Source: an uncultured Saccharospirillaceae bacterium
Lineage (GTDB): Bacteria > Bacteroidota > Bacteroidia > Flavobacteriales_D > CAJJDF01
DNA length: 64,000 bases
Reading direction: 5' to 3'
Assembly: GCA_950054195.1 (NCBI GenBank)
Contig: CATLPG010000004.1
Location: 1 to 64,000 of the forward strand
Shown piece by piece: positions 1 through 64,000 of this stretch. The first letter of the stretch is position 1. Each line of letters begins with the position of its first letter. The position numbers and the translations under genes were made by a program. The notes under the pieces were generated by a model. The model saw only the letters and a program-made list of their open reading frames with translations. It made no database searches and was not told the origin of the DNA.

Positions 1-252
1 ATTAAGAACCATTTAACTGAAGAAAAAATTGGCTTAGAAATTGATTTAGATGCCATAGCAAATATGCCATCAAGTGCCCAAAGTCCTTCTGGTTTTTCTT
101 TAGATTATATTCGAACATTCATTTATCAACTCAAGCAACATTACACCTTTGAATACGTACATCTTTGTGAAGGTGCTCCAAAAAATGAAGCAGAAAAGCT
201 AATTGTTGGAAAAGCACTAAGTTATTTAGTTCAGGATATTATTAAAGAATAA
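1..252 (+). CDS. Ureohydrolase (arginase/formimidoylglutamase family), C-terminal part
   Basis: The reading frame is open from the first base and stops at 250-252, so only the last 83 residues are visible and the start lies outside the window. The segment EIDLDA near visible residue 13 matches the late Asp-x-Asp metal-binding motif of the manganese ureohydrolases (arginase, agmatinase, formimidoylglutamase). The following SAQSPSG and HLCEGAP stretches resemble the Bacteroidota formimidoylglutamase/arginase branch. The likely reaction is hydrolysis of a guanidino or formimidoyl group, as in histidine or arginine breakdown, but the exact substrate cannot be told from this end. The Met codon at 64 is internal, not a start. 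The patatin gene starts 6 bases after its stop. Confidence 0.7.
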   Translation: MKNHLTEEKIGLEIDLDAIANMPSSAQSPSGFSLDYIRTFIYQLKQHYTFEYVHLCEGAPKNEAEKLIVGKALSYLVQDIIKE

Positions 253-258
253 CAGTGG

Positions 259-2490
259 ATGTTTAAATGGTATAAAAATATCATCATGTTTTTTCCTATT
301 TCGCTTTTGATCGTGCATTTTAAGCGAAATCATTTACTCTTGCTCTTTTGGCTCCTTCTATTTGGATTTATCTCTCAAAATATTGGTAATTTTTATGGAT
401 TGCACTATCTTTTTTTAGCTCCAGAATATCTAGGAAAGATTAACTACCTATCCTTTGCTATCAATGGCTTAATGCTTGGTAGCTTTATTGTCGCATATAA
501 CATCTACAGTTACCGACTCAATATTTTGATTTTCCCATTTATGGTAACGGTAAATCGTCCATTTATCAAGTATACGTATAACAATAGCATTATTCCATTA
601 CTTTTTATTGGGACTTATATTTATAATTCGGTTATTTTCCAAAAAAATGAAGAGTTTATACCAAATGAAGAGATATACCTTAACATTATCGGCTTCTTAA
701 CAGGTATACTAACTTTTATTATTATTGCTTACCTCTATTTTCTGCGGTTTGATCGGAATATTTATAAAATTAGTGGGTTCACCGAAGAAGAACTATCAAA
801 ATACAGAAGTTCATTTGAAAAGAAAATCAGGAAAGGAGGGCTAAAAATAAACCGGTGGGAAAGAGCCTTAAAGAGAATTGGTCCCTGGAAAGTAAAAACA
901 TACCTTACTAAGCCTTACAAAGTAGCTTTTGCTCGATCTTCTGATCATTACAGTAGTCAATTAATCAAATTATTCTTTACCAGGAACCATGTAAACGCAT
1001 CTTATTTTGAACTTGGAGCAATAGTTACATTCATTACTTTGGGATTAATTAGAGAAAGTGAGTTTTTCTTAATCCCCGCTGGTGCCAGTATTTTAGTCTT
1101 GTTTTCATTAACACTAATGCTAATCAATTCATTTTATTCCTTTTTTAAGCGTTGGTCAATGACAATCATTATTTTAAGCATAGTTGGAATTAATTTTATT
1201 AGTCAAAAAATAGATTTATTATACTACAAAAGTTATGCTTATGGAATTGATTATGGAGCTTTAAAAGCTAACTATGACGAAAGCACAATTCATCTATATG
1301 CAACTGACAGCTTAAAATATGCAAAAGACAAGCAAATAGCTTTTCAGATGCTTAACAATTGGAAAAAAGAAACAGGTTTAAGCAAACCTAAACTAATTGT
1401 AGTCAACTCTAGTGGTGGTGGATCACGTTCATCCATGTGGACTTATAATACACTTTGTCATTTAGATAGTGTTTTTAATGGTAAGATAACTAAACAAATT
1501 CAGTTTATATCTGGAGCATCTGGAGGTATGATTGGTGCTACTTATTTTAGAGAAAATCTTTATCAAAGTAGAATGAATAATAATGACTTTTACGCTGATA
1601 AAAAACACATAGAAAATATCTCGAAAGACTTATTAAATGCTGTGGCCTACAGTACAGCTACAAGCGACTTTTTACCTCGTTTACAATCTTTTGAAGATAA
1701 TGGATACACGTATCCAAAAGATAGAGGGTTTATTTTTGAGCAAAAGCTAAATAAAAACCTTGGACAATCATTAACAAAACGACTAGGCGATTATAGAGAT
1801 CCCGTATACAGAGGTTAACCACCAATGATTATTTTTTCACCAACAATTGTAAGAGAAAATAGACGATTACTAATAAGCTCACAACCGATATCTTATCTTA
1901 CATATACTAATGACGACAGATTACTTAGTGACAATATAGAGTTTACCCGTTTCTTTGCTAATCACGATCCTTTTGGATTACGAATCTCTAGTGCAGTTCG
2001 ATTAAGTGCTACTTTCCCTTACATACTTCCTACTACTCACTTGCCTTCTAAGCCAGAGATTAAACTAATTGACGCTGGAGGACGAGATAATCAAGGAAAT
2101 AAAATTACATATAGGTATTTGTTCGAATTAAGAGAATGGATAAATAAAAACACCAGCGGTGTTATCATTTTAAACATTAGAGATACTGAAAAGAAGGTAG
2201 GAAAAACTAAAAAACTAGATGATCGTTCAATAAAAACAAATGTACTTTCCCCTATTTCTTTGCCTTATCAAAACTTCTTTGCACTACAAGACTTTATTAA
2301 TGATGAAATATATCATTACATCAAACCTTATTTCAATTCAATTGATCAAATAGATTTTAGCTTGAGTGATAAAAAACAAGTTTCTGTAAATTTTCATTTA
2401 ACAAAAAAAGATAAAGAAGTAATTTTGAATGATATTTATACTGAGAAAAATCAAGCATCTATTAAAAAGTTGAAAGAACTTTTAAAATGA
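259..2490 (+). pseudogene. Membrane patatin-like phospholipase split by an in-frame stop
   Basis: Two open segments (259-1818, 519 codons; 1825-2490, 221 codons) lie in the same frame and are separated only by TAA at 1816-1818 and two Pro codons. The first half has several hydrophobic segments (about residues 20-45, 65-85, 110-125, 145-165, 250-310) and then a patatin core: the oxyanion-type motif SSGGGSR near residue 385 and nucleophile elbow SGASGG near 419. The second half supplies SPTIV, RLLISSQPISY and the Asp of the catalytic dyad in LIDAGG, about residue 604 of the joined frame. Neither half alone carries the complete Ser-Asp dyad. Known patatins are acyl hydrolases of membrane lipids. 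Conservation on both sides suggests a recent nonsense mutation (for example a Tyr codon changed to TAA), a sequencing error or readthrough. The distal end overlaps the next gene by 4 bases (ATGA). Confidence 0.75.
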
Positions 2491-3968
2491 CAGAAAACAA
2501 AGAGAATAACGAAGAGGCTCAAAATCAAAACAAAGAGCAACAAAAAGAAACTGTAGCTTCTAAACTTTCAAGTGCAGAATCGGGTAAACAAAGTATGAAG
2601 GATATTCCTTCCACTATATGGAATTACCTTGTTGGCATATTCAGCTTTAATCAAGATGGAGATGTAAACAAAACAGAAGTTTCTGAATCAATAATAAAAT
2701 CGGTTGAATTTAGAGGGTATAATGTTTGGGTACTTATTTGCTCTATTTTTATTGCTTCTGTTGGATTAAATGTAAATTCTATTCCTGTGGTAATTGGAGC
2801 CATGCTTATTTCTCCTCTTATGGGACCTATCAGAGGGGTTGGTTTAGCAGTTGGTACAAATAATTTTAAATTATTAATATTCTCACTGATTAACTTTGGA
2901 GTAGCAACAGGAGTTAGTATTCTGGCATCTTTTATTTACTTTAAACTCACTCCATTTAAAACAGTTACAACAGAAATACTTGGACGAACAGAGCCTTTCT
3001 TTTTAGATGTACTCATAGCTTCTTTTGGTGGTTTAGCAGGTATCATTGCTGCCTCTAAAAACGATAACTCTACCGTTGTTCCTGGTGTAGCCATTGCTAC
3101 CGCTTTAATGCCTCCTTTATGTGTTGCAGGATATGGATTAGCTACTGGTCATTGGAGTTATTTTCTTGGTGCTTCTTACTTGTTTTTGTTGAACTCCATC
3201 TTTATCTGTTTAACTACTATTCTAGTTATTCGTTATTTAAAGTTCCCGTTAGTTTCATACGTTAACAAAAAAACAGAAAGGAGAATAAAAATATATATAG
3301 CTGCCTTTTTACTTGTAGTACTTATACCTAGTGGGATTAAATTTGCTTCTATATGGAAAAAAAGTGTTTTCACTAGCAATATTGAGTTATTTATTAATGA
3401 AGAAATTGCTCCGTTAGCTGAAGCAAAAAACTTAAGTGTGGTTCAAAAGAAAATTATTTATGAACCAAATCAACAGCTTATTCTATCCATCTTTGGTGAT
3501 GGATATATCGATGCAAATAGAATTGTTGAGCTTCAAGGAGAATTAAATAAAACACTTCCCGAATGCAATTTAAAGATTATTCAAGATAAGATTGATCAAA
3601 ACGCAATTACTCCTGAATTGTATTATAAAACAGTTGATAACTACGTTAACCTACTATCTGAAAAAGATACGCAAATAAAAGAGCTTGAAACAAAACTTAA
3701 ACAAAAACCTGGCTATCAATTAGTGTTAGACAAAACCATGGATCGTCTAAAGCTAAATCCTGTTTTTGATAAAATACACACGTTTAGTGCTGCAAATTCC
3801 TACAGGTTAAATACAGAAAATAAAGTTGACACTCTTTTATTATTTAAAGCTGAATGGAACGATACTACCCTTAATACTGCTAGAACAGCAAAACTTAAGC
3901 AGTTCATCCAGGTAGAGTTTAGTAATACTCCCTACGAATTAATTGAAAGTATTAATCAAAAAGACTAA
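2487..3968 (+). CDS. DUF389 multi-pass membrane protein
   Basis: The 493-residue protein begins with a charged, Gln/Glu/Lys-rich cytoplasmic stretch of about 70 residues. A block of hydrophobic helices follows (about residues 80-260), with the DUF389 hallmarks VVIGAMLISPLMGPIRG and ATALMPPLCVAGYG. A further membrane segment lies near 270, and then a hydrophilic C-terminal domain with a coiled-coil-like stretch around 390-410. The family (TIGR00341-type) is widespread in bacteria but has no settled function. The ATG overlaps the patatin stop in an ATGA arrangement, so the two are probably translationally coupled. The ligand or transported species cannot be inferred. Confidence 0.8.
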   Translation: MTENKENNEEAQNQNKEQQKETVASKLSSAESGKQSMKDIPSTIWNYLVGIFSFNQDGDVNKTEVSESIIKSVEFRGYNVWVLICSIFIASVGLNVNSIPVVIGAMLISPLMGPIRGVGLAVGTNNFKLLIFSLINFGVATGVSILASFIYFKLTPFKTVTTEILGRTEPFFLDVLIASFGGLAGIIAASKNDNSTVVPGVAIATALMPPLCVAGYGLATGHWSYFLGASYLFLLNSIFICLTTILVIRYLKFPLVSYVNKKTERRIKIYIAAFLLVVLIPSGIKFASIWKKSVFTSNIELFINEEIAPLAEAKNLSVVQKKIIYEPNQQLILSIFGDGYIDANRIVELQGELNKTLPECNLKIIQDKIDQNAITPELYYKTVDNYVNLLSEKDTQIKELETKLKQKPGYQLVLDKTMDRLKLNPVFDKIHTFSAANSYRLNTENKVDTLLLFKAEWNDTTLNTARTAKLKQFIQVEFSNTPYELIESINQKD

Positions 3969-4023
3969 ACACCTAACAATCGTTACTACCAGTATTTTCC
4001 AATAAATTCTATACTTTTACCTA

Positions 4024-4362
4024 ATGAGTAAGAAAAAGAAAAAAATAAATGTAGTTTACAGTACAAATCCAAACTTTTCTTTTAATTATGAAGAAGACGA
4101 GGTTCAAGAGACCTTATCTCCAGATGAGCAAAATCTTCGAATACACTTAGATCGTTTAAAAGGAGGAAAAGTAGCGACTGTAATTAGGGACTTTGTTGGC
4201 TCTGAAGATGATCTTAAAGAATTGGGTAAATACCTAAAATCTAAATGTGGTGTTGGAGGAACTGTAAAGAACCAAGAAATTCTTATACAAGGAGATCACA
4301 GAGATAAAGTTCTACAGCTTTTAAAGGAAAAAAACTATCAAGTAAAAAAAGCTGGTGGGTAA
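4024..4362 (+). CDS. SUI1/YciH-type translation factor
   Basis: A 112-residue basic protein with a Lys-rich start and an SUI1 fold in residues 35-110. RLKGGKVATVIRDFVG, LKSKCGVGGTVK and EILIQGDHRDKV match the eIF1/YciH family. Eukaryotic eIF1 controls start-codon selection, and bacterial YciH is thought to act on initiation. The N-terminal 35 residues look unstructured. The gene ends 8 bases inside the diacylglycerol-kinase gene, so the two are likely cotranscribed. The assignment to family is firm; the exact role in this lineage is not. Confidence 0.85.
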   Translation: MSKKKKKINVVYSTNPNFSFNYEEDEVQETLSPDEQNLRIHLDRLKGGKVATVIRDFVGSEDDLKELGKYLKSKCGVGGTVKNQEILIQGDHRDKVLQLLKEKNYQVKKAGG

Positions 4363-4723
4363 CTCTAAGTTCTCCATAAAAGATCGCTTTAAGAGTTTCA
4401 CTTATGCTTTTAGAGGTATTGGTTTACTAATTAAACACCAACACAATGCTTGGGTTCATTTATTAGCCATTCTTGTTACAATCTTTTTAGGGTATTTCCT
4501 AGCTATTTCATCCAACGAATGGATTATATTAATTATTTGCTACGGAATAGTTCTATCTGCCGAAACTTTCAATTCTTCAATAGAGGAATTAGCAAATAAA
4601 GTGGAACTCAAAAATGATCCACAAATTAAAAACACAAAAGATTTAGCTGCTGGCGCAGTGTTGATAACGGCTATCATGTCTGCTATTATTGGAGCAATTA
4701 TATTTATACCTAAGTGCCTATAA
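4355..4723 (+). CDS. dgkA: Diacylglycerol/undecaprenol kinase (DgkA family)
   Basis: The 122-residue integral membrane protein matches the small trimeric DgkA family. It has an amphipathic N-terminus (SFTYAFRGIGLL), three hydrophobic helices (about residues 30-50, 52-70, 97-118) and the active-site signature AETFNSSIEELAN near residue 70. The reaction is ATP-dependent phosphorylation of diacylglycerol or undecaprenol at the inner membrane, recycling lipid by-products of envelope synthesis. The start is GTG at 4355, inside the 3' end of the SUI1 gene. No ATG gives the conserved N-terminal helix. It is of normal size for the family. Confidence 0.85.
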   Translation: MGNSKFSIKDRFKSFTYAFRGIGLLIKHQHNAWVHLLAILVTIFLGYFLAISSNEWIILIICYGIVLSAETFNSSIEELANKVELKNDPQIKNTKDLAAGAVLITAIMSAIIGAIIFIPKCL

Positions 4724-4742
4724 ACACTTCAAATTATTTAAA

Positions 4743-6092
4743 ATGACTTGGAATAAACTTTTTGAACACGCTGGTAAACGTTTAGGTCAATCTACATCAT
4801 CTACTGATAACAACCGAACCGACTTTCAACGAGATTTCGATAGAATTGTATTTTCTCCAGCTTTTAGAAGGTTACAAAACAAAACACAAGTCTTACCTCT
4901 CCCTAAATCTGATTTTGTTAGAAATAGACTAACTCATTCTTTAGAAACTGCTTCAGTTGGAAGGTCTCTAGGTATTATTGTTGGTAAAGAAATCATTGAA
5001 AAACATAATTTATCGATAACTCCTGCCGATTTTGGTGCTATTGTTTCTGCTGCTTGTTTAACTCACGACATAGGAAATCCACCTTTTGGACATGCTGGAG
5101 AAGAAGCGATATCTTCCTATTTTAAATCAAGTGAAGCTGCAAATTTTATAGCTGATTTAACCAACAAACAACAAGCAGATTTACAAAACTTTGAAGGCAA
5201 TGCAGCTGGTTTTAGAATTATTTCTAACACCCTTAAAGGGCAATCCAGTTTTGAAGGCGGACTTAGACTCACATACGCAACTTACGGGACATTTACGAAG
5301 TATCCAAAAGAATCATTACCAAACTTGCGAAAAAAAGGAGGAAAAGCTAGTCAAAAAAAATATGGCTTTTTTCAAGCAGAAAAAGAAACATTTCAAACAA
5401 TAGCTCAATCTTTGAATGTTAACAATAACTCTTTTGACAATCACTTAGTTTACGATCGTTTTCCTTTGGCTTTTTTAGTTGAAGCGGCAGATGATATCTG
5501 TTATTCAATCATTGACTATGAAGATGGGTACAACATTGGTTACATCCCATTCAAAGACTTAGAAAATAACCTAAAAAACCTTTTAAGTGATGTTTGGTCA
5601 TTTCATGAAGAAAAATACCATAACATTATTCATGAAAGTAGTAAAGTAGCCTACTTAAGAAGTATAGCTATTAATCATTTAGTAAATTTATCTGCAAAAG
5701 TGTTTCTTAAAAATGAAGAAGCTATGCTAGCTGGTACTTTTGATACACCTCTTACCAATTTCATTCCTGAAAAAGAAAAAGAAGTGTTAGACACTATTAT
5801 TTCTCAAAGCATATCAAAAATATATCAATCACCCACTGTTCTTAAATTAGAAGTAGCTGGTTTTAAAGTTTTACCCAATCTTTTGCACCATTTTACAAGT
5901 GCTATTCTTAATCCCAAACAATATAGGTACGTTTATAACCTTATCCCAAGCGAATATTTAATTGATGGTAAACCTCTAGAAAACACTTACGAGAATATAC
6001 TAAATATGACGATGTATGTTAGTTCAATGACCGACAGACATGCAGTTGAGTTGTACAAAAACCTTAATGGGATTGAGCTAGCGGGATATTAA
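4743..6092 (+). CDS. dgt: Deoxyguanosinetriphosphate triphosphohydrolase-like HD protein
   Basis: A 449-residue HD-domain protein. The metal-binding residues are visible: RNRLTHSLE near residue 65, LTHDIGNPPFGH near 106 and AADDICYSIIDYEDG near 260. It should cleave dGTP (or dNTPs) to the nucleoside and triphosphate, controlling dNTP pools. The ATG at 4743 is preferred because MTWNKLFEHAG is the conserved family start. An upstream in-frame ATG at 4689 lies inside dgkA and adds unrelated residues. It lies 19 bases after dgkA. It converges on the PKD-adhesin gene with a gap of one base and no visible terminator hairpin. Confidence 0.9.
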   Translation: MTWNKLFEHAGKRLGQSTSSTDNNRTDFQRDFDRIVFSPAFRRLQNKTQVLPLPKSDFVRNRLTHSLETASVGRSLGIIVGKEIIEKHNLSITPADFGAIVSAACLTHDIGNPPFGHAGEEAISSYFKSSEAANFIADLTNKQQADLQNFEGNAAGFRIISNTLKGQSSFEGGLRLTYATYGTFTKYPKESLPNLRKKGGKASQKKYGFFQAEKETFQTIAQSLNVNNNSFDNHLVYDRFPLAFLVEAADDICYSIIDYEDGYNIGYIPFKDLENNLKNLLSDVWSFHEEKYHNIIHESSKVAYLRSIAINHLVNLSAKVFLKNEEAMLAGTFDTPLTNFIPEKEKEVLDTIISQSISKIYQSPTVLKLEVAGFKVLPNLLHHFTSAILNPKQYRYVYNLIPSEYLIDGKPLENTYENILNMTMYVSSMTDRHAVELYKNLNGIELAGY

Positions 6093-6093
6093 A

Positions 6094-8853
6094 CTATTTC
6101 CCAGTTTTCTTTCTCAATAAAGTCACATGACCAATCTGAGTTATTCGCTCTTGATTGCTTATGGTTCTAGTAACTACTTTCCAAACATATACATCTTGCT
6201 TGGCTAATTTATCTTTATGCATACCATCCCATCCTTCGGCAACTTTATCGGTTTGAAAGATGAGGTCACCCCAACGATTAAACACATAAAACTTATAAAA
6301 ATCTTCATCTACACCAATCAAATTCGGAAAGAACTCATCATTAACACCATCTCCATTGGGCGTAAAAGAGTTTGGAGTATACACTTTATGCCCAACTGTT
6401 TCCACTTCTTTGCAAATACTATCCTGACATTGAGCTGTAACAAAAGCAGTTAAACAAATGGGATAAGTTCTTATTTCATTTGAAGGAAATAAATAATAAA
6501 AATCTGTTTTATTAGATACCGAAAAAGTATCAATATCCCATAAAATGGCATTTTCTCCTTGAGAGGTATTCACAAGATAAATACGAGAATCAAAGAGTTC
6601 AACTTTCGTAGGTGTAACTTCAAAATCAGCTACTGGCGGAGAAGTTACAGTCATATAACTTACCTTTGTTAAGGTATCTCTACAACCATGAATTGAGGAG
6701 ACTGCTAATGTTACATCATACGTCCCCAAGTTTGTATAACAGTGTAATGGATTGGTGTCGTTAGAAACTGCTCCATCACCAAAATCCCATGTTAAACTGC
6801 CTATTCCCCAAGGAATGTACGAGGTATTTGTAAACTGGGCACAAAGCGTATCACAACCAATATTATCTATTCCAATAAAATCAGCAGTAGGTAATTCGTA
6901 TACCTGAACCTGTCTAATTGTACTATCCAAACAACCATCAACAGAAGTTCCTACAAGTTTCACATCATAAAACCCTACATTTGGATATACATGTTGCGGG
7001 CTAGCTATGTTAGATGTATTTCCATCACCAAAATCCCATGAGTAATTAGTTAAAGTTGTAGACGAAGAAGCTAAAAAAGTAAACATATCTTCGGCACATA
7101 GACTATCAGAATTAAAATCTACGAGTACTTCGTTAATCGATATATCTCTGTTTATGGTGTGTATACATCCAAATTCATTTTCTACCGTTAAATTTATCTG
7201 ATAAATTCCTGCATTGTTATATGTGTGAGTAGGGTTTTGGACTCCATTTGCAGCTGCTCCATCTCCAAAGTTCCAAGTCCAATCAACCACAGTGGTATTT
7301 CCAATTGACACATCGGTAAAGTTTGTTACTTGATTTTTACAGAAATTAGCAACCTGAAAATTAGCTACAGGCACATCATTTATAGTTACTGTCATCGTAG
7401 TATCATCTACACACCCTTGATCAGAAGTAACCTCCAAGCTTACTTGATATGTTCCTGATGAGGTAAACATATGCTTAGGATGTCTTAAATTGCTCGTGTT
7501 AGCACCAGAGGTCGGATCTCCAAAATCCCAATTCCATGAAACTATATTTCCTATTGATATACTTGATAAATCTGTAAAAGATGTTGAATCTCCAAAGCAA
7601 ACCTCTGTGGTAACAAAGTTAGCTACTGGCTTATCCATTATAGATACATTTTGTTGGACAAAACTTACACAACCTGCTTCTGATTCTACATTTAGTGTAA
7701 CAATGTAAGTATTTGGTAATGTGTACGTATGAGAAGGATTAGGCTGATGAGAAGTATCTCCATCTCCAAAATTCCAAATTGTACTCGTAATGGGAATGGA
7801 ATCTCCTGTAGAAACATAATTCGCATACGAAGTAGATTGAAATTGTATTGGAGTTCCTAAACACTCTTGATTACTTGAAGTAAACTGAGCGACTGCTCTA
7901 GAAGTATTTAAAACTGTTGTTAATCGTGAAGAACATCCTCCTATCGTAATTAAATCTACCCAAACAGTATCTCCTTGGTTTGGATTACTTAATACAATTT
8001 CTCTGGTAGTTTGACCATTTTGCCAATTATAAGCAAATCCTGGAGGAGCGGTTAGTGTAGCAAAATTATCGCTTTCACAATATTCCACTTCAATGCCTAA
8101 AGAATCACATTGAGCATGGATATATCCATAACCAAAGTGCCCACACAACCCACAATCCATGGATTTAAATGATATAGTTACCTGATTATTCGGAGGGGCT
8201 AAATTTTGAAAAGGTCTTAAATCCACTCCAATAGTTGTCCATGGACGGTAATAAACAAATGTTTGATTTCCATTATTTGGACTGACTACATTACATCTTC
8301 TCAATCCTATATCTGCATCATTCGCCCACTCAACAATTTGACTACAAGCAGCTGGACCTATTAAATCACCATTCGCGTCAGTTATATCTATCAAAAAAGT
8401 AGGTCTTACTTCCTGTGCATGAGGAGGAAAACCACTATTAGGTGGAGAAGGCTCTTCTAGAACACATGAATATTCATAAATAAGAAAATTATTCTGAGGA
8501 GTTACAGTTACTGTATAGGAAACACTATCAACTTTACCTCCAACAGCAACATTACCAATTTGCGCAGCTGTTGTTCTACCTGGAGGAGTTCGTTCAAGCG
8601 TATTACAAGTCATCACATCAAATACTGGGTTAGCATCTACATGAACCGTTGTACGTGTATTGTCATTCGGATAAACAACACCATTTCCCACCCAAAAATG
8701 AGGATCATTACAAGTATTTTCTGGATGATTTTGTGCTGACACATCCCAATTAGAAAAATCTCCACTTTGAAATCCCATATTTTGGCATTGACTATTTCCT
8801 TCAATCAATAAGAAAGAAGAAAAAATCAATATTATGTATTTCAATTTTTTCAT
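6094..8853 (-). CDS. Giant PKD-domain adhesin with type B T9SS sorting domain
   Basis: The 919-residue exported protein has a signal peptide (residues 1-22, ending GNSQ) and an N-terminal Cys-rich region of unknown fold (about 25-320). Five clear PKD repeats follow, each carrying the WDFGDG or WNFGDG motif, and a sixth degenerate one lacks it. The C-terminus (about 835-919) is a gliding-motility-associated type B sorting domain with YTPNSFTPNGDGVNDEFFP, FNRWGDLIFQT and GWDG. Known relatives cross the outer membrane through the type IX system and are held on the cell surface. The role is probably adhesion. It lies 3 bases after the adjacent, similar gene, so the two form a tandem pair. Confidence 0.9.
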   Translation of the reverse strand: MKKLKYIILIFSSFLLIEGNSQCQNMGFQSGDFSNWDVSAQNHPENTCNDPHFWVGNGVVYPNDNTRTTVHVDANPVFDVMTCNTLERTPPGRTTAAQIGNVAVGGKVDSVSYTVTVTPQNNFLIYEYSCVLEEPSPPNSGFPPHAQEVRPTFLIDITDANGDLIGPAACSQIVEWANDADIGLRRCNVVSPNNGNQTFVYYRPWTTIGVDLRPFQNLAPPNNQVTISFKSMDCGLCGHFGYGYIHAQCDSLGIEVEYCESDNFATLTAPPGFAYNWQNGQTTREIVLSNPNQGDTVWVDLITIGGCSSRLTTVLNTSRAVAQFTSSNQECLGTPIQFQSTSYANYVSTGDSIPITSTIWNFGDGDTSHQPNPSHTYTLPNTYIVTLNVESEAGCVSFVQQNVSIMDKPVANFVTTEVCFGDSTSFTDLSSISIGNIVSWNWDFGDPTSGANTSNLRHPKHMFTSSGTYQVSLEVTSDQGCVDDTTMTVTINDVPVANFQVANFCKNQVTNFTDVSIGNTTVVDWTWNFGDGAAANGVQNPTHTYNNAGIYQINLTVENEFGCIHTINRDISINEVLVDFNSDSLCAEDMFTFLASSSTTLTNYSWDFGDGNTSNIASPQHVYPNVGFYDVKLVGTSVDGCLDSTIRQVQVYELPTADFIGIDNIGCDTLCAQFTNTSYIPWGIGSLTWDFGDGAVSNDTNPLHCYTNLGTYDVTLAVSSIHGCRDTLTKVSYMTVTSPPVADFEVTPTKVELFDSRIYLVNTSQGENAILWDIDTFSVSNKTDFYYLFPSNEIRTYPICLTAFVTAQCQDSICKEVETVGHKVYTPNSFTPNGDGVNDEFFPNLIGVDEDFYKFYVFNRWGDLIFQTDKVAEGWDGMHKDKLAKQDVYVWKVVTRTISNQERITQIGHVTLLRKKTGK

Positions 8854-8856
8854 TAA

Positions 8857-11685
8857 TTACCTTAATAAAGTGACTGTTCCAATATGCTCTGTTTCTTCTC
8901 CATCAATACTGGCATACACTAACTTATATACGTAAACATCTTGCTTACAAGTTTTATTTTTATGCGTACCATCCCAAGGTTTATCGTATCGATCTGTTTG
9001 GTACATAACCCTACCCCATCTATTAAAAATAGTAAAATTAAAATCACTTAGTGCCTCCAAGTTAAATCCTTCTACCCCGTATGTATCATTTTTACCGTCA
9101 CCATCTGGAGTAAAAGCATTTGACAAAAATAACTCTACATGTTCTTTCACGAAAATATTCAAGCTAAAGTCGTCTTTACATCCATAACTATTAGTTACAT
9201 CTAAATTAACCGCATAGGTGCCATTATCTAGATAAGTATGTGTTATTGGACCAGCATTATTAGTAGAATCTGTTGTTCCATCCCCAAGACTCCATATATA
9301 GCTAATAACATCATTACTCGAACCATCCTCAATTCTTATCGTTGGATTTAAACCATCTAAAATATTCTTGTTTACTTCAAAGTAAGCATTTGGTACAGGA
9401 TGAATTGTAATATATTTAATCTTAGTTTCGGTAGCTTCACATCCATCAGTATTTCTAATGGTTAATGAAACAGTATATGATCCTGTATCTAGATAACAAT
9501 GCTCTGGATTGGAGTCGTTTGCAAAAATCCCATCTCCAAAATCCCATTCTAAATAATTATATGTTTGGTTTACTGGTGACTGGTTAGTAAAATCAATACA
9601 TTCACTTTCGCATCCTTGTGTATTAGAAGCCGTAAAATCAACAACTGGAGCTTCATATATAGTTACAGGTAAACTACTTGAATCAATACACCCATTACTG
9701 GTTGTTACAACCAAACGTACTGTATAATTTCCAGCGTTATTATAGAAATTTCTAGGGTTTCTAACAGTTTGAGTAGTCCCATCATCAAAATCCCATTGGT
9801 AACTAGTAATAAAACCAGAGGTACTTGATGAATAATTAGTGAAGAGTATAGAATCATTCGTACAATTATTCTGTGAAGTAAAATTTACAAAAGGACTATC
9901 GTAAATAGTTAAATTTCTGATAATTGAATCCTGACATCCTTGATCAGAAGTTACTTTAAGCTTTACTGGGTAAATCCCTGCATTTGTATAAGTTACACAA
10001 GGATTTTGTGTGTTAACAGCAAACAAATTAGCAAAATCCCAATCCCAACCAGTTATGTTTCCCGTTGGAATAGTTGATAGATCATTCATACATGTTTGGT
10101 AATCTTTACAAACATTAGTGAAGTTAAAATTAGCATTAGGCGAAGAGTACAATGTTACAGGCTGATTAACTGTATCTCTACAAGTGTTTGAATCAATAAC
10201 TATTAGCTCTACGTTAAACGTTCCCATTGTTCCATATACATGTCCTACACTATCACCATAACCAAAATAAGTATCTCCGAAATCCCATACTTCACTTAAG
10301 CTATCTCCCGAGGTACTGATAAACCGTGAAGTATCATTCGAGCAGCTATAAATAGTATTAAACGATGCTGTGGGATTAGGATGAATTATTACGTTAATAC
10401 TATCCTCATACAAACAGCCATTAAGAGTAGCCTGTAAGTAATATACTTCTTGAATTGATTGAGGCCCAGCATTAGTTCTGGTTAAATTAGGATTAGATAT
10501 AGTTGGTGTATTAATCCCTGTATTTGGTATCCAGTTATAGGTTATTCCTGCGATAGCTAGGGGTGCTGAACCAATCTGCACAGTAGCATCTGAACACACT
10601 TCTATATCATTTCCTGCATTAATATTGATTTCATCACTAATCCTTACATCAACTGTATCATAAAATCCACATGGACCATTAGGAAAAACTATCCTCATGG
10701 TTTCTACTCCTTCAAATATTCCATCTTTTAAAGGTTCCACAAGAAAATCTATATCAGTAGTGCCTATCGGATAATAAAGTGTATCTGGAATCGGACTCAC
10801 ATCTATTCCATTTATTGCTGTACCTATAAAAAGAAGAGGAATTGTATCTGCTACAGCAGCATTAGCTCTTGAAAATGTTAACGTATCAAAACATCCCTCA
10901 CGAATATTTAATTGATTGTAATTTGTTGTAAGTCCCACACCACAGTCTAACGAATTTTGGTTTATCAGTAAAGCTGCGTCAAAAATTCCATCATCACCAT
11001 CTGCAATAGCTATTTTAACATGATAAGTAGCACACGTAGTTACATCAATTGTTTTCATTATTTCTGTTGTATGCCCATCATACTCTAAATTATTAGTGGT
11101 ATTATCTAAATAAAATGCTGCATTAGATGTATTGTTTATTGAGTTAACATTAATTGGATTCCCTCCAATAGTAGCTAAGTTAGAATCAGCGTAAGGATTC
11201 ATTGGATCAATAGGATTAGGTCCTGTCACAAAAATACCGAAAACATCATTAAAAGCTTGTCCTACATACTCTGGGTACTCTTCTGAGGCAAATAAAAATG
11301 AAAAATCTAATTGGTTGCAAAACGGAATTATATCAAATTCTAAAACACATGCATCAAACGTACTAAAACCTCCAGTGATATTGTCTAACTCTGAGTCTCC
11401 CGAAGCTCCATGATTTGTTGATGTATTTACGCTGTTGTTAGGACCTGGAGCATTATTTGCATTTCCAGTAGTTAAGATTATTCCCCCATTAATTATATCT
11501 CCTCCAGTAAAAGTAGCAGAGGCATTTGTTGGACAGTTTAGATTTACATTAGAGATACGTATGCCCGTCCCAACAATCTCGTCTACTAATTGATTGGGGG
11601 TTGCTGGCTGTACAGCTATTTGTGCATTTACAAAGCTTACAAGCAAACTAAACCATACGAATACTACTGTTTTCACTCTTGTCAT
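8857..11685 (-). CDS. Choice-of-anchor L and PKD adhesin with type B T9SS sorting domain
   Basis: A 942-residue surface protein. The signal peptide ends FVNAQ near residue 22. Residues about 30-250 form a choice-of-anchor L domain (GGIILTTG, FDIIPFCNQLDFSFLFASEE, YADSNLATIGG, ITGPNP-like turn). A Calx-beta-like segment with DGIFEGVETMRIVFP follows, then a series of PKD domains with WDFGD/WDFDDG/WSLGDG motifs. The C-terminal type B sorting domain has NAFTPDGDGKNDTYG, FNRWGRVMYQTDRYD and PWDGTHKNK. It is the upstream member of the tandem pair and probably the first gene of the operon. Function as an adhesin or matrix protein is inferred from domain content. Confidence 0.9.
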   Translation of the reverse strand: MTRVKTVVFVWFSLLVSFVNAQIAVQPATPNQLVDEIVGTGIRISNVNLNCPTNASATFTGGDIINGGIILTTGNANNAPGPNNSVNTSTNHGASGDSELDNITGGFSTFDACVLEFDIIPFCNQLDFSFLFASEEYPEYVGQAFNDVFGIFVTGPNPIDPMNPYADSNLATIGGNPINVNSINNTSNAAFYLDNTTNNLEYDGHTTEIMKTIDVTTCATYHVKIAIADGDDGIFDAALLINQNSLDCGVGLTTNYNQLNIREGCFDTLTFSRANAAVADTIPLLFIGTAINGIDVSPIPDTLYYPIGTTDIDFLVEPLKDGIFEGVETMRIVFPNGPCGFYDTVDVRISDEININAGNDIEVCSDATVQIGSAPLAIAGITYNWIPNTGINTPTISNPNLTRTNAGPQSIQEVYYLQATLNGCLYEDSINVIIHPNPTASFNTIYSCSNDTSRFISTSGDSLSEVWDFGDTYFGYGDSVGHVYGTMGTFNVELIVIDSNTCRDTVNQPVTLYSSPNANFNFTNVCKDYQTCMNDLSTIPTGNITGWDWDFANLFAVNTQNPCVTYTNAGIYPVKLKVTSDQGCQDSIIRNLTIYDSPFVNFTSQNNCTNDSILFTNYSSSTSGFITSYQWDFDDGTTQTVRNPRNFYNNAGNYTVRLVVTTSNGCIDSSSLPVTIYEAPVVDFTASNTQGCESECIDFTNQSPVNQTYNYLEWDFGDGIFANDSNPEHCYLDTGSYTVSLTIRNTDGCEATETKIKYITIHPVPNAYFEVNKNILDGLNPTIRIEDGSSNDVISYIWSLGDGTTDSTNNAGPITHTYLDNGTYAVNLDVTNSYGCKDDFSLNIFVKEHVELFLSNAFTPDGDGKNDTYGVEGFNLEALSDFNFTIFNRWGRVMYQTDRYDKPWDGTHKNKTCKQDVYVYKLVYASIDGEETEHIGTVTLLR

Positions 11686-11840
11686 TTACCTTCTCTACTA
11701 TTATTACGAACAGCTTTAATTTATGGTTGCTTAATGAAATTAAAGAAAGTAATTAAAAATCGTTTCTTAATTAATCCTTCTTTTTCCTTATCGTTTGGTT
11801 ATGATGTTTGTTATCTTTATTATGAATTAATATAAGACTA

Positions 11841-13973
11841 ATGAAATTAGACTTTTCAAATATTCCTTTTAAAAAGCAAGAAAAAAAGGCTGCTCAAAAT
11901 CCAAAAAAAAGAACAACAAACGAAGGTATAGCTATTGCTTCTAACTATTCAAAAGAAGCTGTTACTAATCTTCAGCATTTAGATTTTGTTGCAGGTATTC
12001 CTCCTTATTTAAGAGGCCCCTACTCTACCATGTATGCTATTCGTCCTTGGACCATTAGACAGTATGCAGGTTTTAGCACAGCTGAAGAATCCAATGCTTT
12101 TTACCGTAGAAACTTAGCTGCTGGACAAAAAGGATTATCTGTTGCTTTTGATTTACCTACTCATAGAGGCTATGATAGTGATCATGAACGCGTAGTTGGA
12201 GATGTTGGAAAAGCAGGTGTTGCTATTGATAGTGTGGAAGACATGAAAGTTCTTTTTGATCAAATTCCGTTAGATAAAATGTCGGTCTCCATGACAATGA
12301 ATGGTGCTGTGATTCCAATTATGGCATTTTACATTGTTGCCGCCATGGAGCAAGGCGTATCCACAGAAAAATTGTCTGGAACAATACAGAATGACATATT
12401 GAAGGAGTTTATGGTTCGTAATACCTACATCTATCCTCCTCAACCTTCTATGCGTATCATTTCAGATATATTTAAGTATACGGCTGAGCATATGCCTAAG
12501 TTTAACTCTATTAGTATTTCTGGGTATCATATACAAGAAGCTGGAGGTACCGCAGATATTGAGCTAGCTTATACCTTAGCAGATGGTTTAGAATATTTAA
12601 GAACAGGAGTTGATGCTGGACTAAATATTGATGATTTTGCCCCAAGATTAAGTTTTTTCTGGGGAATAGGGATGAATCACTTCATGGAAATTGCAAAAAT
12701 GAGAGCTGCTCGTATGCTTTGGGCTAAAATTGTAAAGCAATTTGATCCTCAAAATCCAAAATCGATGGCATTAAGAACCCACTCACAAACATCTGGATGG
12801 AGTTTAACAGAGCAAGATGCTTATAACAATATAACAAGAACCAATGTGGAGGCATTAGCTGCTGCTCTTGGTGGGACACAATCCTTACACACAAATGCTT
12901 TGGATGAAGCAATAGCGCTCCCAACAGATTATTCAGCTAAAATTGCTCGAAATACGCAGCTAATCCTTCAAAATGAGACTAATATTACAAAAGTGGTTGA
13001 TCCATGGGCAGGTTCTTATTACGTAGAAAAACTAACGAATGATATTGCAGAAAAAGCATGGAGTCTCTTGCAAGAAGTTGAAGAATTAGGCGGTATGGCT
13101 AAGGCAATTGAAAGTGGTTTACCTAAAATGCGAATTGAAGAAGCTGCTGCTAAGCGACAAGCTAAAATTGATTCAGGAGAAGATATTATTGTAGGAGTTA
13201 ACGCGTATACTACTGATGAAGAAAATGATTTTGAAATATTAGACGTAGACAATACCAAAGTAAGAGAACAACAGGTTAAACGATTAGATGAATTAAAGAA
13301 AAACAGAGATAACGATAAGGTTTCTAAAACTCTAGCTACTCTTGAGGAAGCTGCGAAGAACAATACTGGTAATTTATTAGCATTGGCTGTTGAAGCTGCA
13401 AAAGAGCGAGCTACCTTAGGTGAGATTTCCTATGCTTTAGAAAAAACATTTGGAAGATATCAAGCCACCATCCGATCAATATCGGGAGTTTATGCATCAC
13501 AAGCAATGAAAGACGAAGATTTTATTAAAGCACAAGCCCTTTCTGATGAGTTTGCCTCTTTAGACGGAAGAAGACCAAGGATTATGATTGCAAAAATGGG
13601 GCAAGATGGACATGATCGTGGGGCAAAAGTTATAGCTACATCTTTTGCTGACATTGGATTTGATGTTGATATTGGACCATTATTTCAAACACCAGCAGAA
13701 GCAGCAAAACAAGCCATTGAAAATGACGTACATATTTTAGGAGTATCTTCTTTAGCAGCAGGACACAAAACATTAGTTCCTCAAGTAATAAATGAACTTA
13801 AAAAATATGGTAGAGAAGATATCCAAGTAGTGGTTGGTGGTGTTGTTCCGAAACAAGATTACGATTATTTATTTAATCAAGGTGTTATTGGTGTATTTGG
13901 GCCTGGAACAAAAATAGCTAGTGCAGCTATTGACATCTTGAATAAATTGATACAGAATCATTCGAATGCTTAA
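11841..13973 (+). CDS. Methylmalonyl-CoA mutase, large (catalytic) subunit
   Basis: The 710-residue enzyme has the B12-dependent mutase TIM barrel in residues 40-560: [21 protein letters not shown] substrate-channel region, [23 protein letters not shown] and [17 protein letters not shown]-terminal cobalamin-binding domain carries DGHDRGAKV near residue 588, where the His ligates cobalt. The reaction interconverts succinyl-CoA and methylmalonyl-CoA (propionate metabolism). Length is normal for the catalytic subunit. The small subunit is not next to it, although upstream sequence is visible, so a partner must be encoded elsewhere or be dispensable. Its stop overlaps the next gene by 8 bases. 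Confidence 0.93.
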
Positions 13974-14772
13974 TCTTAAAGCAACATATTTTTTTATTTC
14001 TCTATTCGCTTTGGCTTCATGCGGTCAAATAGCAACGAAAAAAATTATTGATAACACATCAGAATCAACAGACCAAAACAACTATCCAAAAGTAATTGAT
14101 ACTGTTTTTCCTTCTACAGATAGCTTACTCATAAGTGCAACTATTTATCAAATAAATGATACTTCACCTGCCATTTTATTATGTCATCAAGCGAGGTTTA
14201 ATAAGTTTGAGTATGAAGGAATAGCTCAAGAACTAAACAGAAGAGGATTTAACTGTATAGCCATTGATCAACGTTCCGGAGGTAGAATAGCTAATGTAAT
14301 CAATGAAACATATTTTCGTGCCATAGAAAAAGGCAAGGGAACTGATTATTTAGACGCTGAAAAAGATATACTTGCTGCTATTCAGTTTACCTCTGATTAC
14401 TTTGGTAATAAAAAAATTATATTATGGGGAAGCTCCTACTCTTCTACCCTAGCGTTATACATAGCTCCTGATAACGATTTAATTCAATCGGTTGTGGCTT
14501 TTAGCCCTGGAAATTATTTAGCTGACAAAAAAGGGTCTCTTAAAGATGTACTTAAAGATTTTAGAAAACCTTTTTTTATTACCTCATCGAAAGAAGAAAT
14601 CTTGTATACTCGTGAATTATTATCTGAAACAAATCTAGGAAGAAAACAAATCCATTTTGAGCCTCAAGGTGAAGGATTTCATGGTTCAAAAGCCCTATGG
14701 CAAAAGCAACCAGGTGGATTAGAGTACTGGAACGCTATTGAAGCTTTTTTAGATATTATAAAAAATAATTAA
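13966..14772 (+). CDS. Alpha/beta-hydrolase lipoprotein
   Basis: A 268-residue protein whose N-terminus is a lipoprotein signal peptide (hydrophobic 5-17, lipobox LASC with Cys at 19). The body is an alpha/beta-hydrolase or dienelactone-hydrolase-like fold: [19 protein letters not shown] (oxyanion His), [12 protein letters not shown], nucleophile elbow WGSSYSS near residue 160 and a C-terminal GEGFHGS with the candidate catalytic His. It probably sits in the periplasm or outer membrane and acts on an ester. The substrate is unknown. It overlaps the mutase by 8 bases and the next gene by 1 base (TAATG), suggesting one transcript. Confidence 0.75.
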
Positions 14773-15104
14773 TGTTAGGACTTATATTTTTATTCTTTAT
14801 TGGGAAGAACTTCTACACCTTGGCTGATAAGCATAATAAATCAAAGTGGGGATATGCTATTTTAAGCATTGCAACTTTTTATGGAAGTCAAATATTTTTT
14901 GGAGTATTGATTGGTCTCTATGGATTACTAACTGAGAACTATAATATATTAGAAAACAATGAGCTACCTATAAATCTATTAGCTATCGCATTTGCCTTAC
15001 TTTGTATCGTTGGATTATACTACTTACTAAAAAATGCCTGGAGCAAAAAGAAGAAAAAAAGCTCTCTCAACTTGCTAGATGATCAATTTAATGAGTTATC
15101 ATGA
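14772..15104 (+). CDS. Small three-helix membrane protein, unknown function
   Basis: A 110-residue protein with hydrophobic segments at about residues 1-17, 27-50 and 66-88, followed by a Lys-rich cytoplasmic patch (KKKKK around 95) and an acidic tail. I do not recognise a family. It is packed between two alpha/beta-hydrolase genes with a 1-base overlap upstream and a 4-base ATGA overlap downstream, so it is almost certainly translated from the same mRNA. A membrane-anchoring or assembly role for its neighbours is possible but not shown. Confidence 0.6.
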   Translation: MLGLIFLFFIGKNFYTLADKHNKSKWGYAILSIATFYGSQIFFGVLIGLYGLLTENYNILENNELPINLLAIAFALLCIVGLYYLLKNAWSKKKKKSSLNLLDDQFNELS

Positions 15105-15748
15105 AAATCTATGCATTTAGTGGTTTAGGAGCTGATGAAAGAGTGTTTAAACACCTTAAACTAGATTATGATCTTATCCCAATTGAATGGATTACTCCTT
15201 ATAATAATGAACAAATATCGGATTATACCTACCGGTTAGTTAAAAAGCTTAAGATTGAGAAAAACCAAGAATTCATATGGCTTGGTGTTAGTTTTGGAGG
15301 AATTATTGCTCAAGAAGCAAATAAAATTATCCCCGCAAAAAAACTTATTCTAATCTCAACAATTACTAGTCACTCTGAATTAGCATGGTGGAAAAAATTA
15401 ATCGGAAAATTAAACATTGTTCGTTTTATACCTGCATCCTTTTTAAAAGGACCCTTTTTTATTATTTCTTACTTCTTTGGAGCAAAAAATAAAGTCCTAT
15501 TGAAAAGTATTATAAATGACACCGACCCTAAATTCTTAAAGTGGGCACTTCAAAAAGTATTAACTTGGAGACCATCACATACTCAAAACACACCAGTCAT
15601 CCGCTTACATGGAGACAAGGACAAGTTATTCCACTACCCTGATCAGAATAATAAAATCATCAGGGTTAATAATGGAACCCATTTTATGATTGTTGATAAT
15701 GCTGATCAAATCAATGAAGTCATTAATCAAAGGTTAAAAATATATTGA
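15101..15748 (+). CDS. Alpha/beta hydrolase
   Basis: A 215-residue cytoplasmic alpha/beta hydrolase. The start YAFSGLGADERVF is the usual oxyanion strand of the family. The nucleophile elbow is GVSFGG near residue 65, the acid strand PVIRLHGDKDKLF lies near 167-180, and GTHFMIVDNAD carries the catalytic His. No signal peptide is seen. The fold is secure but the substrate is unknown. It is the last gene of a four-gene overlapping set and its 3' end overlaps the convergent TPR gene by 22 bases. Confidence 0.75.
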   Translation: MKIYAFSGLGADERVFKHLKLDYDLIPIEWITPYNNEQISDYTYRLVKKLKIEKNQEFIWLGVSFGGIIAQEANKIIPAKKLILISTITSHSELAWWKKLIGKLNIVRFIPASFLKGPFFIISYFFGAKNKVLLKSIINDTDPKFLKWALQKVLTWRPSHTQNTPVIRLHGDKDKLFHYPDQNNKIIRVNNGTHFMIVDNADQINEVINQRLKIY

Positions 15749-17514
15749 GACAAAGAGACATTATCATCAATTTCAAGCTTTTTTTTGAGTCTGCTTTTTG
15801 CTTTACGAAAACTTGAGTACTCTATATTTAATATATCTGCTATTTCTTTGTCCAATAGATTCATTTTAATAAGTGCTATTATTCGTAAATCTTTTGGTGT
15901 AACGTTAGGGTGTAATTGATTTACTTTAGAAACAAAATCTTCATAGACGCCATTAAACTCAACCATAAAAACAGACCAATTTTTAGTATTAATTAATTTT
16001 TCGATGGCATGAGAAGATGATTCTTTGGAAGCTATATCACTGCTTTTTTGTTGTTTCAATAGTGTATTCAATTGATTGATCTTATTTTCACTTTCTGTCA
16101 CTTGTTCATCTTTAATTCTAATTTTTTGCTTTTGAATAGTAACTAGCTGCTTGTTCTTAACATTTAACTTATAGAGATAAAAACTAATTAACAATACAAA
16201 TAAAACCGTTATTATTCCACCAACAATCAAATAGATCATCTGCTTTCTCCTAGCTTTTAATTGGATGGTCAGCTTTTCATTCTCCTTTTGTTTCAATTCT
16301 TTTTCATAGCCAACTCTTATCTCACTAATTAAATTACTTTTTTCAGCTCCTAATAATTGATCTTTTAATTTATCCCCTAAATCTTTATGAAAGTATGCCG
16401 AATCATACTTTTTTAGGTTTGAATAAGCTTTAGACAAATCTAAATGACTTACCATCAAGGCTCGTTTATAATTATTTTTTCTTGCTAACCGAATAGCAGA
16501 CATAAAGTGATTAATTGATAAATCATTTTTATCCATAGATAGATAAATCTTACCCAACTGAATATTAGCTGCAGTTAACATAGAAATATCATTGGATTTA
16601 TTACCAAAAATTAAAGAACTATTTAAATAATTTATAGCTAATTCATTATCTCCTTTCATTGCATAAACAGCACCTAAACTAGAGTAAGAAGATGCTGCAC
16701 TACGGTGATTATCGAGCGTTAAATGCTGTGACAAACCTAGTTTCAAATAATATTCAGCAGAATCAAGTTTGTTACTTTCCATATAAAGCCCTCCTATATT
16801 GGTTAAAAGTTCAGCAGCTAATCGGTCAATTTTCATTTTTTTAGCTACTGTTAACCCTGTTCTAAAATAAGTTAATCCTTCATCAAAAAATTTAGCTTGC
16901 GCGTAGTTAGCTCCAATCAAATTATGAAGTTCGATTATTTCATACATTCTTTCATGATTAGTAAAAGTTTTTAAAGCTGAAATAAACAATCTTATTGACT
17001 CCTCATATTTACCATTAATCATCAAGTACGATCCCTCAACTTTATTTAAACGAGCTGAATCTATTGCATTAAGGGATAGATTAGTATAATCAAAAACGGA
17101 CTGATTGTATAAAGAAGTATCATTTAATTTTAGAGAAAGCATACACAGCTTATATAAAACCATTTTCTTTAATTCTACATCTTTATGTTTTAGCGTTATT
17201 GTATGATATTTTTTTATAGCAGAATCAATAAAATATTGGCGTTCTAATATATTTGCCTCGACAAGTTGCCAAAATTCATCATCCTTCTTATATTTTTTGA
17301 TAATTTCTAATGACTGAGCATACCGTCCCTCTTTAATTAGTCTAATATTCTCCATTATTTTCTCCTCAGTTGGAGTAAGTTGAGAATTTGAATCGCATGT
17401 GGCTTGATAATGAAATAGTAAATCTTCTAATAAGGAAACACTACATTTTTCTCTGTCATTTCCATAACATAACAATGAACTGATTAAAACAATCAAAAAT
17501 AATATTACTCGCAT
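15727..17514 (-). CDS. TPR sensor-like protein with single TM and C-terminal HTH
   Basis: The protein has a signal peptide (about 1-18) and then 8-10 tetratricopeptide-like repeats (about residues 90-380; for example LTNIGGLYMESNKLDSAEYY, SSLGAVYAMKGDNELAINY). One transmembrane helix follows (about 425-450), then a coiled coil (about 455-490) and a LuxR-like helix-turn-helix near the C-terminus (LIKMNLLDKEIADILNI, YSSFRKAKSRLKKKL). This architecture is common in Bacteroidota as membrane-linked transcription regulators whose TPR part is periplasmic. The ATG at 17514 is chosen because it begins the signal peptide; a TTG two codons upstream is less likely. The regulated genes are not known. Confidence 0.75.
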   Translation of the reverse strand: MRVILFLIVLISSLLCYGNDREKCSVSLLEDLLFHYQATCDSNSQLTPTEEKIMENIRLIKEGRYAQSLEIIKKYKKDDEFWQLVEANILERQYFIDSAIKKYHTITLKHKDVELKKMVLYKLCMLSLKLNDTSLYNQSVFDYTNLSLNAIDSARLNKVEGSYLMINGKYEESIRLFISALKTFTNHERMYEIIELHNLIGANYAQAKFFDEGLTYFRTGLTVAKKMKIDRLAAELLTNIGGLYMESNKLDSAEYYLKLGLSQHLTLDNHRSAASSYSSLGAVYAMKGDNELAINYLNSSLIFGNKSNDISMLTAANIQLGKIYLSMDKNDLSINHFMSAIRLARKNNYKRALMVSHLDLSKAYSNLKKYDSAYFHKDLGDKLKDQLLGAEKSNLISEIRVGYEKELKQKENEKLTIQLKARRKQMIYLIVGGIITVLFVLLISFYLYKLNVKNKQLVTIQKQKIRIKDEQVTESENKINQLNTLLKQQKSSDIASKESSSHAIEKLINTKNWSVFMVEFNGVYEDFVSKVNQLHPNVTPKDLRIIALIKMNLLDKEIADILNIEYSSFRKAKSRLKKKLEIDDNVSLSQYIFNL

Positions 17515-17555
17515 GTTCAAAATTAACTGAAATAACAGAATAAATTAAACAGAAA

Positions 17556-18332
17556 TTAACAACCTATCTCAGCAGAGAAGTAGTGTGTAGCAACGACAAC
17601 CAGAGTCACAGAGTTTCTGAACTCAACTTTACACCCCAAATATCTAGTTATTCCTCCTCCGCTCCCACAAGCTGTTGCTATATTTGCACTTACATTGGTT
17701 GTTCCCCATGGAGTTGTAGATACTGGACTAGTCCATGAACTTCCAGGAGAATTAAATGGTCCACTAGTTGAATTATATTCAGTTAATCTCCACTCAAGGT
17801 TTACTGGTGTTGTAGGAGCTCCAGAAAGCCAGGTACCTGTATAAGTTCCATCTGGCGGTCCAGACCAAGTTCCTCCTGTATTAAATCCCCAAGTACCATC
17901 ATCATATATTACAAATACAGCTCCCGCTCCTTTTACTCCACTTCCAGTCCAGGTACCAAAAGCCATCATACCATAGGTATCTGTTGCTGCTACTGCACTT
18001 GCACAACCTCCATTATCAGTTGCTGTAGTTGAACAACTTCCGCCATTTGTTGATGTAATACATAAATCAGCTCCACCAGAGCTATTAATTGTCAATGCAG
18101 TTGATGCAGTTGATGTAATACTTAATGTTTTACAATGAGCATTCCCTGTTACTACAGGATAATTAGTAACTATTGGTATAACAACATCATGACTCACAGT
18201 TGGAATTGTGTTTAAACTCCAGTTACAGGATTTGTGCCAATCTGTATCTGTATTGCCATTCCAAGTATTTACTTGAGTGAAAAATGATAATATTTGAAAA
18301 CATGTTAAAATAAGAAATGTAGCCTTTTTCAT
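17556..18332 (-). CDS. Small exported protein with repeat-type N-terminal domain, unknown
   Basis: A 258-residue exported protein with a signal peptide (about 1-20). Residues 22-85 (NTDTDWHKSCNWSLNTIPT, DVVIPIVTNYPVVTG, CKTLSI) resemble a short module seen at the start of many large Bacteroidota surface proteins. The remainder is rich in Gly, Thr, Trp and Ser (GTWTGSG, GTYTGTWLSG) and ends in FSAEIGC. No T9SS sorting domain is visible, unlike the other surface proteins here. It may be a periplasmic or secreted protein, or a shortened relative of a larger adhesin. It lies 41 bases upstream of the TPR gene on the same strand. Confidence 0.55.
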   Translation of the reverse strand: MKKATFLILTCFQILSFFTQVNTWNGNTDTDWHKSCNWSLNTIPTVSHDVVIPIVTNYPVVTGNAHCKTLSITSTASTALTINSSGGADLCITSTNGGSCSTTATDNGGCASAVAATDTYGMMAFGTWTGSGVKGAGAVFVIYDDGTWGFNTGGTWSGPPDGTYTGTWLSGAPTTPVNLEWRLTEYNSTSGPFNSPGSSWTSPVSTTPWGTTNVSANIATACGSGGGITRYLGCKVEFRNSVTLVVVATHYFSAEIGC

Positions 18333-18526
18333 TGTTGGAGTTTTCTATCACAGCAATAATACGATAACACCGTAGCACTAAAAGATACATTATGTGTACA
18401 AAGTGAGTCTTTTTGTTCCGTAATAATGATCAAATACAATTCGATACTCTATGGTTTTTATTTGTTGAGCTTTTTAGTCTTTATAAATAATGTAAAAACG
18501 ATTAACTTTAGCTATAAATTAATCAT

Positions 18527-19369
18527 ATGTCAACAATAAACTGGAAAACAGCCAAAGAGTACGAGGATATTACATATAAAAAGTCAAACGGTGTAGCTAG
18601 AATTGCTTTTAATCGACCTAACGTTAGAAATGCTTTTCGCCCACATACAACAGCCGAACTACTAGACGCTTTTAGAGATGCACATGAGGACACTTCAATT
18701 GGAGTTGTTCTTTTATCATCCGAAGGACCATCAACTAAAGATGGTGTATATTCTTTTTGTAGTGGAGGAGATCAGTCTACTAGAGGGCATCAAGGTTATG
18801 TTGGTAATGATGGTTATCATCGATTAAACATCCTAGAAGTTCAACGATTGATACGTTTCATGCCTAAAGCTGTTATTTGTGTTGTAAATGGATGGGCAGT
18901 TGGTGGAGGTCATTCCTTGCATGTTGTTTGTGACTTAACGTTAGCATCAAAAGAACATGCTATTTTTAAACAAACAGACGCAGATGTTACGAGTTTTGAT
19001 GGAGGGTACGGATCTGCCTATTTAGCTAAAATGGTTGGACAGAAAAAAGCTAGAGAAATCTTCTTTTTAGGTAGAAATTATTCTGCTCAAGAAGCTTATG
19101 AGATGGGAATGGTTAATGCTGTTATACCCCATGACGAATTAGAAGACACTGCCTATGAGTGGGCACAAGAAATATTAGCCAAGTCACCTACTTCGATTAA
19201 AATGTTAAAGTTCGCCATGAATTTAACAGACGATGGAATGGTTGGTCAGCAAGTATTTGCTGGTGAGGCTACTCGATTAGCTTATATGACTGACGAAGCA
19301 AAAGAAGGTAGAGATGCCTTTATGGAAAAAAGAAAACCAGACTTTAGCAAGGTTAAATATATTCCTTAA
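18527..19369 (+). CDS. menB: 1,4-dihydroxy-2-naphthoyl-CoA synthase
   Basis: A 280-residue crotonase-fold enzyme of menaquinone biosynthesis that cyclises O-succinylbenzoyl-CoA. Diagnostic segments are RIAFNRPNVRNAFRP near 25, FCSGGDQSTRG near 80-90 (the MenB-specific insertion region), NGWAVGGGHSLHVVCDL (oxyanion hole) near 122 and QTDADVTSFDGGYGSAYLA near 150. The C-terminal EGRDAFMEKRKPDFSK is also typical. The length is normal. The other men genes are not adjacent. It is followed after 3 bases by the tsaC-like gene. Confidence 0.95.
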   Translation: MSTINWKTAKEYEDITYKKSNGVARIAFNRPNVRNAFRPHTTAELLDAFRDAHEDTSIGVVLLSSEGPSTKDGVYSFCSGGDQSTRGHQGYVGNDGYHRLNILEVQRLIRFMPKAVICVVNGWAVGGGHSLHVVCDLTLASKEHAIFKQTDADVTSFDGGYGSAYLAKMVGQKKAREIFFLGRNYSAQEAYEMGMVNAVIPHDELEDTAYEWAQEILAKSPTSIKMLKFAMNLTDDGMVGQQVFAGEATRLAYMTDEAKEGRDAFMEKRKPDFSKVKYIP

Positions 19370-19372
19370 CCC

Positions 19373-19924
19373 ATGCAAGAAGCCATTGATGTTTTAAAAA
19401 AAGGAGGAATTATCCTCTACCCTACTGATACCGTTTGGGGATTAGGCTGTGACGCCTCAAATGAAGAAGCTGTTGAACGAATTAACCAACTTAAAGGAAG
19501 AGATTCTTCTAAGAGCTATATCGTTGTTATTGATGATGACCGAAAATTAAACCGTTTTATTAAAGAGGTTCCTGATGTTGCTTGGGATTTATTTGAATTT
19601 GCAACTAAGCCCACTACCATTATTTTAAGTGAGGGTTATAACTTAGCAACTAATGTTTTAGCCAAAGATGGTTCCGTAGGTATTCGCATTATTAAGCATG
19701 GAACTTGTCATCAGCTTTTAAAAAAATTTGGTAAACCACTGGTTTCTACATCTGCTAACTTAAGTGGAGAACCAACAGCATTATCTCTTTCGGATATAAA
19801 CTCTAAAATTTTGGATGGAGTAGATTATGTTGTAAATTTGCCTCCCAACGAAAAATTAACGGGAACTCCATCTACCATAATAAAATTAGGCGTACATGGA
19901 GATTATCAATTGATTCGCAAATAA
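19373..19924 (+). CDS. L-threonylcarbamoyladenylate synthase (YrdC/Sua5 family)
   Basis: A 183-residue single-domain YrdC protein. It carries the family start GGIILYPTDTVWGLGCDA (residues 10-27), LKGRDSSKSYIVVI (substrate-binding Lys/Arg region) and LVSTSANLSGEPTA near 125. It makes threonylcarbamoyl-AMP for the universal tRNA t6A37 modification. It lacks the long C-terminal Sua5 domain, so it is the short TsaC-like form. It lies between menB and cca in a close run; cca is another tRNA-maturation gene. Confidence 0.9.
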   Translation: MQEAIDVLKKGGIILYPTDTVWGLGCDASNEEAVERINQLKGRDSSKSYIVVIDDDRKLNRFIKEVPDVAWDLFEFATKPTTIILSEGYNLATNVLAKDGSVGIRIIKHGTCHQLLKKFGKPLVSTSANLSGEPTALSLSDINSKILDGVDYVVNLPPNEKLTGTPSTIIKLGVHGDYQLIRK

Positions 19925-19926
19925 AC

Positions 19927-21354
19927 TTGTATTCTACTCAAGAACATATCAACTTAAAGGATGATCTAAAACATCCAATTTTTAAAATTATCTCTGAAAT
20001 TGCTCCTCAAGAAAAAGTATTTGTTATTGGTGGATTTGTTCGAGATTTGTTGTTAAATCGACCATGTAAGGATATCGATATTGTTATTGAAGGAAGTGGC
20101 ATTGATTTAGCTCATAAAGTTGCTGAGAAAGTAAATGCTTCAAAGGTTAGTGTCTTTAAGAATTTCGGCACAGCCATGATACGCTTGAAAGATGGGTATG
20201 AAATCGAGTTTGTTGGAGCTAGAAGGGAAAGTTATAATAGAGACTCTAGAAATCCAATTGTTGAAGATGGAACTATTGAGGACGATCAAAAAAGGCGAGA
20301 TTTCAAGATTAACGCATTAGCTATTCACCTTAATCAAAGAAACTTCGGTGACTTAGTTGACCCTTTTAATGGAGTTCAAGACTTAAAAGATAAATTAATT
20401 CGTACTCCTTTAGAACCAGGTGTTACCTACTCGGATGATCCCTTACGAATGATGCGAGCTATCCGTTTTGCCTCACAATTAGGTTTTAGTGTTCATTACC
20501 AATCATTAAATGCTATTAAAGAACATAAAGAGCGAATTAAAATTATTTCACAAGAGAGAATCACTGAAGAGTTAAACAAGATTATTCGATCAGATAAGCC
20601 TTCAATTGGATTTAAGTTATTATTTAACACTGGTTTATTAGAAATAATCTTTCCTGAAATGATAGATCTTTATGGGGTGGAAGAAATAAACGGTAAAGCT
20701 CATAAAGATAATTTTTATCACACATTAGAAGTATTAGATAATATAGCTCCAAATACAGATAATATATGGCTCAGATGGTCAGCTATCATGCATGATATAG
20801 GAAAACCTCCTACCAAGCGTTTTGATGAGAAAATTGGTTGGACCTTCCATAGCCACGAGGTAGTAGGATCTAAAATGGTTCCTAAAATATTCAAGCGATT
20901 AAAACTTCCTTTGGACAGTCAAATGAAGTACGTAAAAAAATTAGTCTTTTTACATTTACGACCTATTGCTTTAGCCAATCCTAATGCTAAAGATGCTGCC
21001 TACAGAAGGTTAATGTTTGAAGCAGGTAATGATATTGATGATTTATTAACTCTTTGTAGAGCAGATATTACATCGAAAAACGAGTATAAAGTTCAAAAGT
21101 ACTTAGATCGCTTTGATAAAGTTGAAAAACGAATTGCTCAAATAGAGGAAAGTGATCGTATTAGAAATTGGCAACCTCCTATTTCTGGAGATGTAATTAT
21201 GCAGGTTTTTGGGATTGGTCCTAGCTATGAAGTTGGTAAAATCAAAAATGATATTAAAGAGGCTATTCTTGATGGGAATATTAAAAACGATTACGATCAA
21301 GCTTATCAACTCATGTTAGAAATTGGAGAAAAATTAGGATTAGAAAAAAAATAA
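19927..21354 (+). CDS. cca: CCA tRNA nucleotidyltransferase with HD domain
   Basis: A 475-residue enzyme that adds or repairs the 3' CCA of tRNAs. The nucleotidyltransferase signature is VIGGFVRDLLLNRPCKDIDI (about 35-54), with RRDFKINALAI near 118-128 and DPLRMMRAIRFASQLGF near 170. A C-terminal HD domain has IMHDIGKPPTKRF near 287. The start is TTG at 19927, two bases after the upstream stop. No ATG occurs before the conserved motif, so this or another non-ATG start must be used. It converges on a membrane-protein gene with a 6-base gap. Confidence 0.9.
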   Translation: MYSTQEHINLKDDLKHPIFKIISEIAPQEKVFVIGGFVRDLLLNRPCKDIDIVIEGSGIDLAHKVAEKVNASKVSVFKNFGTAMIRLKDGYEIEFVGARRESYNRDSRNPIVEDGTIEDDQKRRDFKINALAIHLNQRNFGDLVDPFNGVQDLKDKLIRTPLEPGVTYSDDPLRMMRAIRFASQLGFSVHYQSLNAIKEHKERIKIISQERITEELNKIIRSDKPSIGFKLLFNTGLLEIIFPEMIDLYGVEEINGKAHKDNFYHTLEVLDNIAPNTDNIWLRWSAIMHDIGKPPTKRFDEKIGWTFHSHEVVGSKMVPKIFKRLKLPLDSQMKYVKKLVFLHLRPIALANPNAKDAAYRRLMFEAGNDIDDLLTLCRADITSKNEYKVQKYLDRFDKVEKRIAQIEESDRIRNWQPPISGDVIMQVFGIGPSYEVGKIKNDIKEAILDGNIKNDYDQAYQLMLEIGEKLGLEKK

Positions 21355-21360
21355 TTAAAA

Positions 21361-21786
21361 CTAGTTTACCACTTCTCTTTTTCTATTAGTGATAAATACA
21401 GCTAATCTGGCAACTGGTATGTAAGCCAGAGATATATCAATGATAGAGAACCAAAGCGGTGCTGGAATGATGAAAACATTAATTATACCGCCAATCATAA
21501 AAAAGAAACCAATAATTAAACCGATAGCCCATCTATATTTGTTTACAAGTAAAGTTCCTAGAATTGTTCCTGAAAAAGCACCTAATGCATGTGCTAAAAA
21601 AGGCATCAAATAATGTTTGGGCTCAAATAAAGGTATGGCTTCTAATAGTCCCTCATAGGTAGAGACATCAATACCTTTAGGTGGAGGGGTTACTATATGA
21701 CTAACACTGATAATCGCTCCATTAACAATACTCCCAGCGATTAAACCTGCTATAATTGCCAGTATATTTCTTAATGTGTGATTCAT
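21361..21786 (-). CDS. Four-helix membrane protein, unknown
   Basis: A 141-residue protein with hydrophobic segments at about residues 7-27, 61-81, 85-105 and 108-130. It has short loops, a HYLMPFLAHALGAFSGTILG helix and a basic C-terminus (ITNRKREVV). I recognise no characterised family, though small proteins of this shape are common in Bacteroidota. It lies 18 bases downstream of the OmpA-family gene on the same strand and could be the last gene of that operon. Confidence 0.6.
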   Translation of the reverse strand: MNHTLRNILAIIAGLIAGSIVNGAIISVSHIVTPPPKGIDVSTYEGLLEAIPLFEPKHYLMPFLAHALGAFSGTILGTLLVNKYRWAIGLIIGFFFMIGGIINVFIIPAPLWFSIIDISLAYIPVARLAVFITNRKREVVN

Positions 21787-21804
21787 AAAACGACAACAGA
21801 CATA

Positions 21805-24480
21805 TTATTTCCTTTCAATCAACTCAAACTCAGATCTACGGTTGAGTGAATGCTCTTCTTCAGAACAAGCATCAGGAGTTACACAATTATTTACAAAATT
21901 AGTAGCTCCCATTGATTTCGTAAAAATTCGGTCCTTAGGTACTTTTTTTCGTTGTAAATACCTTCTAACTGATTTTGATCTAGCCTCTGTGATTTTTTCA
22001 TTGGCTCGGTCACTTCCTCTACAATCTGCATATGATTTAATGTAAACATCAGTATTAGGACGTTTACGCATGGTTCGAGCTAGCTTTTTTAATTGTTCTT
22101 TGGATTCTCTAGTAATTCTGGCAGAAGCAAATTCAAAATAGATACTTTCTATTAGATAACCCGAATACTCCATTTCAAGGTTATAATAATCAGTTAAATT
22201 AATAGAGTCACCATAAGCACTATTTGCCGACATCTCAATTGTTCTAGGATAATATTCTAGCTTTTCCATTCGTAGAATATAATCTCTCTTATTGTCTAAC
22301 TTAACTTCAAACTCTCCGTTTTTATCTGTTATCGTTACAACTTTTCTCTTAGTAACTTGATCAGTTAAAATAATTTTAACTCTTCTTAGAGGTTTTCCAT
22401 CCTCCCCTTTAATTGTAACTTTTCCAGAAGCAACAGTGGTGTATGGTAATAAATAAATGTCTAAATCCTTTTGACTATCCCAATTTTTACCTGTATAAAT
22501 ATTTTCTACCCCTTCATAACCAGACTTTTTGGCCGCTATTTGGTAATTCCTTCTATTTTTAAGAACGAATTGATACTTCCCGTTTTCATCTGTTTGTGAT
22601 TTTTCAAGTAAGTACCCATTATGATTGTAAAGATAAATATCCGTATTAGTCGCTACGGTTCCATCTTCATTGTAAACAGTTCCTTGCGAGGTAACCCCCT
22701 CTTTCAGCTTTAATGATAATTTCGTGTTATCATCCCAATTTTCATCAACATCTATTACTTTTTTAGCCGTGAATCCTTTTTTGCTAGCTTTAACTGTATA
22801 AAGGTTACCTACGGGAACTAGAAATCTGAAATTACCATTCTCATCGGTTTTAACCTGATCAATTTCAATTCCATTAATCGCTACAACTTTAACTAAGGTA
22901 TTAGCAGCAGGATTTCCATTTTCATCAAGTATTTGACCTTGAACTACAGCTTGTACACGCTTTAAACTGATTTCATTGATTTTATCATCATCCCAGTTAT
23001 CATCTACATCAAACTTCATTTTGGCTTGTTGCCCCTCCCAATCAGTTACAACTGTATATGATTTATCTGGTTCAACTAAAAAACGATATTTCCCATCTTT
23101 ACCGGTAACCATTTCGGAAATTAAATTTCCTTCATCATCATAAAGCTTAACAGTTGCTCCCTCCACAGGATTTCCATCTTTATCAGTTACTATTCCTTGT
23201 AAAACACGTTTTTTTACACTAAAAAAGTAAATATCATCATCTCCTGTTCCAGTTCCTCTATTTGAACTTACATACCCTCCATCACTTAAATTTTCTGAAT
23301 AAAAAAGTCCAAAGTCATCTTCTGGAGAATTAAATGGCTGTCTTAGTAGTTCTGCCTTCGAAAAAGTACCATTTGACCATACAGATTTATATATATCCAG
23401 CCCTCCATAACCTATTCTACCATCGGAAGAAAAATAAAAGTTAGAGTCTTTTATATATGGAAAAACCTCATCTCCTTTCGTGTTTATATTTTTTCCTAGA
23501 TTCACCGGAGTTCCCCAAGAGCCATTACTTTTAACCGTCTTCCATAAGTCAAAACCTCCTAATGTACCCTCTAAGTTAGCCGAAAAGTACATTACACTAT
23601 CCCCAAGAACCAATGGATGAGCTAGTGCATGTTTCTTCTTATTGAACCCTGGAATGTCAACTGGTTTTATATTTGTAATGCGTTGACCTATAATATCTAT
23701 ATTACCCACATGGATTGTTGGCATTTCCTTAAACTTCTTCCACGTTTTTGTAATATCTGTTTTAGTGAAATAAATTTTATCTGTTGTACGATCAATGCTA
23801 TACCCTCCAAAATGAAAAGGTGTTTTACTATCTGTAGTGAATGGAATCTTTTTTCCATCGTAAACTAAAACGAGTTGAGCAATGGGTCTTAAGTTCTTTC
23901 CATAGGCTAAATCTACTTCAGATTCCTTTGTTTTATCTTCTAATTGAATTTGTAAACTTTTATCCTCTTCATTAATAAGCTCAGAAACGATAATTGTTCC
24001 TTCGTCTACTTTTGTTGCTAGTAAGTCAGCGGCTGTTGAACTTGCTGTACTATCAATAATTAATTCATAACTTGGGCGTAAATCTTTTAAACTATCAAGA
24101 TACTGTAAAGATTGCTGACTTATTAATGCTTGGTAGGCATCCATGTTTGCTGAACGATAACGTTCATAATAAGTTTTCGCTTTTTCGTAATTCCCCGAAT
24201 TTTTTAGTGCTTCAGCATAAAAAAGATCCTCATCTCCTATTGGATCTTTTTCAGAAAGGTAGTTGCCATAAGTTTCAGCAGCTTTTTCATATGCTCCTGT
24301 TTTCAGATAACAATAAGCCAACCTTAATGCTTCATCCTTTTTTAAACTCCCTTGTTGTTCGTAGAATTTAATAGCTTGACGATATTCATAATTATAGAAT
24401 AAATCATCAGCTACACTAATATTCTGTGAAAAAGAGACAAAAGAAAAAAGTGAAAATATAATTAAAGCTACATGCTTCAT
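21805..24480 (-). CDS. TPR/PD40/carboxypeptidase-regulatory/OmpA surface protein (T9SS-associated)
   Basis: The protein has a signal peptide (ends SFVSFSQ), TPR-like helices (about 25-120) and a PD40/WD40-like propeller region (about 220-420; SNRGTGTGDDDIYFF). About four carboxypeptidase-regulatory-like beta-sandwich repeats follow, each beginning with a VTDKDGNPVEGATV-like strand and three of them closing with a WDD or WDS motif. A C-terminal OmpA peptidoglycan-binding domain carries IYFEFASARITRESKEQL and the TEARSKSVRRYL helix. This layout matches the OmpA-family partners encoded next to PorP/SprF proteins in gliding and T9SS loci (PorE-like). It probably ties the surface system to peptidoglycan. 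ATG at 24480 gives a clean signal peptide; ATG at 24504, abutting the upstream stop, adds eight residues. Confidence 0.85.
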   Translation of the reverse strand: MKHVALIIFSLFSFVSFSQNISVADDLFYNYEYRQAIKFYEQQGSLKKDEALRLAYCYLKTGAYEKAAETYGNYLSEKDPIGDEDLFYAEALKNSGNYEKAKTYYERYRSANMDAYQALISQQSLQYLDSLKDLRPSYELIIDSTASSTAADLLATKVDEGTIIVSELINEEDKSLQIQLEDKTKESEVDLAYGKNLRPIAQLVLVYDGKKIPFTTDSKTPFHFGGYSIDRTTDKIYFTKTDITKTWKKFKEMPTIHVGNIDIIGQRITNIKPVDIPGFNKKKHALAHPLVLGDSVMYFSANLEGTLGGFDLWKTVKSNGSWGTPVNLGKNINTKGDEVFPYIKDSNFYFSSDGRIGYGGLDIYKSVWSNGTFSKAELLRQPFNSPEDDFGLFYSENLSDGGYVSSNRGTGTGDDDIYFFSVKKRVLQGIVTDKDGNPVEGATVKLYDDEGNLISEMVTGKDGKYRFLVEPDKSYTVVTDWEGQQAKMKFDVDDNWDDDKINEISLKRVQAVVQGQILDENGNPAANTLVKVVAINGIEIDQVKTDENGNFRFLVPVGNLYTVKASKKGFTAKKVIDVDENWDDNTKLSLKLKEGVTSQGTVYNEDGTVATNTDIYLYNHNGYLLEKSQTDENGKYQFVLKNRRNYQIAAKKSGYEGVENIYTGKNWDSQKDLDIYLLPYTTVASGKVTIKGEDGKPLRRVKIILTDQVTKRKVVTITDKNGEFEVKLDNKRDYILRMEKLEYYPRTIEMSANSAYGDSINLTDYYNLEMEYSGYLIESIYFEFASARITRESKEQLKKLARTMRKRPNTDVYIKSYADCRGSDRANEKITEARSKSVRRYLQRKKVPKDRIFTKSMGATNFVNNCVTPDACSEEEHSLNRRSEFELIERK

Positions 24481-24504
24481 AAATGGAGAAGAAAAATTAA
24501 TCAT

Positions 24505-25443
24505 CTACTTCTTAATATATACTCTATTACGTTTAAACCAAGAACCTTGACCATTAGTTCCTCCTGTAAGTTTATACCCTAAAATTATTTCATGAGATCC
24601 CGAATTATATGCAGAAAGCTCTGATAAAGTATAATCATAACTATAACCAACTACAAAATTTTTATAGTCAATTCCAGCAAATACCACCATTGCATCCTGT
24701 AAACGATAAGATGTCCCTATCCATAACAGTTTATTATACATTAGTTTTGCTGAAACTTCAGCCTGAAAAGGAGAGTTAGACATATACCTCATCAAAAAGT
24801 AGGGAGTTAAACTAAATTTTTTAGAAAGATCAACCGTGTAATCTGCATGTGCATAAATTGTTCTTTCTAATTTGTTTTCGACCATAAAATTTGATTCAAA
24901 TAGATTTTGACCAGCCTCTAACAAATTATAAGCTGATAGTCCAACTCGCATCTTTTTTGTATAAAAATTTAATCCTAAGGAAGCATCTGGAATAACTTGG
25001 TTCCTTAAGCCACTAGTTAGAGCAACGTCATTAGGTAATTCAGTGACTAATTTATCTATATCAAAAGAAAATTGAGTAGCACTACCTGCAAGTGCTAACG
25101 ATAAGTTAGATGAACTTGATGTTTTTAATGTATAAGAAACAGCTAATAAACCTCCTGTTCTTCTAACAGGTCCCGCTACATCATTAAAGAAATTAATTCC
25201 TCCTCCTAAGTTTTTCAACAACTTGGTATGATATGATAAAAACTGCATACTTGGAGCCTCCTCAAAACCAGTCCACTGCTGACGATAGTTAATATTGATA
25301 GGAGAATAATTATACTGACCAGCCACAGCAGGGTTAAACATAAACATGTTTTGATAGTAATGACTACTTAACTCAATTTGCTGAGCCTGCAGAGAAGAAG
25401 TTATCCCTAAAAACAAGCACATATAATATATACGATTTCTCAT
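24505..25443 (-). CDS. PorP/SprF family type IX secretion membrane protein
   Basis: The protein, of about 312 residues, has a signal peptide ending SSLQAQ followed by LSSHYYQNMFMFNPAVAGQYNY, the PorP/SprF family hallmark. It continues as an outer membrane beta barrel (INYRQQWTGF, YSYDYTLSELSAYNSGSHEIILGY near the end). Known members sit in the outer membrane and are each paired with a type B T9SS cargo such as SprB. Here the likely partner is the glycine-rich protein encoded just upstream. The ATG at 25443 is preferred over 25479 because it begins the signal peptide. Confidence 0.9.
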   Translation of the reverse strand: MRNRIYYMCLFLGITSSLQAQQIELSSHYYQNMFMFNPAVAGQYNYSPININYRQQWTGFEEAPSMQFLSYHTKLLKNLGGGINFFNDVAGPVRRTGGLLAVSYTLKTSSSSNLSLALAGSATQFSFDIDKLVTELPNDVALTSGLRNQVIPDASLGLNFYTKKMRVGLSAYNLLEAGQNLFESNFMVENKLERTIYAHADYTVDLSKKFSLTPYFLMRYMSNSPFQAEVSAKLMYNKLLWIGTSYRLQDAMVVFAGIDYKNFVVGYSYDYTLSELSAYNSGSHEIILGYKLTGGTNGQGSWFKRNRVYIKK

Positions 25444-25495
25444 AATAAGTGATCTTAAATTGATTTGTAATTGCCTCATTGCTATTTATTACTGA

Positions 25496-28400
25496 TTATC
25501 TTACAATAACAACTTTACCCTTGATAGGATCATCACTGTCTAGAGATAATACATAATAATAAGTTCCTGATGGTAAATCTTTTCCTTGCCATTTTCCATC
25601 CCATTGCACAAAATTGTCAGAAGTTTCATAAACTTTAGTTCCCCATTTAGAGAAAATAATTAAATCCACAGATGAATAAGCACTTAAATCTAAATTCCAT
25701 GTATCATTATAATTATCTCCATTTGGTGAAAATGTGTTTACACGAACAACTCCATCTATTAAACATTGCTCAACAGTAATAGGTTTTGTAACCGAGTCTG
25801 TACAACCTGTAGAAGTATCCGTTAAATAATAAGTAATTGGATGATCACCATATCCAGCTAAAACAGGATCAAAAAAGCCTCCAGATACAGCAAAACCTAT
25901 ATATTGACCTCCTTCAGGAAATCCATTAACTAATTCAACTGGCTGAAGAATTCCGCAAAGCGTGTCAAAATCAAATAAAGCTACCTCTACACCTATTGTA
26001 TTAACCACAACAGGGTAACAATTTGAGGGTAAACACCCTCCTCCTTCTTTTCTTACATAATAGACAGTATTACCAGAAGGTGTAACAGTTATCGTATCAC
26101 TAGTTCCTATAAGTGAGTCTCCACAATCAAAACTATACCAATTCCATGTTTCTCCAGCTCGGAGTGTATCATTTACTACATATACTTGAGTCGAAGAATT
26201 TACACAAATGCTGTCAACTGTAACATCTGCACCATTAGGTAACCTATTGTTAGAGTCAATTTCAACAACTACAGGAATACATGGTGAAGGTGTACAGTTA
26301 CCTCCTTCTTTACGAACAAAATAAGTTGTTGTAGCTCCCGGTGATACGGATATTGTATCTCCAGTTCCAGTTGCAGTGGTTCCACAACCATCCGTATACC
26401 AAGCCCAGTTTTGTAATGTATCTAAGTTTCCTAATTGAACAAAAATTTCAGTATTAGTATTAGGGCATATTTCGTTTTCAGTAACATTTGCCAAGAATGG
26501 AGGTGTCAAAATTGTATCAATAGGCACAAAGATAGAAGCACAAATAGTTGGCGTACCACAAGTTCCACCTTCTGCTCTAACATATAATGTTGTATCTGTT
26601 AACATTTCAAGCGTAATGGTAGCTCCAGAATCAATTAAAGTACCTCCACAGGATCCTGAGTACCAATACCACTCATTATTTGGTCCTATTGAACCTCCAA
26701 CTACACTAAGATCAAGTGAATCACCAACACAAACAGTTGTTAAACTTTTCGATATTCCACTTGGTGGCTCAGGTGCTTGTGTACATATAAGCGTAAAGCC
26801 TTCAAATAAGAATCCATTAACATCTGTATCAAAACGACCAGTTGTATCGTATTGTGTTACTGCAGAAATAACACTATTAGCAGTTGATGGATTAGCTCTA
26901 GGTCCAAAATTCCAATTAGACACAGTAGATGTTGAATACGTCACATCGGTTAGTGCACATGTACCACCTGCTAATGTTATGCTAGGTTCAGCTCCAAAAT
27001 TATGTGTTATTTCAATATTTACTGGTGCAGTACCACCATCTATATATAAGGATGATGTATCACCATTAGCACCACTACCTCCTGTTCCACCGTTTCCACC
27101 GTTTCCACCGTTTCCACCGTTTCCACCATCACCAACTTCATCGTTATCTCCTCCTCCGTTACCAGACAGTCCGCAAGCGAAAGAACTAGCATTTCCGCCA
27201 CCTCCTCCGATGCCTCCGCTACCACCTGCACCTCCAGCCCCTCCTGTTCCACCAGCTCCACCGACTCCAAAACCTTTCGTAGAGAAATTACAGCTTTCAA
27301 AATAGGCATTGCCTCCATTGTTAAATAAATAAACAGCAAATGCACCACCTCCAGCGGTTCCACCTTTACCTCCTTCTCCACCTTGGCCTCCGCCTCCGCC
27401 TCCGCCTCCGCCAGCGCCTAGTCCTTCACCTCCAAAAACATCTCTACCTTGGCCTCCGCCTCCACCTCCTCCGGCTCCACCTTGGCCTCCTTGACCATCA
27501 ACTCCATCACCACCGGGTGTTCCAATTACATAAAAGCCTCCAACAAAGCTACCTGCTCCTCCAACAGTTCCAGCTGTTCCATTAGTCCCTGGCGCTCCAG
27601 CTTGTCCTGCACATCCTGGATATCCATCATCGTCATCACCAACTCCACCTCCCCCGATGCTAGTATTGAAGGGGCCTGAATTAACTCCACCACCTTGGCC
27701 TCCATCACCTCCAGTACCTATTCCACCACCACTAAATTCTTTTCCTCCAGAGCCTCCAGCTCCTCCACCACCTCCATCACGAAGTGTAGTTGATGTAGTA
27801 CCATCACCTCCAATTAAACCCATAGCATTACATCCAGGAGGAGCCAAGGTTTGTGCAGCTCCAGTAGCACCTCCTCCACCTTGGCCTCCTGCACCTCCTC
27901 TTCCATCAAAATCATTGCTACAATTATCATCATCATCTGCACTGTTACCATTACTTCCCGCAAACCCAATAGCTCCATTAGCACCATTAGCACCAGTTAT
28001 ACCATCAGAACCTTTACCTGCAACAACTACTGTACGAGTAAAATAGTAGTTATTACATGATGTTAAATGTAAACCATAGGTTGTAACTCCAGTTCCTGGA
28101 GCATCAGCAGTTTCAATCGATATATCTTGTAATCTAAAATTGGTAATTGTATTACCGTACATGGCTACCAATCGCTCTTGACCTACTGGTCCTTCTATGT
28201 TCATTGTATCCCTGTAAATTCTAGTTGCTCCAGAATCACTTACTTTATTCCAGCTATTTGCAGCTATGAAACCTCCTTCAATAGTAACACCATCTGGTAT
28301 ATTTATTGGGTTAGAAATATTGTAAACACCTGTGTCTAAGCGAAGGATATCTCCAGCGTTAGCATTAGTAATAGCAGTAGCTAAGTCGGTTGGTGATGAA

Positions 28401-28507
28401 ATAGTACCGCTACCTCCTCCTACTGTTGTTACATATACAATGTTACATTGACTGTTTAATTGACTAAAAAAAACAACTATCAACAAAAGGGTAAAAATTG
28501 ATCTCAT
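25496..28507 (-). CDS. Glycine-rich T9SS cargo protein with type B sorting domain
   Basis: An approximately 1000-residue surface protein. The signal peptide ends FFSQLNSQ. Residues about 30-165 look like the start of a right-handed beta helix (SPTDLATAITNANAGDILRL, NIPDGVTIEGGF). Residues about 165-485 are extremely Gly-rich, with GG-x-GG runs broken by DDDD and Cys-containing turns. The next part has about three Ig-like modules with repeated WYWYSGSCGG or WNWYSFDCGD and YYVRKEGG. The C-terminus (about 920-1000) is a gliding-type sorting domain (VNTFSPNGDNYNDTW, IFSKWGTKVYET, WDGKWQGKDLPSGTYYY). It is first in an operon with the PorP/SprF and OmpA-family genes. ATG 28507 begins the signal peptide. 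Confidence 0.88.
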   Translation of the reverse strand: MRSIFTLLLIVVFFSQLNSQCNIVYVTTVGGGSGTISSPTDLATAITNANAGDILRLDTGVYNISNPINIPDGVTIEGGFIAANSWNKVSDSGATRIYRDTMNIEGPVGQERLVAMYGNTITNFRLQDISIETADAPGTGVTTYGLHLTSCNNYYFTRTVVVAGKGSDGITGANGANGAIGFAGSNGNSADDDDNCSNDFDGRGGAGGQGGGGATGAAQTLAPPGCNAMGLIGGDGTTSTTLRDGGGGGAGGSGGKEFSGGGIGTGGDGGQGGGVNSGPFNTSIGGGGVGDDDDGYPGCAGQAGAPGTNGTAGTVGGAGSFVGGFYVIGTPGGDGVDGQGGQGGAGGGGGGGQGRDVFGGEGLGAGGGGGGGGGQGGEGGKGGTAGGGAFAVYLFNNGGNAYFESCNFSTKGFGVGGAGGTGGAGGAGGSGGIGGGGGNASSFACGLSGNGGGDNDEVGDGGNGGNGGNGGNGGTGGSGANGDTSSLYIDGGTAPVNIEITHNFGAEPSITLAGGTCALTDVTYSTSTVSNWNFGPRANPSTANSVISAVTQYDTTGRFDTDVNGFLFEGFTLICTQAPEPPSGISKSLTTVCVGDSLDLSVVGGSIGPNNEWYWYSGSCGGTLIDSGATITLEMLTDTTLYVRAEGGTCGTPTICASIFVPIDTILTPPFLANVTENEICPNTNTEIFVQLGNLDTLQNWAWYTDGCGTTATGTGDTISVSPGATTTYFVRKEGGNCTPSPCIPVVVEIDSNNRLPNGADVTVDSICVNSSTQVYVVNDTLRAGETWNWYSFDCGDSLIGTSDTITVTPSGNTVYYVRKEGGGCLPSNCYPVVVNTIGVEVALFDFDTLCGILQPVELVNGFPEGGQYIGFAVSGGFFDPVLAGYGDHPITYYLTDTSTGCTDSVTKPITVEQCLIDGVVRVNTFSPNGDNYNDTWNLDLSAYSSVDLIIFSKWGTKVYETSDNFVQWDGKWQGKDLPSGTYYYVLSLDSDDPIKGKVVIVR
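27087..27122 (-). repeat. Four exact tandem copies of a 9-base unit in the Gly-rich gene
   Basis: On the + strand CCACCGTTT occurs four times in a row. On the coding strand each copy encodes Asn-Gly-Gly. Such in-frame 9-base arrays can gain or lose units by slippage without breaking the frame, so the length of the glycine-rich segment may vary between strains. Confidence 0.9.
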
Positions 28508-28526
28508 AAATATCACAATTAGGTTT

Positions 28527-28534
28527 CAAATATA
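28527..28534 (-). promoter_or_regulatory. Candidate -7 box (TAnnTTTG) of the Gly-rich/PorP/OmpA operon
   Basis: The minus strand reads TATATTTG, matching the Bacteroidota -7 consensus TAnnTTTG, about 20 bases upstream of the preferred start at 28507. No TTG is seen at the usual distance upstream, so this is a one-box assignment. Confidence 0.4.
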
Positions 28535-28699
28535 AACAAAAGCCTTAATTATTATATATTTACGTTAATAAAACAATTAAGTTTCTTTTAAACTATTCAA
28601 TTAGTTTATAAAAGCGAATATAAATCCATAATTAACTATTGTTAATGAAAAAAGTTGATTAATCTTGCAAGATGCATTATTTAACTGGTGAATTGCACT

Positions 28700-30055
28700 T
28701 TAATTCAACTCCCCTATTGAAACTTCCATGTTATTTTGTTTATATGGTTTTGACTTATCTACCTGTTTAACATAAGAAGGCATACCTATTTGTTGATACT
28801 TTAAAGCTGTTAAATCAACTGTACTATCTATAAACTCTTGGAACACTCTACCATTAAAACTTTTGTAAGCAGACACATATACTTCTAGATCAGGTGCTCC
28901 ATTGCTTTTTGCTGATTCTTCTAGAAAATAGGCAAACTTCCATAAGTACTTAGAACTTCTGGTTATTTTTCTGAATTGACGAGCACAGATATATTCTTCT
29001 AACTTAATTCCATGTTCAATCGGATCATTAGGAAACTTTACTTTAACTTTTAGTTTTCCAATTTTATCTGCCAACATCATTCGCCAGCTAAATTTGTGTC
29101 CAACACCATGCCATGAAGGTTCTCCTTTTGATATATATTGTCGAACTGGCATTAATAATTGTATTATTAAATAAGTTGACAATAAAATAAACGTTACTTT
29201 TTTAAAGGGATATGAAGTTTTAATTACTTCTTGTTTGATTTTTTTGTGTAGAAAAGAAAAGTCAAAGAATAATATCGTAGAAGCTAGTGAGAACCAAGGA
29301 AAAGTTCCAATTGAAAAAAGAAAATGATTAGAAACATGGAAAGTAGCTAAAGGAATTAATGCCCAGCGTTGTGTTTTCTTAAACCAAAGTAAAAAACCGA
29401 TACTTAAGTCGAAAAACAGCCCCGTATAGCTAAAAAACAGTGCTGCTTCATGGGTGGAAAGAAGTTCATTAAGCCAGGCGATACTTGTTTGACCCTTCAA
29501 CCAATAGTGCATTGGATACCCCCTCAACCAATCATAATCAAGCTTTGCCACTCCTCCCCAAAAATAGACAATAACCATTTGAGCTTTAAAAATAAATAAT
29601 TGCCAATAAGGGATACGATGTGCTCTTTTTTCGTGGGGCTTTGATAGATTTTTTAGACTGAAAGAAGTATCAGACTTAACAAAAATCATCAGAAATAAAA
29701 TTAAACTATAGAGGTAATAATGATTATTATAATGTCCTGCGTCAATCAGAAATATATATGTCCAAGAAAAAAATAGAAACAAAGCACTTATCCTTGTTAA
29801 CACCCCAACTGCAAGCATTAAGCAAAAGATGTAGCTTATCTTAAATAAAATTTTAAGTTGTTCTGGTGAACCTATTTTAACCCAATGAAAAAAATCATAA
29901 GTTAAAAAGAATTTTTGCTTTGCTAAGATTTGAGTAATATAAGGCTCTACTCTATAGAATTGCCAACAAATCAGTATACCTAGTGCTATTCTAAAAAGTC
30001 CCAGTGAAGCCGATGAAACAGGCTCAAAGAGCAACTTTTTAAAACGATCAATCAT
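28700..30055 (-). CDS. HTTM-domain membrane protein
   Basis: The 451-residue protein has about seven hydrophobic helices in its first two thirds and the HTTM/vitamin K-dependent carboxylase-like signature (SLGLFRIALGILICWQF; IFKAQMVIVYFWGGVAKLDYDWLRG near 155-180; HVSNHFLFSIGTFPWFSLAS). The C-terminal 130 residues are soluble. The family shares a membrane core with gamma-glutamyl carboxylase, but bacterial members have no agreed substrate. It follows cysN by 6 bases, so it probably shares the sulfate-activation transcript. Whether it is functionally linked to sulfur is unknown. Confidence 0.8.
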   Translation of the reverse strand: MIDRFKKLLFEPVSSASLGLFRIALGILICWQFYRVEPYITQILAKQKFFLTYDFFHWVKIGSPEQLKILFKISYIFCLMLAVGVLTRISALFLFFSWTYIFLIDAGHYNNHYYLYSLILFLMIFVKSDTSFSLKNLSKPHEKRAHRIPYWQLFIFKAQMVIVYFWGGVAKLDYDWLRGYPMHYWLKGQTSIAWLNELLSTHEAALFFSYTGLFFDLSIGFLLWFKKTQRWALIPLATFHVSNHFLFSIGTFPWFSLASTILFFDFSFLHKKIKQEVIKTSYPFKKVTFILLSTYLIIQLLMPVRQYISKGEPSWHGVGHKFSWRMMLADKIGKLKVKVKFPNDPIEHGIKLEEYICARQFRKITRSSKYLWKFAYFLEESAKSNGAPDLEVYVSAYKSFNGRVFQEFIDSTVDLTALKYQQIGMPSYVKQVDKSKPYKQNNMEVSIGELN

Positions 30056-30061
30056 GATTCT

Positions 30062-31354
30062 TTATTTGATCATACCAACACCTACGGTGTTATTTGTTCC
30101 TTCTTCAACCAAAACAAAGCTTCCAGTAATCCTATTCCTTGTGTAAGAATCAACAAACATTGGTTTAGAAGATCGAATAGATACACTTGCTATTTCGTTC
30201 ATTGCTAAAGAACCTTTCCCTTCCTCTTCTTCTAACGTGTGGATATTTATTTGATGATTAATTTCTTTAATCATGCACATCCCATCATTTGAAGTATGAA
30301 GCATTGTATACTTTTTACGCAATTGCATAGGAGTTTCACTCATCCAAACAACTGTAGCTTCTATATCTTGTACAGTTTCTGGTGTATTATCCTCATGAAC
30401 AATCATATCTCCTCTACTGATATCAATTTCATCTTCTAATTGAATATCAACTGCCATTGGAGGAAATGCTCGATCTAATCGTTTACCATGAAGAGAAACC
30501 TCTTTCACTACTGAAGTAAAACCTGATGGTAACACTTTTACCTTATCTCCTTTTTTAAAAACTCCTCCTGCTACTCTTCCAGCATACCCTCTGTAATCAT
30601 GGAACTCTGTTGTTTGAGGTCTTAAAACGTATTGTACTGGGAATCTACCATCTGTGTGATTATAATCACTACCAATATGAATATTTTCTAAAAGATGTAA
30701 TAACGTACTCCCTTGATACCAAGGCATTTTTTTAGATCGAGTAACTACATTATCACCTTCCAAAGCACTTAATGGAACAAAATGAACATCTGGAATATCT
30801 AGCTTAGCAATAAAACCTTCATACTGCTCTTTGATTTGCTCATAAACTTCTTCTTTATAGTCTACCAAGTCCATTTTGTTAATACAAATAACAACATGAG
30901 GAATTTGTAACAAGGAAGCAATATACGAATGACGAAGTGTTTGTTCAATCACTCCTTTTCTAGCATCAATAAGAATCAATGCTGCGTTTGCCGTTGAAGC
31001 ACCAGTAACCATGTTTCTCGTGTATTGAACATGTCCAGGAGTATCGGCTATGATAAATTTTCTTTTAGGTGTAGCAAAATACCTGTAGGCTACATCAATG
31101 GTAATTCCTTGCTCTCTTTCAGATCGTAAACCATCTGTAAAAAGCGCTAAATCTACTTTTTCAGTTCCTTTATTTAAAGATGCTTGTTTAACTGCATCCA
31201 ATTGATCTTGAAAAATAGCTTTGCTATCATATAATAAACGTCCAATCAAAGTACTTTTTCCATCATCAACACTTCCTGCTGTTGTAAAACGTAACAGTTC
31301 CATGTCTAAATATGATTTATGATCGGCTACTTGTTTTTCTAATAATTCTTGCAT
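30062..31354 (-). CDS. cysN: Sulfate adenylyltransferase subunit 1 (GTPase)
   Basis: A 430-residue EF-Tu-like GTPase that drives APS formation by CysD. P-loop GSVDDGKST at residues 27-35, the switch region REQGITIDVAYRYF near 82, DTPGHVQYT near 105 and NKMD near 162 are all intact. The C-terminal beta-barrel domains are present. There is no fused APS-kinase domain; a separate cysC is encoded at 36.3 kb. It is 14 bases downstream of cysD. Confidence 0.93.
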   Translation of the reverse strand: MQELLEKQVADHKSYLDMELLRFTTAGSVDDGKSTLIGRLLYDSKAIFQDQLDAVKQASLNKGTEKVDLALFTDGLRSEREQGITIDVAYRYFATPKRKFIIADTPGHVQYTRNMVTGASTANAALILIDARKGVIEQTLRHSYIASLLQIPHVVICINKMDLVDYKEEVYEQIKEQYEGFIAKLDIPDVHFVPLSALEGDNVVTRSKKMPWYQGSTLLHLLENIHIGSDYNHTDGRFPVQYVLRPQTTEFHDYRGYAGRVAGGVFKKGDKVKVLPSGFTSVVKEVSLHGKRLDRAFPPMAVDIQLEDEIDISRGDMIVHEDNTPETVQDIEATVVWMSETPMQLRKKYTMLHTSNDGMCMIKEINHQINIHTLEEEEGKGSLAMNEIASVSIRSSKPMFVDSYTRNRITGSFVLVEEGTNNTVGVGMIK

Positions 31355-31368
31355 GATTCTTTCTTTGT

Positions 31369-32274
31369 TTAGAAATATCCTTGTTTTTTTCTGTCTTCCA
31401 TGGCTGTTTCTGATCGCTTATCATCATAACGCAATCCTCTTTCTGTTGATCGAGTGGCTGCAATTTCTTCGATAATATCCTTAACATTAGAAGCATCAGA
31501 TAGTGTTACACCTGTACACGTAATATCACCAATGGTACGGCATCTTACTTGTTTTTCAACTACTTCTTCCTCTGGTTTTAACTCCATAAAAGGAGCATGA
31601 GCCAACCAAACACCGTCACGATAAAATACGTTTCGTTTGTGGGTAAAATACAGACTAGGCATTTCAATTTTTTCCTTTAGGATATATTGCCAAACATCCA
31701 TTTCTGTCCAGTTTGAGATAGGGAACACTCTAAAATGTTCTCCCCAAGCTTTTTTTCCATTAAAAATATTCCAAAGCTCTGGACGTTGATTTTTTGGATC
31801 CCATTGGCCAAATTCATCTCTATGAGAGAAAAAACGCTCTTTCGCTCTCGCTTTTTCTTCGTCTCTTCTTGCTCCACCTATGGCTGCATCAAACTTTTCA
31901 TTTTCTAATGTTTCTAGTAGGGTACCAATTTGTAATTTATTTCTAGATGCATTCACTCCAGTTTCTTCTACTACTTTTCCTTGATCAATGGCTTCTTGAA
32001 CAGATCCTACAATTAAATTAAGGTTATGCTTTGCTACTAAATCGTCTCTAAACTGGATTGTTTCCTCAAAATTATGTCCTGTATCTACATGTACCAAAGT
32101 AAAAGGCACTTTTGCTGGATAAAAAGCTTTTATTGCCAGGTGAACCAACACAATAGAATCTTTTCCTCCAGAAAATAAAATACATGACTTATCAAATTGA
32201 GCAGCAACCTCTCTCATCACGAAGATTGCTTCTGATTCTAGTTCTTCGAGATGATTTAATCTATAATTGTCCAT
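31369..32274 (-). CDS. cysD: Sulfate adenylyltransferase subunit 2
   Basis: A 301-residue PP-loop ATP pyrophosphatase-type subunit that makes adenylylsulfate (APS) from ATP and sulfate. It has the PP motif SGGKDS at residues 35-40, then VPFTLVHVDTGHNFEETI, GGARRDEEKARAKER and the conserved C-terminal GLRYDDKRSETAMEDRKKQGYF-like tail. The ATG at 32274 is chosen: it begins the conserved NYRLNHLEELE, and the promoter box at 32293-32300 lies across the extended start at 32295. It heads a cysD-cysN-HTTM operon. Confidence 0.93.
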   Translation of the reverse strand: MDNYRLNHLEELESEAIFVMREVAAQFDKSCILFSGGKDSIVLVHLAIKAFYPAKVPFTLVHVDTGHNFEETIQFRDDLVAKHNLNLIVGSVQEAIDQGKVVEETGVNASRNKLQIGTLLETLENEKFDAAIGGARRDEEKARAKERFFSHRDEFGQWDPKNQRPELWNIFNGKKAWGEHFRVFPISNWTEMDVWQYILKEKIEMPSLYFTHKRNVFYRDGVWLAHAPFMELKPEEEVVEKQVRCRTIGDITCTGVTLSDASNVKDIIEEIAATRSTERGLRYDDKRSETAMEDRKKQGYF

Positions 32275-32292
32275 TAAAAAATTGAATTTATG

Positions 32293-32300
32293 CAAAGATA
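32293..32300 (-). promoter_or_regulatory. Candidate -7 box (TAnnTTTG) of the cysD operon
   Basis: The minus strand reads TATCTTTG followed by C, a strong match to the Bacteroidota -7 consensus, 18 bases upstream of the cysD ATG at 32274. No good TTG box is seen at the expected distance. Confidence 0.5.
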
Positions 32301-32473
32301 CGACTTATTCTTGAGGTATAGAAATGCCCTTCCACATGAACTTACCCAACGGTAGTCAGGTGATTGGGAACAATTATTTATGTTGACTAATTGAAAATTC
32401 ATCTGAAAATAATAGTTAATTGTATACCTGTACTTATTCACAAATAGAAAAACCAATGATTAGGTTAGATTTA

Positions 32474-32506
32474 ACACACCCTTAAATCCCTCTCAAGAGG
32501 GAAATT
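32474..32506 (+). repeat. Dispersed palindromic repeat, copy A
   Basis: The sequence begins ACACACCC, continues through a variable T/A stretch, and contains the inverted repeat CCCTC-TCAA-GAGGG followed by AAATT. Two more copies occur in the window, at 32779-32831 and 60734-60766, in the same orientation. It looks like a short non-coding interspersed element. Confidence 0.75.
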
Positions 32507-32601
32507 AGAAGAATGATTTTTCTTTTCGTTCATGTTATTCAAGATTTTGGACATATAAATAAATAGTTAACAATTGAAACGTTTAATAAAAACACAGCCA
32601 T

Positions 32602-32724
32602 TCACTTACACTTCTTACAAATTTTGGGACATTTCTTGCAATAGGTCTTGCCCTTTTCTTTGTATTTCTTGCAACATTTCTTTTTGCAACATTTCTTTTT
32701 GCAACACTTTTTTGACTTACTCAC
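32602..32724 (-). CDS. Tiny Cys/Lys-rich protein (40 residues)
   Basis: The minus strand encodes a 40-codon ORF from GTG at 32724 to TGA at 32602-32604. An in-frame TAA lies immediately before the GTG, so this is the first possible start. The product is about half Lys (20) and a quarter Cys (10): three Cys-Cys pairs separated by Lys triplets at residues 7-18, then a Tyr/Gly linker and four single Cys ending in YCKKCPKICKKCK. The three KKKCC units come from a 15-base tandem repeat in the DNA. Coding is inferred only from this strongly non-random composition. It could bind metal or nucleic acid, or be a cysteine-rich leader upstream of cysD (same strand, 328 bases away). No function is assigned. 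Confidence 0.6.
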   Translation of the reverse strand: MSKSKKCCKKKCCKKKCCKKYKEKGKTYCKKCPKICKKCK

Positions 32725-32778
32725 TTAAATTTTAAATTCGTTCTTTTTGACAATTAAACATCAAAAACATGCTTTTTT

Positions 32779-32831
32779 ACACACCCCTAACCCCTCCTGT
32801 CTGACGATCAGGCAGGCTCAAGAGGGGAATT
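32779..32831 (+). repeat. Dispersed palindromic repeat, copy B, with a nested palindrome
   Basis: Copy B matches copies A and C at both ends (ACACACCCCTAACCCCTC ... TCAAGAGGGGAATT). Between its two arms it carries about 21 extra bases containing a second near-palindrome, CCTG-t-CTGA-cga-TCAG-g-CAGG. The simplest reading is that one repeat type was inserted into the loop side of another. Confidence 0.75.
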
Positions 32832-32964
32832 CAATCTTAATTACCTACTAACATGATTAGTTACAGGTAACATATATCTTATTTTACATTCAAAAATAAA
32901 TCATTCTTTCATACAGGGATAGATACAAGGAAGATAATTACATTTGCTCCTGAAAATTTTTGAT

Positions 32965-34596
32965 ATGATTTTAGTAGATAACCTTGCTGTTGAATTTAGT
33001 GGAAAAACCTTATTTGAAGACATTTCATTTGTGATCAACCCAAACGACAAGGTTGCCCTTATGGGTAAAAATGGCGCTGGAAAATCAACCATGATGAAAA
33101 TTATTGCTGGTGTTGATCAACCTACTCGTGGTAAAATATCTAAACCAAACGATGTGGTTATTGCCTATTTACCCCAGCATTTACTTACAGAAGACGACTG
33201 TACTGTTTTTGAAGAAGCTGCTAAAGCATTTTCACAAGTTCACTCCATGAAAGCAGAAATGGATGATCTAAATAAACAATTGGAAACTAGAACAGACTAT
33301 GAGAGCGAAGAGTATATGAAAATCATTGAACGCGTTACCGAGCTTGGAGACAAATACTATGCATTAGAAGAAGTAAATTATGACGCGGAAGTTGAAAAAG
33401 CACTCAAAGGGCTTGGATTTAAATCTACAGACTTCCACAGACAAACCAGTGAATTTAGCGGAGGTTGGCGAATGAGAATTGAATTAGCAAAAATTTTGCT
33501 TCAAAAGCCCGATTTAATTTTATTGGACGAGCCCACCAACCATATAGATATTGAATCTGTTATTTGGTTAGAAGACTTTTTAGTAAACAAGGCGAATGCC
33601 GTAATGGTGATTTCTCACGACAGGGCTTTTATTGACAACATAACCAATAGAACCATAGAAGTTACTATGGGGAAAATATACGATTATAAAGCCAACTACT
33701 CTCATTACCTTCAATTAAGAGAAGAGCGAAGGTCTCATCAACTAAAAGCGTACAACGAGCAACAGAAAGTCATTAATGATAATAAAGCATTCATTGAACG
33801 TTTTAAAGGAACATATTCCAAAACGAACCAAGTAGCTTCGAGGGAACGAATGCTTGAAAAAATGGAGATTATTGAAATTGATGAAGTAGATAACTCTTCT
33901 TTGAGGTTACGCTTCCCTCCTGCTCCACGATCTGGGGATTACCCTGTGAATGTGAAGGATGTGTCTAAATCTTATGGTGAACATGTGGTGTTTAAAGATG
34001 CGAACTTGGTGATTGAGCGAGGAGAAAAAGTAGCTTTTGTTGGTAGAAACGGAGAAGGAAAATCAACCATGATTAAAGCTATTTTAGGAGAAATTGAAGT
34101 TGATGGAATGTGTAGTTTAGGCCATAATGTAAAAGTTGGATATTTTGCTCAAAACCAAGCTTCTTTATTAGATGAAGAACTTACTATATTTCAAACCGTT
34201 GATCAAGTTGCTGAAGGAGATATACGTACACAGATAAAAACGATCTTGGGAGGTTTTATGTTTCAAGGGGACGATATAGATAAGAAAGTAAAAGTGCTTT
34301 CGGGTGGAGAAAAAACACGCTTAGCGATGGTTAAGTTACTTCTTGAGCCAGTAAACCTATTGATCTTGGATGAACCGACTAACCACCTGGATTTAAAGTC
34401 TAAAGACGTGTTAAAGGAAGCTTTAAAAGCTTTTGATGGAACCCTTATTTTGGTTTCTCATGATAGAGACTTTTTAAAAGGATTATCCAGCAAGGTATTT
34501 GAGTTTAAAAACAAGCGAGTAATTGAGCATTTTGAGACTATTGATGCCTTTTTGGAAAGAAATAAAATTGCTACAATTGCTGAGTTGAATCTTTAA
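32965..34596 (+). CDS. ABC-F family ATPase (ribosome-associated type)
   Basis: The 543-residue soluble protein has two ABC ATPase domains in tandem and no membrane segment. Domain 1 has Walker A GKNGAGKST near 35, signature EFSGGWRMR and LLDEPTNHID. An arm/linker of about 80 charged residues follows (LQLREERRSHQLKAYNEQQ). Domain 2 has Walker A GRNGEGKST near 360, signature LSGGEKTRL and LDEPTNHLDL. ABC-F proteins act on the ribosome in translation or antibiotic protection. The subclass is not resolved here. The ATG at 32965 begins the conserved MILVDNLAVEF; the TTG at 32944 is less likely. Confidence 0.88.
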   Translation: MILVDNLAVEFSGKTLFEDISFVINPNDKVALMGKNGAGKSTMMKIIAGVDQPTRGKISKPNDVVIAYLPQHLLTEDDCTVFEEAAKAFSQVHSMKAEMDDLNKQLETRTDYESEEYMKIIERVTELGDKYYALEEVNYDAEVEKALKGLGFKSTDFHRQTSEFSGGWRMRIELAKILLQKPDLILLDEPTNHIDIESVIWLEDFLVNKANAVMVISHDRAFIDNITNRTIEVTMGKIYDYKANYSHYLQLREERRSHQLKAYNEQQKVINDNKAFIERFKGTYSKTNQVASRERMLEKMEIIEIDEVDNSSLRLRFPPAPRSGDYPVNVKDVSKSYGEHVVFKDANLVIERGEKVAFVGRNGEGKSTMIKAILGEIEVDGMCSLGHNVKVGYFAQNQASLLDEELTIFQTVDQVAEGDIRTQIKTILGGFMFQGDDIDKKVKVLSGGEKTRLAMVKLLLEPVNLLILDEPTNHLDLKSKDVLKEALKAFDGTLILVSHDRDFLKGLSSKVFEFKNKRVIEHFETIDAFLERNKIATIAELNL

Positions 34597-34707
34597 AAGT
34601 AATTAACAGCTATATTATCAAACCTAAGTGCATCCAACTGTTTTATTATAAACTGATTAAAAATAGTATATTTACTGTGCGAGTAAACACTATGGTGTTT
34701 GTTCGCA

Positions 34708-34718
34708 TGTTAGCATAT
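34708..34718 (+). repeat. Left arm of an 11-base inverted repeat around the putAbiC-like gene
   Basis: TGTTAGCATAT at this site is the exact reverse complement of ATATGCTAACA at 35416-35426. The two arms sit 9 bases before the start and 4 bases after the stop of the gene between them. Just upstream, 34678-34707 forms an imperfect hairpin (TGCGA..AAACAC tatg GTGTTT..TCGCA). Confidence 0.7.
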
Positions 34719-34727
34719 ATTAAACAA

Positions 34728-35411
34728 ATGAAAAAAAATATTTTCATAGTAATAGTCTCATTGATATTGATTGCGCTTTTCATTCCAGTATTCATATATC
34801 TCTTAAATTTTAGCTCCCATGAAATATCACAAAAAAGTTCTGATTGGGGTACATTTGGTGACTTTTTTGGAGGTGTTACCAATACTTTAATCTCTCTTAT
34901 AAGTCTTTTTGTTCTTGGCTATATTTCATATAGTATTAATAAACTTTCGGCTTCTGAAAATAAAAAACTATACATACTACAAAAAAAAATTGATGTTTAC
35001 GACCAACTAACTTTGTACATTAATAAATTCATGATAGCAGGAAAAGAGACAGAAAATCAAAACACTACCGTTAAACTTTTAGCAGATATAGATCCTCAAA
35101 TAGCTAAAGACTCTGCTGGCAACTTATTTCAAAAACTTTCTGACAATCTGTTAACTTTTCAAGAGTGTCATATATTTCTTTCAAACTTTGAGATTAGATA
35201 TAGTCATTTATTTAAATATAATTTTGAATCAAAAAACTTCAGTGACCTCCTAAAATATTCAAAAAAATATGCAGATTCTATGAAAGAATCACATAAAAAT
35301 ATGTTAGAAAAAAAGGACTCTGAGTATTATTTAGAAATACAAACTATTGAAAACAACTTTAAACAAAGTTTTTTAGATTTTGCTAAAACATTAAGGACAG
35401 AAATTGTATAA
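34728..35411 (+). CDS. putAbiC-like membrane protein (candidate phage defence)
   Basis: A 227-residue protein with a membrane segment at residues 3-25, the motif SDWGTFGDFFGGVTNTLISLISLF at about 38-61 (second membrane segment), and a soluble helical C-terminal half rich in Lys, Asn and Glu. The W-GTFGDFFGG-N pattern is what I associate with putative abortive-infection proteins of the putAbiC type. That link is from memory of the motif, not from a search. The ATG at 34728 is chosen because it starts the first membrane helix. The gene is an orphan, flanked by an inverted repeat, next to another orphan, and breaks the otherwise metabolic context, which suggests acquired DNA. Confidence 0.55.
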   Translation: MKKNIFIVIVSLILIALFIPVFIYLLNFSSHEISQKSSDWGTFGDFFGGVTNTLISLISLFVLGYISYSINKLSASENKKLYILQKKIDVYDQLTLYINKFMIAGKETENQNTTVKLLADIDPQIAKDSAGNLFQKLSDNLLTFQECHIFLSNFEIRYSHLFKYNFESKNFSDLLKYSKKYADSMKESHKNMLEKKDSEYYLEIQTIENNFKQSFLDFAKTLRTEIV

Positions 35412-35415
35412 AAAC

Positions 35416-35426
35416 ATATGCTAACA
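35416..35426 (+). repeat. Right arm of the 11-base inverted repeat around the putAbiC-like gene
   Basis: ATATGCTAACA, reverse complement of 34708-34718. The core ATGCTAAC recurs in the same orientation at 35607-35614. The 190-base spacer between them has no ORF that I can support. Confidence 0.7.
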
Positions 35427-35698
35427 GTTTGTAAATACCATTTTGTCGGTTAAAGTGAGTAGTCAAGGTAAACAAGCCTATCGTTTAAACCGCATTTTGT
35501 TGCTTAGTGCAAATTAACTTCATCCATCTACCAACAGTCAGACAATGTTACTTCTGCTATACTCTTTAACCTTATTTTTACTCGAATCACGGGCGTTTGC
35601 AAAAAAATGCTAACTTCATCGTAATCAACTAACACAAAACGGTCTTTACACAGGACGTTAAATGAAATTATAATGAATAATTAATATAAATAAGCTCA

Positions 35699-36241
35699 AT
35701 GAAGAAAAAACTGCAAAGAATAATACTAGTGACTTTTTTTTGTTTTTTCACATCTCAAATTTGCTTGGGACAAATAAAAGTTGAATCTCCTGATTCAATA
35801 ATTGAATTGCTAACTAAACTTAAACCAGGATCTAGCTTTGAAGAATTAGATAGTTATTTTCCTAACGATAGTCTTGTTTTGAAAGAGTACTTAGGACCTA
35901 ATAATGAGAATGTGGTTTTCGAATTGATTTTATTTGAAATAACATTGAGGGCATCGTTTAGTTATCATGACAAGAAGCTTATAAGTCACGGTGTAAGTGC
36001 AAGAGGCTTAAAAAAGGGTAAGGCTTTCGAAATATATCAATATGTGAAAAAGTATTTAACAGATAAACATGGTATCCCAATCAATGAGGTAAATGGTGAA
36101 GCAGGAATAGATGGTCACACTAGCACTAATTGGGTATCTAGTTGGTCAAAAGATGGAGTTTATTTTGGTACTTCGTGCTCACTGATTTATGATGGATATA
36201 TGGTAAGTTGGGGTGCTCAAAGAACATCTAACAAAAAATAA
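35699..36241 (+). CDS. Small exported protein, unknown function
   Basis: A 180-residue protein with a signal peptide (hydrophobic about 8-24, ending ICLGQ) and a mature part without membrane segments or recognised motifs. Its C-terminal half contains NWVSSWSKDGVYFG and YMVSWGAQRTSNKK. It is preceded by 287 bases of gene-free DNA and converges on cysC with a 19-base gap. It seems to belong to the same accessory patch as the putAbiC-like gene, but no functional link is visible. Confidence 0.6.
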   Translation: MKKKLQRIILVTFFCFFTSQICLGQIKVESPDSIIELLTKLKPGSSFEELDSYFPNDSLVLKEYLGPNNENVVFELILFEITLRASFSYHDKKLISHGVSARGLKKGKAFEIYQYVKKYLTDKHGIPINEVNGEAGIDGHTSTNWVSSWSKDGVYFGTSCSLIYDGYMVSWGAQRTSNKK

Positions 36242-36260
36242 ACACCATTAAAATGGAGCT

Positions 36261-36869
36261 TCATTCAAATCGATAATCAACCAAAACCAACCCAATAACC
36301 CTATCCAACAACACCTTTGCTGATTCTTCTGGAGTTAGTCCGTCCGTTTTTATTTCTATTGCATCTTCAGGAGCTTCGAACGGAGAATCAATTCCTGTGA
36401 AATTCTTGATTTCTCCTGCTCTAGCTTTTTTGTAAAGTCCTTTTACATCTCTTTGTTCACAAACTTCAATTGGGGTATTGATATACACTTCAATAAATTC
36501 CTCCTCTCCTATGATTTCTTTCGCTAAGTTTCTAATCTCTTTAGTCGGACTAACAAAGCTGTTGATACAGATAACCCCTGCTTGATTAAACAGTTTAGAG
36601 ACCTCTGCTATTCTTCGAATGTTTTCTGTTCTATCCTCAATGGAAAACCCCAAATTATTACAAATTCCCGTACGAATATTATCTCCATCTAAAACGGTGG
36701 TAGCAAAACGTTTCTCGTGCAGTTTTCTTTCTAACACTCTTGCAATGGTTGTTTTTCCAGACCCAGACAAACCTGTTAACCACAATGTTTTAGACCTTTG
36801 ATTTAAAAGTAATTCTTTATCTTTTTTTTGAAGTAATGTATCGTACGTTGGATGAATATTTGTGCTCAT
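36261..36869 (-). CDS. cysC: Adenylylsulfate (APS) kinase
   Basis: A 202-residue P-loop kinase that phosphorylates APS to PAPS. P-loop GLSGSGKTT lies at residues 33-41, DGDNIRTGICNNLGFS near 60, and SFVSPTKEIR, QRDVKGLYKKARAGEIKNFTGIDSPFEAP are typical of APS kinases. It lies 1 base after the SLC13 permease gene on the same strand, which supports that permease being a sulfate importer. CysD and CysN, which make its substrate, are encoded about 4 kb away on the same strand. Confidence 0.95.
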   Translation of the reverse strand: MSTNIHPTYDTLLQKKDKELLLNQRSKTLWLTGLSGSGKTTIARVLERKLHEKRFATTVLDGDNIRTGICNNLGFSIEDRTENIRRIAEVSKLFNQAGVICINSFVSPTKEIRNLAKEIIGEEEFIEVYINTPIEVCEQRDVKGLYKKARAGEIKNFTGIDSPFEAPEDAIEIKTDGLTPEESAKVLLDRVIGLVLVDYRFE

Positions 36870-36870
36870 A

Positions 36871-38634
36871 TTAATGATAAGTATAATAGATGATTGTTAT
36901 CGCAACAACCATGTATAATAAAGTTAAGGGAAATCCAATTTTAAAGTAATCTCTATAGCTATATTTTCCGAGTTGGAAAACCATTTGATTGGTTTGGTAA
37001 CCGTGAGGAGTTATAAAACTTGCAGCAGAAGCAAAAGCAACTAAAAGCACTAAAGGCGTTAAAGCCAATCCTCCAATTTGAGCGATTGTTACACAAATGG
37101 GAATTAAAATAGCTACAGCAGCTTTATTTGTTACACATGCTGATAACATAACACCTAGAACATACAGGATAACATAAATTCCTAATACTCCTAATCCATC
37201 TTGATACTGAAGTAATACATTCGCTAAATCACTCGACAATCCTGTTTTTGCTAGTGCTTTACCAATAGCTAAAGCCATCACTATTACTAACCCTAATTTA
37301 AAGTTTATACTCTTATATAGCTCTCTAGGGGTAATTATTTGAAACAGCAAAGCAATGGCAAACAATACTAATAAACCTGATAATAAACTTACTATACCTA
37401 ATGAAGCTAAAACGACAGAAAGTACCGTTCCTCCAAAGAGCAACACCCCTTCAATGGATCTAAAGTTTCGTATGTCTTGTAACTTAGACATGATGTAAAA
37501 ATTATCTTCATTTTGAATACGTTCTTTGCAATCCTCGCCAGCGATTATTAGCAATACATCTCCCGTTTTTAATACGATATCCCCTATTCTTCCCGATAAT
37601 TTCTCTTTGTTTCTGTGCACAGCAATAACTGCACCATTATATATCGATCTAAATTTTATTTGCTTAATTGTTTTTCCGGCAATCAATGAATTTGGCGCTA
37701 CAACTAATTCAATCAACTCAGCTCTGCTGTTTTCTTCGAGTAAATCTTCCTGAGAAAGTTCTAAGCCTCTCGAGGATACAAGCTCCATAATCATATGCGT
37801 ATCACCTGCAAAAACCAATTCATCAGCTACTTGTAGAATAAAACTGGCTTCAACTGCTTTTACTCGCTCCCCATTTCTATTCACTTGAACTAAATATAAA
37901 CTATCCAGGTTTCTCAATCCTGCATCCTCAATACTTTTACCAATTATGGTCGATTTTGAGGTAATTTTAGCTTCCACTAAAAACTCTCTTGAATTCTCTT
38001 GAATCTCTTCTGTAGTGTTTTTATTGTTAGGAAGAAATTTATAGCCGATAAATAATATATATAAGAAACCAAGCACCAACATAACACCTCCAACGATTGT
38101 AAAATCAAACAGACCTAACAGTTCTATATCGTCAGAAGAATAATCTGACAGCAAGCTATTAACCATTAAGTTAGTTGAAGACCCTATAAGCGTACAACAG
38201 CCTCCCAATATGGCTGCAAAAGAAAGTGGTATGAGTAATTTTGAAGAAGAAACGCCATTTTTCATGCTCCAAGAATGTGCATAAGGCATTAGAATAGCTA
38301 CCAGAGGGGTATTATTTAAGAAAACCGACATAGAACCAACCAATAACATAATTTTACCCAGAAACGGCTTGTATCTATTCGTATTTCGAAATAGACGATC
38401 CAACATGTATTCCAAAAAGTGTAGTTTACGTAGTAACTCCCCTAATGAGAATAGTAAAACAATAACCAATACATATTCATTGGACAACCCTCCAATTAGC
38501 TCTTGAGGTGTAATAATATTACATACCATTAAAGCTACTACAGACACAAAAAAAGTAATCTCTTGTTTTAACCATTTCGCATAAAGCGAAACAATTAAAA
38601 ACACCATAACTCCAATGATAATATAACGCTCCAC
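36871..38634 (-). CDS. SLC13-family permease with two TrkA-C (RCK_C) domains, likely sulfate
   Basis: A 587-residue transporter with N- and C-terminal membrane halves (about 5-190 and 400-587). Between them are two soluble RCK_C domains (about 215-300 and 305-385; KSTIIGKSIEDAGLR, NSLIAGKTIKQIKF). The motifs SVFLNNTPLVAILMP and CVTNKAAVAILIP are the paired family signature. Members carry anions such as sulfate or dicarboxylates with sodium. Adjacency to cysC points to sulfate. The GTG start at 38634 directly abuts the def stop. Confidence 0.85.
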   Translation of the reverse strand: MERYIIIGVMVFLIVSLYAKWLKQEITFFVSVVALMVCNIITPQELIGGLSNEYVLVIVLLFSLGELLRKLHFLEYMLDRLFRNTNRYKPFLGKIMLLVGSMSVFLNNTPLVAILMPYAHSWSMKNGVSSSKLLIPLSFAAILGGCCTLIGSSTNLMVNSLLSDYSSDDIELLGLFDFTIVGGVMLVLGFLYILFIGYKFLPNNKNTTEEIQENSREFLVEAKITSKSTIIGKSIEDAGLRNLDSLYLVQVNRNGERVKAVEASFILQVADELVFAGDTHMIMELVSSRGLELSQEDLLEENSRAELIELVVAPNSLIAGKTIKQIKFRSIYNGAVIAVHRNKEKLSGRIGDIVLKTGDVLLIIAGEDCKERIQNEDNFYIMSKLQDIRNFRSIEGVLLFGGTVLSVVLASLGIVSLLSGLLVLFAIALLFQIITPRELYKSINFKLGLVIVMALAIGKALAKTGLSSDLANVLLQYQDGLGVLGIYVILYVLGVMLSACVTNKAAVAILIPICVTIAQIGGLALTPLVLLVAFASAASFITPHGYQTNQMVFQLGKYSYRDYFKIGFPLTLLYMVVAITIIYYTYH

Positions 38635-39237
38635 CTATTTTTTGTAGAAGGTCATTTTATATTTTACAGGAACTATTCCTTTAGAAATATCTGTCATTTT
38701 TCTCTTAAGTAACCTCTTTTTAAATGAGTTCAGGTGATCCGTAAACAAAACACCTTCAATATGATCATACTCATGTTGTACCACACGGGCAGCGAAACCT
38801 GTTAATCGTTCTTCTTTATACTCAAAGTTTTCATCGTAATAGGTGATAAACACTTCTTCTTGTCTGAATACCTCTTCACGAATACCTGGAATACTTAAGC
38901 AACCTTCATGAAATCCCCATTCATCACCTTTTTCATCTTCAATAATTGGGTTAATAAATACACGCTGGAACGTTTTTAAGAATTCATTTTCTTCTTTTTC
39001 TTCAGGAGTTAACTCTTCTTCCTCATCCTCATCATCTTCAGAGGCTGGAGAAGCATCAATAACGAATAATCGTAATGCTTTACCTATTTGAGGAGCAGCT
39101 AAACCCACTCCATTTGCATTGTACATGGTTTCTTTCATATCAGCAATTAGCTGCTTAATTTCGGGAGTTACCTCTTCAATTTCTTCGGTTTCTTGTCGGA
39201 GTACCGGGTGTCCGTATGCTACAACTGGTAAAATCAT
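38635..39237 (-). CDS. def: Peptide deformylase
   Basis: A 200-residue metal enzyme that removes the formyl group from nascent N-termini. All three motifs are intact: GVGLAAPQIG at 43-52, EGCLS at 111-115 and HEYDH at 155-159. Residues about 64-88 form a very acidic insertion (DDEDEEEE) between motif 1 and motif 2, not present in the E. coli enzyme; it may be a lineage trait. It sits 2 bases after ruvX and abuts the permease gene. Confidence 0.95.
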   Translation of the reverse strand: MILPVVAYGHPVLRQETEEIEEVTPEIKQLIADMKETMYNANGVGLAAPQIGKALRLFVIDASPASEDDEDEEEELTPEEKEENEFLKTFQRVFINPIIEDEKGDEWGFHEGCLSIPGIREEVFRQEEVFITYYDENFEYKEERLTGFAARVVQHEYDHIEGVLFTDHLNSFKKRLLKRKMTDISKGIVPVKYKMTFYKK

Positions 39238-39239
39238 GA

Positions 39240-39650
39240 TTAAATTGTTTGTAAATAAGACTGCAAGATAATCGTTGCACTTATTTTATCAATATTACTT
39301 TTATTTCTTCTATCTTTTTTCTTCATTCCTCCATCAATCATAGCTTGGAAGGCCATTTTAGAAGTAAATCGTTCATCCACTCGTGCTACTTCTAGTTGAG
39401 GAAACTTTTTTGTTACATTTTTTGTAAATGTATGGGCTGATTTTGTTGCATCTGTATCTTCATTACTCAATGTTCTTGGGTCTCCAATTACAATAGTTGT
39501 TATGTTTTCTTTTTGCAACAATTGAGCCAAATAGGTATAAATCTCGTTAGCAGCAACTGTATCTAAAGGAGTTGCTATAATATTTAGCTCATCGGTTATA
39601 GCTAAACCAACCCTTTTAAGACCATAATCCACTGCCAATATCTTTCCCAT
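39240..39650 (-). CDS. ruvX: Putative pre-16S rRNA nuclease / Holliday junction resolvase (YqgF)
   Basis: A 136-residue RNase H-fold protein. It starts with [17 protein letters not shown] (catalytic Asp at residue 7) and continues VIGDPRTL and [11 protein letters not shown]. It ends with the [13 protein letters not shown] helix carrying the late acidic residue. Known members process the 5' end of pre-16S rRNA and were first proposed as Holliday resolvases. The ATG at 39650 is preferred to TTG at 39656 because [10 protein letters not shown] is the family start. Confidence 0.92.
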
Positions 39651-39732
39651 ACGCAAAAGTAATTATATATTTGATACTATCAGCATAGCTGAATTATTTG
39701 AATATAAAATTATAGACGAAACGAACCTGTTA

Positions 39733-40656
39733 ATGAATTTATTAAAAGAACTATGCAGTATTCATGCTCCTTCTGGAAATGAGGAAAATATGCAAGCCTT
39801 TCTTTTAGATTATATCGAAAAAGAAAAATCAAACTGGAATGTTCAACCAGAAATTATATATGGAGATGACTTACAAAACTGTATTATTTTAAAATTCGGA
39901 AATCCTAGAACAGCCATATTCGCTCATATGGATTCTATTGGCTTTACAGTACGCTATGGGAAAGAACTCGTAAAAATTGGTGGACCAAGAACCATTGAAG
40001 GGACTAAACTGGTTGGAAAAGATAGTCAAGGAGATATTGAGTGCGAACTATTAGTTATTGAAAATGAAAATCAACCAAATGGTTTAGAATACGTTTTTGA
40101 GAGAGAAATAGACAGAGGAACTGACTTAAGTTTTAAATGTAAGTTTGTAGAAACAGAAAATTACGTTCAGTCGTGTTATATGGATAACCGATTAGGCGTT
40201 TGGAATGCACTTAAAGTAGCTGAAACGCTTGAAAATGGTGTAATTTGTTTCTCTTGCTGGGAAGAACATGGAGGTGGTAGTGTTGGCTACTTAGGAAAGT
40301 ATATCTATGAAAACTGGAGAGTTAAACAAGCATTAATATCGGACATTACTTGGGTAACAGAAGGTGTTCAAGATGGCGAAGGAGTTGCTATTTCTATTCG
40401 TGACTCTGGAATACCTCGTAGAAGTTATGTGAACAAAATTATTGGATTAGCTAAGGAAAGTAATGTTCCTTTTCAGCTAGAAGTTGAAAGCTCTGGAGGT
40501 AGTGATGGTAACGAATTACAGAAATCCCCTTACCCTTTTGATTGGTGCTTTATTGGTGCTCCCGAGCAGAACGTTCACTCTCCAAAAGAAAAAGTTCATA
40601 AAGCTGATATACAATCCATGGTTGATTTATACCGTTATTTAATGAAAAACCTTTAG
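39733..40656 (+). CDS. M42-type metallopeptidase / aminopeptidase
   Basis: A 307-residue cytoplasmic protein with the two-metal peptidase pattern: FAHMDSIGF (metal His 65 and catalytic Asp 67), [13 protein letters not shown] (bridging Asp), [12 protein letters not shown] near 176 (catalytic Glu and metal Glu), an Asp in ISDITWV near 200, and a late HSPKEKVH with the final His. Family M42 enzymes are aminopeptidases that form dodecameric shells. The sequence is a little shorter than typical M42 proteins, so the substrate is uncertain. Confidence 0.78.
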
Positions 40657-40749
40657 CCTATGATGGGCTTCTGTTTACAGAGAAACGCTTAGTACTATGA
40701 TTAACGTTAGAAGCAAACAATTAAATTTAACTCACTGTTTTAGCAAAAA

Positions 40750-41517
40750 ATGAAAAATAAACTACTTATATTTTTTCTGTTTACATTGAGTTTAAACCAT
40801 TATTCTCAAGATATGATGGTAAGTAACTTAGAAGACTTTGTTTCGTTTAAGCGGTCTGAAACACTTATCAATGGAGTTATACAACGAAAGATCACTTATA
40901 GAATTAAACGAGTAGATACTAGCTTTTCATGGAGTAATCATGTAAACAAAAATGCTGTTTTTTTTGATTACCTGGTGAATAACTTTTCTACGAAACATAC
41001 CTTAGATTCTATACGTGACGAGGTATTATTTAAAGAAACTTATTATAGTTTACTTTACATGGACTCTACATTTATGGAAACTGTTTTAGCTTACGATAAT
41101 ATTGTAAACCTAAAGTATCAAGAAAAAGATACAGTTACAATAGATGAAGTTTTATCAATTGCCGTAAAGTTTTTCTCTGTAAATTATATCGCAGAAGATG
41201 GAAAATATATGGGAAGCGTGTGTACAAATATTCTCCCAGTTTCAGCTACTGAGAAAAATAGAAAACCATTTATTGAAGCCTTTTGTTACAGTACTATCTT
41301 TGAATATTATGCTGATAGTGAATTAGGTACTTATATCGCATTTGCCAATAACCTTGAAAAGCTTTACGACATCAATTTAGGCATCAATAAAGAGGAGCGG
41401 TTATTAAGAGCACAGGGAGCATTATATTTTTTAATGAAAGATGATCCAACACTAAAAAAAGCACTTCTGGAAAACTTTAAAAAGAAAAAAGAACACTTAC
41501 CTTTTATCATTAACTAG
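40750..41517 (+). CDS. Exported protein, unknown function
   Basis: A 255-residue protein with a signal peptide (hydrophobic 4-16, ending NHYSQ). The mature part is mostly helical, rich in aromatic and charged residues, with single Cys residues in GSVCTNILPV and EAFCYSTIFEYY. No family is recognised. It lies 2 bases upstream of the LpxL-type acyltransferase gene, so the two are probably expressed together. A role in the envelope is plausible from export and context only. Confidence 0.6.
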   Translation: MKNKLLIFFLFTLSLNHYSQDMMVSNLEDFVSFKRSETLINGVIQRKITYRIKRVDTSFSWSNHVNKNAVFFDYLVNNFSTKHTLDSIRDEVLFKETYYSLLYMDSTFMETVLAYDNIVNLKYQEKDTVTIDEVLSIAVKFFSVNYIAEDGKYMGSVCTNILPVSATEKNRKPFIEAFCYSTIFEYYADSELGTYIAFANNLEKLYDINLGINKEERLLRAQGALYFLMKDDPTLKKALLENFKKKKEHLPFIIN

Positions 41518-41519
41518 TT

Positions 41520-42401
41520 GTGGCTTATATTTTATACTACCTCATCATTTATCCACTATCCCTCTTACCTATGTCGGTAAACAGAGGAATAAGCTACTTC
41601 ATTTATATCATACTATATTATTTTATTGGGTATAGAAAAAATGTTGTTATTGACAATCTGACTAAATCCTTTCCGAACAAAACGCGAAAAGAAATTGAAC
41701 TTATTGCAAAAGCATTCTACAAGCATTTAGCGAACATGTTTGGAGAGTCTTTAAAGAACTTTTCCATTACAGAAAAAGACGCTCGAAAAAGATTGACGAT
41801 TAAAAATATTGAAGTTATTGATAAATACGCTGAAAAAGGACAATCTATTATTAGTATTGGTGGGCATTATGGAAACTGGGAGTTATTTGCTGTTACTGTT
41901 CCTCTATTAGCTAAACATAAACACGCAGCTTTATATCATCCCATAAAGTCTCCCTTTTTTGATCGTATCATGCGAAGTACGCGATCAAAGTTTGGCATTG
42001 AAATGATTACATCAAGGCGTTTACACCAGTTATTATCCGAAAAACAAGAAAAACCTGTCTCTCTTGTTTTTGCTGCTGATCAATGGACCCCAAATCCTAA
42101 AAAAGCACATTGGACTCATTTTTTGAACAGAGAAACTCCCTTTTTCATGGGAGCTGAAAAAATGGCAAGAAGGTACAACCTTCCGGTTGTTTATGGAGAA
42201 ATAGTTAAGATTAAAGCAAGCCATTATGAAGTTACCTATCATGAATTAACTGACGATCCGAGCAAACTAAAAGAAGGAGAAATAATGGATCGTTATGCTC
42301 AACTTTTGGAGAAAACGATAAAAACACATAATCCTGCACATTGGTTGTGGTCGCACAAGCGATGGAAAATGAGCAAAGAGGAGGTTTTTCAAAAGAATTA
42401 A
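41520..42401 (+). CDS. Lipid A biosynthesis acyltransferase (LpxL/HtrB family)
   Basis: A 293-residue inner-membrane acyltransferase. It has an N-terminal membrane anchor (about 1-38), then VVIDNLTKSFPNKT, the catalytic motif HYGNWE at 116-121 (His and Glu as charge relay) and AADQWTPNPKKAHWTHFL (substrate-binding loop). The C-terminal WLWSHKRWK is the family ending. It transfers a secondary acyl chain to lipid A precursors, or makes a related ornithine-type lipid. The start is GTG at 41520. A strong bidirectional terminator follows. Confidence 0.9.
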   Translation: MAYILYYLIIYPLSLLPMSVNRGISYFIYIILYYFIGYRKNVVIDNLTKSFPNKTRKEIELIAKAFYKHLANMFGESLKNFSITEKDARKRLTIKNIEVIDKYAEKGQSIISIGGHYGNWELFAVTVPLLAKHKHAALYHPIKSPFFDRIMRSTRSKFGIEMITSRRLHQLLSEKQEKPVSLVFAADQWTPNPKKAHWTHFLNRETPFFMGAEKMARRYNLPVVYGEIVKIKASHYEVTYHELTDDPSKLKEGEIMDRYAQLLEKTIKTHNPAHWLWSHKRWKMSKEEVFQKN

Positions 42402-42415
42402 ATCTATTATAAACA

Positions 42416-42457
42416 AAAACGACTAAATGATTCATCTCATTTAGTCGTTTTTTTCTT
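42416..42457. terminator. Bidirectional intrinsic terminator
   Basis: A perfect stem, AAAACGACTAAATGA at 42416-42430 pairing with TCATTTAGTCGTTTT at 42437-42451, with a six-base loop and a run of T on the + strand; the complementary A/T stretch serves the other strand. It lies between the convergent acyltransferase and lipoprotein genes and can stop both. Confidence 0.9.
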
Positions 42458-42475
42458 TCTCTGATTATTTTTTTT

Positions 42476-42703
42476 CTAGTCGGAACTCACTTCTCCTGAA
42501 ACTCCTCCAGATACGTTGCCATCCTCATCAGAACTTATGTTGAAATTTAAATTTGAACCTTCATCATCCTTAGCTGGTTTTGAATCATTGTTTTCAATAA
42601 CTACTGTTGAAGGTTGAGACTCTGCTTTATCTTTACTATCTCCGCATGAAGCAAAAAAGATAGATGTTACTGTTACGATCGGTATTACTTTTAGTGTTTT
42701 CAT
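42476..42703 (-). CDS. Small acidic lipoprotein
   Basis: A 75-residue protein. The signal peptide (hydrophobic about 5-17) ends in the lipobox FASC, so the mature protein would begin with a lipidated Cys. The mature part is short, rich in Asp, Glu, Ser and Lys and probably unstructured (ENNDSKPAKDDEGSNLNF, GNVSGGVSGEVSSD). No family is recognised. The ATG at 42703 gives the proper signal peptide; an upstream start at 42739 adds 12 residues. Confidence 0.65.
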   Translation of the reverse strand: MKTLKVIPIVTVTSIFFASCGDSKDKAESQPSTVVIENNDSKPAKDDEGSNLNFNISSDEDGNVSGGVSGEVSSD

Positions 42704-42790
42704 AATAAATAGTTTTGCATTTGCTATTTCAAAAAACAAACCAAAACTAAAATAATGATAATCAATATTAAATTGTTTTTACCGAGTATA

Positions 42791-42814
42791 ATATTACTCA
42801 TTGTTGAGTAATAT
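42791..42814. promoter_or_regulatory. Perfect 10-base inverted repeat upstream of the lipoprotein gene
   Basis: ATATTACTCA, a four-base loop TTGT, then TGAGTAATAT. It sits about 90 bases upstream of the lipoprotein start and about 75 bases past the end of the large repeat gene. It has no T-run and is AT-rich, so an operator is more likely than a terminator. The role is unproved. Confidence 0.45.
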
Positions 42815-42835
42815 ATTCCCTTTAAATATTAGGTT

Positions 42836-42867
42836 AAAAAAAAAGGCTACCGTTTGGTAACCTTTTA
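42836..42867 (-). terminator. Intrinsic terminator of the Ig-repeat gene
   Basis: The minus strand reads AAAAGGTTACC, loop, GGTAGCCTTTT followed by more T: an 11-base stem with one mismatch and a T-run of nine. It lies 22 bases past the stop of the large repeat protein at 42889. Confidence 0.85.
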
Positions 42868-42888
42868 ATAATATACTGAACTAACTAT

Positions 42889-45800
42889 TTATCTCCTTGG
42901 TCTTATTGATCCACTTCCAGTTGAACCTCCTCTAGTATTTCTATTAGGAGTTACTGTTTTTGAGCCTTCAGTGCCTCCTGAATCTGAATTAGTAGTCCCT
43001 TTAGTTTCTGTAGACTTTATAACTTGAACTGTTCTTTCAAATGTAACTGATTTGCTTGCAGAGTATCCGTAATTATTTCTAGCTTCTATGTATAGTTTAT
43101 TACTTCCTACGTCTACAGGCACATATTGATCATATTTATAGCTACCATCTTTTTGTCTCAATACCCTAACTTTGATCAATTTGTTATTCATCTTAAAAGT
43201 TATTTGATTGTCATTATCTACATCTTTCACATAACCAGTTACTTTTACTTGCTTAGCTTCAGATTTAGAACCGTTTGTTGGAGAAGAAATAACAATTGTT
43301 GGTTTTACTACTTCATACTTAAATGTGTGAGTAAATAGTTTATTTCCACAATCATTACTAACCTCCACATACAATGTGTTATTTCCATTCTTCATACCTG
43401 TTAAGGTTCCAGTAATGGTAGATCTACCATCGTATTTAAACAATATAATTTTACCATTTAGCTTAACTTTTATATCATTTGAGCTTGAAACCTCACTCAC
43501 GTTTGCTCTAAAACTAAGTTGCTTTGTTTTATGAGTAGTTGAACTTGATGGTGCTGTTACTGTTGCTGATGGTTTAGGACAAGGCTTATTATAAGTTACA
43601 TAAGCAGTTTTAGTATCTACTCCACACGCAGTTTTAACAGTGATCACAATTGTATTTTTACCTGAATTTAGCTTGGCTTTAGCATTAAACGTACCTCCAC
43701 TATAATTTACTATCACTAGTTTACTATTTATCATTATTGATAAATCATTAGCAGAACTTATGTTTGTGGCAGTACCACTAATGTTTAATGTCTCCTGACT
43801 TGTTTGCATACCAGTTTGAGGTGCACGTACACTTAATGCAGGTTTAGGACATGGCTTGTCATAAGTAACAGTAAGTGATTTAGCATCAACACCACAAGAA
43901 GTTTTTGCTGTAATAACTAGTGTATTTGTTCCAGCCTGCAGTTTTACTTGAGCATTAAATGTTCCACCACTATAATTTACAATGGCTATTTTGTTATTAA
44001 CCGTAATTGTTATGTCATTTGCAGAAGTAATATTACTAACTGTACCACTTATATTGAATGTTTCACTTGAAGATTGTGCTCCGTCTTTTAAACGTGTATT
44101 AATTACTGGAACATCGCAAGGTTTTGAGTAAGTAATAATTACTTGCTTTTGATCCATTCCACAACTGTTTGTAGCAACCACTCGAATTACATTTTTACCA
44201 TCTCTTAGATTTAACATTCCAGAAACAAAGCCATTAGTGTATGAAATATTTCTCTCAATATTATTATTTAAATATATCGCTACTTCACTTGCAGACTTGA
44301 TCCCTGTTACACTTGCTAAAAGTTTAACAGAAGATGACTTTGTAGTCGTTTGAGTAGGAGAAGTAATGGTTACCTTAGGTAAAGTACAAGGGACATTATA
44401 AACTACTTCTATGGTTTTACTATCTGTTCCACAATTGTTTTTGGCTATAATTTCAATTGTGTTTTTACCTCCGTTTAGTTTTACTTGAGCACTAAAAGTT
44501 CCATTTGAGTAATTAACTTGTTGTGACACTCCATTAAGTTTAATTTGAAGTTGACCAGCATTTGTAATGTTCGTTACAGTACCACTTATGTTAAACGACT
44601 CACTTGAAGATTGGGCACCATCTTTTGTACGCGTATTGATCACTGGTAAATCACATTGCTTTTCGTAAGTAATAATTACTTGCTTTTGATCTGTTCCACA
44701 GCTATTGGTAGCCACCACTCGAATTACGTTTTTACCTTCTCTTAACGTAAGAGTGCCTGACACTTTCCCATTGAAGTAGGTAATTCCGGTTTGTACAACG
44801 TTATTCAAATAAACTGATACTTCTTGAGCTGTATTGATATTACTAACATTAGCCGTAAGGTTTGTTTTAGCATTTGATACAGTTGTAGCTGTAGGTTCTT
44901 TTAACGTTACAATAGGAGCATTACAAGGAGCATTGTAAGTTACAGTTACTACTTTGCTAATTGATCCACAAGAAGTAGTTGCTTTGATCTCAACAGTATT
45001 TTTTCCTGGCTTAACCTTTACTTGAGCATTGAAGCTTCCTGCATTATAATTGAATGGTTGTGGCGTACCATTAACAATAACTTGTAGTTCATTTTTAGAA
45101 TTTAAGTTAGAAACCGTACCTCCTACATTGAATAATTCACTTGAAGTTTGAACCTCTCCTTCAACCCTCATAGATATTACTGGCGGATCACATGGTGCAG
45201 CGTAATTTATAACTAGGTTCTGCTCATCCTTACCACAAGCACTTGTAGCAACAACTCTTATTGTATTTTTACCTTCAATTAAATTAGTTGAAATGGTTAA
45301 TTGACCAGTAACATTATTGAATGTTGAAGGAATAACACTTCCGTTTAGTGTTACTTGTACATCATTTCTATTGTTAACATTAACCACTTGTGCAACAACC
45401 GTAACTTTTGCTGATGTGTACTTCGCATACTTTGTATTATCTATAAAGTTAATCTTAGGAGTAGGACAAGAATAAACGATATTAATTGTTTTATCGTCAT
45501 CTCCACATTCATTAATAACTTGAACAGTCACAACGTTGTTTCCTTCTACTAAGTTTAGGTTTGCAGCTATTTTTTTAGTTACATTATTATAAGTTGAAGG
45601 AATCAAATTTCCATTTAGTTTAACCGCTACTTGATTAGTCGAACTAATATTCCACGCAACAGCAGAAAGATTAACCGATTTAGTAGTATATGTTCTACCA
45701 GTAATTGGTTCCATAATACTAACCGAAGGCTGAGGACAAGGAGCATCATACGTTACTTGAACAGTTTCCTCTACATTTCCACAATTGTTTGAAGCACGAA

Positions 45801-47682
45801 TAGTAATCGTATTCACACCTTTTCTGAGGGATAAACCTGCTACTACTTGATTACCTGATAAATTAAATGCAGCATTTGATCCATTCAGCGACAAGGAAAC
45901 ATTTGCTATATTAGCTATGTTCAACACATTTGCTCTGAAATTGATTACAGGAGAAGAAAAGTTTTGATTATAAAACGGAGTGGTTATACTAACTTGTGGT
46001 TGATCACAAGGACGTATATAATTTACAGTAACCGTTTTGGTATCTTGCCCACAATTATTTCTTCCAGTAATAGTAATTGTATTTGTACCTTCTCTTAAGG
46101 TAGCATTAGCTGTTAGTGTTTGATTTGTTGAATTATAAGAAGAAGCTACTGCTACTCCATTTACCAAACAAGTTGCTTCATTACCTGATGTAATATTAGC
46201 TATATATGCAGATATATTTACCGAATTAGTAGAAGTTTGAGATCCATTAGCTGGAGTAAAAATATTCACTCCAGGACTTAAACAAGGAGGAGCCGTTGTA
46301 TAAATCAGTGTTAATGTTTTCGTATCCGATCCACAATCATTAGTTGCTCTTACTTCTATTAAGTTGTTTCCTTCTGTTAATGTAACATTAGCAGATAACA
46401 TTCCTGTTGAGGAATTAAACGCTGGGTTAATTGCTCTTCCGTTAAGTGTTACAGAAACATTTCCTCCATCTAACTGACTAACAGAAGCTCGAATTATTTG
46501 ACTTTGATTAGTTACTGAACCACCAATAGGACTAGTGATTGTTACGATAGGGTCAAAACATTCATTTGTTTGGTAAATAATGTTTCTAATCTCTACAGTT
46601 CTTCCACAACTATTAACAGCAGTTAGTTCAACGATATTTTTTCCTCTTGTAAGTGGAATAGTAGCTGTTACCAACTCTGTTGAGTGGCTGTATTGCGTAG
46701 AAACAGCTCTTCCATTAACTTTTAATATAATATCATTGTTTCCATTGATTCTCGTTACACGTGCACTAAAAGAGGTTGACGTATTCACAAAAGTTTGTCC
46801 TTCAACTGGAGCATCAATTGCTACATAAGGTTTATCACATTCAGGCTGGTATGTTTCATCAGTAACATCTTTTCCTTTCATGATATTCCATCTTAAAAAT
46901 AGAGAGGTATAGTGATACACATCATTTCCACTCTTTAGATTAAGCCACTCACTACCTTCTCCTTGAATCCCTTCAAAATCATCATGTAATGTAAAAGTAG
47001 TTCTATGCTCAGCACCAATAGAAATAACAGGAGTTATTTGATAACCAATACCTACCCCTAAAGATGGCATAAACTCGATTCTTCTAGAACCATTTTTGGG
47101 CGCATTTGATTCATATGAATCATCTAAAATACTTGCTAGAGCTACTTCATCTGCCTGAGGTTGAAATGAACTATAATCATAAATAGCATCATTTTCATCA
47201 AGCAAATTCATTTTGGTTTGGTAATCGGTAATGCCGATACCTCCAAAAATGTGAAACAATATTCCTGTTTGTTCTCTTAGTCTGTGAAATTTCAAAACAG
47301 CCTCTAATGAATAATCGTGTATATCTGTTTTATTATTTAAATAGGTATAGCCTACACTATCTGCGTAAGCTCCAAAATCATCTGAAAATGTTGAATCTAA
47401 TAAAAAACGTTCAGGGTCTATCCCATAAGAATGACCTCTTAGGTATCTAAACCTTAAGTCTAATCCCCAAAAAGAACCTGGTTTTTCGTAGATGGCTCTA
47501 CCAAACGTCAATCCATAGCCAAAGCCAGGGTGTTCTAAATTAATATCTGCATCTTGCCAAACACCTCCCATGTTTAGTCCGATATTCCATTTAGAGTCTC
47601 TTCCGTACTCTATAAACTGGGCATTTAACGACAGTGATAAGCTAAATAACCCGATAAGTAATAGGTGTAGTTTTGTTTTCAT
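42889..47682 (-). CDS. Very large outer membrane protein with about 14 Ig-like repeats
   Basis: A protein of about 1597 residues. A signal peptide ends SLNAQ. Residues about 22-275 look like an outer membrane beta barrel (FGYGLTFGRAIYEK, SLGVGIGYQITPVISIGAEHRTTF). Then come 13 closely related modules of about 85-95 residues and a 14th without Cys. Each Cys module starts with CxxPxV and a short TSP/APV turn, has a hydrophobic strand with one NG or NN turn, and ends NxCG followed by a VTY strand. The two Cys per module probably form a disulfide. The tail (about 1535-1597) is Ser/Thr/Gly-rich and basic, with no T9SS sorting domain. The start at 47682 is the ATG beginning the signal peptide. A surface adhesin or scaffold is likely; partners are unknown. 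Confidence 0.82.
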   Translation of the reverse strand: MKTKLHLLLIGLFSLSLSLNAQFIEYGRDSKWNIGLNMGGVWQDADINLEHPGFGYGLTFGRAIYEKPGSFWGLDLRFRYLRGHSYGIDPERFLLDSTFSDDFGAYADSVGYTYLNNKTDIHDYSLEAVLKFHRLREQTGILFHIFGGIGITDYQTKMNLLDENDAIYDYSSFQPQADEVALASILDDSYESNAPKNGSRRIEFMPSLGVGIGYQITPVISIGAEHRTTFTLHDDFEGIQGEGSEWLNLKSGNDVYHYTSLFLRWNIMKGKDVTDETYQPECDKPYVAIDAPVEGQTFVNTSTSFSARVTRINGNNDIILKVNGRAVSTQYSHSTELVTATIPLTRGKNIVELTAVNSCGRTVEIRNIIYQTNECFDPIVTITSPIGGSVTNQSQIIRASVSQLDGGNVSVTLNGRAINPAFNSSTGMLSANVTLTEGNNLIEVRATNDCGSDTKTLTLIYTTAPPCLSPGVNIFTPANGSQTSTNSVNISAYIANITSGNEATCLVNGVAVASSYNSTNQTLTANATLREGTNTITITGRNNCGQDTKTVTVNYIRPCDQPQVSITTPFYNQNFSSPVINFRANVLNIANIANVSLSLNGSNAAFNLSGNQVVAGLSLRKGVNTITIRASNNCGNVEETVQVTYDAPCPQPSVSIMEPITGRTYTTKSVNLSAVAWNISSTNQVAVKLNGNLIPSTYNNVTKKIAANLNLVEGNNVVTVQVINECGDDDKTINIVYSCPTPKINFIDNTKYAKYTSAKVTVVAQVVNVNNRNDVQVTLNGSVIPSTFNNVTGQLTISTNLIEGKNTIRVVATSACGKDEQNLVINYAAPCDPPVISMRVEGEVQTSSELFNVGGTVSNLNSKNELQVIVNGTPQPFNYNAGSFNAQVKVKPGKNTVEIKATTSCGSISKVVTVTYNAPCNAPIVTLKEPTATTVSNAKTNLTANVSNINTAQEVSVYLNNVVQTGITYFNGKVSGTLTLREGKNVIRVVATNSCGTDQKQVIITYEKQCDLPVINTRTKDGAQSSSESFNISGTVTNITNAGQLQIKLNGVSQQVNYSNGTFSAQVKLNGGKNTIEIIAKNNCGTDSKTIEVVYNVPCTLPKVTITSPTQTTTKSSSVKLLASVTGIKSASEVAIYLNNNIERNISYTNGFVSGMLNLRDGKNVIRVVATNSCGMDQKQVIITYSKPCDVPVINTRLKDGAQSSSETFNISGTVSNITSANDITITVNNKIAIVNYSGGTFNAQVKLQAGTNTLVITAKTSCGVDAKSLTVTYDKPCPKPALSVRAPQTGMQTSQETLNISGTATNISSANDLSIMINSKLVIVNYSGGTFNAKAKLNSGKNTIVITVKTACGVDTKTAYVTYNKPCPKPSATVTAPSSSTTHKTKQLSFRANVSEVSSSNDIKVKLNGKIILFKYDGRSTITGTLTGMKNGNNTLYVEVSNDCGNKLFTHTFKYEVVKPTIVISSPTNGSKSEAKQVKVTGYVKDVDNDNQITFKMNNKLIKVRVLRQKDGSYKYDQYVPVDVGSNKLYIEARNNYGYSASKSVTFERTVQVIKSTETKGTTNSDSGGTEGSKTVTPNRNTRGGSTGSGSIRPRR

Positions 47683-47702
47683 AATCAGCAATTTTGAGTT
47701 TA

Positions 47703-47710
47703 CAAATATA
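47703..47710 (-). promoter_or_regulatory. Candidate -7 box (TAnnTTTG) of the Ig-repeat gene
   Basis: The minus strand reads TATATTTG 20 bases upstream of the ATG at 47682. A TTTG occurs 15 bases further upstream, slightly closer than the usual spacing. Confidence 0.4.
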
Positions 47711-47797
47711 GGGCTATAACCATGCCAAAAAGCATATAACCTACTGTAAACGACCTTGTTTTATGTTAAAGTTCTGTTATTGTTTATTGAATTATTT

Positions 47798-48844
47798 TCA
47801 TTTTAAGGTAGTTAGGAACTCCATCGTATCTATTCCATCCGCATAATCATGTAGTGCTGGATGTTGTGCCTTACCAAACGGTACATCCTTTAAAGACACT
47901 ATGCATTGAATTTCTTCTTTTTTATTTTCTAAGGATGCTCTTAGGTTATCTTCATCCTTGTATCGCTCATAAAATAATACAGCTAATGGTGAATGAATAG
48001 CTGTTTCTTCTTTGAGTAATAGAAAGCCATTTTCTATCAGTTCTTCTCTATTCATTAAATATACCGCCTTATTGTAATCATAATTATTGGCATATTTATT
48101 ATTCTCAGTGACATGTTTCCAGTGATATAGAGCTCCAAAAAGCGTATCTAAATCATAATTTTCGGGGATGTATACTTTAGTAACGTTTCTACATCCTAAT
48201 CCATAAAATTGAAATATATCTTTAGCTAGTCCCTTTAATTGCTCTTCGGTTTCGTTTCCATTAAGAATAGATATAGATGTTCTGTTTTTTCTAATAATGT
48301 GAGGGTATTTCGAAAAGTAGCTTTCAAAATACATGGCTGAATTATTACTGCCAGTAGCAATAACAGCGTCAAAGTTTTCTAATTTATTTACAATTTGAAT
48401 ATATGACTCAAAATCTGGGGAAAGTTGTTTAATTATATCAATAATTGCTGGTAATAATAAATTGTCTTCTGAAGACAATTTAATTTGAATTTTATGACCA
48501 GCCATCAATACGCATAAAAAATCATGAAAGCCTACTAAGGGTATATTTCCAGCCATAATCACCGCAACCGTTTTTGACTTAGTAGATGATATCGAATAAT
48601 TACTTAACCATTGAATCAACTTATCCTCCCTGAGCATTTCTCCAAGAGAACCAAATGCATGACGCACATTTGTTTCATCGAACCAACCGTTGTGCTGCTT
48701 TGCTTTTTTTATAATTTTATTTAGCTTGTCGTATTCGTTTTGACTAAGTCCTAGTTTATATCCAGGCCAATCTTGGGATACCGCATAAGAGCTTAATATC
48801 TTACCTAATTGTGAAAAAACCTTTACTCGTTGATCTAAATTCAT
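47798..48844 (-). CDS. Acyl-CoA reductase (LuxC-like)
   Basis: A 348-residue protein of the LuxC/acyl-CoA reductase family within the aldehyde dehydrogenase superfamily. VAVIMAGNIPLVGFHDFLCV near 95, FDAVIATGSNNSAMYFE near 155 and the candidate nucleophile Cys in FYGLGCRNVTKVYIP near 215 are visible. Family members reduce acyl-CoA to a fatty aldehyde with NADPH. It is not in a lux operon here. It is divergent from a ferredoxin gene, with promoter boxes for both in the 142-base gap. Confidence 0.82.
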   Translation of the reverse strand: MNLDQRVKVFSQLGKILSSYAVSQDWPGYKLGLSQNEYDKLNKIIKKAKQHNGWFDETNVRHAFGSLGEMLREDKLIQWLSNYSISSTKSKTVAVIMAGNIPLVGFHDFLCVLMAGHKIQIKLSSEDNLLLPAIIDIIKQLSPDFESYIQIVNKLENFDAVIATGSNNSAMYFESYFSKYPHIIRKNRTSISILNGNETEEQLKGLAKDIFQFYGLGCRNVTKVYIPENYDLDTLFGALYHWKHVTENNKYANNYDYNKAVYLMNREELIENGFLLLKEETAIHSPLAVLFYERYKDEDNLRASLENKKEEIQCIVSLKDVPFGKAQHPALHDYADGIDTMEFLTTLK

Positions 48845-48863
48845 AATTTTTATGATACGAATA

Positions 48864-48871
48864 CAAATATA
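48864..48871 (-). promoter_or_regulatory. Candidate -7 box (TAnnTTTG) of the acyl-CoA reductase gene
   Basis: The minus strand reads TATATTTG 19 bases upstream of the ATG at 48844, matching the Bacteroidota consensus. No clear TTG partner is seen. Confidence 0.4.
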
Positions 48872-48928
48872 AGGTTTGCAGTTAATTGCTCTATTATTCT
48901 TGTAACAAATAATATTTATTCCTTATCC

Positions 48929-48961
48929 ATTGATTAATTGAATAAAGATGTGTTAATTTTG
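48929..48961 (+). promoter_or_regulatory. Candidate promoter of the ferredoxin gene
   Basis: TTG at 48930-48932, a 21-base spacer, then TAATTTTG at 48954-48961. This fits the Bacteroidota TTG-N(17-23)-TAnnTTTG pattern, 25 bases upstream of the ferredoxin ATG. Confidence 0.5.
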
Positions 48962-48986
48962 TATTGTAATTAAGAGATTAACAGCT

Positions 48987-49340
48987 ATGGCGATAATAAT
49001 AACAGATGAGTGCATTAATTGTGGAGCTTGTGAACCAGAGTGTCCTAATAATGCGATTTATGAAGGTGGTGCTGAATGGAAATATGCAGATGGTACTGGT
49101 TTAAAAGGTATGGTTAAACTTTTTGATGGAAAAGAAGTAGATGCTGATGCCTACCAAGAGCCTATTGACATGGATGTTTATTTCATTTCGCCTGATAAAT
49201 GTACCGAATGCGTAGGTTTTCATGAAGAGCCTCAATGTGCTGCTGTATGTCCTGTTGACTGTTGTGTTCCAAATGAAGATATTGTTGAATCTGAGGAACA
49301 ATTATTACATAAAAAAGACTTTCTGCATTTGGCTGATTAA
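48987..49340 (+). CDS. Ferredoxin with two [4Fe-4S] motifs
   Basis: A 117-residue soluble electron carrier. The first cluster motif is [12 protein letters not shown] near 9-20. The second is [22 protein letters not shown] near 70-91, with a longer-than-usual gap between the second and third Cys. The family (bacterial 2[4Fe-4S] ferredoxins of the Alvin type) supplies low-potential electrons. Divergent placement with the acyl-CoA reductase could reflect shared control. It is 5 bases upstream of the SnoaL-like gene. Confidence 0.92.
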
Positions 49341-49345
49341 GTGCA

Positions 49346-49723
49346 ATGAATAGTGAAGCCAATAAGCAAAATGCTATTAACTTTTATAGAACAGCCTATT
49401 TAGGAAAACCTAGGGAAGCTGTTGAAAAATATGTTGGAGACATCTATATCCAACATAATCCAGATGTGGAAGACGGTATCGAGGGTTTTATCAATTATTT
49501 TGACAGGATGCACAAAGAATACCCTAACAAATCTATTGAATTTGTTAGGTGTATAGGAGAAGGCAACTTAGTTGCTCTCCATTCACACCAAATATGGCCT
49601 GGTAATGACCAATACATTACAATGGACTTTTTTAGATTTGATAATAAAGGGAAAATTTGTGAACACTGGGATGCTATTCAGCAAATAAAAAAGGATTCTT
49701 TAAATAACAACACCATGTATTAG
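49346..49723 (+). CDS. NTF2-like / SnoaL-like protein
   Basis: A 125-residue protein with the alpha+beta cone fold of the SnoaL/NTF2 superfamily. NAINFYRTAYLGKPREAVEKYVG begins the helix pair, then IQHNPDVEDGIEGFINYFDRM, and a beta sheet follows with VALHSHQIW and MDFFRFDNKGKICEHWDAIQ. Members bind small ligands or are isomerases or cyclases. No catalytic assignment is possible here. It closely follows the ferredoxin gene. Confidence 0.75.
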   Translation: MNSEANKQNAINFYRTAYLGKPREAVEKYVGDIYIQHNPDVEDGIEGFINYFDRMHKEYPNKSIEFVRCIGEGNLVALHSHQIWPGNDQYITMDFFRFDNKGKICEHWDAIQQIKKDSLNNNTMY

Positions 49724-49746
49724 TGCTTGGTTTGAAACTTCACTTA

Positions 49747-50181
49747 TTACTCATCGAGTGAAACATTAACTGCTACTAATCCTTTTTTTCCTTTCGCCAA
49801 TTCAAAAGTTACTTTTTTATTGATGGAAACATCATCAAATTGGGTGTCATTAATATGAAAAAAATGGCTATCCTCAGTTTTGGAGTCTTTTACAAATCCA
49901 TAGCCTTTATCTTCATTAAAGAATAATATTTTTCCTCTTAGAGTTGAATCTTCTTCTACAACTTCCCCTACTCCATTGATACTAATCTCATTAATATCAA
50001 CTTCCTTTTTTTCGGTTGGTGGTGTTTCAACTAGTTGACCAAACTCATTAACATACACCATCATGTTTTCCAAAGATGTATCTTTGTCCTCTTCTTTTCG
50101 GGCTTCTTTTCGAGCTTGTTTTTCTAATTTCTTTTTTGCTTTTTTCTTACTTCTTTCTTTCTTGTTATAACTATCTGCCAA
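49747..50181 (-). CDS. Cold-shock-domain protein with Lys-rich N-terminal extension
   Basis: A 144-residue protein. The first 40 residues are very rich in Lys, Arg and Glu (SKKKAKKKLEKQARKEARKE), then an acidic linker. The C-terminal 65 residues form a cold shock domain with LRGKILFFNEDKGYGFVKD (RNP1-like) and SHFFHINDTQFD (RNP2-like). It probably binds RNA or ribosomes. It begins 14 bases past the terminator that follows the neighbouring cspA gene. Confidence 0.82.
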   Translation of the reverse strand: MADSYNKKERSKKKAKKKLEKQARKEARKEEDKDTSLENMMVYVNEFGQLVETPPTEKKEVDINEISINGVGEVVEEDSTLRGKILFFNEDKGYGFVKDSKTEDSHFFHINDTQFDDVSINKKVTFELAKGKKGLVAVNVSLDE

Positions 50182-50194
50182 ATTATTATTTTAT

Positions 50195-50222
50195 TAAAAA
50201 AGCCTCAAATTGAGGCTTTTTG
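50195..50222 (-). terminator. Intrinsic terminator after cspA
   Basis: A stem of AAAAAGCCTCAA pairing with TTGAGGCTTTTT with a tiny AT loop and T-runs on both strands. It lies 3 bases past the cspA stop and before the second cold-shock-domain gene. It should end or reduce transcription from the helicase-cspA unit. Confidence 0.85.
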
Positions 50223-50225
50223 TTA

Positions 50226-50420
50226 TTAGTCATTAATTACTTTAACGTTTACTGCTTGAGGACCCTTTCTTCCATCTTCAACATCAAATTGTACATCATC
50301 GTTCTCTTGAATCTCTTCAGACAAAGCTGACTCATGAACAAAAACATCTTTTGAAGAATCTTCTGGTGTTATAAAACCGAATCCTTTCGAGTAATTAAAA
50401 AATTTAACTTTTCCTTTCAT
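50226..50420 (-). CDS. cspA: Cold shock protein (CspA family)
   Basis: A 64-residue single cold shock domain: [17 protein letters not shown] (RNP1), DVFVHESAL (RNP2-like), and a C-terminal [11 protein letters not shown] strand. It binds single-stranded RNA or DNA and melts secondary structure at low temperature. It is 18 bases downstream of the RhlE-like helicase gene and followed by a terminator, forming a two-gene cold-response unit. Confidence 0.95.
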
Positions 50421-50438
50421 TTTATTTATTGTTTTTTG

Positions 50439-51614
50439 TTAGTCTATAAATGTATAAGCAGTTCCTGTTTTGCCTGCTCTTCCTGTTCTTCCTATACGGT
50501 GAATGTATGTGTCATAATCAAAAGGTAATTGATAATTTATCACATGTGATACATCATCAACATCTATTCCTCTAGCAGCAACATCTGTAGCAACTAAAAC
50601 TTTAATAGATCCTTTTTTAAACTTTGTTAGCGCTTTAACCCTGTAATTCTGAGATTTGTTCCCGTGAATTTGATCGGATTTGATTCCAGACTTATTTAGT
50701 TTTTTACTTAAACGGTCTGCTAACCTTTTAGTTTCGGTAAATAGTATTACTTTGTTTACCTCTTGGTTGTTTATCAAGCCAGTTAATAAATCATACTTAT
50801 TATCACCATCATTTATACGAATGATGTCTTGATTTATGTTCTTATTTGTTGTTACTCCATCACTAACTTCAACTCTAATCGCCTTAGGTACTATTTCGTT
50901 TATTATCTCTTCTTGCTTTTTGTTAAGAGTAGCAGAAAAAAGCATGGTATGTTTTCGTTGAGTTAAATTTTTAATAAGAATTCTTAAATCATTGATAAAC
51001 CCCATATCAAGCATACGGTCAAATTCATCAATCACTAAGTTTTCAACACCTCTCAAATCTAACGCTCTTCTATTTAGCAAATCTAATAATCTTCCTGGTG
51101 TACCTATTGTTAATTGAACTTTTGCTTTTGCCTTTCTAACATCCGTTTCTACATTAGTTCCTCCAATAAAGCAAGAAGATTTGAGGTTTAAGTTTTTACT
51201 TAGTTTCACAAATTCATCTTGTATTTGAAGTGCTAGCTCTCTAGTTGGAACTAGAATTAAAGACTTCACCTTTGGATTTTCTATTAATTGATGAATAATA
51301 GGAATTAAAAAAGCGGCTGTTTTACCTGTTCCCGTGTTAGCTATACCTACTAAATTTTCTTGATTAATTAGATGGTTAAATGTTTTTTCTTGAATTTCAG
51401 TAGGTGATTCAAACCCCATTTTTTCTAGGTTATGCTTTAACTTATCGTTTATAGGGAACTGCTTGTAGGTTAAGGTTGAATTATATTTAGTTTCTGAAAT
51501 ATTTTGAGCTTGTTTAACTAGCTGAAATGGATCTAAATCCGAAACTCTTTTTTTTCTTTGGTTTTTATTTGCTGAAGGTGTTATTCCCCTCCTGTTGTTC
51601 TTTTGTTTATTCAT
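50439..51614 (-). CDS. DEAD-box RNA helicase (RhlE-like)
   Basis: A 391-residue ATP-dependent RNA helicase. A basic N-terminus (NKQKNNRRGITPSANKNQRKK) leads to the Q motif FESPTEIQ near 79, motif I ANTGTGKT near 98, motif II as DEFD rather than DEAD (VIDEFDRMLD), SAT in motif III (LFSATL), and motif VI HRIGRTGRAGKTG near the end. It ends soon after motif VI with no C-terminal extension. The usual role is RNA unwinding in ribosome assembly or mRNA turnover, often induced by cold. A promoter lies about 190 bases upstream. Confidence 0.92.
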   Translation of the reverse strand: MNKQKNNRRGITPSANKNQRKKRVSDLDPFQLVKQAQNISETKYNSTLTYKQFPINDKLKHNLEKMGFESPTEIQEKTFNHLINQENLVGIANTGTGKTAAFLIPIIHQLIENPKVKSLILVPTRELALQIQDEFVKLSKNLNLKSSCFIGGTNVETDVRKAKAKVQLTIGTPGRLLDLLNRRALDLRGVENLVIDEFDRMLDMGFINDLRILIKNLTQRKHTMLFSATLNKKQEEIINEIVPKAIRVEVSDGVTTNKNINQDIIRINDGDNKYDLLTGLINNQEVNKVILFTETKRLADRLSKKLNKSGIKSDQIHGNKSQNYRVKALTKFKKGSIKVLVATDVAARGIDVDDVSHVINYQLPFDYDTYIHRIGRTGRAGKTGTAYTFID

Positions 51615-51907
51615 TTACTTGTTTTAAAGTTGGTTTGCACACTCCGCTAATAATTCTACTTCACTGATCAACTTAAAAGAAGACTAACGACACAATTACG
51701 TCCAGATATTAATTCAATAAAAATAAGTTAGAAATTGTCTTATAGGTCGGTTGACCTTTTGATGAAAATTGCTAATTCAAAATTAAGAACTAGTACAAAT
51801 GTTTAGACAAATATAATCAAATCTTTTTAAAATTCACCAAAATGATTAAAATACTATAAAAATGGTCTTTCTTTAGACTAACTTAGGTAAGTAAATTTTC
51901 ATTAAAA
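51615..51907 (-). promoter_or_regulatory. Long 5' leader and promoter of the helicase-cspA operon
   Basis: On the minus strand TTTG (51838-51841), a 22-base spacer and TATATTTG (51808-51815) make a good Bacteroidota promoter. The implied leader is about 190 bases and includes a small hairpin (AGGTC at 51745-51749 pairing with GACCT at 51754-51758). Long structured leaders are typical of cold-shock mRNAs, where they act as thermosensors; that role here is inference. No gene is seen in the region. Confidence 0.5.
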
Positions 51908-52573
51908 CTATCTAATCCCATTAAGATGTTTCTCAATTTGCTTAATTTGAGGAACAATTTCGGGAGACTTAGGATTTAATTTTTTTGCTTTATTCAATAA
52001 ATTACGAGCTTGAGATAATTTTCTTGATTGTAACTCAATCGCTGAAAGTTGAACGTAAGCAGCTGCCTCACTCTCTTTATCAGGTAACCCTTTACTTAAT
52101 GCTAACCGAAGATTCTTTTTTCCTTCATTCCTATTTCCATTTTGTAATGCAATTAGCCCTAATTGTAAATACGATGCTCCTTCTCCGGTATCTCCTAAAA
52201 TTTTACTTTTGCTTTTGATACTTTTGTTCATCAAAACCTCCGCCTCTTTAAAGTTTTTATTAGTCATTGCCATATTTGACTGTAGCATATAAAACGATTG
52301 ACGAACAGGCTTAAATAGTAACCGTGGAAATATTACTGTTTTAATGTGTTTTTTTGCTGTTTCTTCATCTCCAGCTTGAACTGCTTCTTGGATTAATCGT
52401 ATTGGACCAAAGAATATATGTGATCCAGCCATAAAAATAGCCATAATAAGTGCAAACCACCACCAACCATTGTAATTGGTAAAAGTTAAAGCTATTGTTA
52501 TAACAACCATTGCTATAGCAATATAAAACCGATATTCTATGAGTTTTCTATATATAGATAATAATGCAACCAT
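51908..52573 (-). CDS. Membrane-anchored TPR protein
   Basis: A 221-residue protein with two membrane helices near the N-terminus (about 15-32 and 38-55), then a soluble part with several TPR-like helices (SYLQLGLIALQNGNRNEGKKNLRLAL, AAYVQLSAIELQSRKLSQARNLL). It is probably a scaffold on the cytoplasmic or periplasmic face. The specific function is unknown. A candidate -7 box lies just upstream at 52591-52598. Confidence 0.7.
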   Translation of the reverse strand: MVALLSIYRKLIEYRFYIAIAMVVITIALTFTNYNGWWWFALIMAIFMAGSHIFFGPIRLIQEAVQAGDEETAKKHIKTVIFPRLLFKPVRQSFYMLQSNMAMTNKNFKEAEVLMNKSIKSKSKILGDTGEGASYLQLGLIALQNGNRNEGKKNLRLALSKGLPDKESEAAAYVQLSAIELQSRKLSQARNLLNKAKKLNPKSPEIVPQIKQIEKHLNGIR

Positions 52574-52590
52574 AATTTATTTTAGAGCTA

Positions 52591-52598
52591 CAAATTTA
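52591..52598 (-). promoter_or_regulatory. Candidate -7 box (TAnnTTTG) of the TPR protein gene
   Basis: The minus strand reads TAAATTTG 17 bases upstream of the ATG at 52573. There is no matching TTG at the normal distance. Confidence 0.35.
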
Positions 52599-52675
52599 TT
52601 TTTTTAAATACAGATAGAGAAATTTACTTCTCTTTTATTTATAAAATGATGAGTAATTACAATCAACTAAGACTT

Positions 52676-53839
52676 TTAGAAAGCTTCAGCTATACCTAAA
52701 TAAGTGTTATTTGTATTTTCCCCAAACCCCCAATCAAACCTTAGGTTAAGTTTTTCTTTACTATCAATCATATATCTTAAGCCTATACCCACAGACGGTT
52801 TTATTTCATTCAACTGAATTTCTTTAGGTAAATGGAATACCGTCCCAAAACCAACAAATCCAACAACTCCCCATCGAGACTTTTTAATTCTTTTTCTGTA
52901 TTCAAATTGAGTCGCAACCATATTATCTTCCACATAACGTCCCTCCTTGTATCCTCTCATAATATTTGGACCTCCTAGAAGTGCAAAATCACTAAAAGGT
53001 ACTGTTCCATCCGTAAAATATCCCAATACTTGACATGCAAAAACATCATCATTTTTTCTTGAAACTCTTGTATAATACCTTAAATCTATATTTGTTAACT
53101 TAAAATTATAGGCTTCAGGTGAAAATCGTCCATAAAAACCATGTGTTAACAAAATGTACATCCCTTGCGTAGGATTTAATATATTATTTCTACTATCATA
53201 TAACCCTCCAACTACCAATCCTCTGGAAGTATTACCTTGATACCCTAAAGGGTCCAATGTTTCCAATATCCCATTTTCTTTCGTTTTTACATTGTAGATA
53301 TGATTAATCCTCATGCCTACTCCAGCAAAGAAATACTTAACGAATAACCTTTTCATTAATAATGGCTGTGCAGATAATTGGAAATAACTATACGTTTCTT
53401 CTGAAGATTTTTGAGTGTTTATTCCAATTCCATAAAATGATCTAGGGTAATTTTGAAATTTCACATCTCCGAAAAGTACCCATTTTTCTTGATTTGCAAA
53501 TACTGTATAGCCTGAATAGAAAATAAATTGGTTTTTTAAGGTGTACTTTAATGAAACTGGCATATTAGAGGTGCGTGTTTCTTCACCACTTCCTTTGAAT
53601 TTAAACAAAAATTTAGATCCAACTCCAAAGCCAAAACTAGTCTCGGGTGTGTAAGCAATTACTGGTGCTATAATTAATCTTGAGGGATATAATGTACTAT
53701 CTCTGGCTACAGCTTTTTTATTAGGGTGAAGCGTAAAAATATCTTCCAGCTCCTTTTGACCATTTAGTGAATTAACACACAAAATAGAAAGTAAAACTAG
53801 ACGAATTGTGTTATGTATTATATTTTGTTCCCTTTTCAT
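52676..53839 (-). CDS. BamA/TamA-like outer membrane barrel (surface antigen family)
   Basis: A 387-residue protein. The signal peptide ends VNSLNGQ. The mature protein is almost entirely a beta barrel of the bacterial surface antigen (D15) type: RLIIAPVIAYTPETSFGFGVGSKF at the start, GGLYDSRNNILNPTQGMYILLT in the middle, FALLGGPNIMRGYKEGRYVEDN (loop 6-like GxNxxRGY) and a C-terminal IDSKEKLNLRFDWGFGENTN strand. No POTRA domains are present, so it is a short barrel-only member, not BamA itself. The substrate is unknown. The ATG at 53839 is chosen for the signal peptide; the upstream ATG at 53890 adds 17 residues. Confidence 0.82.
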   Translation of the reverse strand: MKREQNIIHNTIRLVLLSILCVNSLNGQKELEDIFTLHPNKKAVARDSTLYPSRLIIAPVIAYTPETSFGFGVGSKFLFKFKGSGEETRTSNMPVSLKYTLKNQFIFYSGYTVFANQEKWVLFGDVKFQNYPRSFYGIGINTQKSSEETYSYFQLSAQPLLMKRLFVKYFFAGVGMRINHIYNVKTKENGILETLDPLGYQGNTSRGLVVGGLYDSRNNILNPTQGMYILLTHGFYGRFSPEAYNFKLTNIDLRYYTRVSRKNDDVFACQVLGYFTDGTVPFSDFALLGGPNIMRGYKEGRYVEDNMVATQFEYRKRIKKSRWGVVGFVGFGTVFHLPKEIQLNEIKPSVGIGLRYMIDSKEKLNLRFDWGFGENTNNTYLGIAEAF

Positions 53840-53947
53840 TACCACTTGGGAGTTTCCTAAATGTACATTGAAAAATTGAACTTTATTCATTCTAGTGTAA
53901 TTAGATCGTGTTATAACACGAAATAAACTTACTATTTGGGATAAAAC

Positions 53948-55450
53948 TTAGTTAGCTGTTACTTTGGGAGGATAAATTTTAGAGAATATTACACCTACAA
54001 TGATTGATATAACAAAAGAAGGTGCCAGTACATCCAACTTCTCTAAATAGACACCTATACCTTCTATTTCTTGAAACACAAACTTAAAAAGTGGCACACA
54101 TAAAAAACCTGTAATCATAGAGGCAATTGCTCCTTTCTCTGAGTAGCCTTTCCAGAATAATGACAAAATAATAACTGGACAAAAAGTAGCTGCTATACCT
54201 GACCACCCAAAAATAATAACCCAAAATAGTTGTCTGTCTGGAGATACCAACTCAAAAATTAAAGCCAATAACAAGGCTAAAACAGCCATAATAATAGTGG
54301 CTAACCTGGAGATTTTAACCAGTTTTGATTTATCTACGTTAGGTCTGAATATTTTTTGATAAAAATCTCGAGTAATAGCACTTGATGCAACAATCAATAG
54401 TGAATCTATGGTTGACATAATAGCTGAAAGAACAATAGCTATGTAAATAGCCGCAATAGCCAATGGTAGGAACTGATCTGTCATCATTGTTAATACATTG
54501 TTCCCTCCTACTCCAAATACTGCTTCTGGATCTTGACCTTCACTTGTAAAGTAAATTCTTGCTAAGATACCAATGGTAACAGCTGCTGCATCTGTAATAA
54601 TTGTAAAAATGATAGCCACCCATTTACCTTTATCAATTTCAGCTTCATTTTTAATTGACATAAACCTTACATAAACTTGTGGTGAACCAAGAAATCCTAA
54701 ACCTATCATAGCAAAACCTAGTATAGTAAAGGTATTTAACAATGGTGTTTCAGTTCCCCAAATATTTGATAGTTTAGGATCAATTTGACTTAAAGAGTCA
54801 ACTACACCTGTATCCCATGTCATAGAGAAATAAGCTATTATTGGTAGTAGTACTAATCCGAAGAACATAAGTAAGCCTTGAAACAAATCAGACCATACAA
54901 CTGCTACAAAACCACCAATGAAAATATAAGCTAACACAATAACAAAACCTATTAAAGCTCCTACAAAGTAATTTGTACCCATCATGGATTCAAAAGCAGT
55001 ACCTGTAGCATCAATTTGTGAACTCACAAAAATTACCACGAAAACTGACAGCACAGTAGCTGCTATACCTCGTAACCAATGGGTGGTTGTTTTAAAATGA
55101 CTTTCTAGGTAATCTGGGATTGTAATTGCTTTGTACTCATCTGATTTCCGTTTAAAGCGTTTAGCCATATACATCCAAGAAATAGCCACACCGATAACCT
55201 CACCAATAACAATCCAGTAAGCGGACAAACCTGCTAGAGCCCCCATTCCTGTAACGGTGAGCAACAACCAACCAGATTCTCCCGTAGCTCGTGCAGAAAA
55301 AGCTACTGCCCAATAGCCTATCTTTTTGCCACCAATGTAATAGTCGGTCATATTTTTAATTCTTTTGGAAGCAATCATACCTATTACAAACAAAATAAGT
55401 ACGTACAATGTGAGGGCAATTATTCTTGATATTAAAACTGATGCTTCCAT
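53948..55450 (-). CDS. Sodium/solute symporter (SSS family, PutP-like)
   Basis: A 500-residue transporter with about 13 hydrophobic helices and the SSS signatures: TDYYIGGKKIGYWAVAFS and SARATGESGWLL (helix 2, sodium site), GFVAVVWSDLFQGLLMFFG, LGFLGSPQVYVRFMSIKN, and ALSAIMSTIDSLL-type helix (VLSAIMSTIDSLLIVASSAI). These match the proline/sodium symporter PutP, but other substrates cannot be excluded. A candidate -7 box lies at 55486-55493. Confidence 0.88.
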   Translation of the reverse strand: MEASVLISRIIALTLYVLILFVIGMIASKRIKNMTDYYIGGKKIGYWAVAFSARATGESGWLLLTVTGMGALAGLSAYWIVIGEVIGVAISWMYMAKRFKRKSDEYKAITIPDYLESHFKTTTHWLRGIAATVLSVFVVIFVSSQIDATGTAFESMMGTNYFVGALIGFVIVLAYIFIGGFVAVVWSDLFQGLLMFFGLVLLPIIAYFSMTWDTGVVDSLSQIDPKLSNIWGTETPLLNTFTILGFAMIGLGFLGSPQVYVRFMSIKNEAEIDKGKWVAIIFTIITDAAAVTIGILARIYFTSEGQDPEAVFGVGGNNVLTMMTDQFLPLAIAAIYIAIVLSAIMSTIDSLLIVASSAITRDFYQKIFRPNVDKSKLVKISRLATIIMAVLALLLALIFELVSPDRQLFWVIIFGWSGIAATFCPVIILSLFWKGYSEKGAIASMITGFLCVPLFKFVFQEIEGIGVYLEKLDVLAPSFVISIIVGVIFSKIYPPKVTAN

Positions 55451-55485
55451 TAGAATATGTATTTATGCTTAATTACAACGAATTA

Positions 55486-55493
55486 CAAAGGTA
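55486..55493 (-). promoter_or_regulatory. Candidate -7 box (TAnnTTTG) of the symporter gene
   Basis: The minus strand reads TACCTTTG about 35 bases upstream of the ATG at 55450. There is no clear TTG partner. Confidence 0.4.
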
Positions 55494-55730
55494 ATGGATA
55501 AATGGGGGAATGGGAAATTAAAAAATAAAGGTCTTATTTTTGTTTGTGGAAAGGAGAGAAAATCAAAAAGGTAATTAGAAGTGTGCTTAAGAGGTTATTT
55601 TTCTGGAATGGGAATAACTTGATGCAAGCTTTTATTAAAAAAATATCTACACTACACTTACTAATGAAAATAACACTACGCTTAAAAAGGATTTAAGCAC
55701 AGCAACAAATAATAACATTAATACATTATT

Positions 55731-55838
55731 ATGGCTACACCTGAGGAAAAACTAGCCGAATCATTAGAAAAAATGAAGTAACTACAAGACAATGGTGTTG
55801 TAGATATAAAAACGATAAAAAGGAAAGCCTGTGGCTAG
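55731..55838 (+). pseudogene. Decayed start of a Fic-family protein gene
   Basis: The + strand reads MATPEEKLAESLEKMK, a TAA stop at 55779-55781, then LQDNGVVDIKT in the same frame and a second stop at 55836-55838. This resembles the N-terminus of Fic-domain proteins that begin with a small winged-helix-like segment (TPEEKLAESLE.LK.LQ..GVVAI). That match is from memory. The body of the gene is missing. In the 444-base gap between the symporter and mcrC, I see nothing else to annotate besides the symporter -7 box. Confidence 0.55.
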
Positions 55839-55894
55839 GATTAATTAGAATTATATTAACTGTTAGGTTAAATAAAGTCCATTATTTTTATATC

Positions 55895-57154
55895 TTAAAT
55901 AAGTTTATTAAATACCTCTTCGCTTAGCAGTTCTCCCTTTTTAATTTCACCATTATGATTTAACACGTTTACAAAGCCTAGCTTACATTCACTTTCTATT
56001 TTTTGATATTCGTTTTGCAATTGGTGAATAGATTGATATTTATATTTCCCGAAAGTACTATCTTCTTGATCTACTTTTGGATATAGCAACAAACTTCTTT
56101 TCGCTTTCCAATGTAAGTTGTATGTAAACATTTGTTTTAAATCATTGTCAGAGGGGTTGTTTGATTGTACTATTTTCCACTTTGTATCGATTATAAATGT
56201 TTCGTTTTGAGGGTTTATTATAACAATATCTGGTCGGATGGTTTTATGTTTCCAAAAAACATCAGAGTTTTGAAATGAGACTGTATAGTTTTCTTTTTTG
56301 TGTTTGTTTAAAATTCTAAAAATATATTCTTCCCATAACATATTCATATCAAACAAAAGTGTTAGCATATTATCCTCTCCCGAACTTATATTAGACGAAT
56401 AATTAAGAATAAGCATTTTTGCAATATTTAAAGCTTGCTCGTAAGGCTTTGATTTTCTGTTTAGCTTTATCCTTTTAAAATGACTTTCTGTTATTTTTGT
56501 TTGTGCTACTCCATCAAATTGGAACAACAATCGGTTCACCCTGTCTGTTAGTTGCGAATTAGAAAGATTATCCAACACATTTAACCCTTGTAATAATACT
56601 TCGTGTATTAAATGGTTTTTATCGTACACTTGATGTTCACAATAAAAACGCTCTTTATGCACTATATTTTTTTGAATGTTTTGGCTAAATAACAACTTCC
56701 CTTTTAAAGCTAATTGGTTACTTTGTTTTTTTCGGTATTGCTTTATTAAACCTATTCTTACTAAATGCTCTATTTCGGTTAGATATAAAGTAAAATAGGC
56801 TTCTAAAATAGAATTATATCTTTTCTTTAATTGAGTTTCGGAAACGGTATCAATTTGTATCTTTTTACAAATACGTAACATTTCCAAAAGCACATTTTGC
56901 CATGTATCTTTTTCTATTTGTGAATCAAGGTTAACTCTATCTGCTTTAGGTAAAATTTCGATAGTTAAATCACCAATTTTTATAACACCTACATAACTAA
57001 TAAACTGAACACCATTATAGATGGGAGTAAAATATTTATTTCCGTGTTGCTCATTAAATTTCACCATGGTGTCTAAATGATTTTTTGTAAAACCATGCTC
57101 ACCAATTCGTAATTTTTGGTATTCGAAAACTTGTATGAGGTTGTTTATACTCAT
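55895..57154 (-). CDS. mcrC: McrC-family nuclease subunit of a McrBC restriction system
   Basis: A 419-residue protein. The N-terminal part (FEYQKLRIGEHGF, YVGVIKIGDLTIEILPKA) is the McrC beta-rich domain that touches the McrB ring. The C-terminal half is a PD-(D/E)xK nuclease with IRPDIVIINPQNETFIIDTKWK (the Asp and the D-x-K pair) near 315-335. Known McrBC cleaves modified DNA after GTP-driven translocation. It follows mcrB by 5 bases. The nuclease residues look intact. Confidence 0.88.
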   Translation of the reverse strand: MSINNLIQVFEYQKLRIGEHGFTKNHLDTMVKFNEQHGNKYFTPIYNGVQFISYVGVIKIGDLTIEILPKADRVNLDSQIEKDTWQNVLLEMLRICKKIQIDTVSETQLKKRYNSILEAYFTLYLTEIEHLVRIGLIKQYRKKQSNQLALKGKLLFSQNIQKNIVHKERFYCEHQVYDKNHLIHEVLLQGLNVLDNLSNSQLTDRVNRLLFQFDGVAQTKITESHFKRIKLNRKSKPYEQALNIAKMLILNYSSNISSGEDNMLTLLFDMNMLWEEYIFRILNKHKKENYTVSFQNSDVFWKHKTIRPDIVIINPQNETFIIDTKWKIVQSNNPSDNDLKQMFTYNLHWKAKRSLLLYPKVDQEDSTFGKYKYQSIHQLQNEYQKIESECKLGFVNVLNHNGEIKKGELLSEEVFNKLI

Positions 57155-57159
57155 CTATG

Positions 57160-59604
57160 TTATTCCATTATTTCGTATATCGATTTAAAATCAGCAACTG
57201 ACATATTGCCAATGTCTTTTAACTTAAAAATCTTCTTATCAGTAATGAAGTCTACATCCGAATAGGCTTTAAAAGAAGCTAAAACATTTTTGTTTTGTGT
57301 TGACTTTTCTGCTATAAAACTTTCCCCTAATACTAAGCCAATTTTACCATAATCACCATAAAAATACTCTTCGAGCAATGGGATTATTTTATCTTGAAAT
57401 ACAAGTTTTAAATCATCCAGTGATTTAACCGTGAAAAAGTAAGAATGTCCTATTTGATGGTCTTTATCAATAAGTAATTCTATTCTTTGGTTAATGGTAT
57501 CCAGTAATTGCTCTAAATTAACTTCTTTATAATCTAAATTATTAAGTAATGAAGGTTTGGGCAATAGTTCTTCAAAAGAAAATCTTCTTCTTAAGGCTGT
57601 ATCTAATGCCTCTACACTTCTATCGGCTGTGTTCATTGTACCAATTATGTATACGTTATTGGGTACAGAGAAAGGTAATTTTGAATACGGAAGGGTAAGG
57701 TTGATTTCTTCTTTAGATCCTTTCCTTTTGTCATCTTCAATGAGGGTAATAAGTTCTCCAAAAATAGCCGATACGTTTCCTCTGTTTATTTCATCAATTA
57801 TTAATACATAATTACCTACATCTTGTTTATTATTTGATGGTTTATTAGAAAATTTTTCTTCAAAAACCTCCAGTTTAACATCTTCATCTGCAAACTTATA
57901 GATAGTTTGTTGTGAAACGTTTTTATCAATAAAAATTTTAGGGGAAGTATTTAAGTTTGTAGCCAACCATTTTACTTTCCTGAAATGATTAAATGGTATT
58001 TCTTTATTTTCATCAAATTCGTAGTCTCCATCAATTATTCCTATGGCATCAACGATGCTATTTCCTAAAGTAGCAACAACAACATCCCCTTTTTGCATCC
58101 ACTGTTGAAAACAATAAACTGCTTGTTTGTTGTATGCTGAATCAGCATCTAAATCAGGGAAATTTTTAATAAACTCTTCTTTAAACTTATCCCAGTGGTT
58201 GTAATTTGACAATATTGAATAATTATTATTACCTCCCCAACCTAACGCGATATAATTATTAGCAATGCACCAATTATGAATATCTTTCCTATGTTTTCCT
58301 CCCAAACTCATTTTAAAGAATGATTTAGTAGAAAAATCAATTTGTTCATTAATAGAGTCTATTTTAGCAATTTGCTGTGCCGAAGTACAAATTGATTTAA
58401 ATATACCGTCTTGTACTGAGTAAACTACCTCGTCATTTTCGTTTGTTTCAGGCTTTATACCTTCCACAAAATCTTCATAACTCATACTTTGATGAAAAGT
58501 TGTAAAGCATACTTTTTCTTTATTAACTAAATCATCATAAAGGGTTAATATCTCATCTCTAGTTCTTTCTTTTTTTCCTAACACGATATTAACTGCTAGT
58601 TCTTTGGTTTTGTATGTTTTTCCTGTTCCTGGAGGTCCGTATAATATTTGGTTTAGTTTCATTTTCAAGTCATTATTTATTTCGTTAGGATTTTCCAAAG
58701 AATCATTTATTATGCCCCATAACTCATGTGAGAATTGGAAAAAATCCTTACTTCCTATCTGAGTGATCACGTAGTTATTTAGAGTAGAATGGCTTTTTTC
58801 TATACCTGTATATCCAAGGTAATCGGCACAGTCTAGTAAAGATTCGTATTTAAAAATATTTATAACGTTATAATTTGAATACAAAAAGGCAATTTTCCAT
58901 TTATAAGCATTACCAATGTCTATCTCGTCAATAGCTTTAAGGTTATTTTCCTTTGCTAATTTTGCTATGTCAATTATGATGCTTCTTACGTTTTCGAATG
59001 CTTCATTTGTAGAATTTCCATATTTTTTAAACCAGGCGTAATCTCCATCAGATAACCTGTTCCCTGTACTTCCAGTGTTACTGGTTTCACTTCTCTTGTA
59101 GATCCCAAATTTATATGAGCTACCACCTTTAATACTTCCTAAAGGAGCTGTAATATGTTCAACCCAATAACAAAAAGAGTTTTTATCTAAATTGGTATAA
59201 TCATCAATGGTCATTTGATGAAGTTTTTCGATAGACCATTTTTTTAAAAACTCATCTTTTAATTGATATAGTTCGTTAAACATCTTGCTTTCAACTATCA
59301 ACTCTTCTGTTTTCTTAAGTAAATAATAGGGTTCTCTATCGTTGTTTGGGATTATTTTTTCAGGTGTAGCTCCCTCAATTATTGTTTGCCCTACATGTTT
59401 TCTCCAATCATAGCCAGTTCCATAATTGTTTTTTCCTTCTGGATCTAACTCAAATAATACGCCTTTACCAAAAAAGCTGTGAGTATGAAACACTTTTTGA
59501 ATGTTGGTATCTACACGTAACATGGGTTGTTTCCATCCCATTACATCTAGCTCTTGCTGATTCATGTGCCGAGCTTTTATTATTTTAATTTCATCACCCT
59601 TCAT
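57160..59604 (-). CDS. mcrB: McrB-family AAA+ GTPase with an EVE-like domain insertion
   Basis: An 814-residue protein. Residues 1-315 form one or more N-terminal domains, probably for target recognition (GKGVLFELDPEGKNNYGTGYD, FGIYKRS, KWKIAFLY); I do not recognise them firmly. Walker A GPPGTGKT is at 323-330, FTTFHQSMSYEDFVEGIKP near 370 is typical of the family, Walker B LIIDEINRG is near 602 and the McrB signature MNTADRS near 655, followed by LDTALRRRFSF. Between Walker A and B, residues about 428-530 (FFKMSLGGKHRK, ALGWGGNNNY, KGDVVVATLGN, AIGIIDGDYEF) resemble an EVE/YTH-like modified-base reader. The gene overlaps the 134-residue ORF by 11 bases and precedes mcrC by 5. Confidence 0.88.
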   Translation of the reverse strand: MKGDEIKIIKARHMNQQELDVMGWKQPMLRVDTNIQKVFHTHSFFGKGVLFELDPEGKNNYGTGYDWRKHVGQTIIEGATPEKIIPNNDREPYYLLKKTEELIVESKMFNELYQLKDEFLKKWSIEKLHQMTIDDYTNLDKNSFCYWVEHITAPLGSIKGGSSYKFGIYKRSETSNTGSTGNRLSDGDYAWFKKYGNSTNEAFENVRSIIIDIAKLAKENNLKAIDEIDIGNAYKWKIAFLYSNYNVINIFKYESLLDCADYLGYTGIEKSHSTLNNYVITQIGSKDFFQFSHELWGIINDSLENPNEINNDLKMKLNQILYGPPGTGKTYKTKELAVNIVLGKKERTRDEILTLYDDLVNKEKVCFTTFHQSMSYEDFVEGIKPETNENDEVVYSVQDGIFKSICTSAQQIAKIDSINEQIDFSTKSFFKMSLGGKHRKDIHNWCIANNYIALGWGGNNNYSILSNYNHWDKFKEEFIKNFPDLDADSAYNKQAVYCFQQWMQKGDVVVATLGNSIVDAIGIIDGDYEFDENKEIPFNHFRKVKWLATNLNTSPKIFIDKNVSQQTIYKFADEDVKLEVFEEKFSNKPSNNKQDVGNYVLIIDEINRGNVSAIFGELITLIEDDKRKGSKEEINLTLPYSKLPFSVPNNVYIIGTMNTADRSVEALDTALRRRFSFEELLPKPSLLNNLDYKEVNLEQLLDTINQRIELLIDKDHQIGHSYFFTVKSLDDLKLVFQDKIIPLLEEYFYGDYGKIGLVLGESFIAEKSTQNKNVLASFKAYSDVDFITDKKIFKLKDIGNMSVADFKSIYEIME

Positions 59605-59998
59605 CTATCATTTGTTTTAATATCATGGAAGCTAACCCTAATTTTTCTCGGTATTTAATTGGTGTTATTTTAACATGGTCGTAATCTCCGTTTAAAACCT
59701 CTTTATGGTTTGAAACATTAATTTTGTTAGGTGCATTGTAAAAAAAACAATCAAATTCCATGGGTAAAGGTTGCCAAAAAATTCTCATGTTAAAATGTTT
59801 AAAATCTATTAGCTTGTTATATATCCTATCTCCACACTTAAAATTTAAATAAACATTTCCCCATTGATCACTACTTGAATATGGAACAATACCAACATTT
59901 AAAACCTCTTCAATTTTAGGCTTGGGAAGTTCCTTGCTTTTATGTAAACCATAAAATTTAACAAATTTCTCATACACTTTATCTCTGTCGAATTTCAT
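59594..59998 (-). CDS. Unknown 134-residue protein coupled to mcrB
   Basis: A soluble 134-residue protein without signal peptide or membrane segment. It has a helical start (DRDKVYEKFVKFYGL), a central beta-rich region with many aromatics (WGNVYLNFKCGDRIYNKL, HFNMRIFWQPLPM) and a helical end (YREKLGLASMILKQMIDEG). I recognise no family. Its 3' end overlaps mcrB by 11 bases and it follows hsdS after 43 bases, so it is translated from the defence transcript. It could be a regulator, a small specificity factor or an accessory subunit of McrBC. Confidence 0.6.
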   Translation of the reverse strand: MKFDRDKVYEKFVKFYGLHKSKELPKPKIEEVLNVGIVPYSSSDQWGNVYLNFKCGDRIYNKLIDFKHFNMRIFWQPLPMEFDCFFYNAPNKINVSNHKEVLNGDYDHVKITPIKYREKLGLASMILKQMIDEG

Positions 59999-60041
59999 GA
60001 TATTGTTGATAGTATTAGTTGAGTACTTACAAAATAAACGC

Positions 60042-61328
60042 CTAACTCCTCCTTTTGTACTCCACTACATCCTCAGCAACTTTGGCTAATTCTTGTTGGG
60101 CTTGTTTTACGGATACCTGCCCATTCATTAACATGGGTAATAACCAATCTCTGAGTTCGGAGAGTTTTTGGTTTTGTTTAGAGTTTTTAACAACTAAGTC
60201 TAAAATTGGACTAATTTTCTTATCAATTTGATTGCATAAATCTATTGGAGGTATTGCGATTCTACTTTGTGTTAAATGATCTTTAGTAATATGTCCCATT
60301 GTTGTTTTTCTTAAATCTGCAATCATTTTAAAATGTTGTAAGTAATTAAGAAGCTCAAAATAATAGTAAGATTTAGGATATTTATCAGAGGTAACTTTAA
60401 ATATATGCTGATTAAGCCCTCCATTGCCTCCAGACCAAATCATTACTTCTAATGATGCCGACCAAGAGAACAAAACATCCCCATTATATACTTTTACTTT
60501 TTCTGGTATATCAGAAGTTACTTTTTCAGTTTTTTCTGTAAATCCATCTCGCATTTCCTTAATCTTGATAACTGGAAGGAAATTTTCATCTGTTGGTCTA
60601 TATTTTTGACAAGCTAAACCATTTTGAAAGTTAGCTATATCAAATAAATTTCCAACTTCCCACCCCTCAGGAATTTCTCTTTTTAGTTCTTTGTTGTAAA
60701 CCATTTTGCCTCCAGAGCTTTTATAAGGTTTTAACACACCCCCAGCCCCTCTCGAGAGGGGAGTGTTGGTAGAGGGAAAATCAAACTGGACAAACCAATA
60801 ATCGTAAAGCGTTTTTGCCATGGCTTCTAACTCGGCATTTATTTTATTGTTTACCTCAATTTTGGCATCTAAATCGGAGAGGACTTTGGCTATTGCTTTT
60901 TGAGTAGGTAAACTGAAACTAGGAATTGGAAATTGTAGGATTTGATTTTTGTCTCCTCTAGGCATTTTTGTCCCTTTGGAACCATTCATCATATGTTCAA
61001 AAAACTCATCTCGGAACATTGAATAATAGATAAATTCAGAATCATATCCAGCTTTTACCTTAAAGGTTAAAACATCAGAAGAGCTTCCTCCAGAATATTT
61101 AGCAAACCAAATTTTTTTTAAATAGGGTCGAATATTACCAACCAAAATATCTCCTTTATCAAAACCAGTTACAGAATTAGAAGACTGTTTAGGCATTTTT
61201 TCCGCATCAACTTTACCTTGTTTGTTTTGAAGAAGATTGTCCGTAGTTATGTAGTTTTCTACAGAAATCTCATCTAATAAAGCTCTTGATTTGGAATAAG
61301 ATACTGCATCTTTTAGTTTCTTATCCAT
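60042..61328 (-). CDS. hsdS: Type I restriction-modification specificity subunit
   Basis: A 428-residue protein with the two-target-domain layout. TRD1 covers about 1-135, the first conserved helix SLPTQKAIAKVLSDLDAKIEVNNKIN spans about 140-165, TRD2 about 225-365, and a second helix set ends LRDWLLPMLMNGQVSV. It chooses the DNA sequence methylated by HsdM (and cut by HsdR if present). Between FDFP and KPYKSSGGKM, about residues 187-199 (TPLSRGAGGVL) are encoded by a dispersed palindromic repeat that keeps the frame, placing an extra linker next to TRD2. It lies 158 bases after hsdM. Confidence 0.9.
   Translation of the reverse strand: MDKKLKDAVSYSKSRALLDEISVENYITTDNLLQNKQGKVDAEKMPKQSSNSVTGFDKGDILVGNIRPYLKKIWFAKYSGGSSSDVLTFKVKAGYDSEFIYYSMFRDEFFEHMMNGSKGTKMPRGDKNQILQFPIPSFSLPTQKAIAKVLSDLDAKIEVNNKINAELEAMAKTLYDYWFVQFDFPSTNTPLSRGAGGVLKPYKSSGGKMVYNKELKREIPEGWEVGNLFDIANFQNGLACQKYRPTDENFLPVIKIKEMRDGFTEKTEKVTSDIPEKVKVYNGDVLFSWSASLEVMIWSGGNGGLNQHIFKVTSDKYPKSYYYFELLNYLQHFKMIADLRKTTMGHITKDHLTQSRIAIPPIDLCNQIDKKISPILDLVVKNSKQNQKLSELRDWLLPMLMNGQVSVKQAQQELAKVAEDVVEYKRRS
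60734..60766 (+). repeat. Dispersed palindromic repeat, copy C, inside hsdS
   Basis: ACACACCCCCAGCCCC-TCTCGAGA-GGGGAGTGTT matches copies A and B in the flanks and the CCCCTC/GAGGGG arms. On the coding (minus) strand it is read as TPLSRGAGGVL and keeps the hsdS frame. Confidence 0.8.
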
Positions 61329-61366
61329 AATTCAAACTATTTAAATTTCCTTTAATCTCCTTATGC

Positions 61367-61480
61367 AATCCTAAAAGGATTATACACTTATAAATAGGAC
61401 TTAACAAAGAGGTGTACGACCCTGAAAGGGTCTTACTTTCTACGAACTGACTGTTATTAATATTTGAACCCTTTGGGTTC
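61367..61480. repeat. Three 6-3-6 hairpins between hsdM and hsdS
   Basis: AATCCT-AAA-AGGATT (61367-61381), GACCCT-GAA-AGGGTC (61418-61432) and GAACCC-TTT-GGGTTC (61466-61480). Each is a perfect inverted repeat with six-base arms and a three-base loop. Starts are 51 and 48 bases apart. They fill most of the hsdM-hsdS gap. They could be a small repeat family, or hairpins that adjust hsdS expression. Confidence 0.7.
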
Positions 61481-61486
61481 CTTCTG

Positions 61487-63112
61487 TTACTCATACTTCA
61501 AAGACTTTAAATTCTCTTTAATTTCCTTCTCCAAACTTTTAGATTCCCCAAACAAACTCTCTAAACTCGTTTCAAAACCTTTCATTTTAGTTGCAAACTC
61601 CTCTTGGGTAATATCTACATATTCAATCTTTACTTCAAAATATTGTCCTGCACTTAGGCTGTAGTTTTTGGCTTTAATATCTTCATAAGAAACTACTACT
61701 GAGAAATCGTCTTTGGCTTCTTTAGCATTAAATACATCAATAATTTGTTGTTCTTCGGTATCCGATAAAAGCGTTTTTTGGTTCTTGCCTTCTTTTACTT
61801 TTGTGCCTAAATTAGAGGCATCAATTAATACCACATCTCCCTTATTGGCAGCATCTAAAAACAAAATACTTACGTTAGTTCCTGTGGTTGCAAAAATGTT
61901 ACTCGGCATGCTTACTACACCTGCTAACATTTTGCTTTCTACCATTTTTTGTCTAATTTTTTTATCAATTCCACTCTGTGCGGTTATAAAACCAGTGGGC
62001 ACTACAATGGCTGCTTTCCCTTTGGCACTTAAACTGTGCATAATGTGCTGGATAAACAACAAGTAAATCGCCATAGAATCTTTCTTGGTTTTTGGAATTT
62101 TTGGTATGCCTGCAAAAAAGCGTTCTTCGTTGGCCTTGGTATCTAAATCGGCACTGTAATCGCTAAAATCTAACTTAAAAGGTGGGTTAGATACTATGTA
62201 ATCAAATTTTTCTAATTGTCCATTTTCTTGTTTGTGATACGGGTGCTGGATTGTATTTCCTTGTATGATGTTTTGGATAGAATGTACGAGATTGTTCAAA
62301 ATTAAATTCAAACGCAACAAACTAGACGACTTTTGGGAAATATCTTGTGAGTAAATAGTACACTTATCTTCTCCAATGGCGTGTGCTAAGTTCATTAACA
62401 AGGTTCCAGAGCCTGCACTTGGGTCGTAACAGGTTACGTTTTGTACATTTTTTTCGGTTACCAGACAAGCTGCCATAATTTTTGCTACTGCATGTGGGGT
62501 AAAATATTCGGCATATTTTCCTCCACTGTCTTTGTTGTAATCTGAAATTAGGTATTCAAAAATAGTAGCATAAAAATCGTATTTCTCGCTAAAAATACGC
62601 TCAAAGCTAAAGCTAATCAATTTATTTACAATGGCTTTACAAAAGGCATCTCGTTTGGAGTCGCTAACAAATTCGCTTAAACGATTAAATAGAATTACTT
62701 TTGCTCCTCCATCTTCTTTTACCGAGAAAATATCGGTGTTGTTCATTGCTATACCAATTAAGGTATCATCAAACAGTTTAGCAAAATTAGGTTCATCTTG
62801 TTTGTGGTACAAAGTTGTTATAAAATGTTCGGGTTGCAACATGGCGGTTCCTTCGCTTACTTGCATAAGCAACATTTCGTACTGTGCGCTTGGATAGTTG
62901 CTTAATGTTTTTTGCCAATCGTTATCGGTAGCTAAAGCAGGCTCTATTTGCTTTACCTCATAGGCAAATTTATCATTAAGGAACTTGTATAAGAACACTT
63001 GGGTAATGATTTTAAATTCATTCCCATCATTTCCTAATCCGTAATTAGCACACACGCTTTTTAATTCGTCTATGAGGTGTTTTACTTTTGATTCAAAATC
63101 TTTTGATGTCAT
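61487..63112 (-). CDS. hsdM: Type I restriction-modification DNA methyltransferase subunit
   Basis: A 541-residue adenine-N6 methyltransferase. The N-terminal helical domain (DELKSVCANYGLGNDGNEFKII) is typical of HsdM. Motif I DPSAGSGTLLMNL lies near 228-240 and motif IV NPPF near 305 (VSNPPFKLDFSDY). IPKIPKTKKDSMAIYLLFIQHIM and AIVVPTGFITAQSGIDKKIR follow. The C-terminal helices (FETSLESLFGESKSLEKEIKENL) contact HsdS. The ATG shares one base with the stop of the upstream RhuM gene (TAATG). Confidence 0.93.
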   Translation of the reverse strand: MTSKDFESKVKHLIDELKSVCANYGLGNDGNEFKIITQVFLYKFLNDKFAYEVKQIEPALATDNDWQKTLSNYPSAQYEMLLMQVSEGTAMLQPEHFITTLYHKQDEPNFAKLFDDTLIGIAMNNTDIFSVKEDGGAKVILFNRLSEFVSDSKRDAFCKAIVNKLISFSFERIFSEKYDFYATIFEYLISDYNKDSGGKYAEYFTPHAVAKIMAACLVTEKNVQNVTCYDPSAGSGTLLMNLAHAIGEDKCTIYSQDISQKSSSLLRLNLILNNLVHSIQNIIQGNTIQHPYHKQENGQLEKFDYIVSNPPFKLDFSDYSADLDTKANEERFFAGIPKIPKTKKDSMAIYLLFIQHIMHSLSAKGKAAIVVPTGFITAQSGIDKKIRQKMVESKMLAGVVSMPSNIFATTGTNVSILFLDAANKGDVVLIDASNLGTKVKEGKNQKTLLSDTEEQQIIDVFNAKEAKDDFSVVVSYEDIKAKNYSLSAGQYFEVKIEYVDITQEEFATKMKGFETSLESLFGESKSLEKEIKENLKSLKYE

Positions 63113-64000
63113 TATTTTTTCTTAATTTTTTTTAATTGATTATCAATGTGTTTTATAAAGTCTTCTTCTATCTTAGACAATTCATTTGCCTGTTGATCTT
63201 TGTAATTATTGTATTCGGTATGTGCTTTATCTAATGCTTGCTTGTGGCTTATTTTTCCAGCATTATTTAAAATATCATTCCCTGTCATTTTTAGAAAATC
63301 ATCTAATCGCACTATCCAGTCTTTCATGTACATAGGTTTACGATTAAGCGCCTGTAGTTCGGCAATCTCTAAATAAGCAGTAACTATTCGGTTTAATACC
63401 TCTAACTCATCTTTGTCTAAATAGTTTTTAGCTACTTCCGTTTCTTTTTTTGTCGGTTTATTCCCTTTAAAAGCCATTAATCCTAGATTTGGTTTATTGG
63501 CATTAACTCTTTTGTAGATGATTTCTGCAGCCGTATGTCCATGCACAGCCCAGTGCATTTTATTTTGAATCGTTTTAAAGAAAAGAATAGATTCTTCAGC
63601 TTTACCATCATAATCAATACTTGTAGCATAAATGTCTAATACCTTTCTCCAAAATACTTTTTCAGAAGAGCGTATGTCACGAATACGTGCTAACAACTCA
63701 TCAAAGTAGTTACCTCCACCTGCTTCTTTAAGCAGGTCATCATTCATGGTAAAGCCTTTTACAATATACTCACGTAAACGAGCAGTTGCCCATTGTCTAA
63801 ATTTAGTACCTTGAAGACTTTTTACACGATAACCTACCGAAATGATTACATCTAGGTTATAGAAATTAGTGTCATATTGTTTCCCATCAGAAGCAGTTGT
63901 TCGGAAATTCCGAACAACTGAATTTTCATCCAACTCTCCTTCTTCGAAAATATTTTTAATATGCTCGCTAATGGTAGATTTTGCTTTACCAAAAAGATCT
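63112..64000 (-). CDS. RhuM-family protein, 5' end beyond the window
   Basis: The reading frame continues past the right edge, so the start is missing; the TTG at 63933 is internal. Visible motifs are KAKSTISEHIKNIFEEGELDENSVVRNF, FYNLDVIISVGYRVKSLQGTKFRQWATARLREYI, and VHGHTAAEIIYKRV. The RhuM family is common beside type I restriction genes. The N-terminal part resembles a KilA/Bro-type DNA-binding domain. Function is not established; a regulator of restriction genes is plausible. hsdR is not in the window and would lie further right if present. Confidence 0.85.
   Translation of the reverse strand, partial: DLFGKAKSTISEHIKNIFEEGELDENSVVRNFRTTASDGKQYDTNFYNLDVIISVGYRVKSLQGTKFRQWATARLREYIVKGFTMNDDLLKEAGGGNYFDELLARIRDIRSSEKVFWRKVLDIYATSIDYDGKAEESILFFKTIQNKMHWAVHGHTAAEIIYKRVNANKPNLGLMAFKGNKPTKKETEVAKNYLDKDELEVLNRIVTAYLEIAELQALNRKPMYMKDWIVRLDDFLKMTGNDILNNAGKISHKQALDKAHTEYNNYKDQQANELSKIEEDFIKHIDNQLKKIKKK

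Follow-up and report, generated by a model that had tools for sequence, protein, structure and literature searches.

The window, i.e., the whole 64,000-nt stretch of DNA analyzed, ends in a type I restriction-modification operon on the reverse strand, which is complete and comprises hsdS, hsdM, a rhuM-family gene and hsdR (Table 1). PF01420 matches HsdS in two stretches, both TRDs are present together with CR1 and CR2, and the model fold matches the solved S subunits 1yf2, 5ybb and 3okg. With its Methylase_S domains, its TRD1-CR1-TRD2-CR2 fold and its hsdM and hsdR partners, the protein belongs to the HsdS subunits of type I systems. Just before hsdS, the 3′ end of hsdM is partly copied in a 48-bp direct repeat (77%; window positions 61321-61368 and 61487-61534), and short palindromes, e.g., GACCCTGAAAGGGTC (61418-61432), are situated between both copies. 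This arrangement is a trace of recombination or of another repeat insertion. The type I system (60042-64000) is followed directly downstream by a McrBC-like pair, consisting of a McrBC-family protein and an AAA protein, which is encoded at 55895-59604. As both systems adjoin, they form a small defense island.

Table 1. Features of the hsdS region, copies of its repeat, and loci with related insertions.
Feature	Location	Strand	Remarks
hsdS, type I restriction-modification specificity subunit	60042..61328	(-)	428-aa ORF, Methylase_S E=1.2e-23
In-frame palindromic repeat in hsdS	60732..60764	(-)	33 nt, encodes TPLSRGAGGVL
Perfect palindrome CCCCTCTCGAGAGGGG	60746..60761		core of the hsdS repeat
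CR1 spacer helix	60786..60911	(-)	42 residues (140-181) in the AlphaFold2 model; upstream of and separate from the insert
hsdM	61487..63112	(-)	same operon as hsdS
rhuM-family gene	63112..64000	(-)	between hsdM and hsdR
hsdR-like ORF	~G000:C4:64101-67175		full-length, 1024 aa; same genome, just beyond the window
Diverged copy of the hsdS repeat family	~32472..32505	(-)	intergenic
Copy of the hsdS repeat family	~32776..32832	(-)	intergenic; second, different palindrome CTGTCTGACGATCAGGCAGGC nested in the apex
hsdS linker insert CTCTCCTTCGGGGAGGGCTGGGGTGGGG	L095, L104, L107, L118, L124
hsdS linker insert CCCCCCAACCCCCGAAGGGGGAG	L103, L125		relatives in L122, L116
hsdS linker insert GTCACTTCGAGCGGAGTCGA	L082, L096
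hsdS linker insert CCTTCGACTTCGCTCAGGGCAAGCC	L090, L094, L100, L101, L102, L109, L115, L121, L123, L128		FDFAQGKP type, largest group; looks repeat-derived
hsdS linker insert CCCCTACTTCGGAGGGG	L084
hsdS linker insert, one further kind	L114
DUF559 in frame in LeuS	L013, L131, L133, L144, L190
DUF559 in frame in MetH	L132, L184
DUF559 in frame in IleS	L145, L186
DUF559 in frame in Acs, RecJ, RecG, PurL, HsdR	L150, L160, L193, L191, L135, respectively

Within hsdS, codons 189-199 (ACT CCC CTC TCG AGA GGG GCT GGG GGT GTG TTA) form a palindromic repeat that is translated in frame. The palindrome is perfect and has 8-bp arms, CCCCTCTC/GAGAGGGG. No RNA family was found in this region with Rfam. A stretch of 31 nt (60733-60763) is identical to positions 8777-8807 of another contig, C13, of the same genome (G000). 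Based on composition, approximately 5e-15 exact copies of this 31-mer are expected, and chance is thereby excluded. A second copy on C13 (9182-9214) is 97% identical, and weaker copies are present on contigs C28 and C56. The family is nevertheless low-copy, with about eight copies seen in this genome by BLAST and pattern searches. A pattern match at 27229 was rejected as a copy, being an unrelated, repetitive cct/cca-rich stretch without a palindrome. Neither the exact repeat nor a 17-mer taken from it occurs in 198 other genomes of the order, and a pattern of the repeat with the adjoining KPYKSSGG motif gave no other match among 84,980 species genomes. The first-pass annotation had described a dispersed palindromic repeat inserted in frame in hsdS, placing it two bases away (60734-60766), and had called it the same repeat as one elsewhere in the window. 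The insertion itself is confirmed by the exact copy on C13 and by its absence from relatives, and the surrounding gene appears intact. The statement on the same repeat elsewhere in the window is correct as well, two diverged, intergenic copies being present there. Since an insert-free version of this allele is not known, neither a target-site duplication nor a precise empty site can be defined.

The two copies on C13 are direct repeats, approximately 405 bp apart, and enclose a DUF559 gene. The encoded protein counts 137 aa (PF04480, E=8.9e-33), and the repeat itself encodes its C-terminal residues, THPQPLSRGE. The AlphaFold2 model (pLDDT 91) has as its top Foldseek matches 3hrl, a putative endonuclease, and 3r3p (31-33% identity), the catalytic domain of the homing endonuclease I-Bth0305I, followed by E. 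coli Vsr (1vsr). A profile search with the DUF559 alignment likewise retrieves 3r3p, annotated as 'Mobile intron protein' (E=3.5e-6). The repeat-bounded gene is thus predicted to encode a nuclease of the Vsr-like EDxHD fold, and DUF559 has been assigned to the EDxHD family before (PMC9403480). In Caulobacter, DNA damage has been attributed to a DUF559 protein (PMC12907096). Residues W33, D58, E69, D71, D84 and R100 are invariant in the alignment, E69 and D71 belonging to the active site, and the lineage that is embedded in other genes retains its active-site residues.

The association between DUF559 and palindromes extends beyond this genome. Palindromes with a stem of at least 7 are present in 76 of the 116 flanks adjoining DUF559, vs. 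17 of 116 control flanks at 1 kb distance, in a set of 58 loci that takes in related loci. Stem lengths also differ between both sets of flanks (paired Wilcoxon, p=8e-9), and a sequence of at least 11 nt is common to both flanks at 27 of these loci vs. four controls (p=1.6e-5). Judged from these sequences, framing by GC-rich palindromes is a feature of DUF559 domains throughout the class. At many loci, DUF559 is moreover found in frame inside LeuS (two sites), IleS, MetH (two sites), Acs, RecJ, RecG, PurL and HsdR, with one example per host gene checked with Pfam. These host genes are conserved and often essential, and the embedded domain has repeat-encoded peptides on both sides. In the DUF559 tree, of which some deep branches are weakly supported, the embedded forms cluster separately from almost all standalone ones, and 13 changes of host gene are required; well-supported branches unite LeuS, Acs and RecJ, and LeuS and Acs. 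The DUF559 on C13 is of the standalone type, outside the embedded clade. According to the tree, one nuclease lineage, present in frame in at least eight unrelated conserved genes, has repeatedly moved from one host gene to another over evolution. One LeuS site is empty in the genome of the window, filled in a genome of the same genus (G005) and occupied by a repeat-type insert without nuclease in one of the same family (G001).

Two known types of insertion were considered for the embedded domains. An intein was rejected, as no Hint splicing domain was detected in the eight filled proteins, where matches are confined to host domains, DUF559 and MTES_1575, a related nuclease model. A group I or group II intron was rejected as well: both junctions are in frame, no group I match was obtained, and the lone group II match is not around DUF559. 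This match, to a group II intron domain (RF00029, 68 bits), is located at L132:3113-3187, the far end of a metH locus, approximately 1.3 kb from the DUF559 insertion.

We consider it probable, at roughly 0.55, that the repeat in hsdS represents a solo end of an element composed of a DUF559 nuclease gene between two palindromes, which tolerates in-frame coding insertion without splicing. DUF559 would act like an EDxHD homing endonuclease and break element-free DNA, after which repair of the break would copy the element in. Solo ends may be products of mobilization in trans, or of recombination across the two direct end repeats. A copy within a gene would persist only if its peptide is in frame, free of stops and situated in a surface loop that tolerates it, and the host protein would then carry the repeat peptide unspliced, with its function little affected. 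In the genomes concerned, the repeat families of hsdS linkers lie beside DUF559 in six cases, vs. 0.03 expected. Three genomes with hsdS inserts (G781, G787, and G794) have no DUF559 match, and mobilization there would have come from something lost or different.

An origin as an ordinary REP or MITE, dependent on a REP-associated tyrosine transposase (RAYT) for its movement and only incidentally associated with DUF559, is unlikely. ORFs with internal REPs have been described, and mobilization of REPs is generally ascribed to RAYTs (PMC3733652); in addition, Y1 transposase genes are present in many of the genomes with hsdS inserts. However, the genome of the window, a 118-contig draft, contains just a stop-ridden Y1 fragment and one sub-cutoff match, and no Y1 transposase is present in the same-genus genome or in G780. 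The hsdS copy and its 31-nt match carry neither the GTAG nor the CGTC tag that marks one end of a REP, and the repeat flanks DUF559 rather than a Y1 gene. A cognate RAYT, the second hallmark of a REPtron, was not found in this draft. Alternatively, some unrelated enzyme could mobilize the palindromes, and DUF559 would be a passenger.

At the site of the insert in hsdS, canonical relatives read WFVQFDFP-(D/N)xxG-KPYKSSGGKM, and in comparison with their FDFP-xxxG-KPYKSSGG the window insert represents a net gain of 10 aa. The short linker type is found in 28 of approximately 39 intact hsdS linkers sampled from the order and class. A scan of the whole collection for gaps of 19-49 nt yielded 54 further genes with longer linkers. 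All of these are in frame, with gaps of 22-49 nt that are 1 mod 3 in every case and translations that continue into the conserved motif. Translational bypass of the palindrome, which does not require such a frame, was rejected on this ground (54 of 54 in frame). The inserts are of several kinds (Table 1), and the sequences of many of them recur within the same genomes. Linkers of the gammaproteobacterial DDSPQGQG type are not palindromic and were left out of the repeat counts. In one hsdS gene (L039, genome G309; ORF of 593 aa), a GIY-YIG nuclease domain with palindromic borders is present in frame at the same linker (E=4.8e-13). Together, the several repeat kinds and the GIY-YIG nuclease identify the linker as a repeated landing place. 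Hosts of the FDFAQGKP-type linker include Nitrosomonas, Methylomonas, Geobacter and others, a distribution that suggests that hsdS alleles cross phyla together with their inserts.

The insert might have formed in another, repeat-rich species and have reached this genome along with an hsdS allele that was acquired horizontally or by recombination, without any movement in this genome. The mosaic nature of hsdS alleles would fit such a history, as TRD1 and TRD2 of the window match different partners; so would the presence of the repeat in other contigs, and the partial hsdM copy in front of hsdS points to past recombination. Nevertheless, this origin is doubtful: the 31-nt identity with C13 and the absence of the 17-mer from the 198 genomes of the order suggest a local or recent origin, and the repeat is present in no other hsdS of the species collection.

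Regarding the effect of the insert on the protein, the AlphaFold2 model of HsdS (pLDDT 82; pTM 0.52, so that the domain arrangement is uncertain) places residues 189-199 in a loop of residues 185-204, nearly all with pLDDT below 50, while TRD2 starts at residue 209. According to this model, the insert forms a disordered loop that belongs neither to the spacer helix nor to either recognition domain. Seven S proteins with a TRD2 that is 59-67% identical to that of the window have seven other linker sequences, and related S proteins naturally carry linkers of many lengths at this point. One of these seven (L122) additionally shares TRD1, at 55% identity, and has a different repeat in its linker. 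The insert is thus tolerated.

In S subunits of the EcoR124I type, spacer length is changed via the conserved helical region. In both that type and the window hsdS, a short insertion lengthens the coding sequence between TRD1 and TRD2; in EcoR124I the helical region itself is changed, whereas in the window the insert is situated in the loop after the helix. Located between CR1 and TRD2 and adding 10 aa, the insert might alter type I specificity through a greater distance between the two recognition domains, but this is very improbable in view of its predicted position in a disordered loop that follows the spacer helix, the variable linker length of related S proteins and the combination of the same TRD2 with seven other linkers. 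Site spacing of type I enzymes is measured by conserved helical regions (PMC12707154), and no change in spacing is consequently expected. Of the first-pass reading, the tolerated coding repeat therefore stands, while the proposed lengthening of the spacer that sets site spacing is not supported; the reading had also missed the repeats at the ends of a nuclease gene and the repeated invasion of the linker. That TPLSRGAGGVL is an old functional part of the S protein merely resembling the repeat, as the open frame and apparently intact gene might allow, can practically be dismissed, as 31 nt of its DNA are identical to a copy that is not part of an hsdS gene and none of the other hsdS linkers read has these residues. 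The check proposed with the first-pass annotation, conservation of the residues in hsdS of genomes that lack the repeat family, therefore does not refute the insertion.

More broadly, and with somewhat less than even chances, Bacteroidota and their neighbors may harbor a large undescribed class of selfish elements: palindrome-bounded homing-type nucleases (DUF559/EDxHD, and also GIY-YIG) that would inhabit essential genes in frame without splicing, by means of stop-free palindromic linkers and tolerant loops, leaving behind solo palindromes such as the one in the window hsdS. On its own, the hsdS insert is a modest case of coding selfish DNA, and the link to DUF559 matters more. It would supply a nuclease to palindromic repeats without a known mover, and homing-type nucleases would gain a further mode of residence in essential genes, in frame and without splicing. 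The LeuS site, with filled, solo and empty alleles in close relatives, makes the model directly testable. For annotators, 'linkers' of 10-20 aa (TPLSRGAGG, SPSPLERAGVG, FDFAQGKP) can be repeat-encoded rather than functional.

Each component is already known on its own: palindromes that are translated (RPE), REPs within genes, and homing nucleases of the EDxHD family. In the open-access literature, no paper was found that links DUF559 to such palindromes, nor one on the combination of the components, a nuclease element that is bounded by palindromes, sits in frame, does not splice and leaves solo remnants; this is a lead and does not prove novelty. Rickettsia palindromic elements (RPE) are in-frame, translated palindromic repeats in unrelated protein genes (Ogata et al., 2000, 2002; PMC10969869). 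Like the hsdS repeat, they place a palindrome in frame in a protein gene and have copies elsewhere, which is a likeness of behavior. RPE measure approximately 150 bp and are described without a linked nuclease, whereas the hsdS repeat measures approximately 33 nt and its copies additionally bound a nuclease gene at both ends. GTAG/CGTC REPs and REPtrons (a REP with its RAYT) are palindromes of 20-40 bp, occurring solo or flanking a gene and sometimes in ORFs (PMC3733652). They resemble the hsdS repeats in these respects, and also in that different REPs are sometimes present at about one site (PMC3733652). Unlike a REPtron, the hsdS repeat lacks the GTAG/CGTC tag and bounds a DUF559 nuclease instead of a Y1 transposase, of which the genome has no intact copy. 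I-Bth0305I (PDB 3r3p) and the bounded DUF559 share the nuclease fold, sequence similarity and insertion into conserved genes. I-Bth0305I is, however, a mobile-intron protein, while the DUF559 copies are in frame and have palindromic ends, with no intron or intein found. Finally, inteins with a homing endonuclease also carry a nuclease domain in frame in essential genes, but the DUF559 inserts have no Hint/splicing module and are flanked by repeat-encoded peptides.
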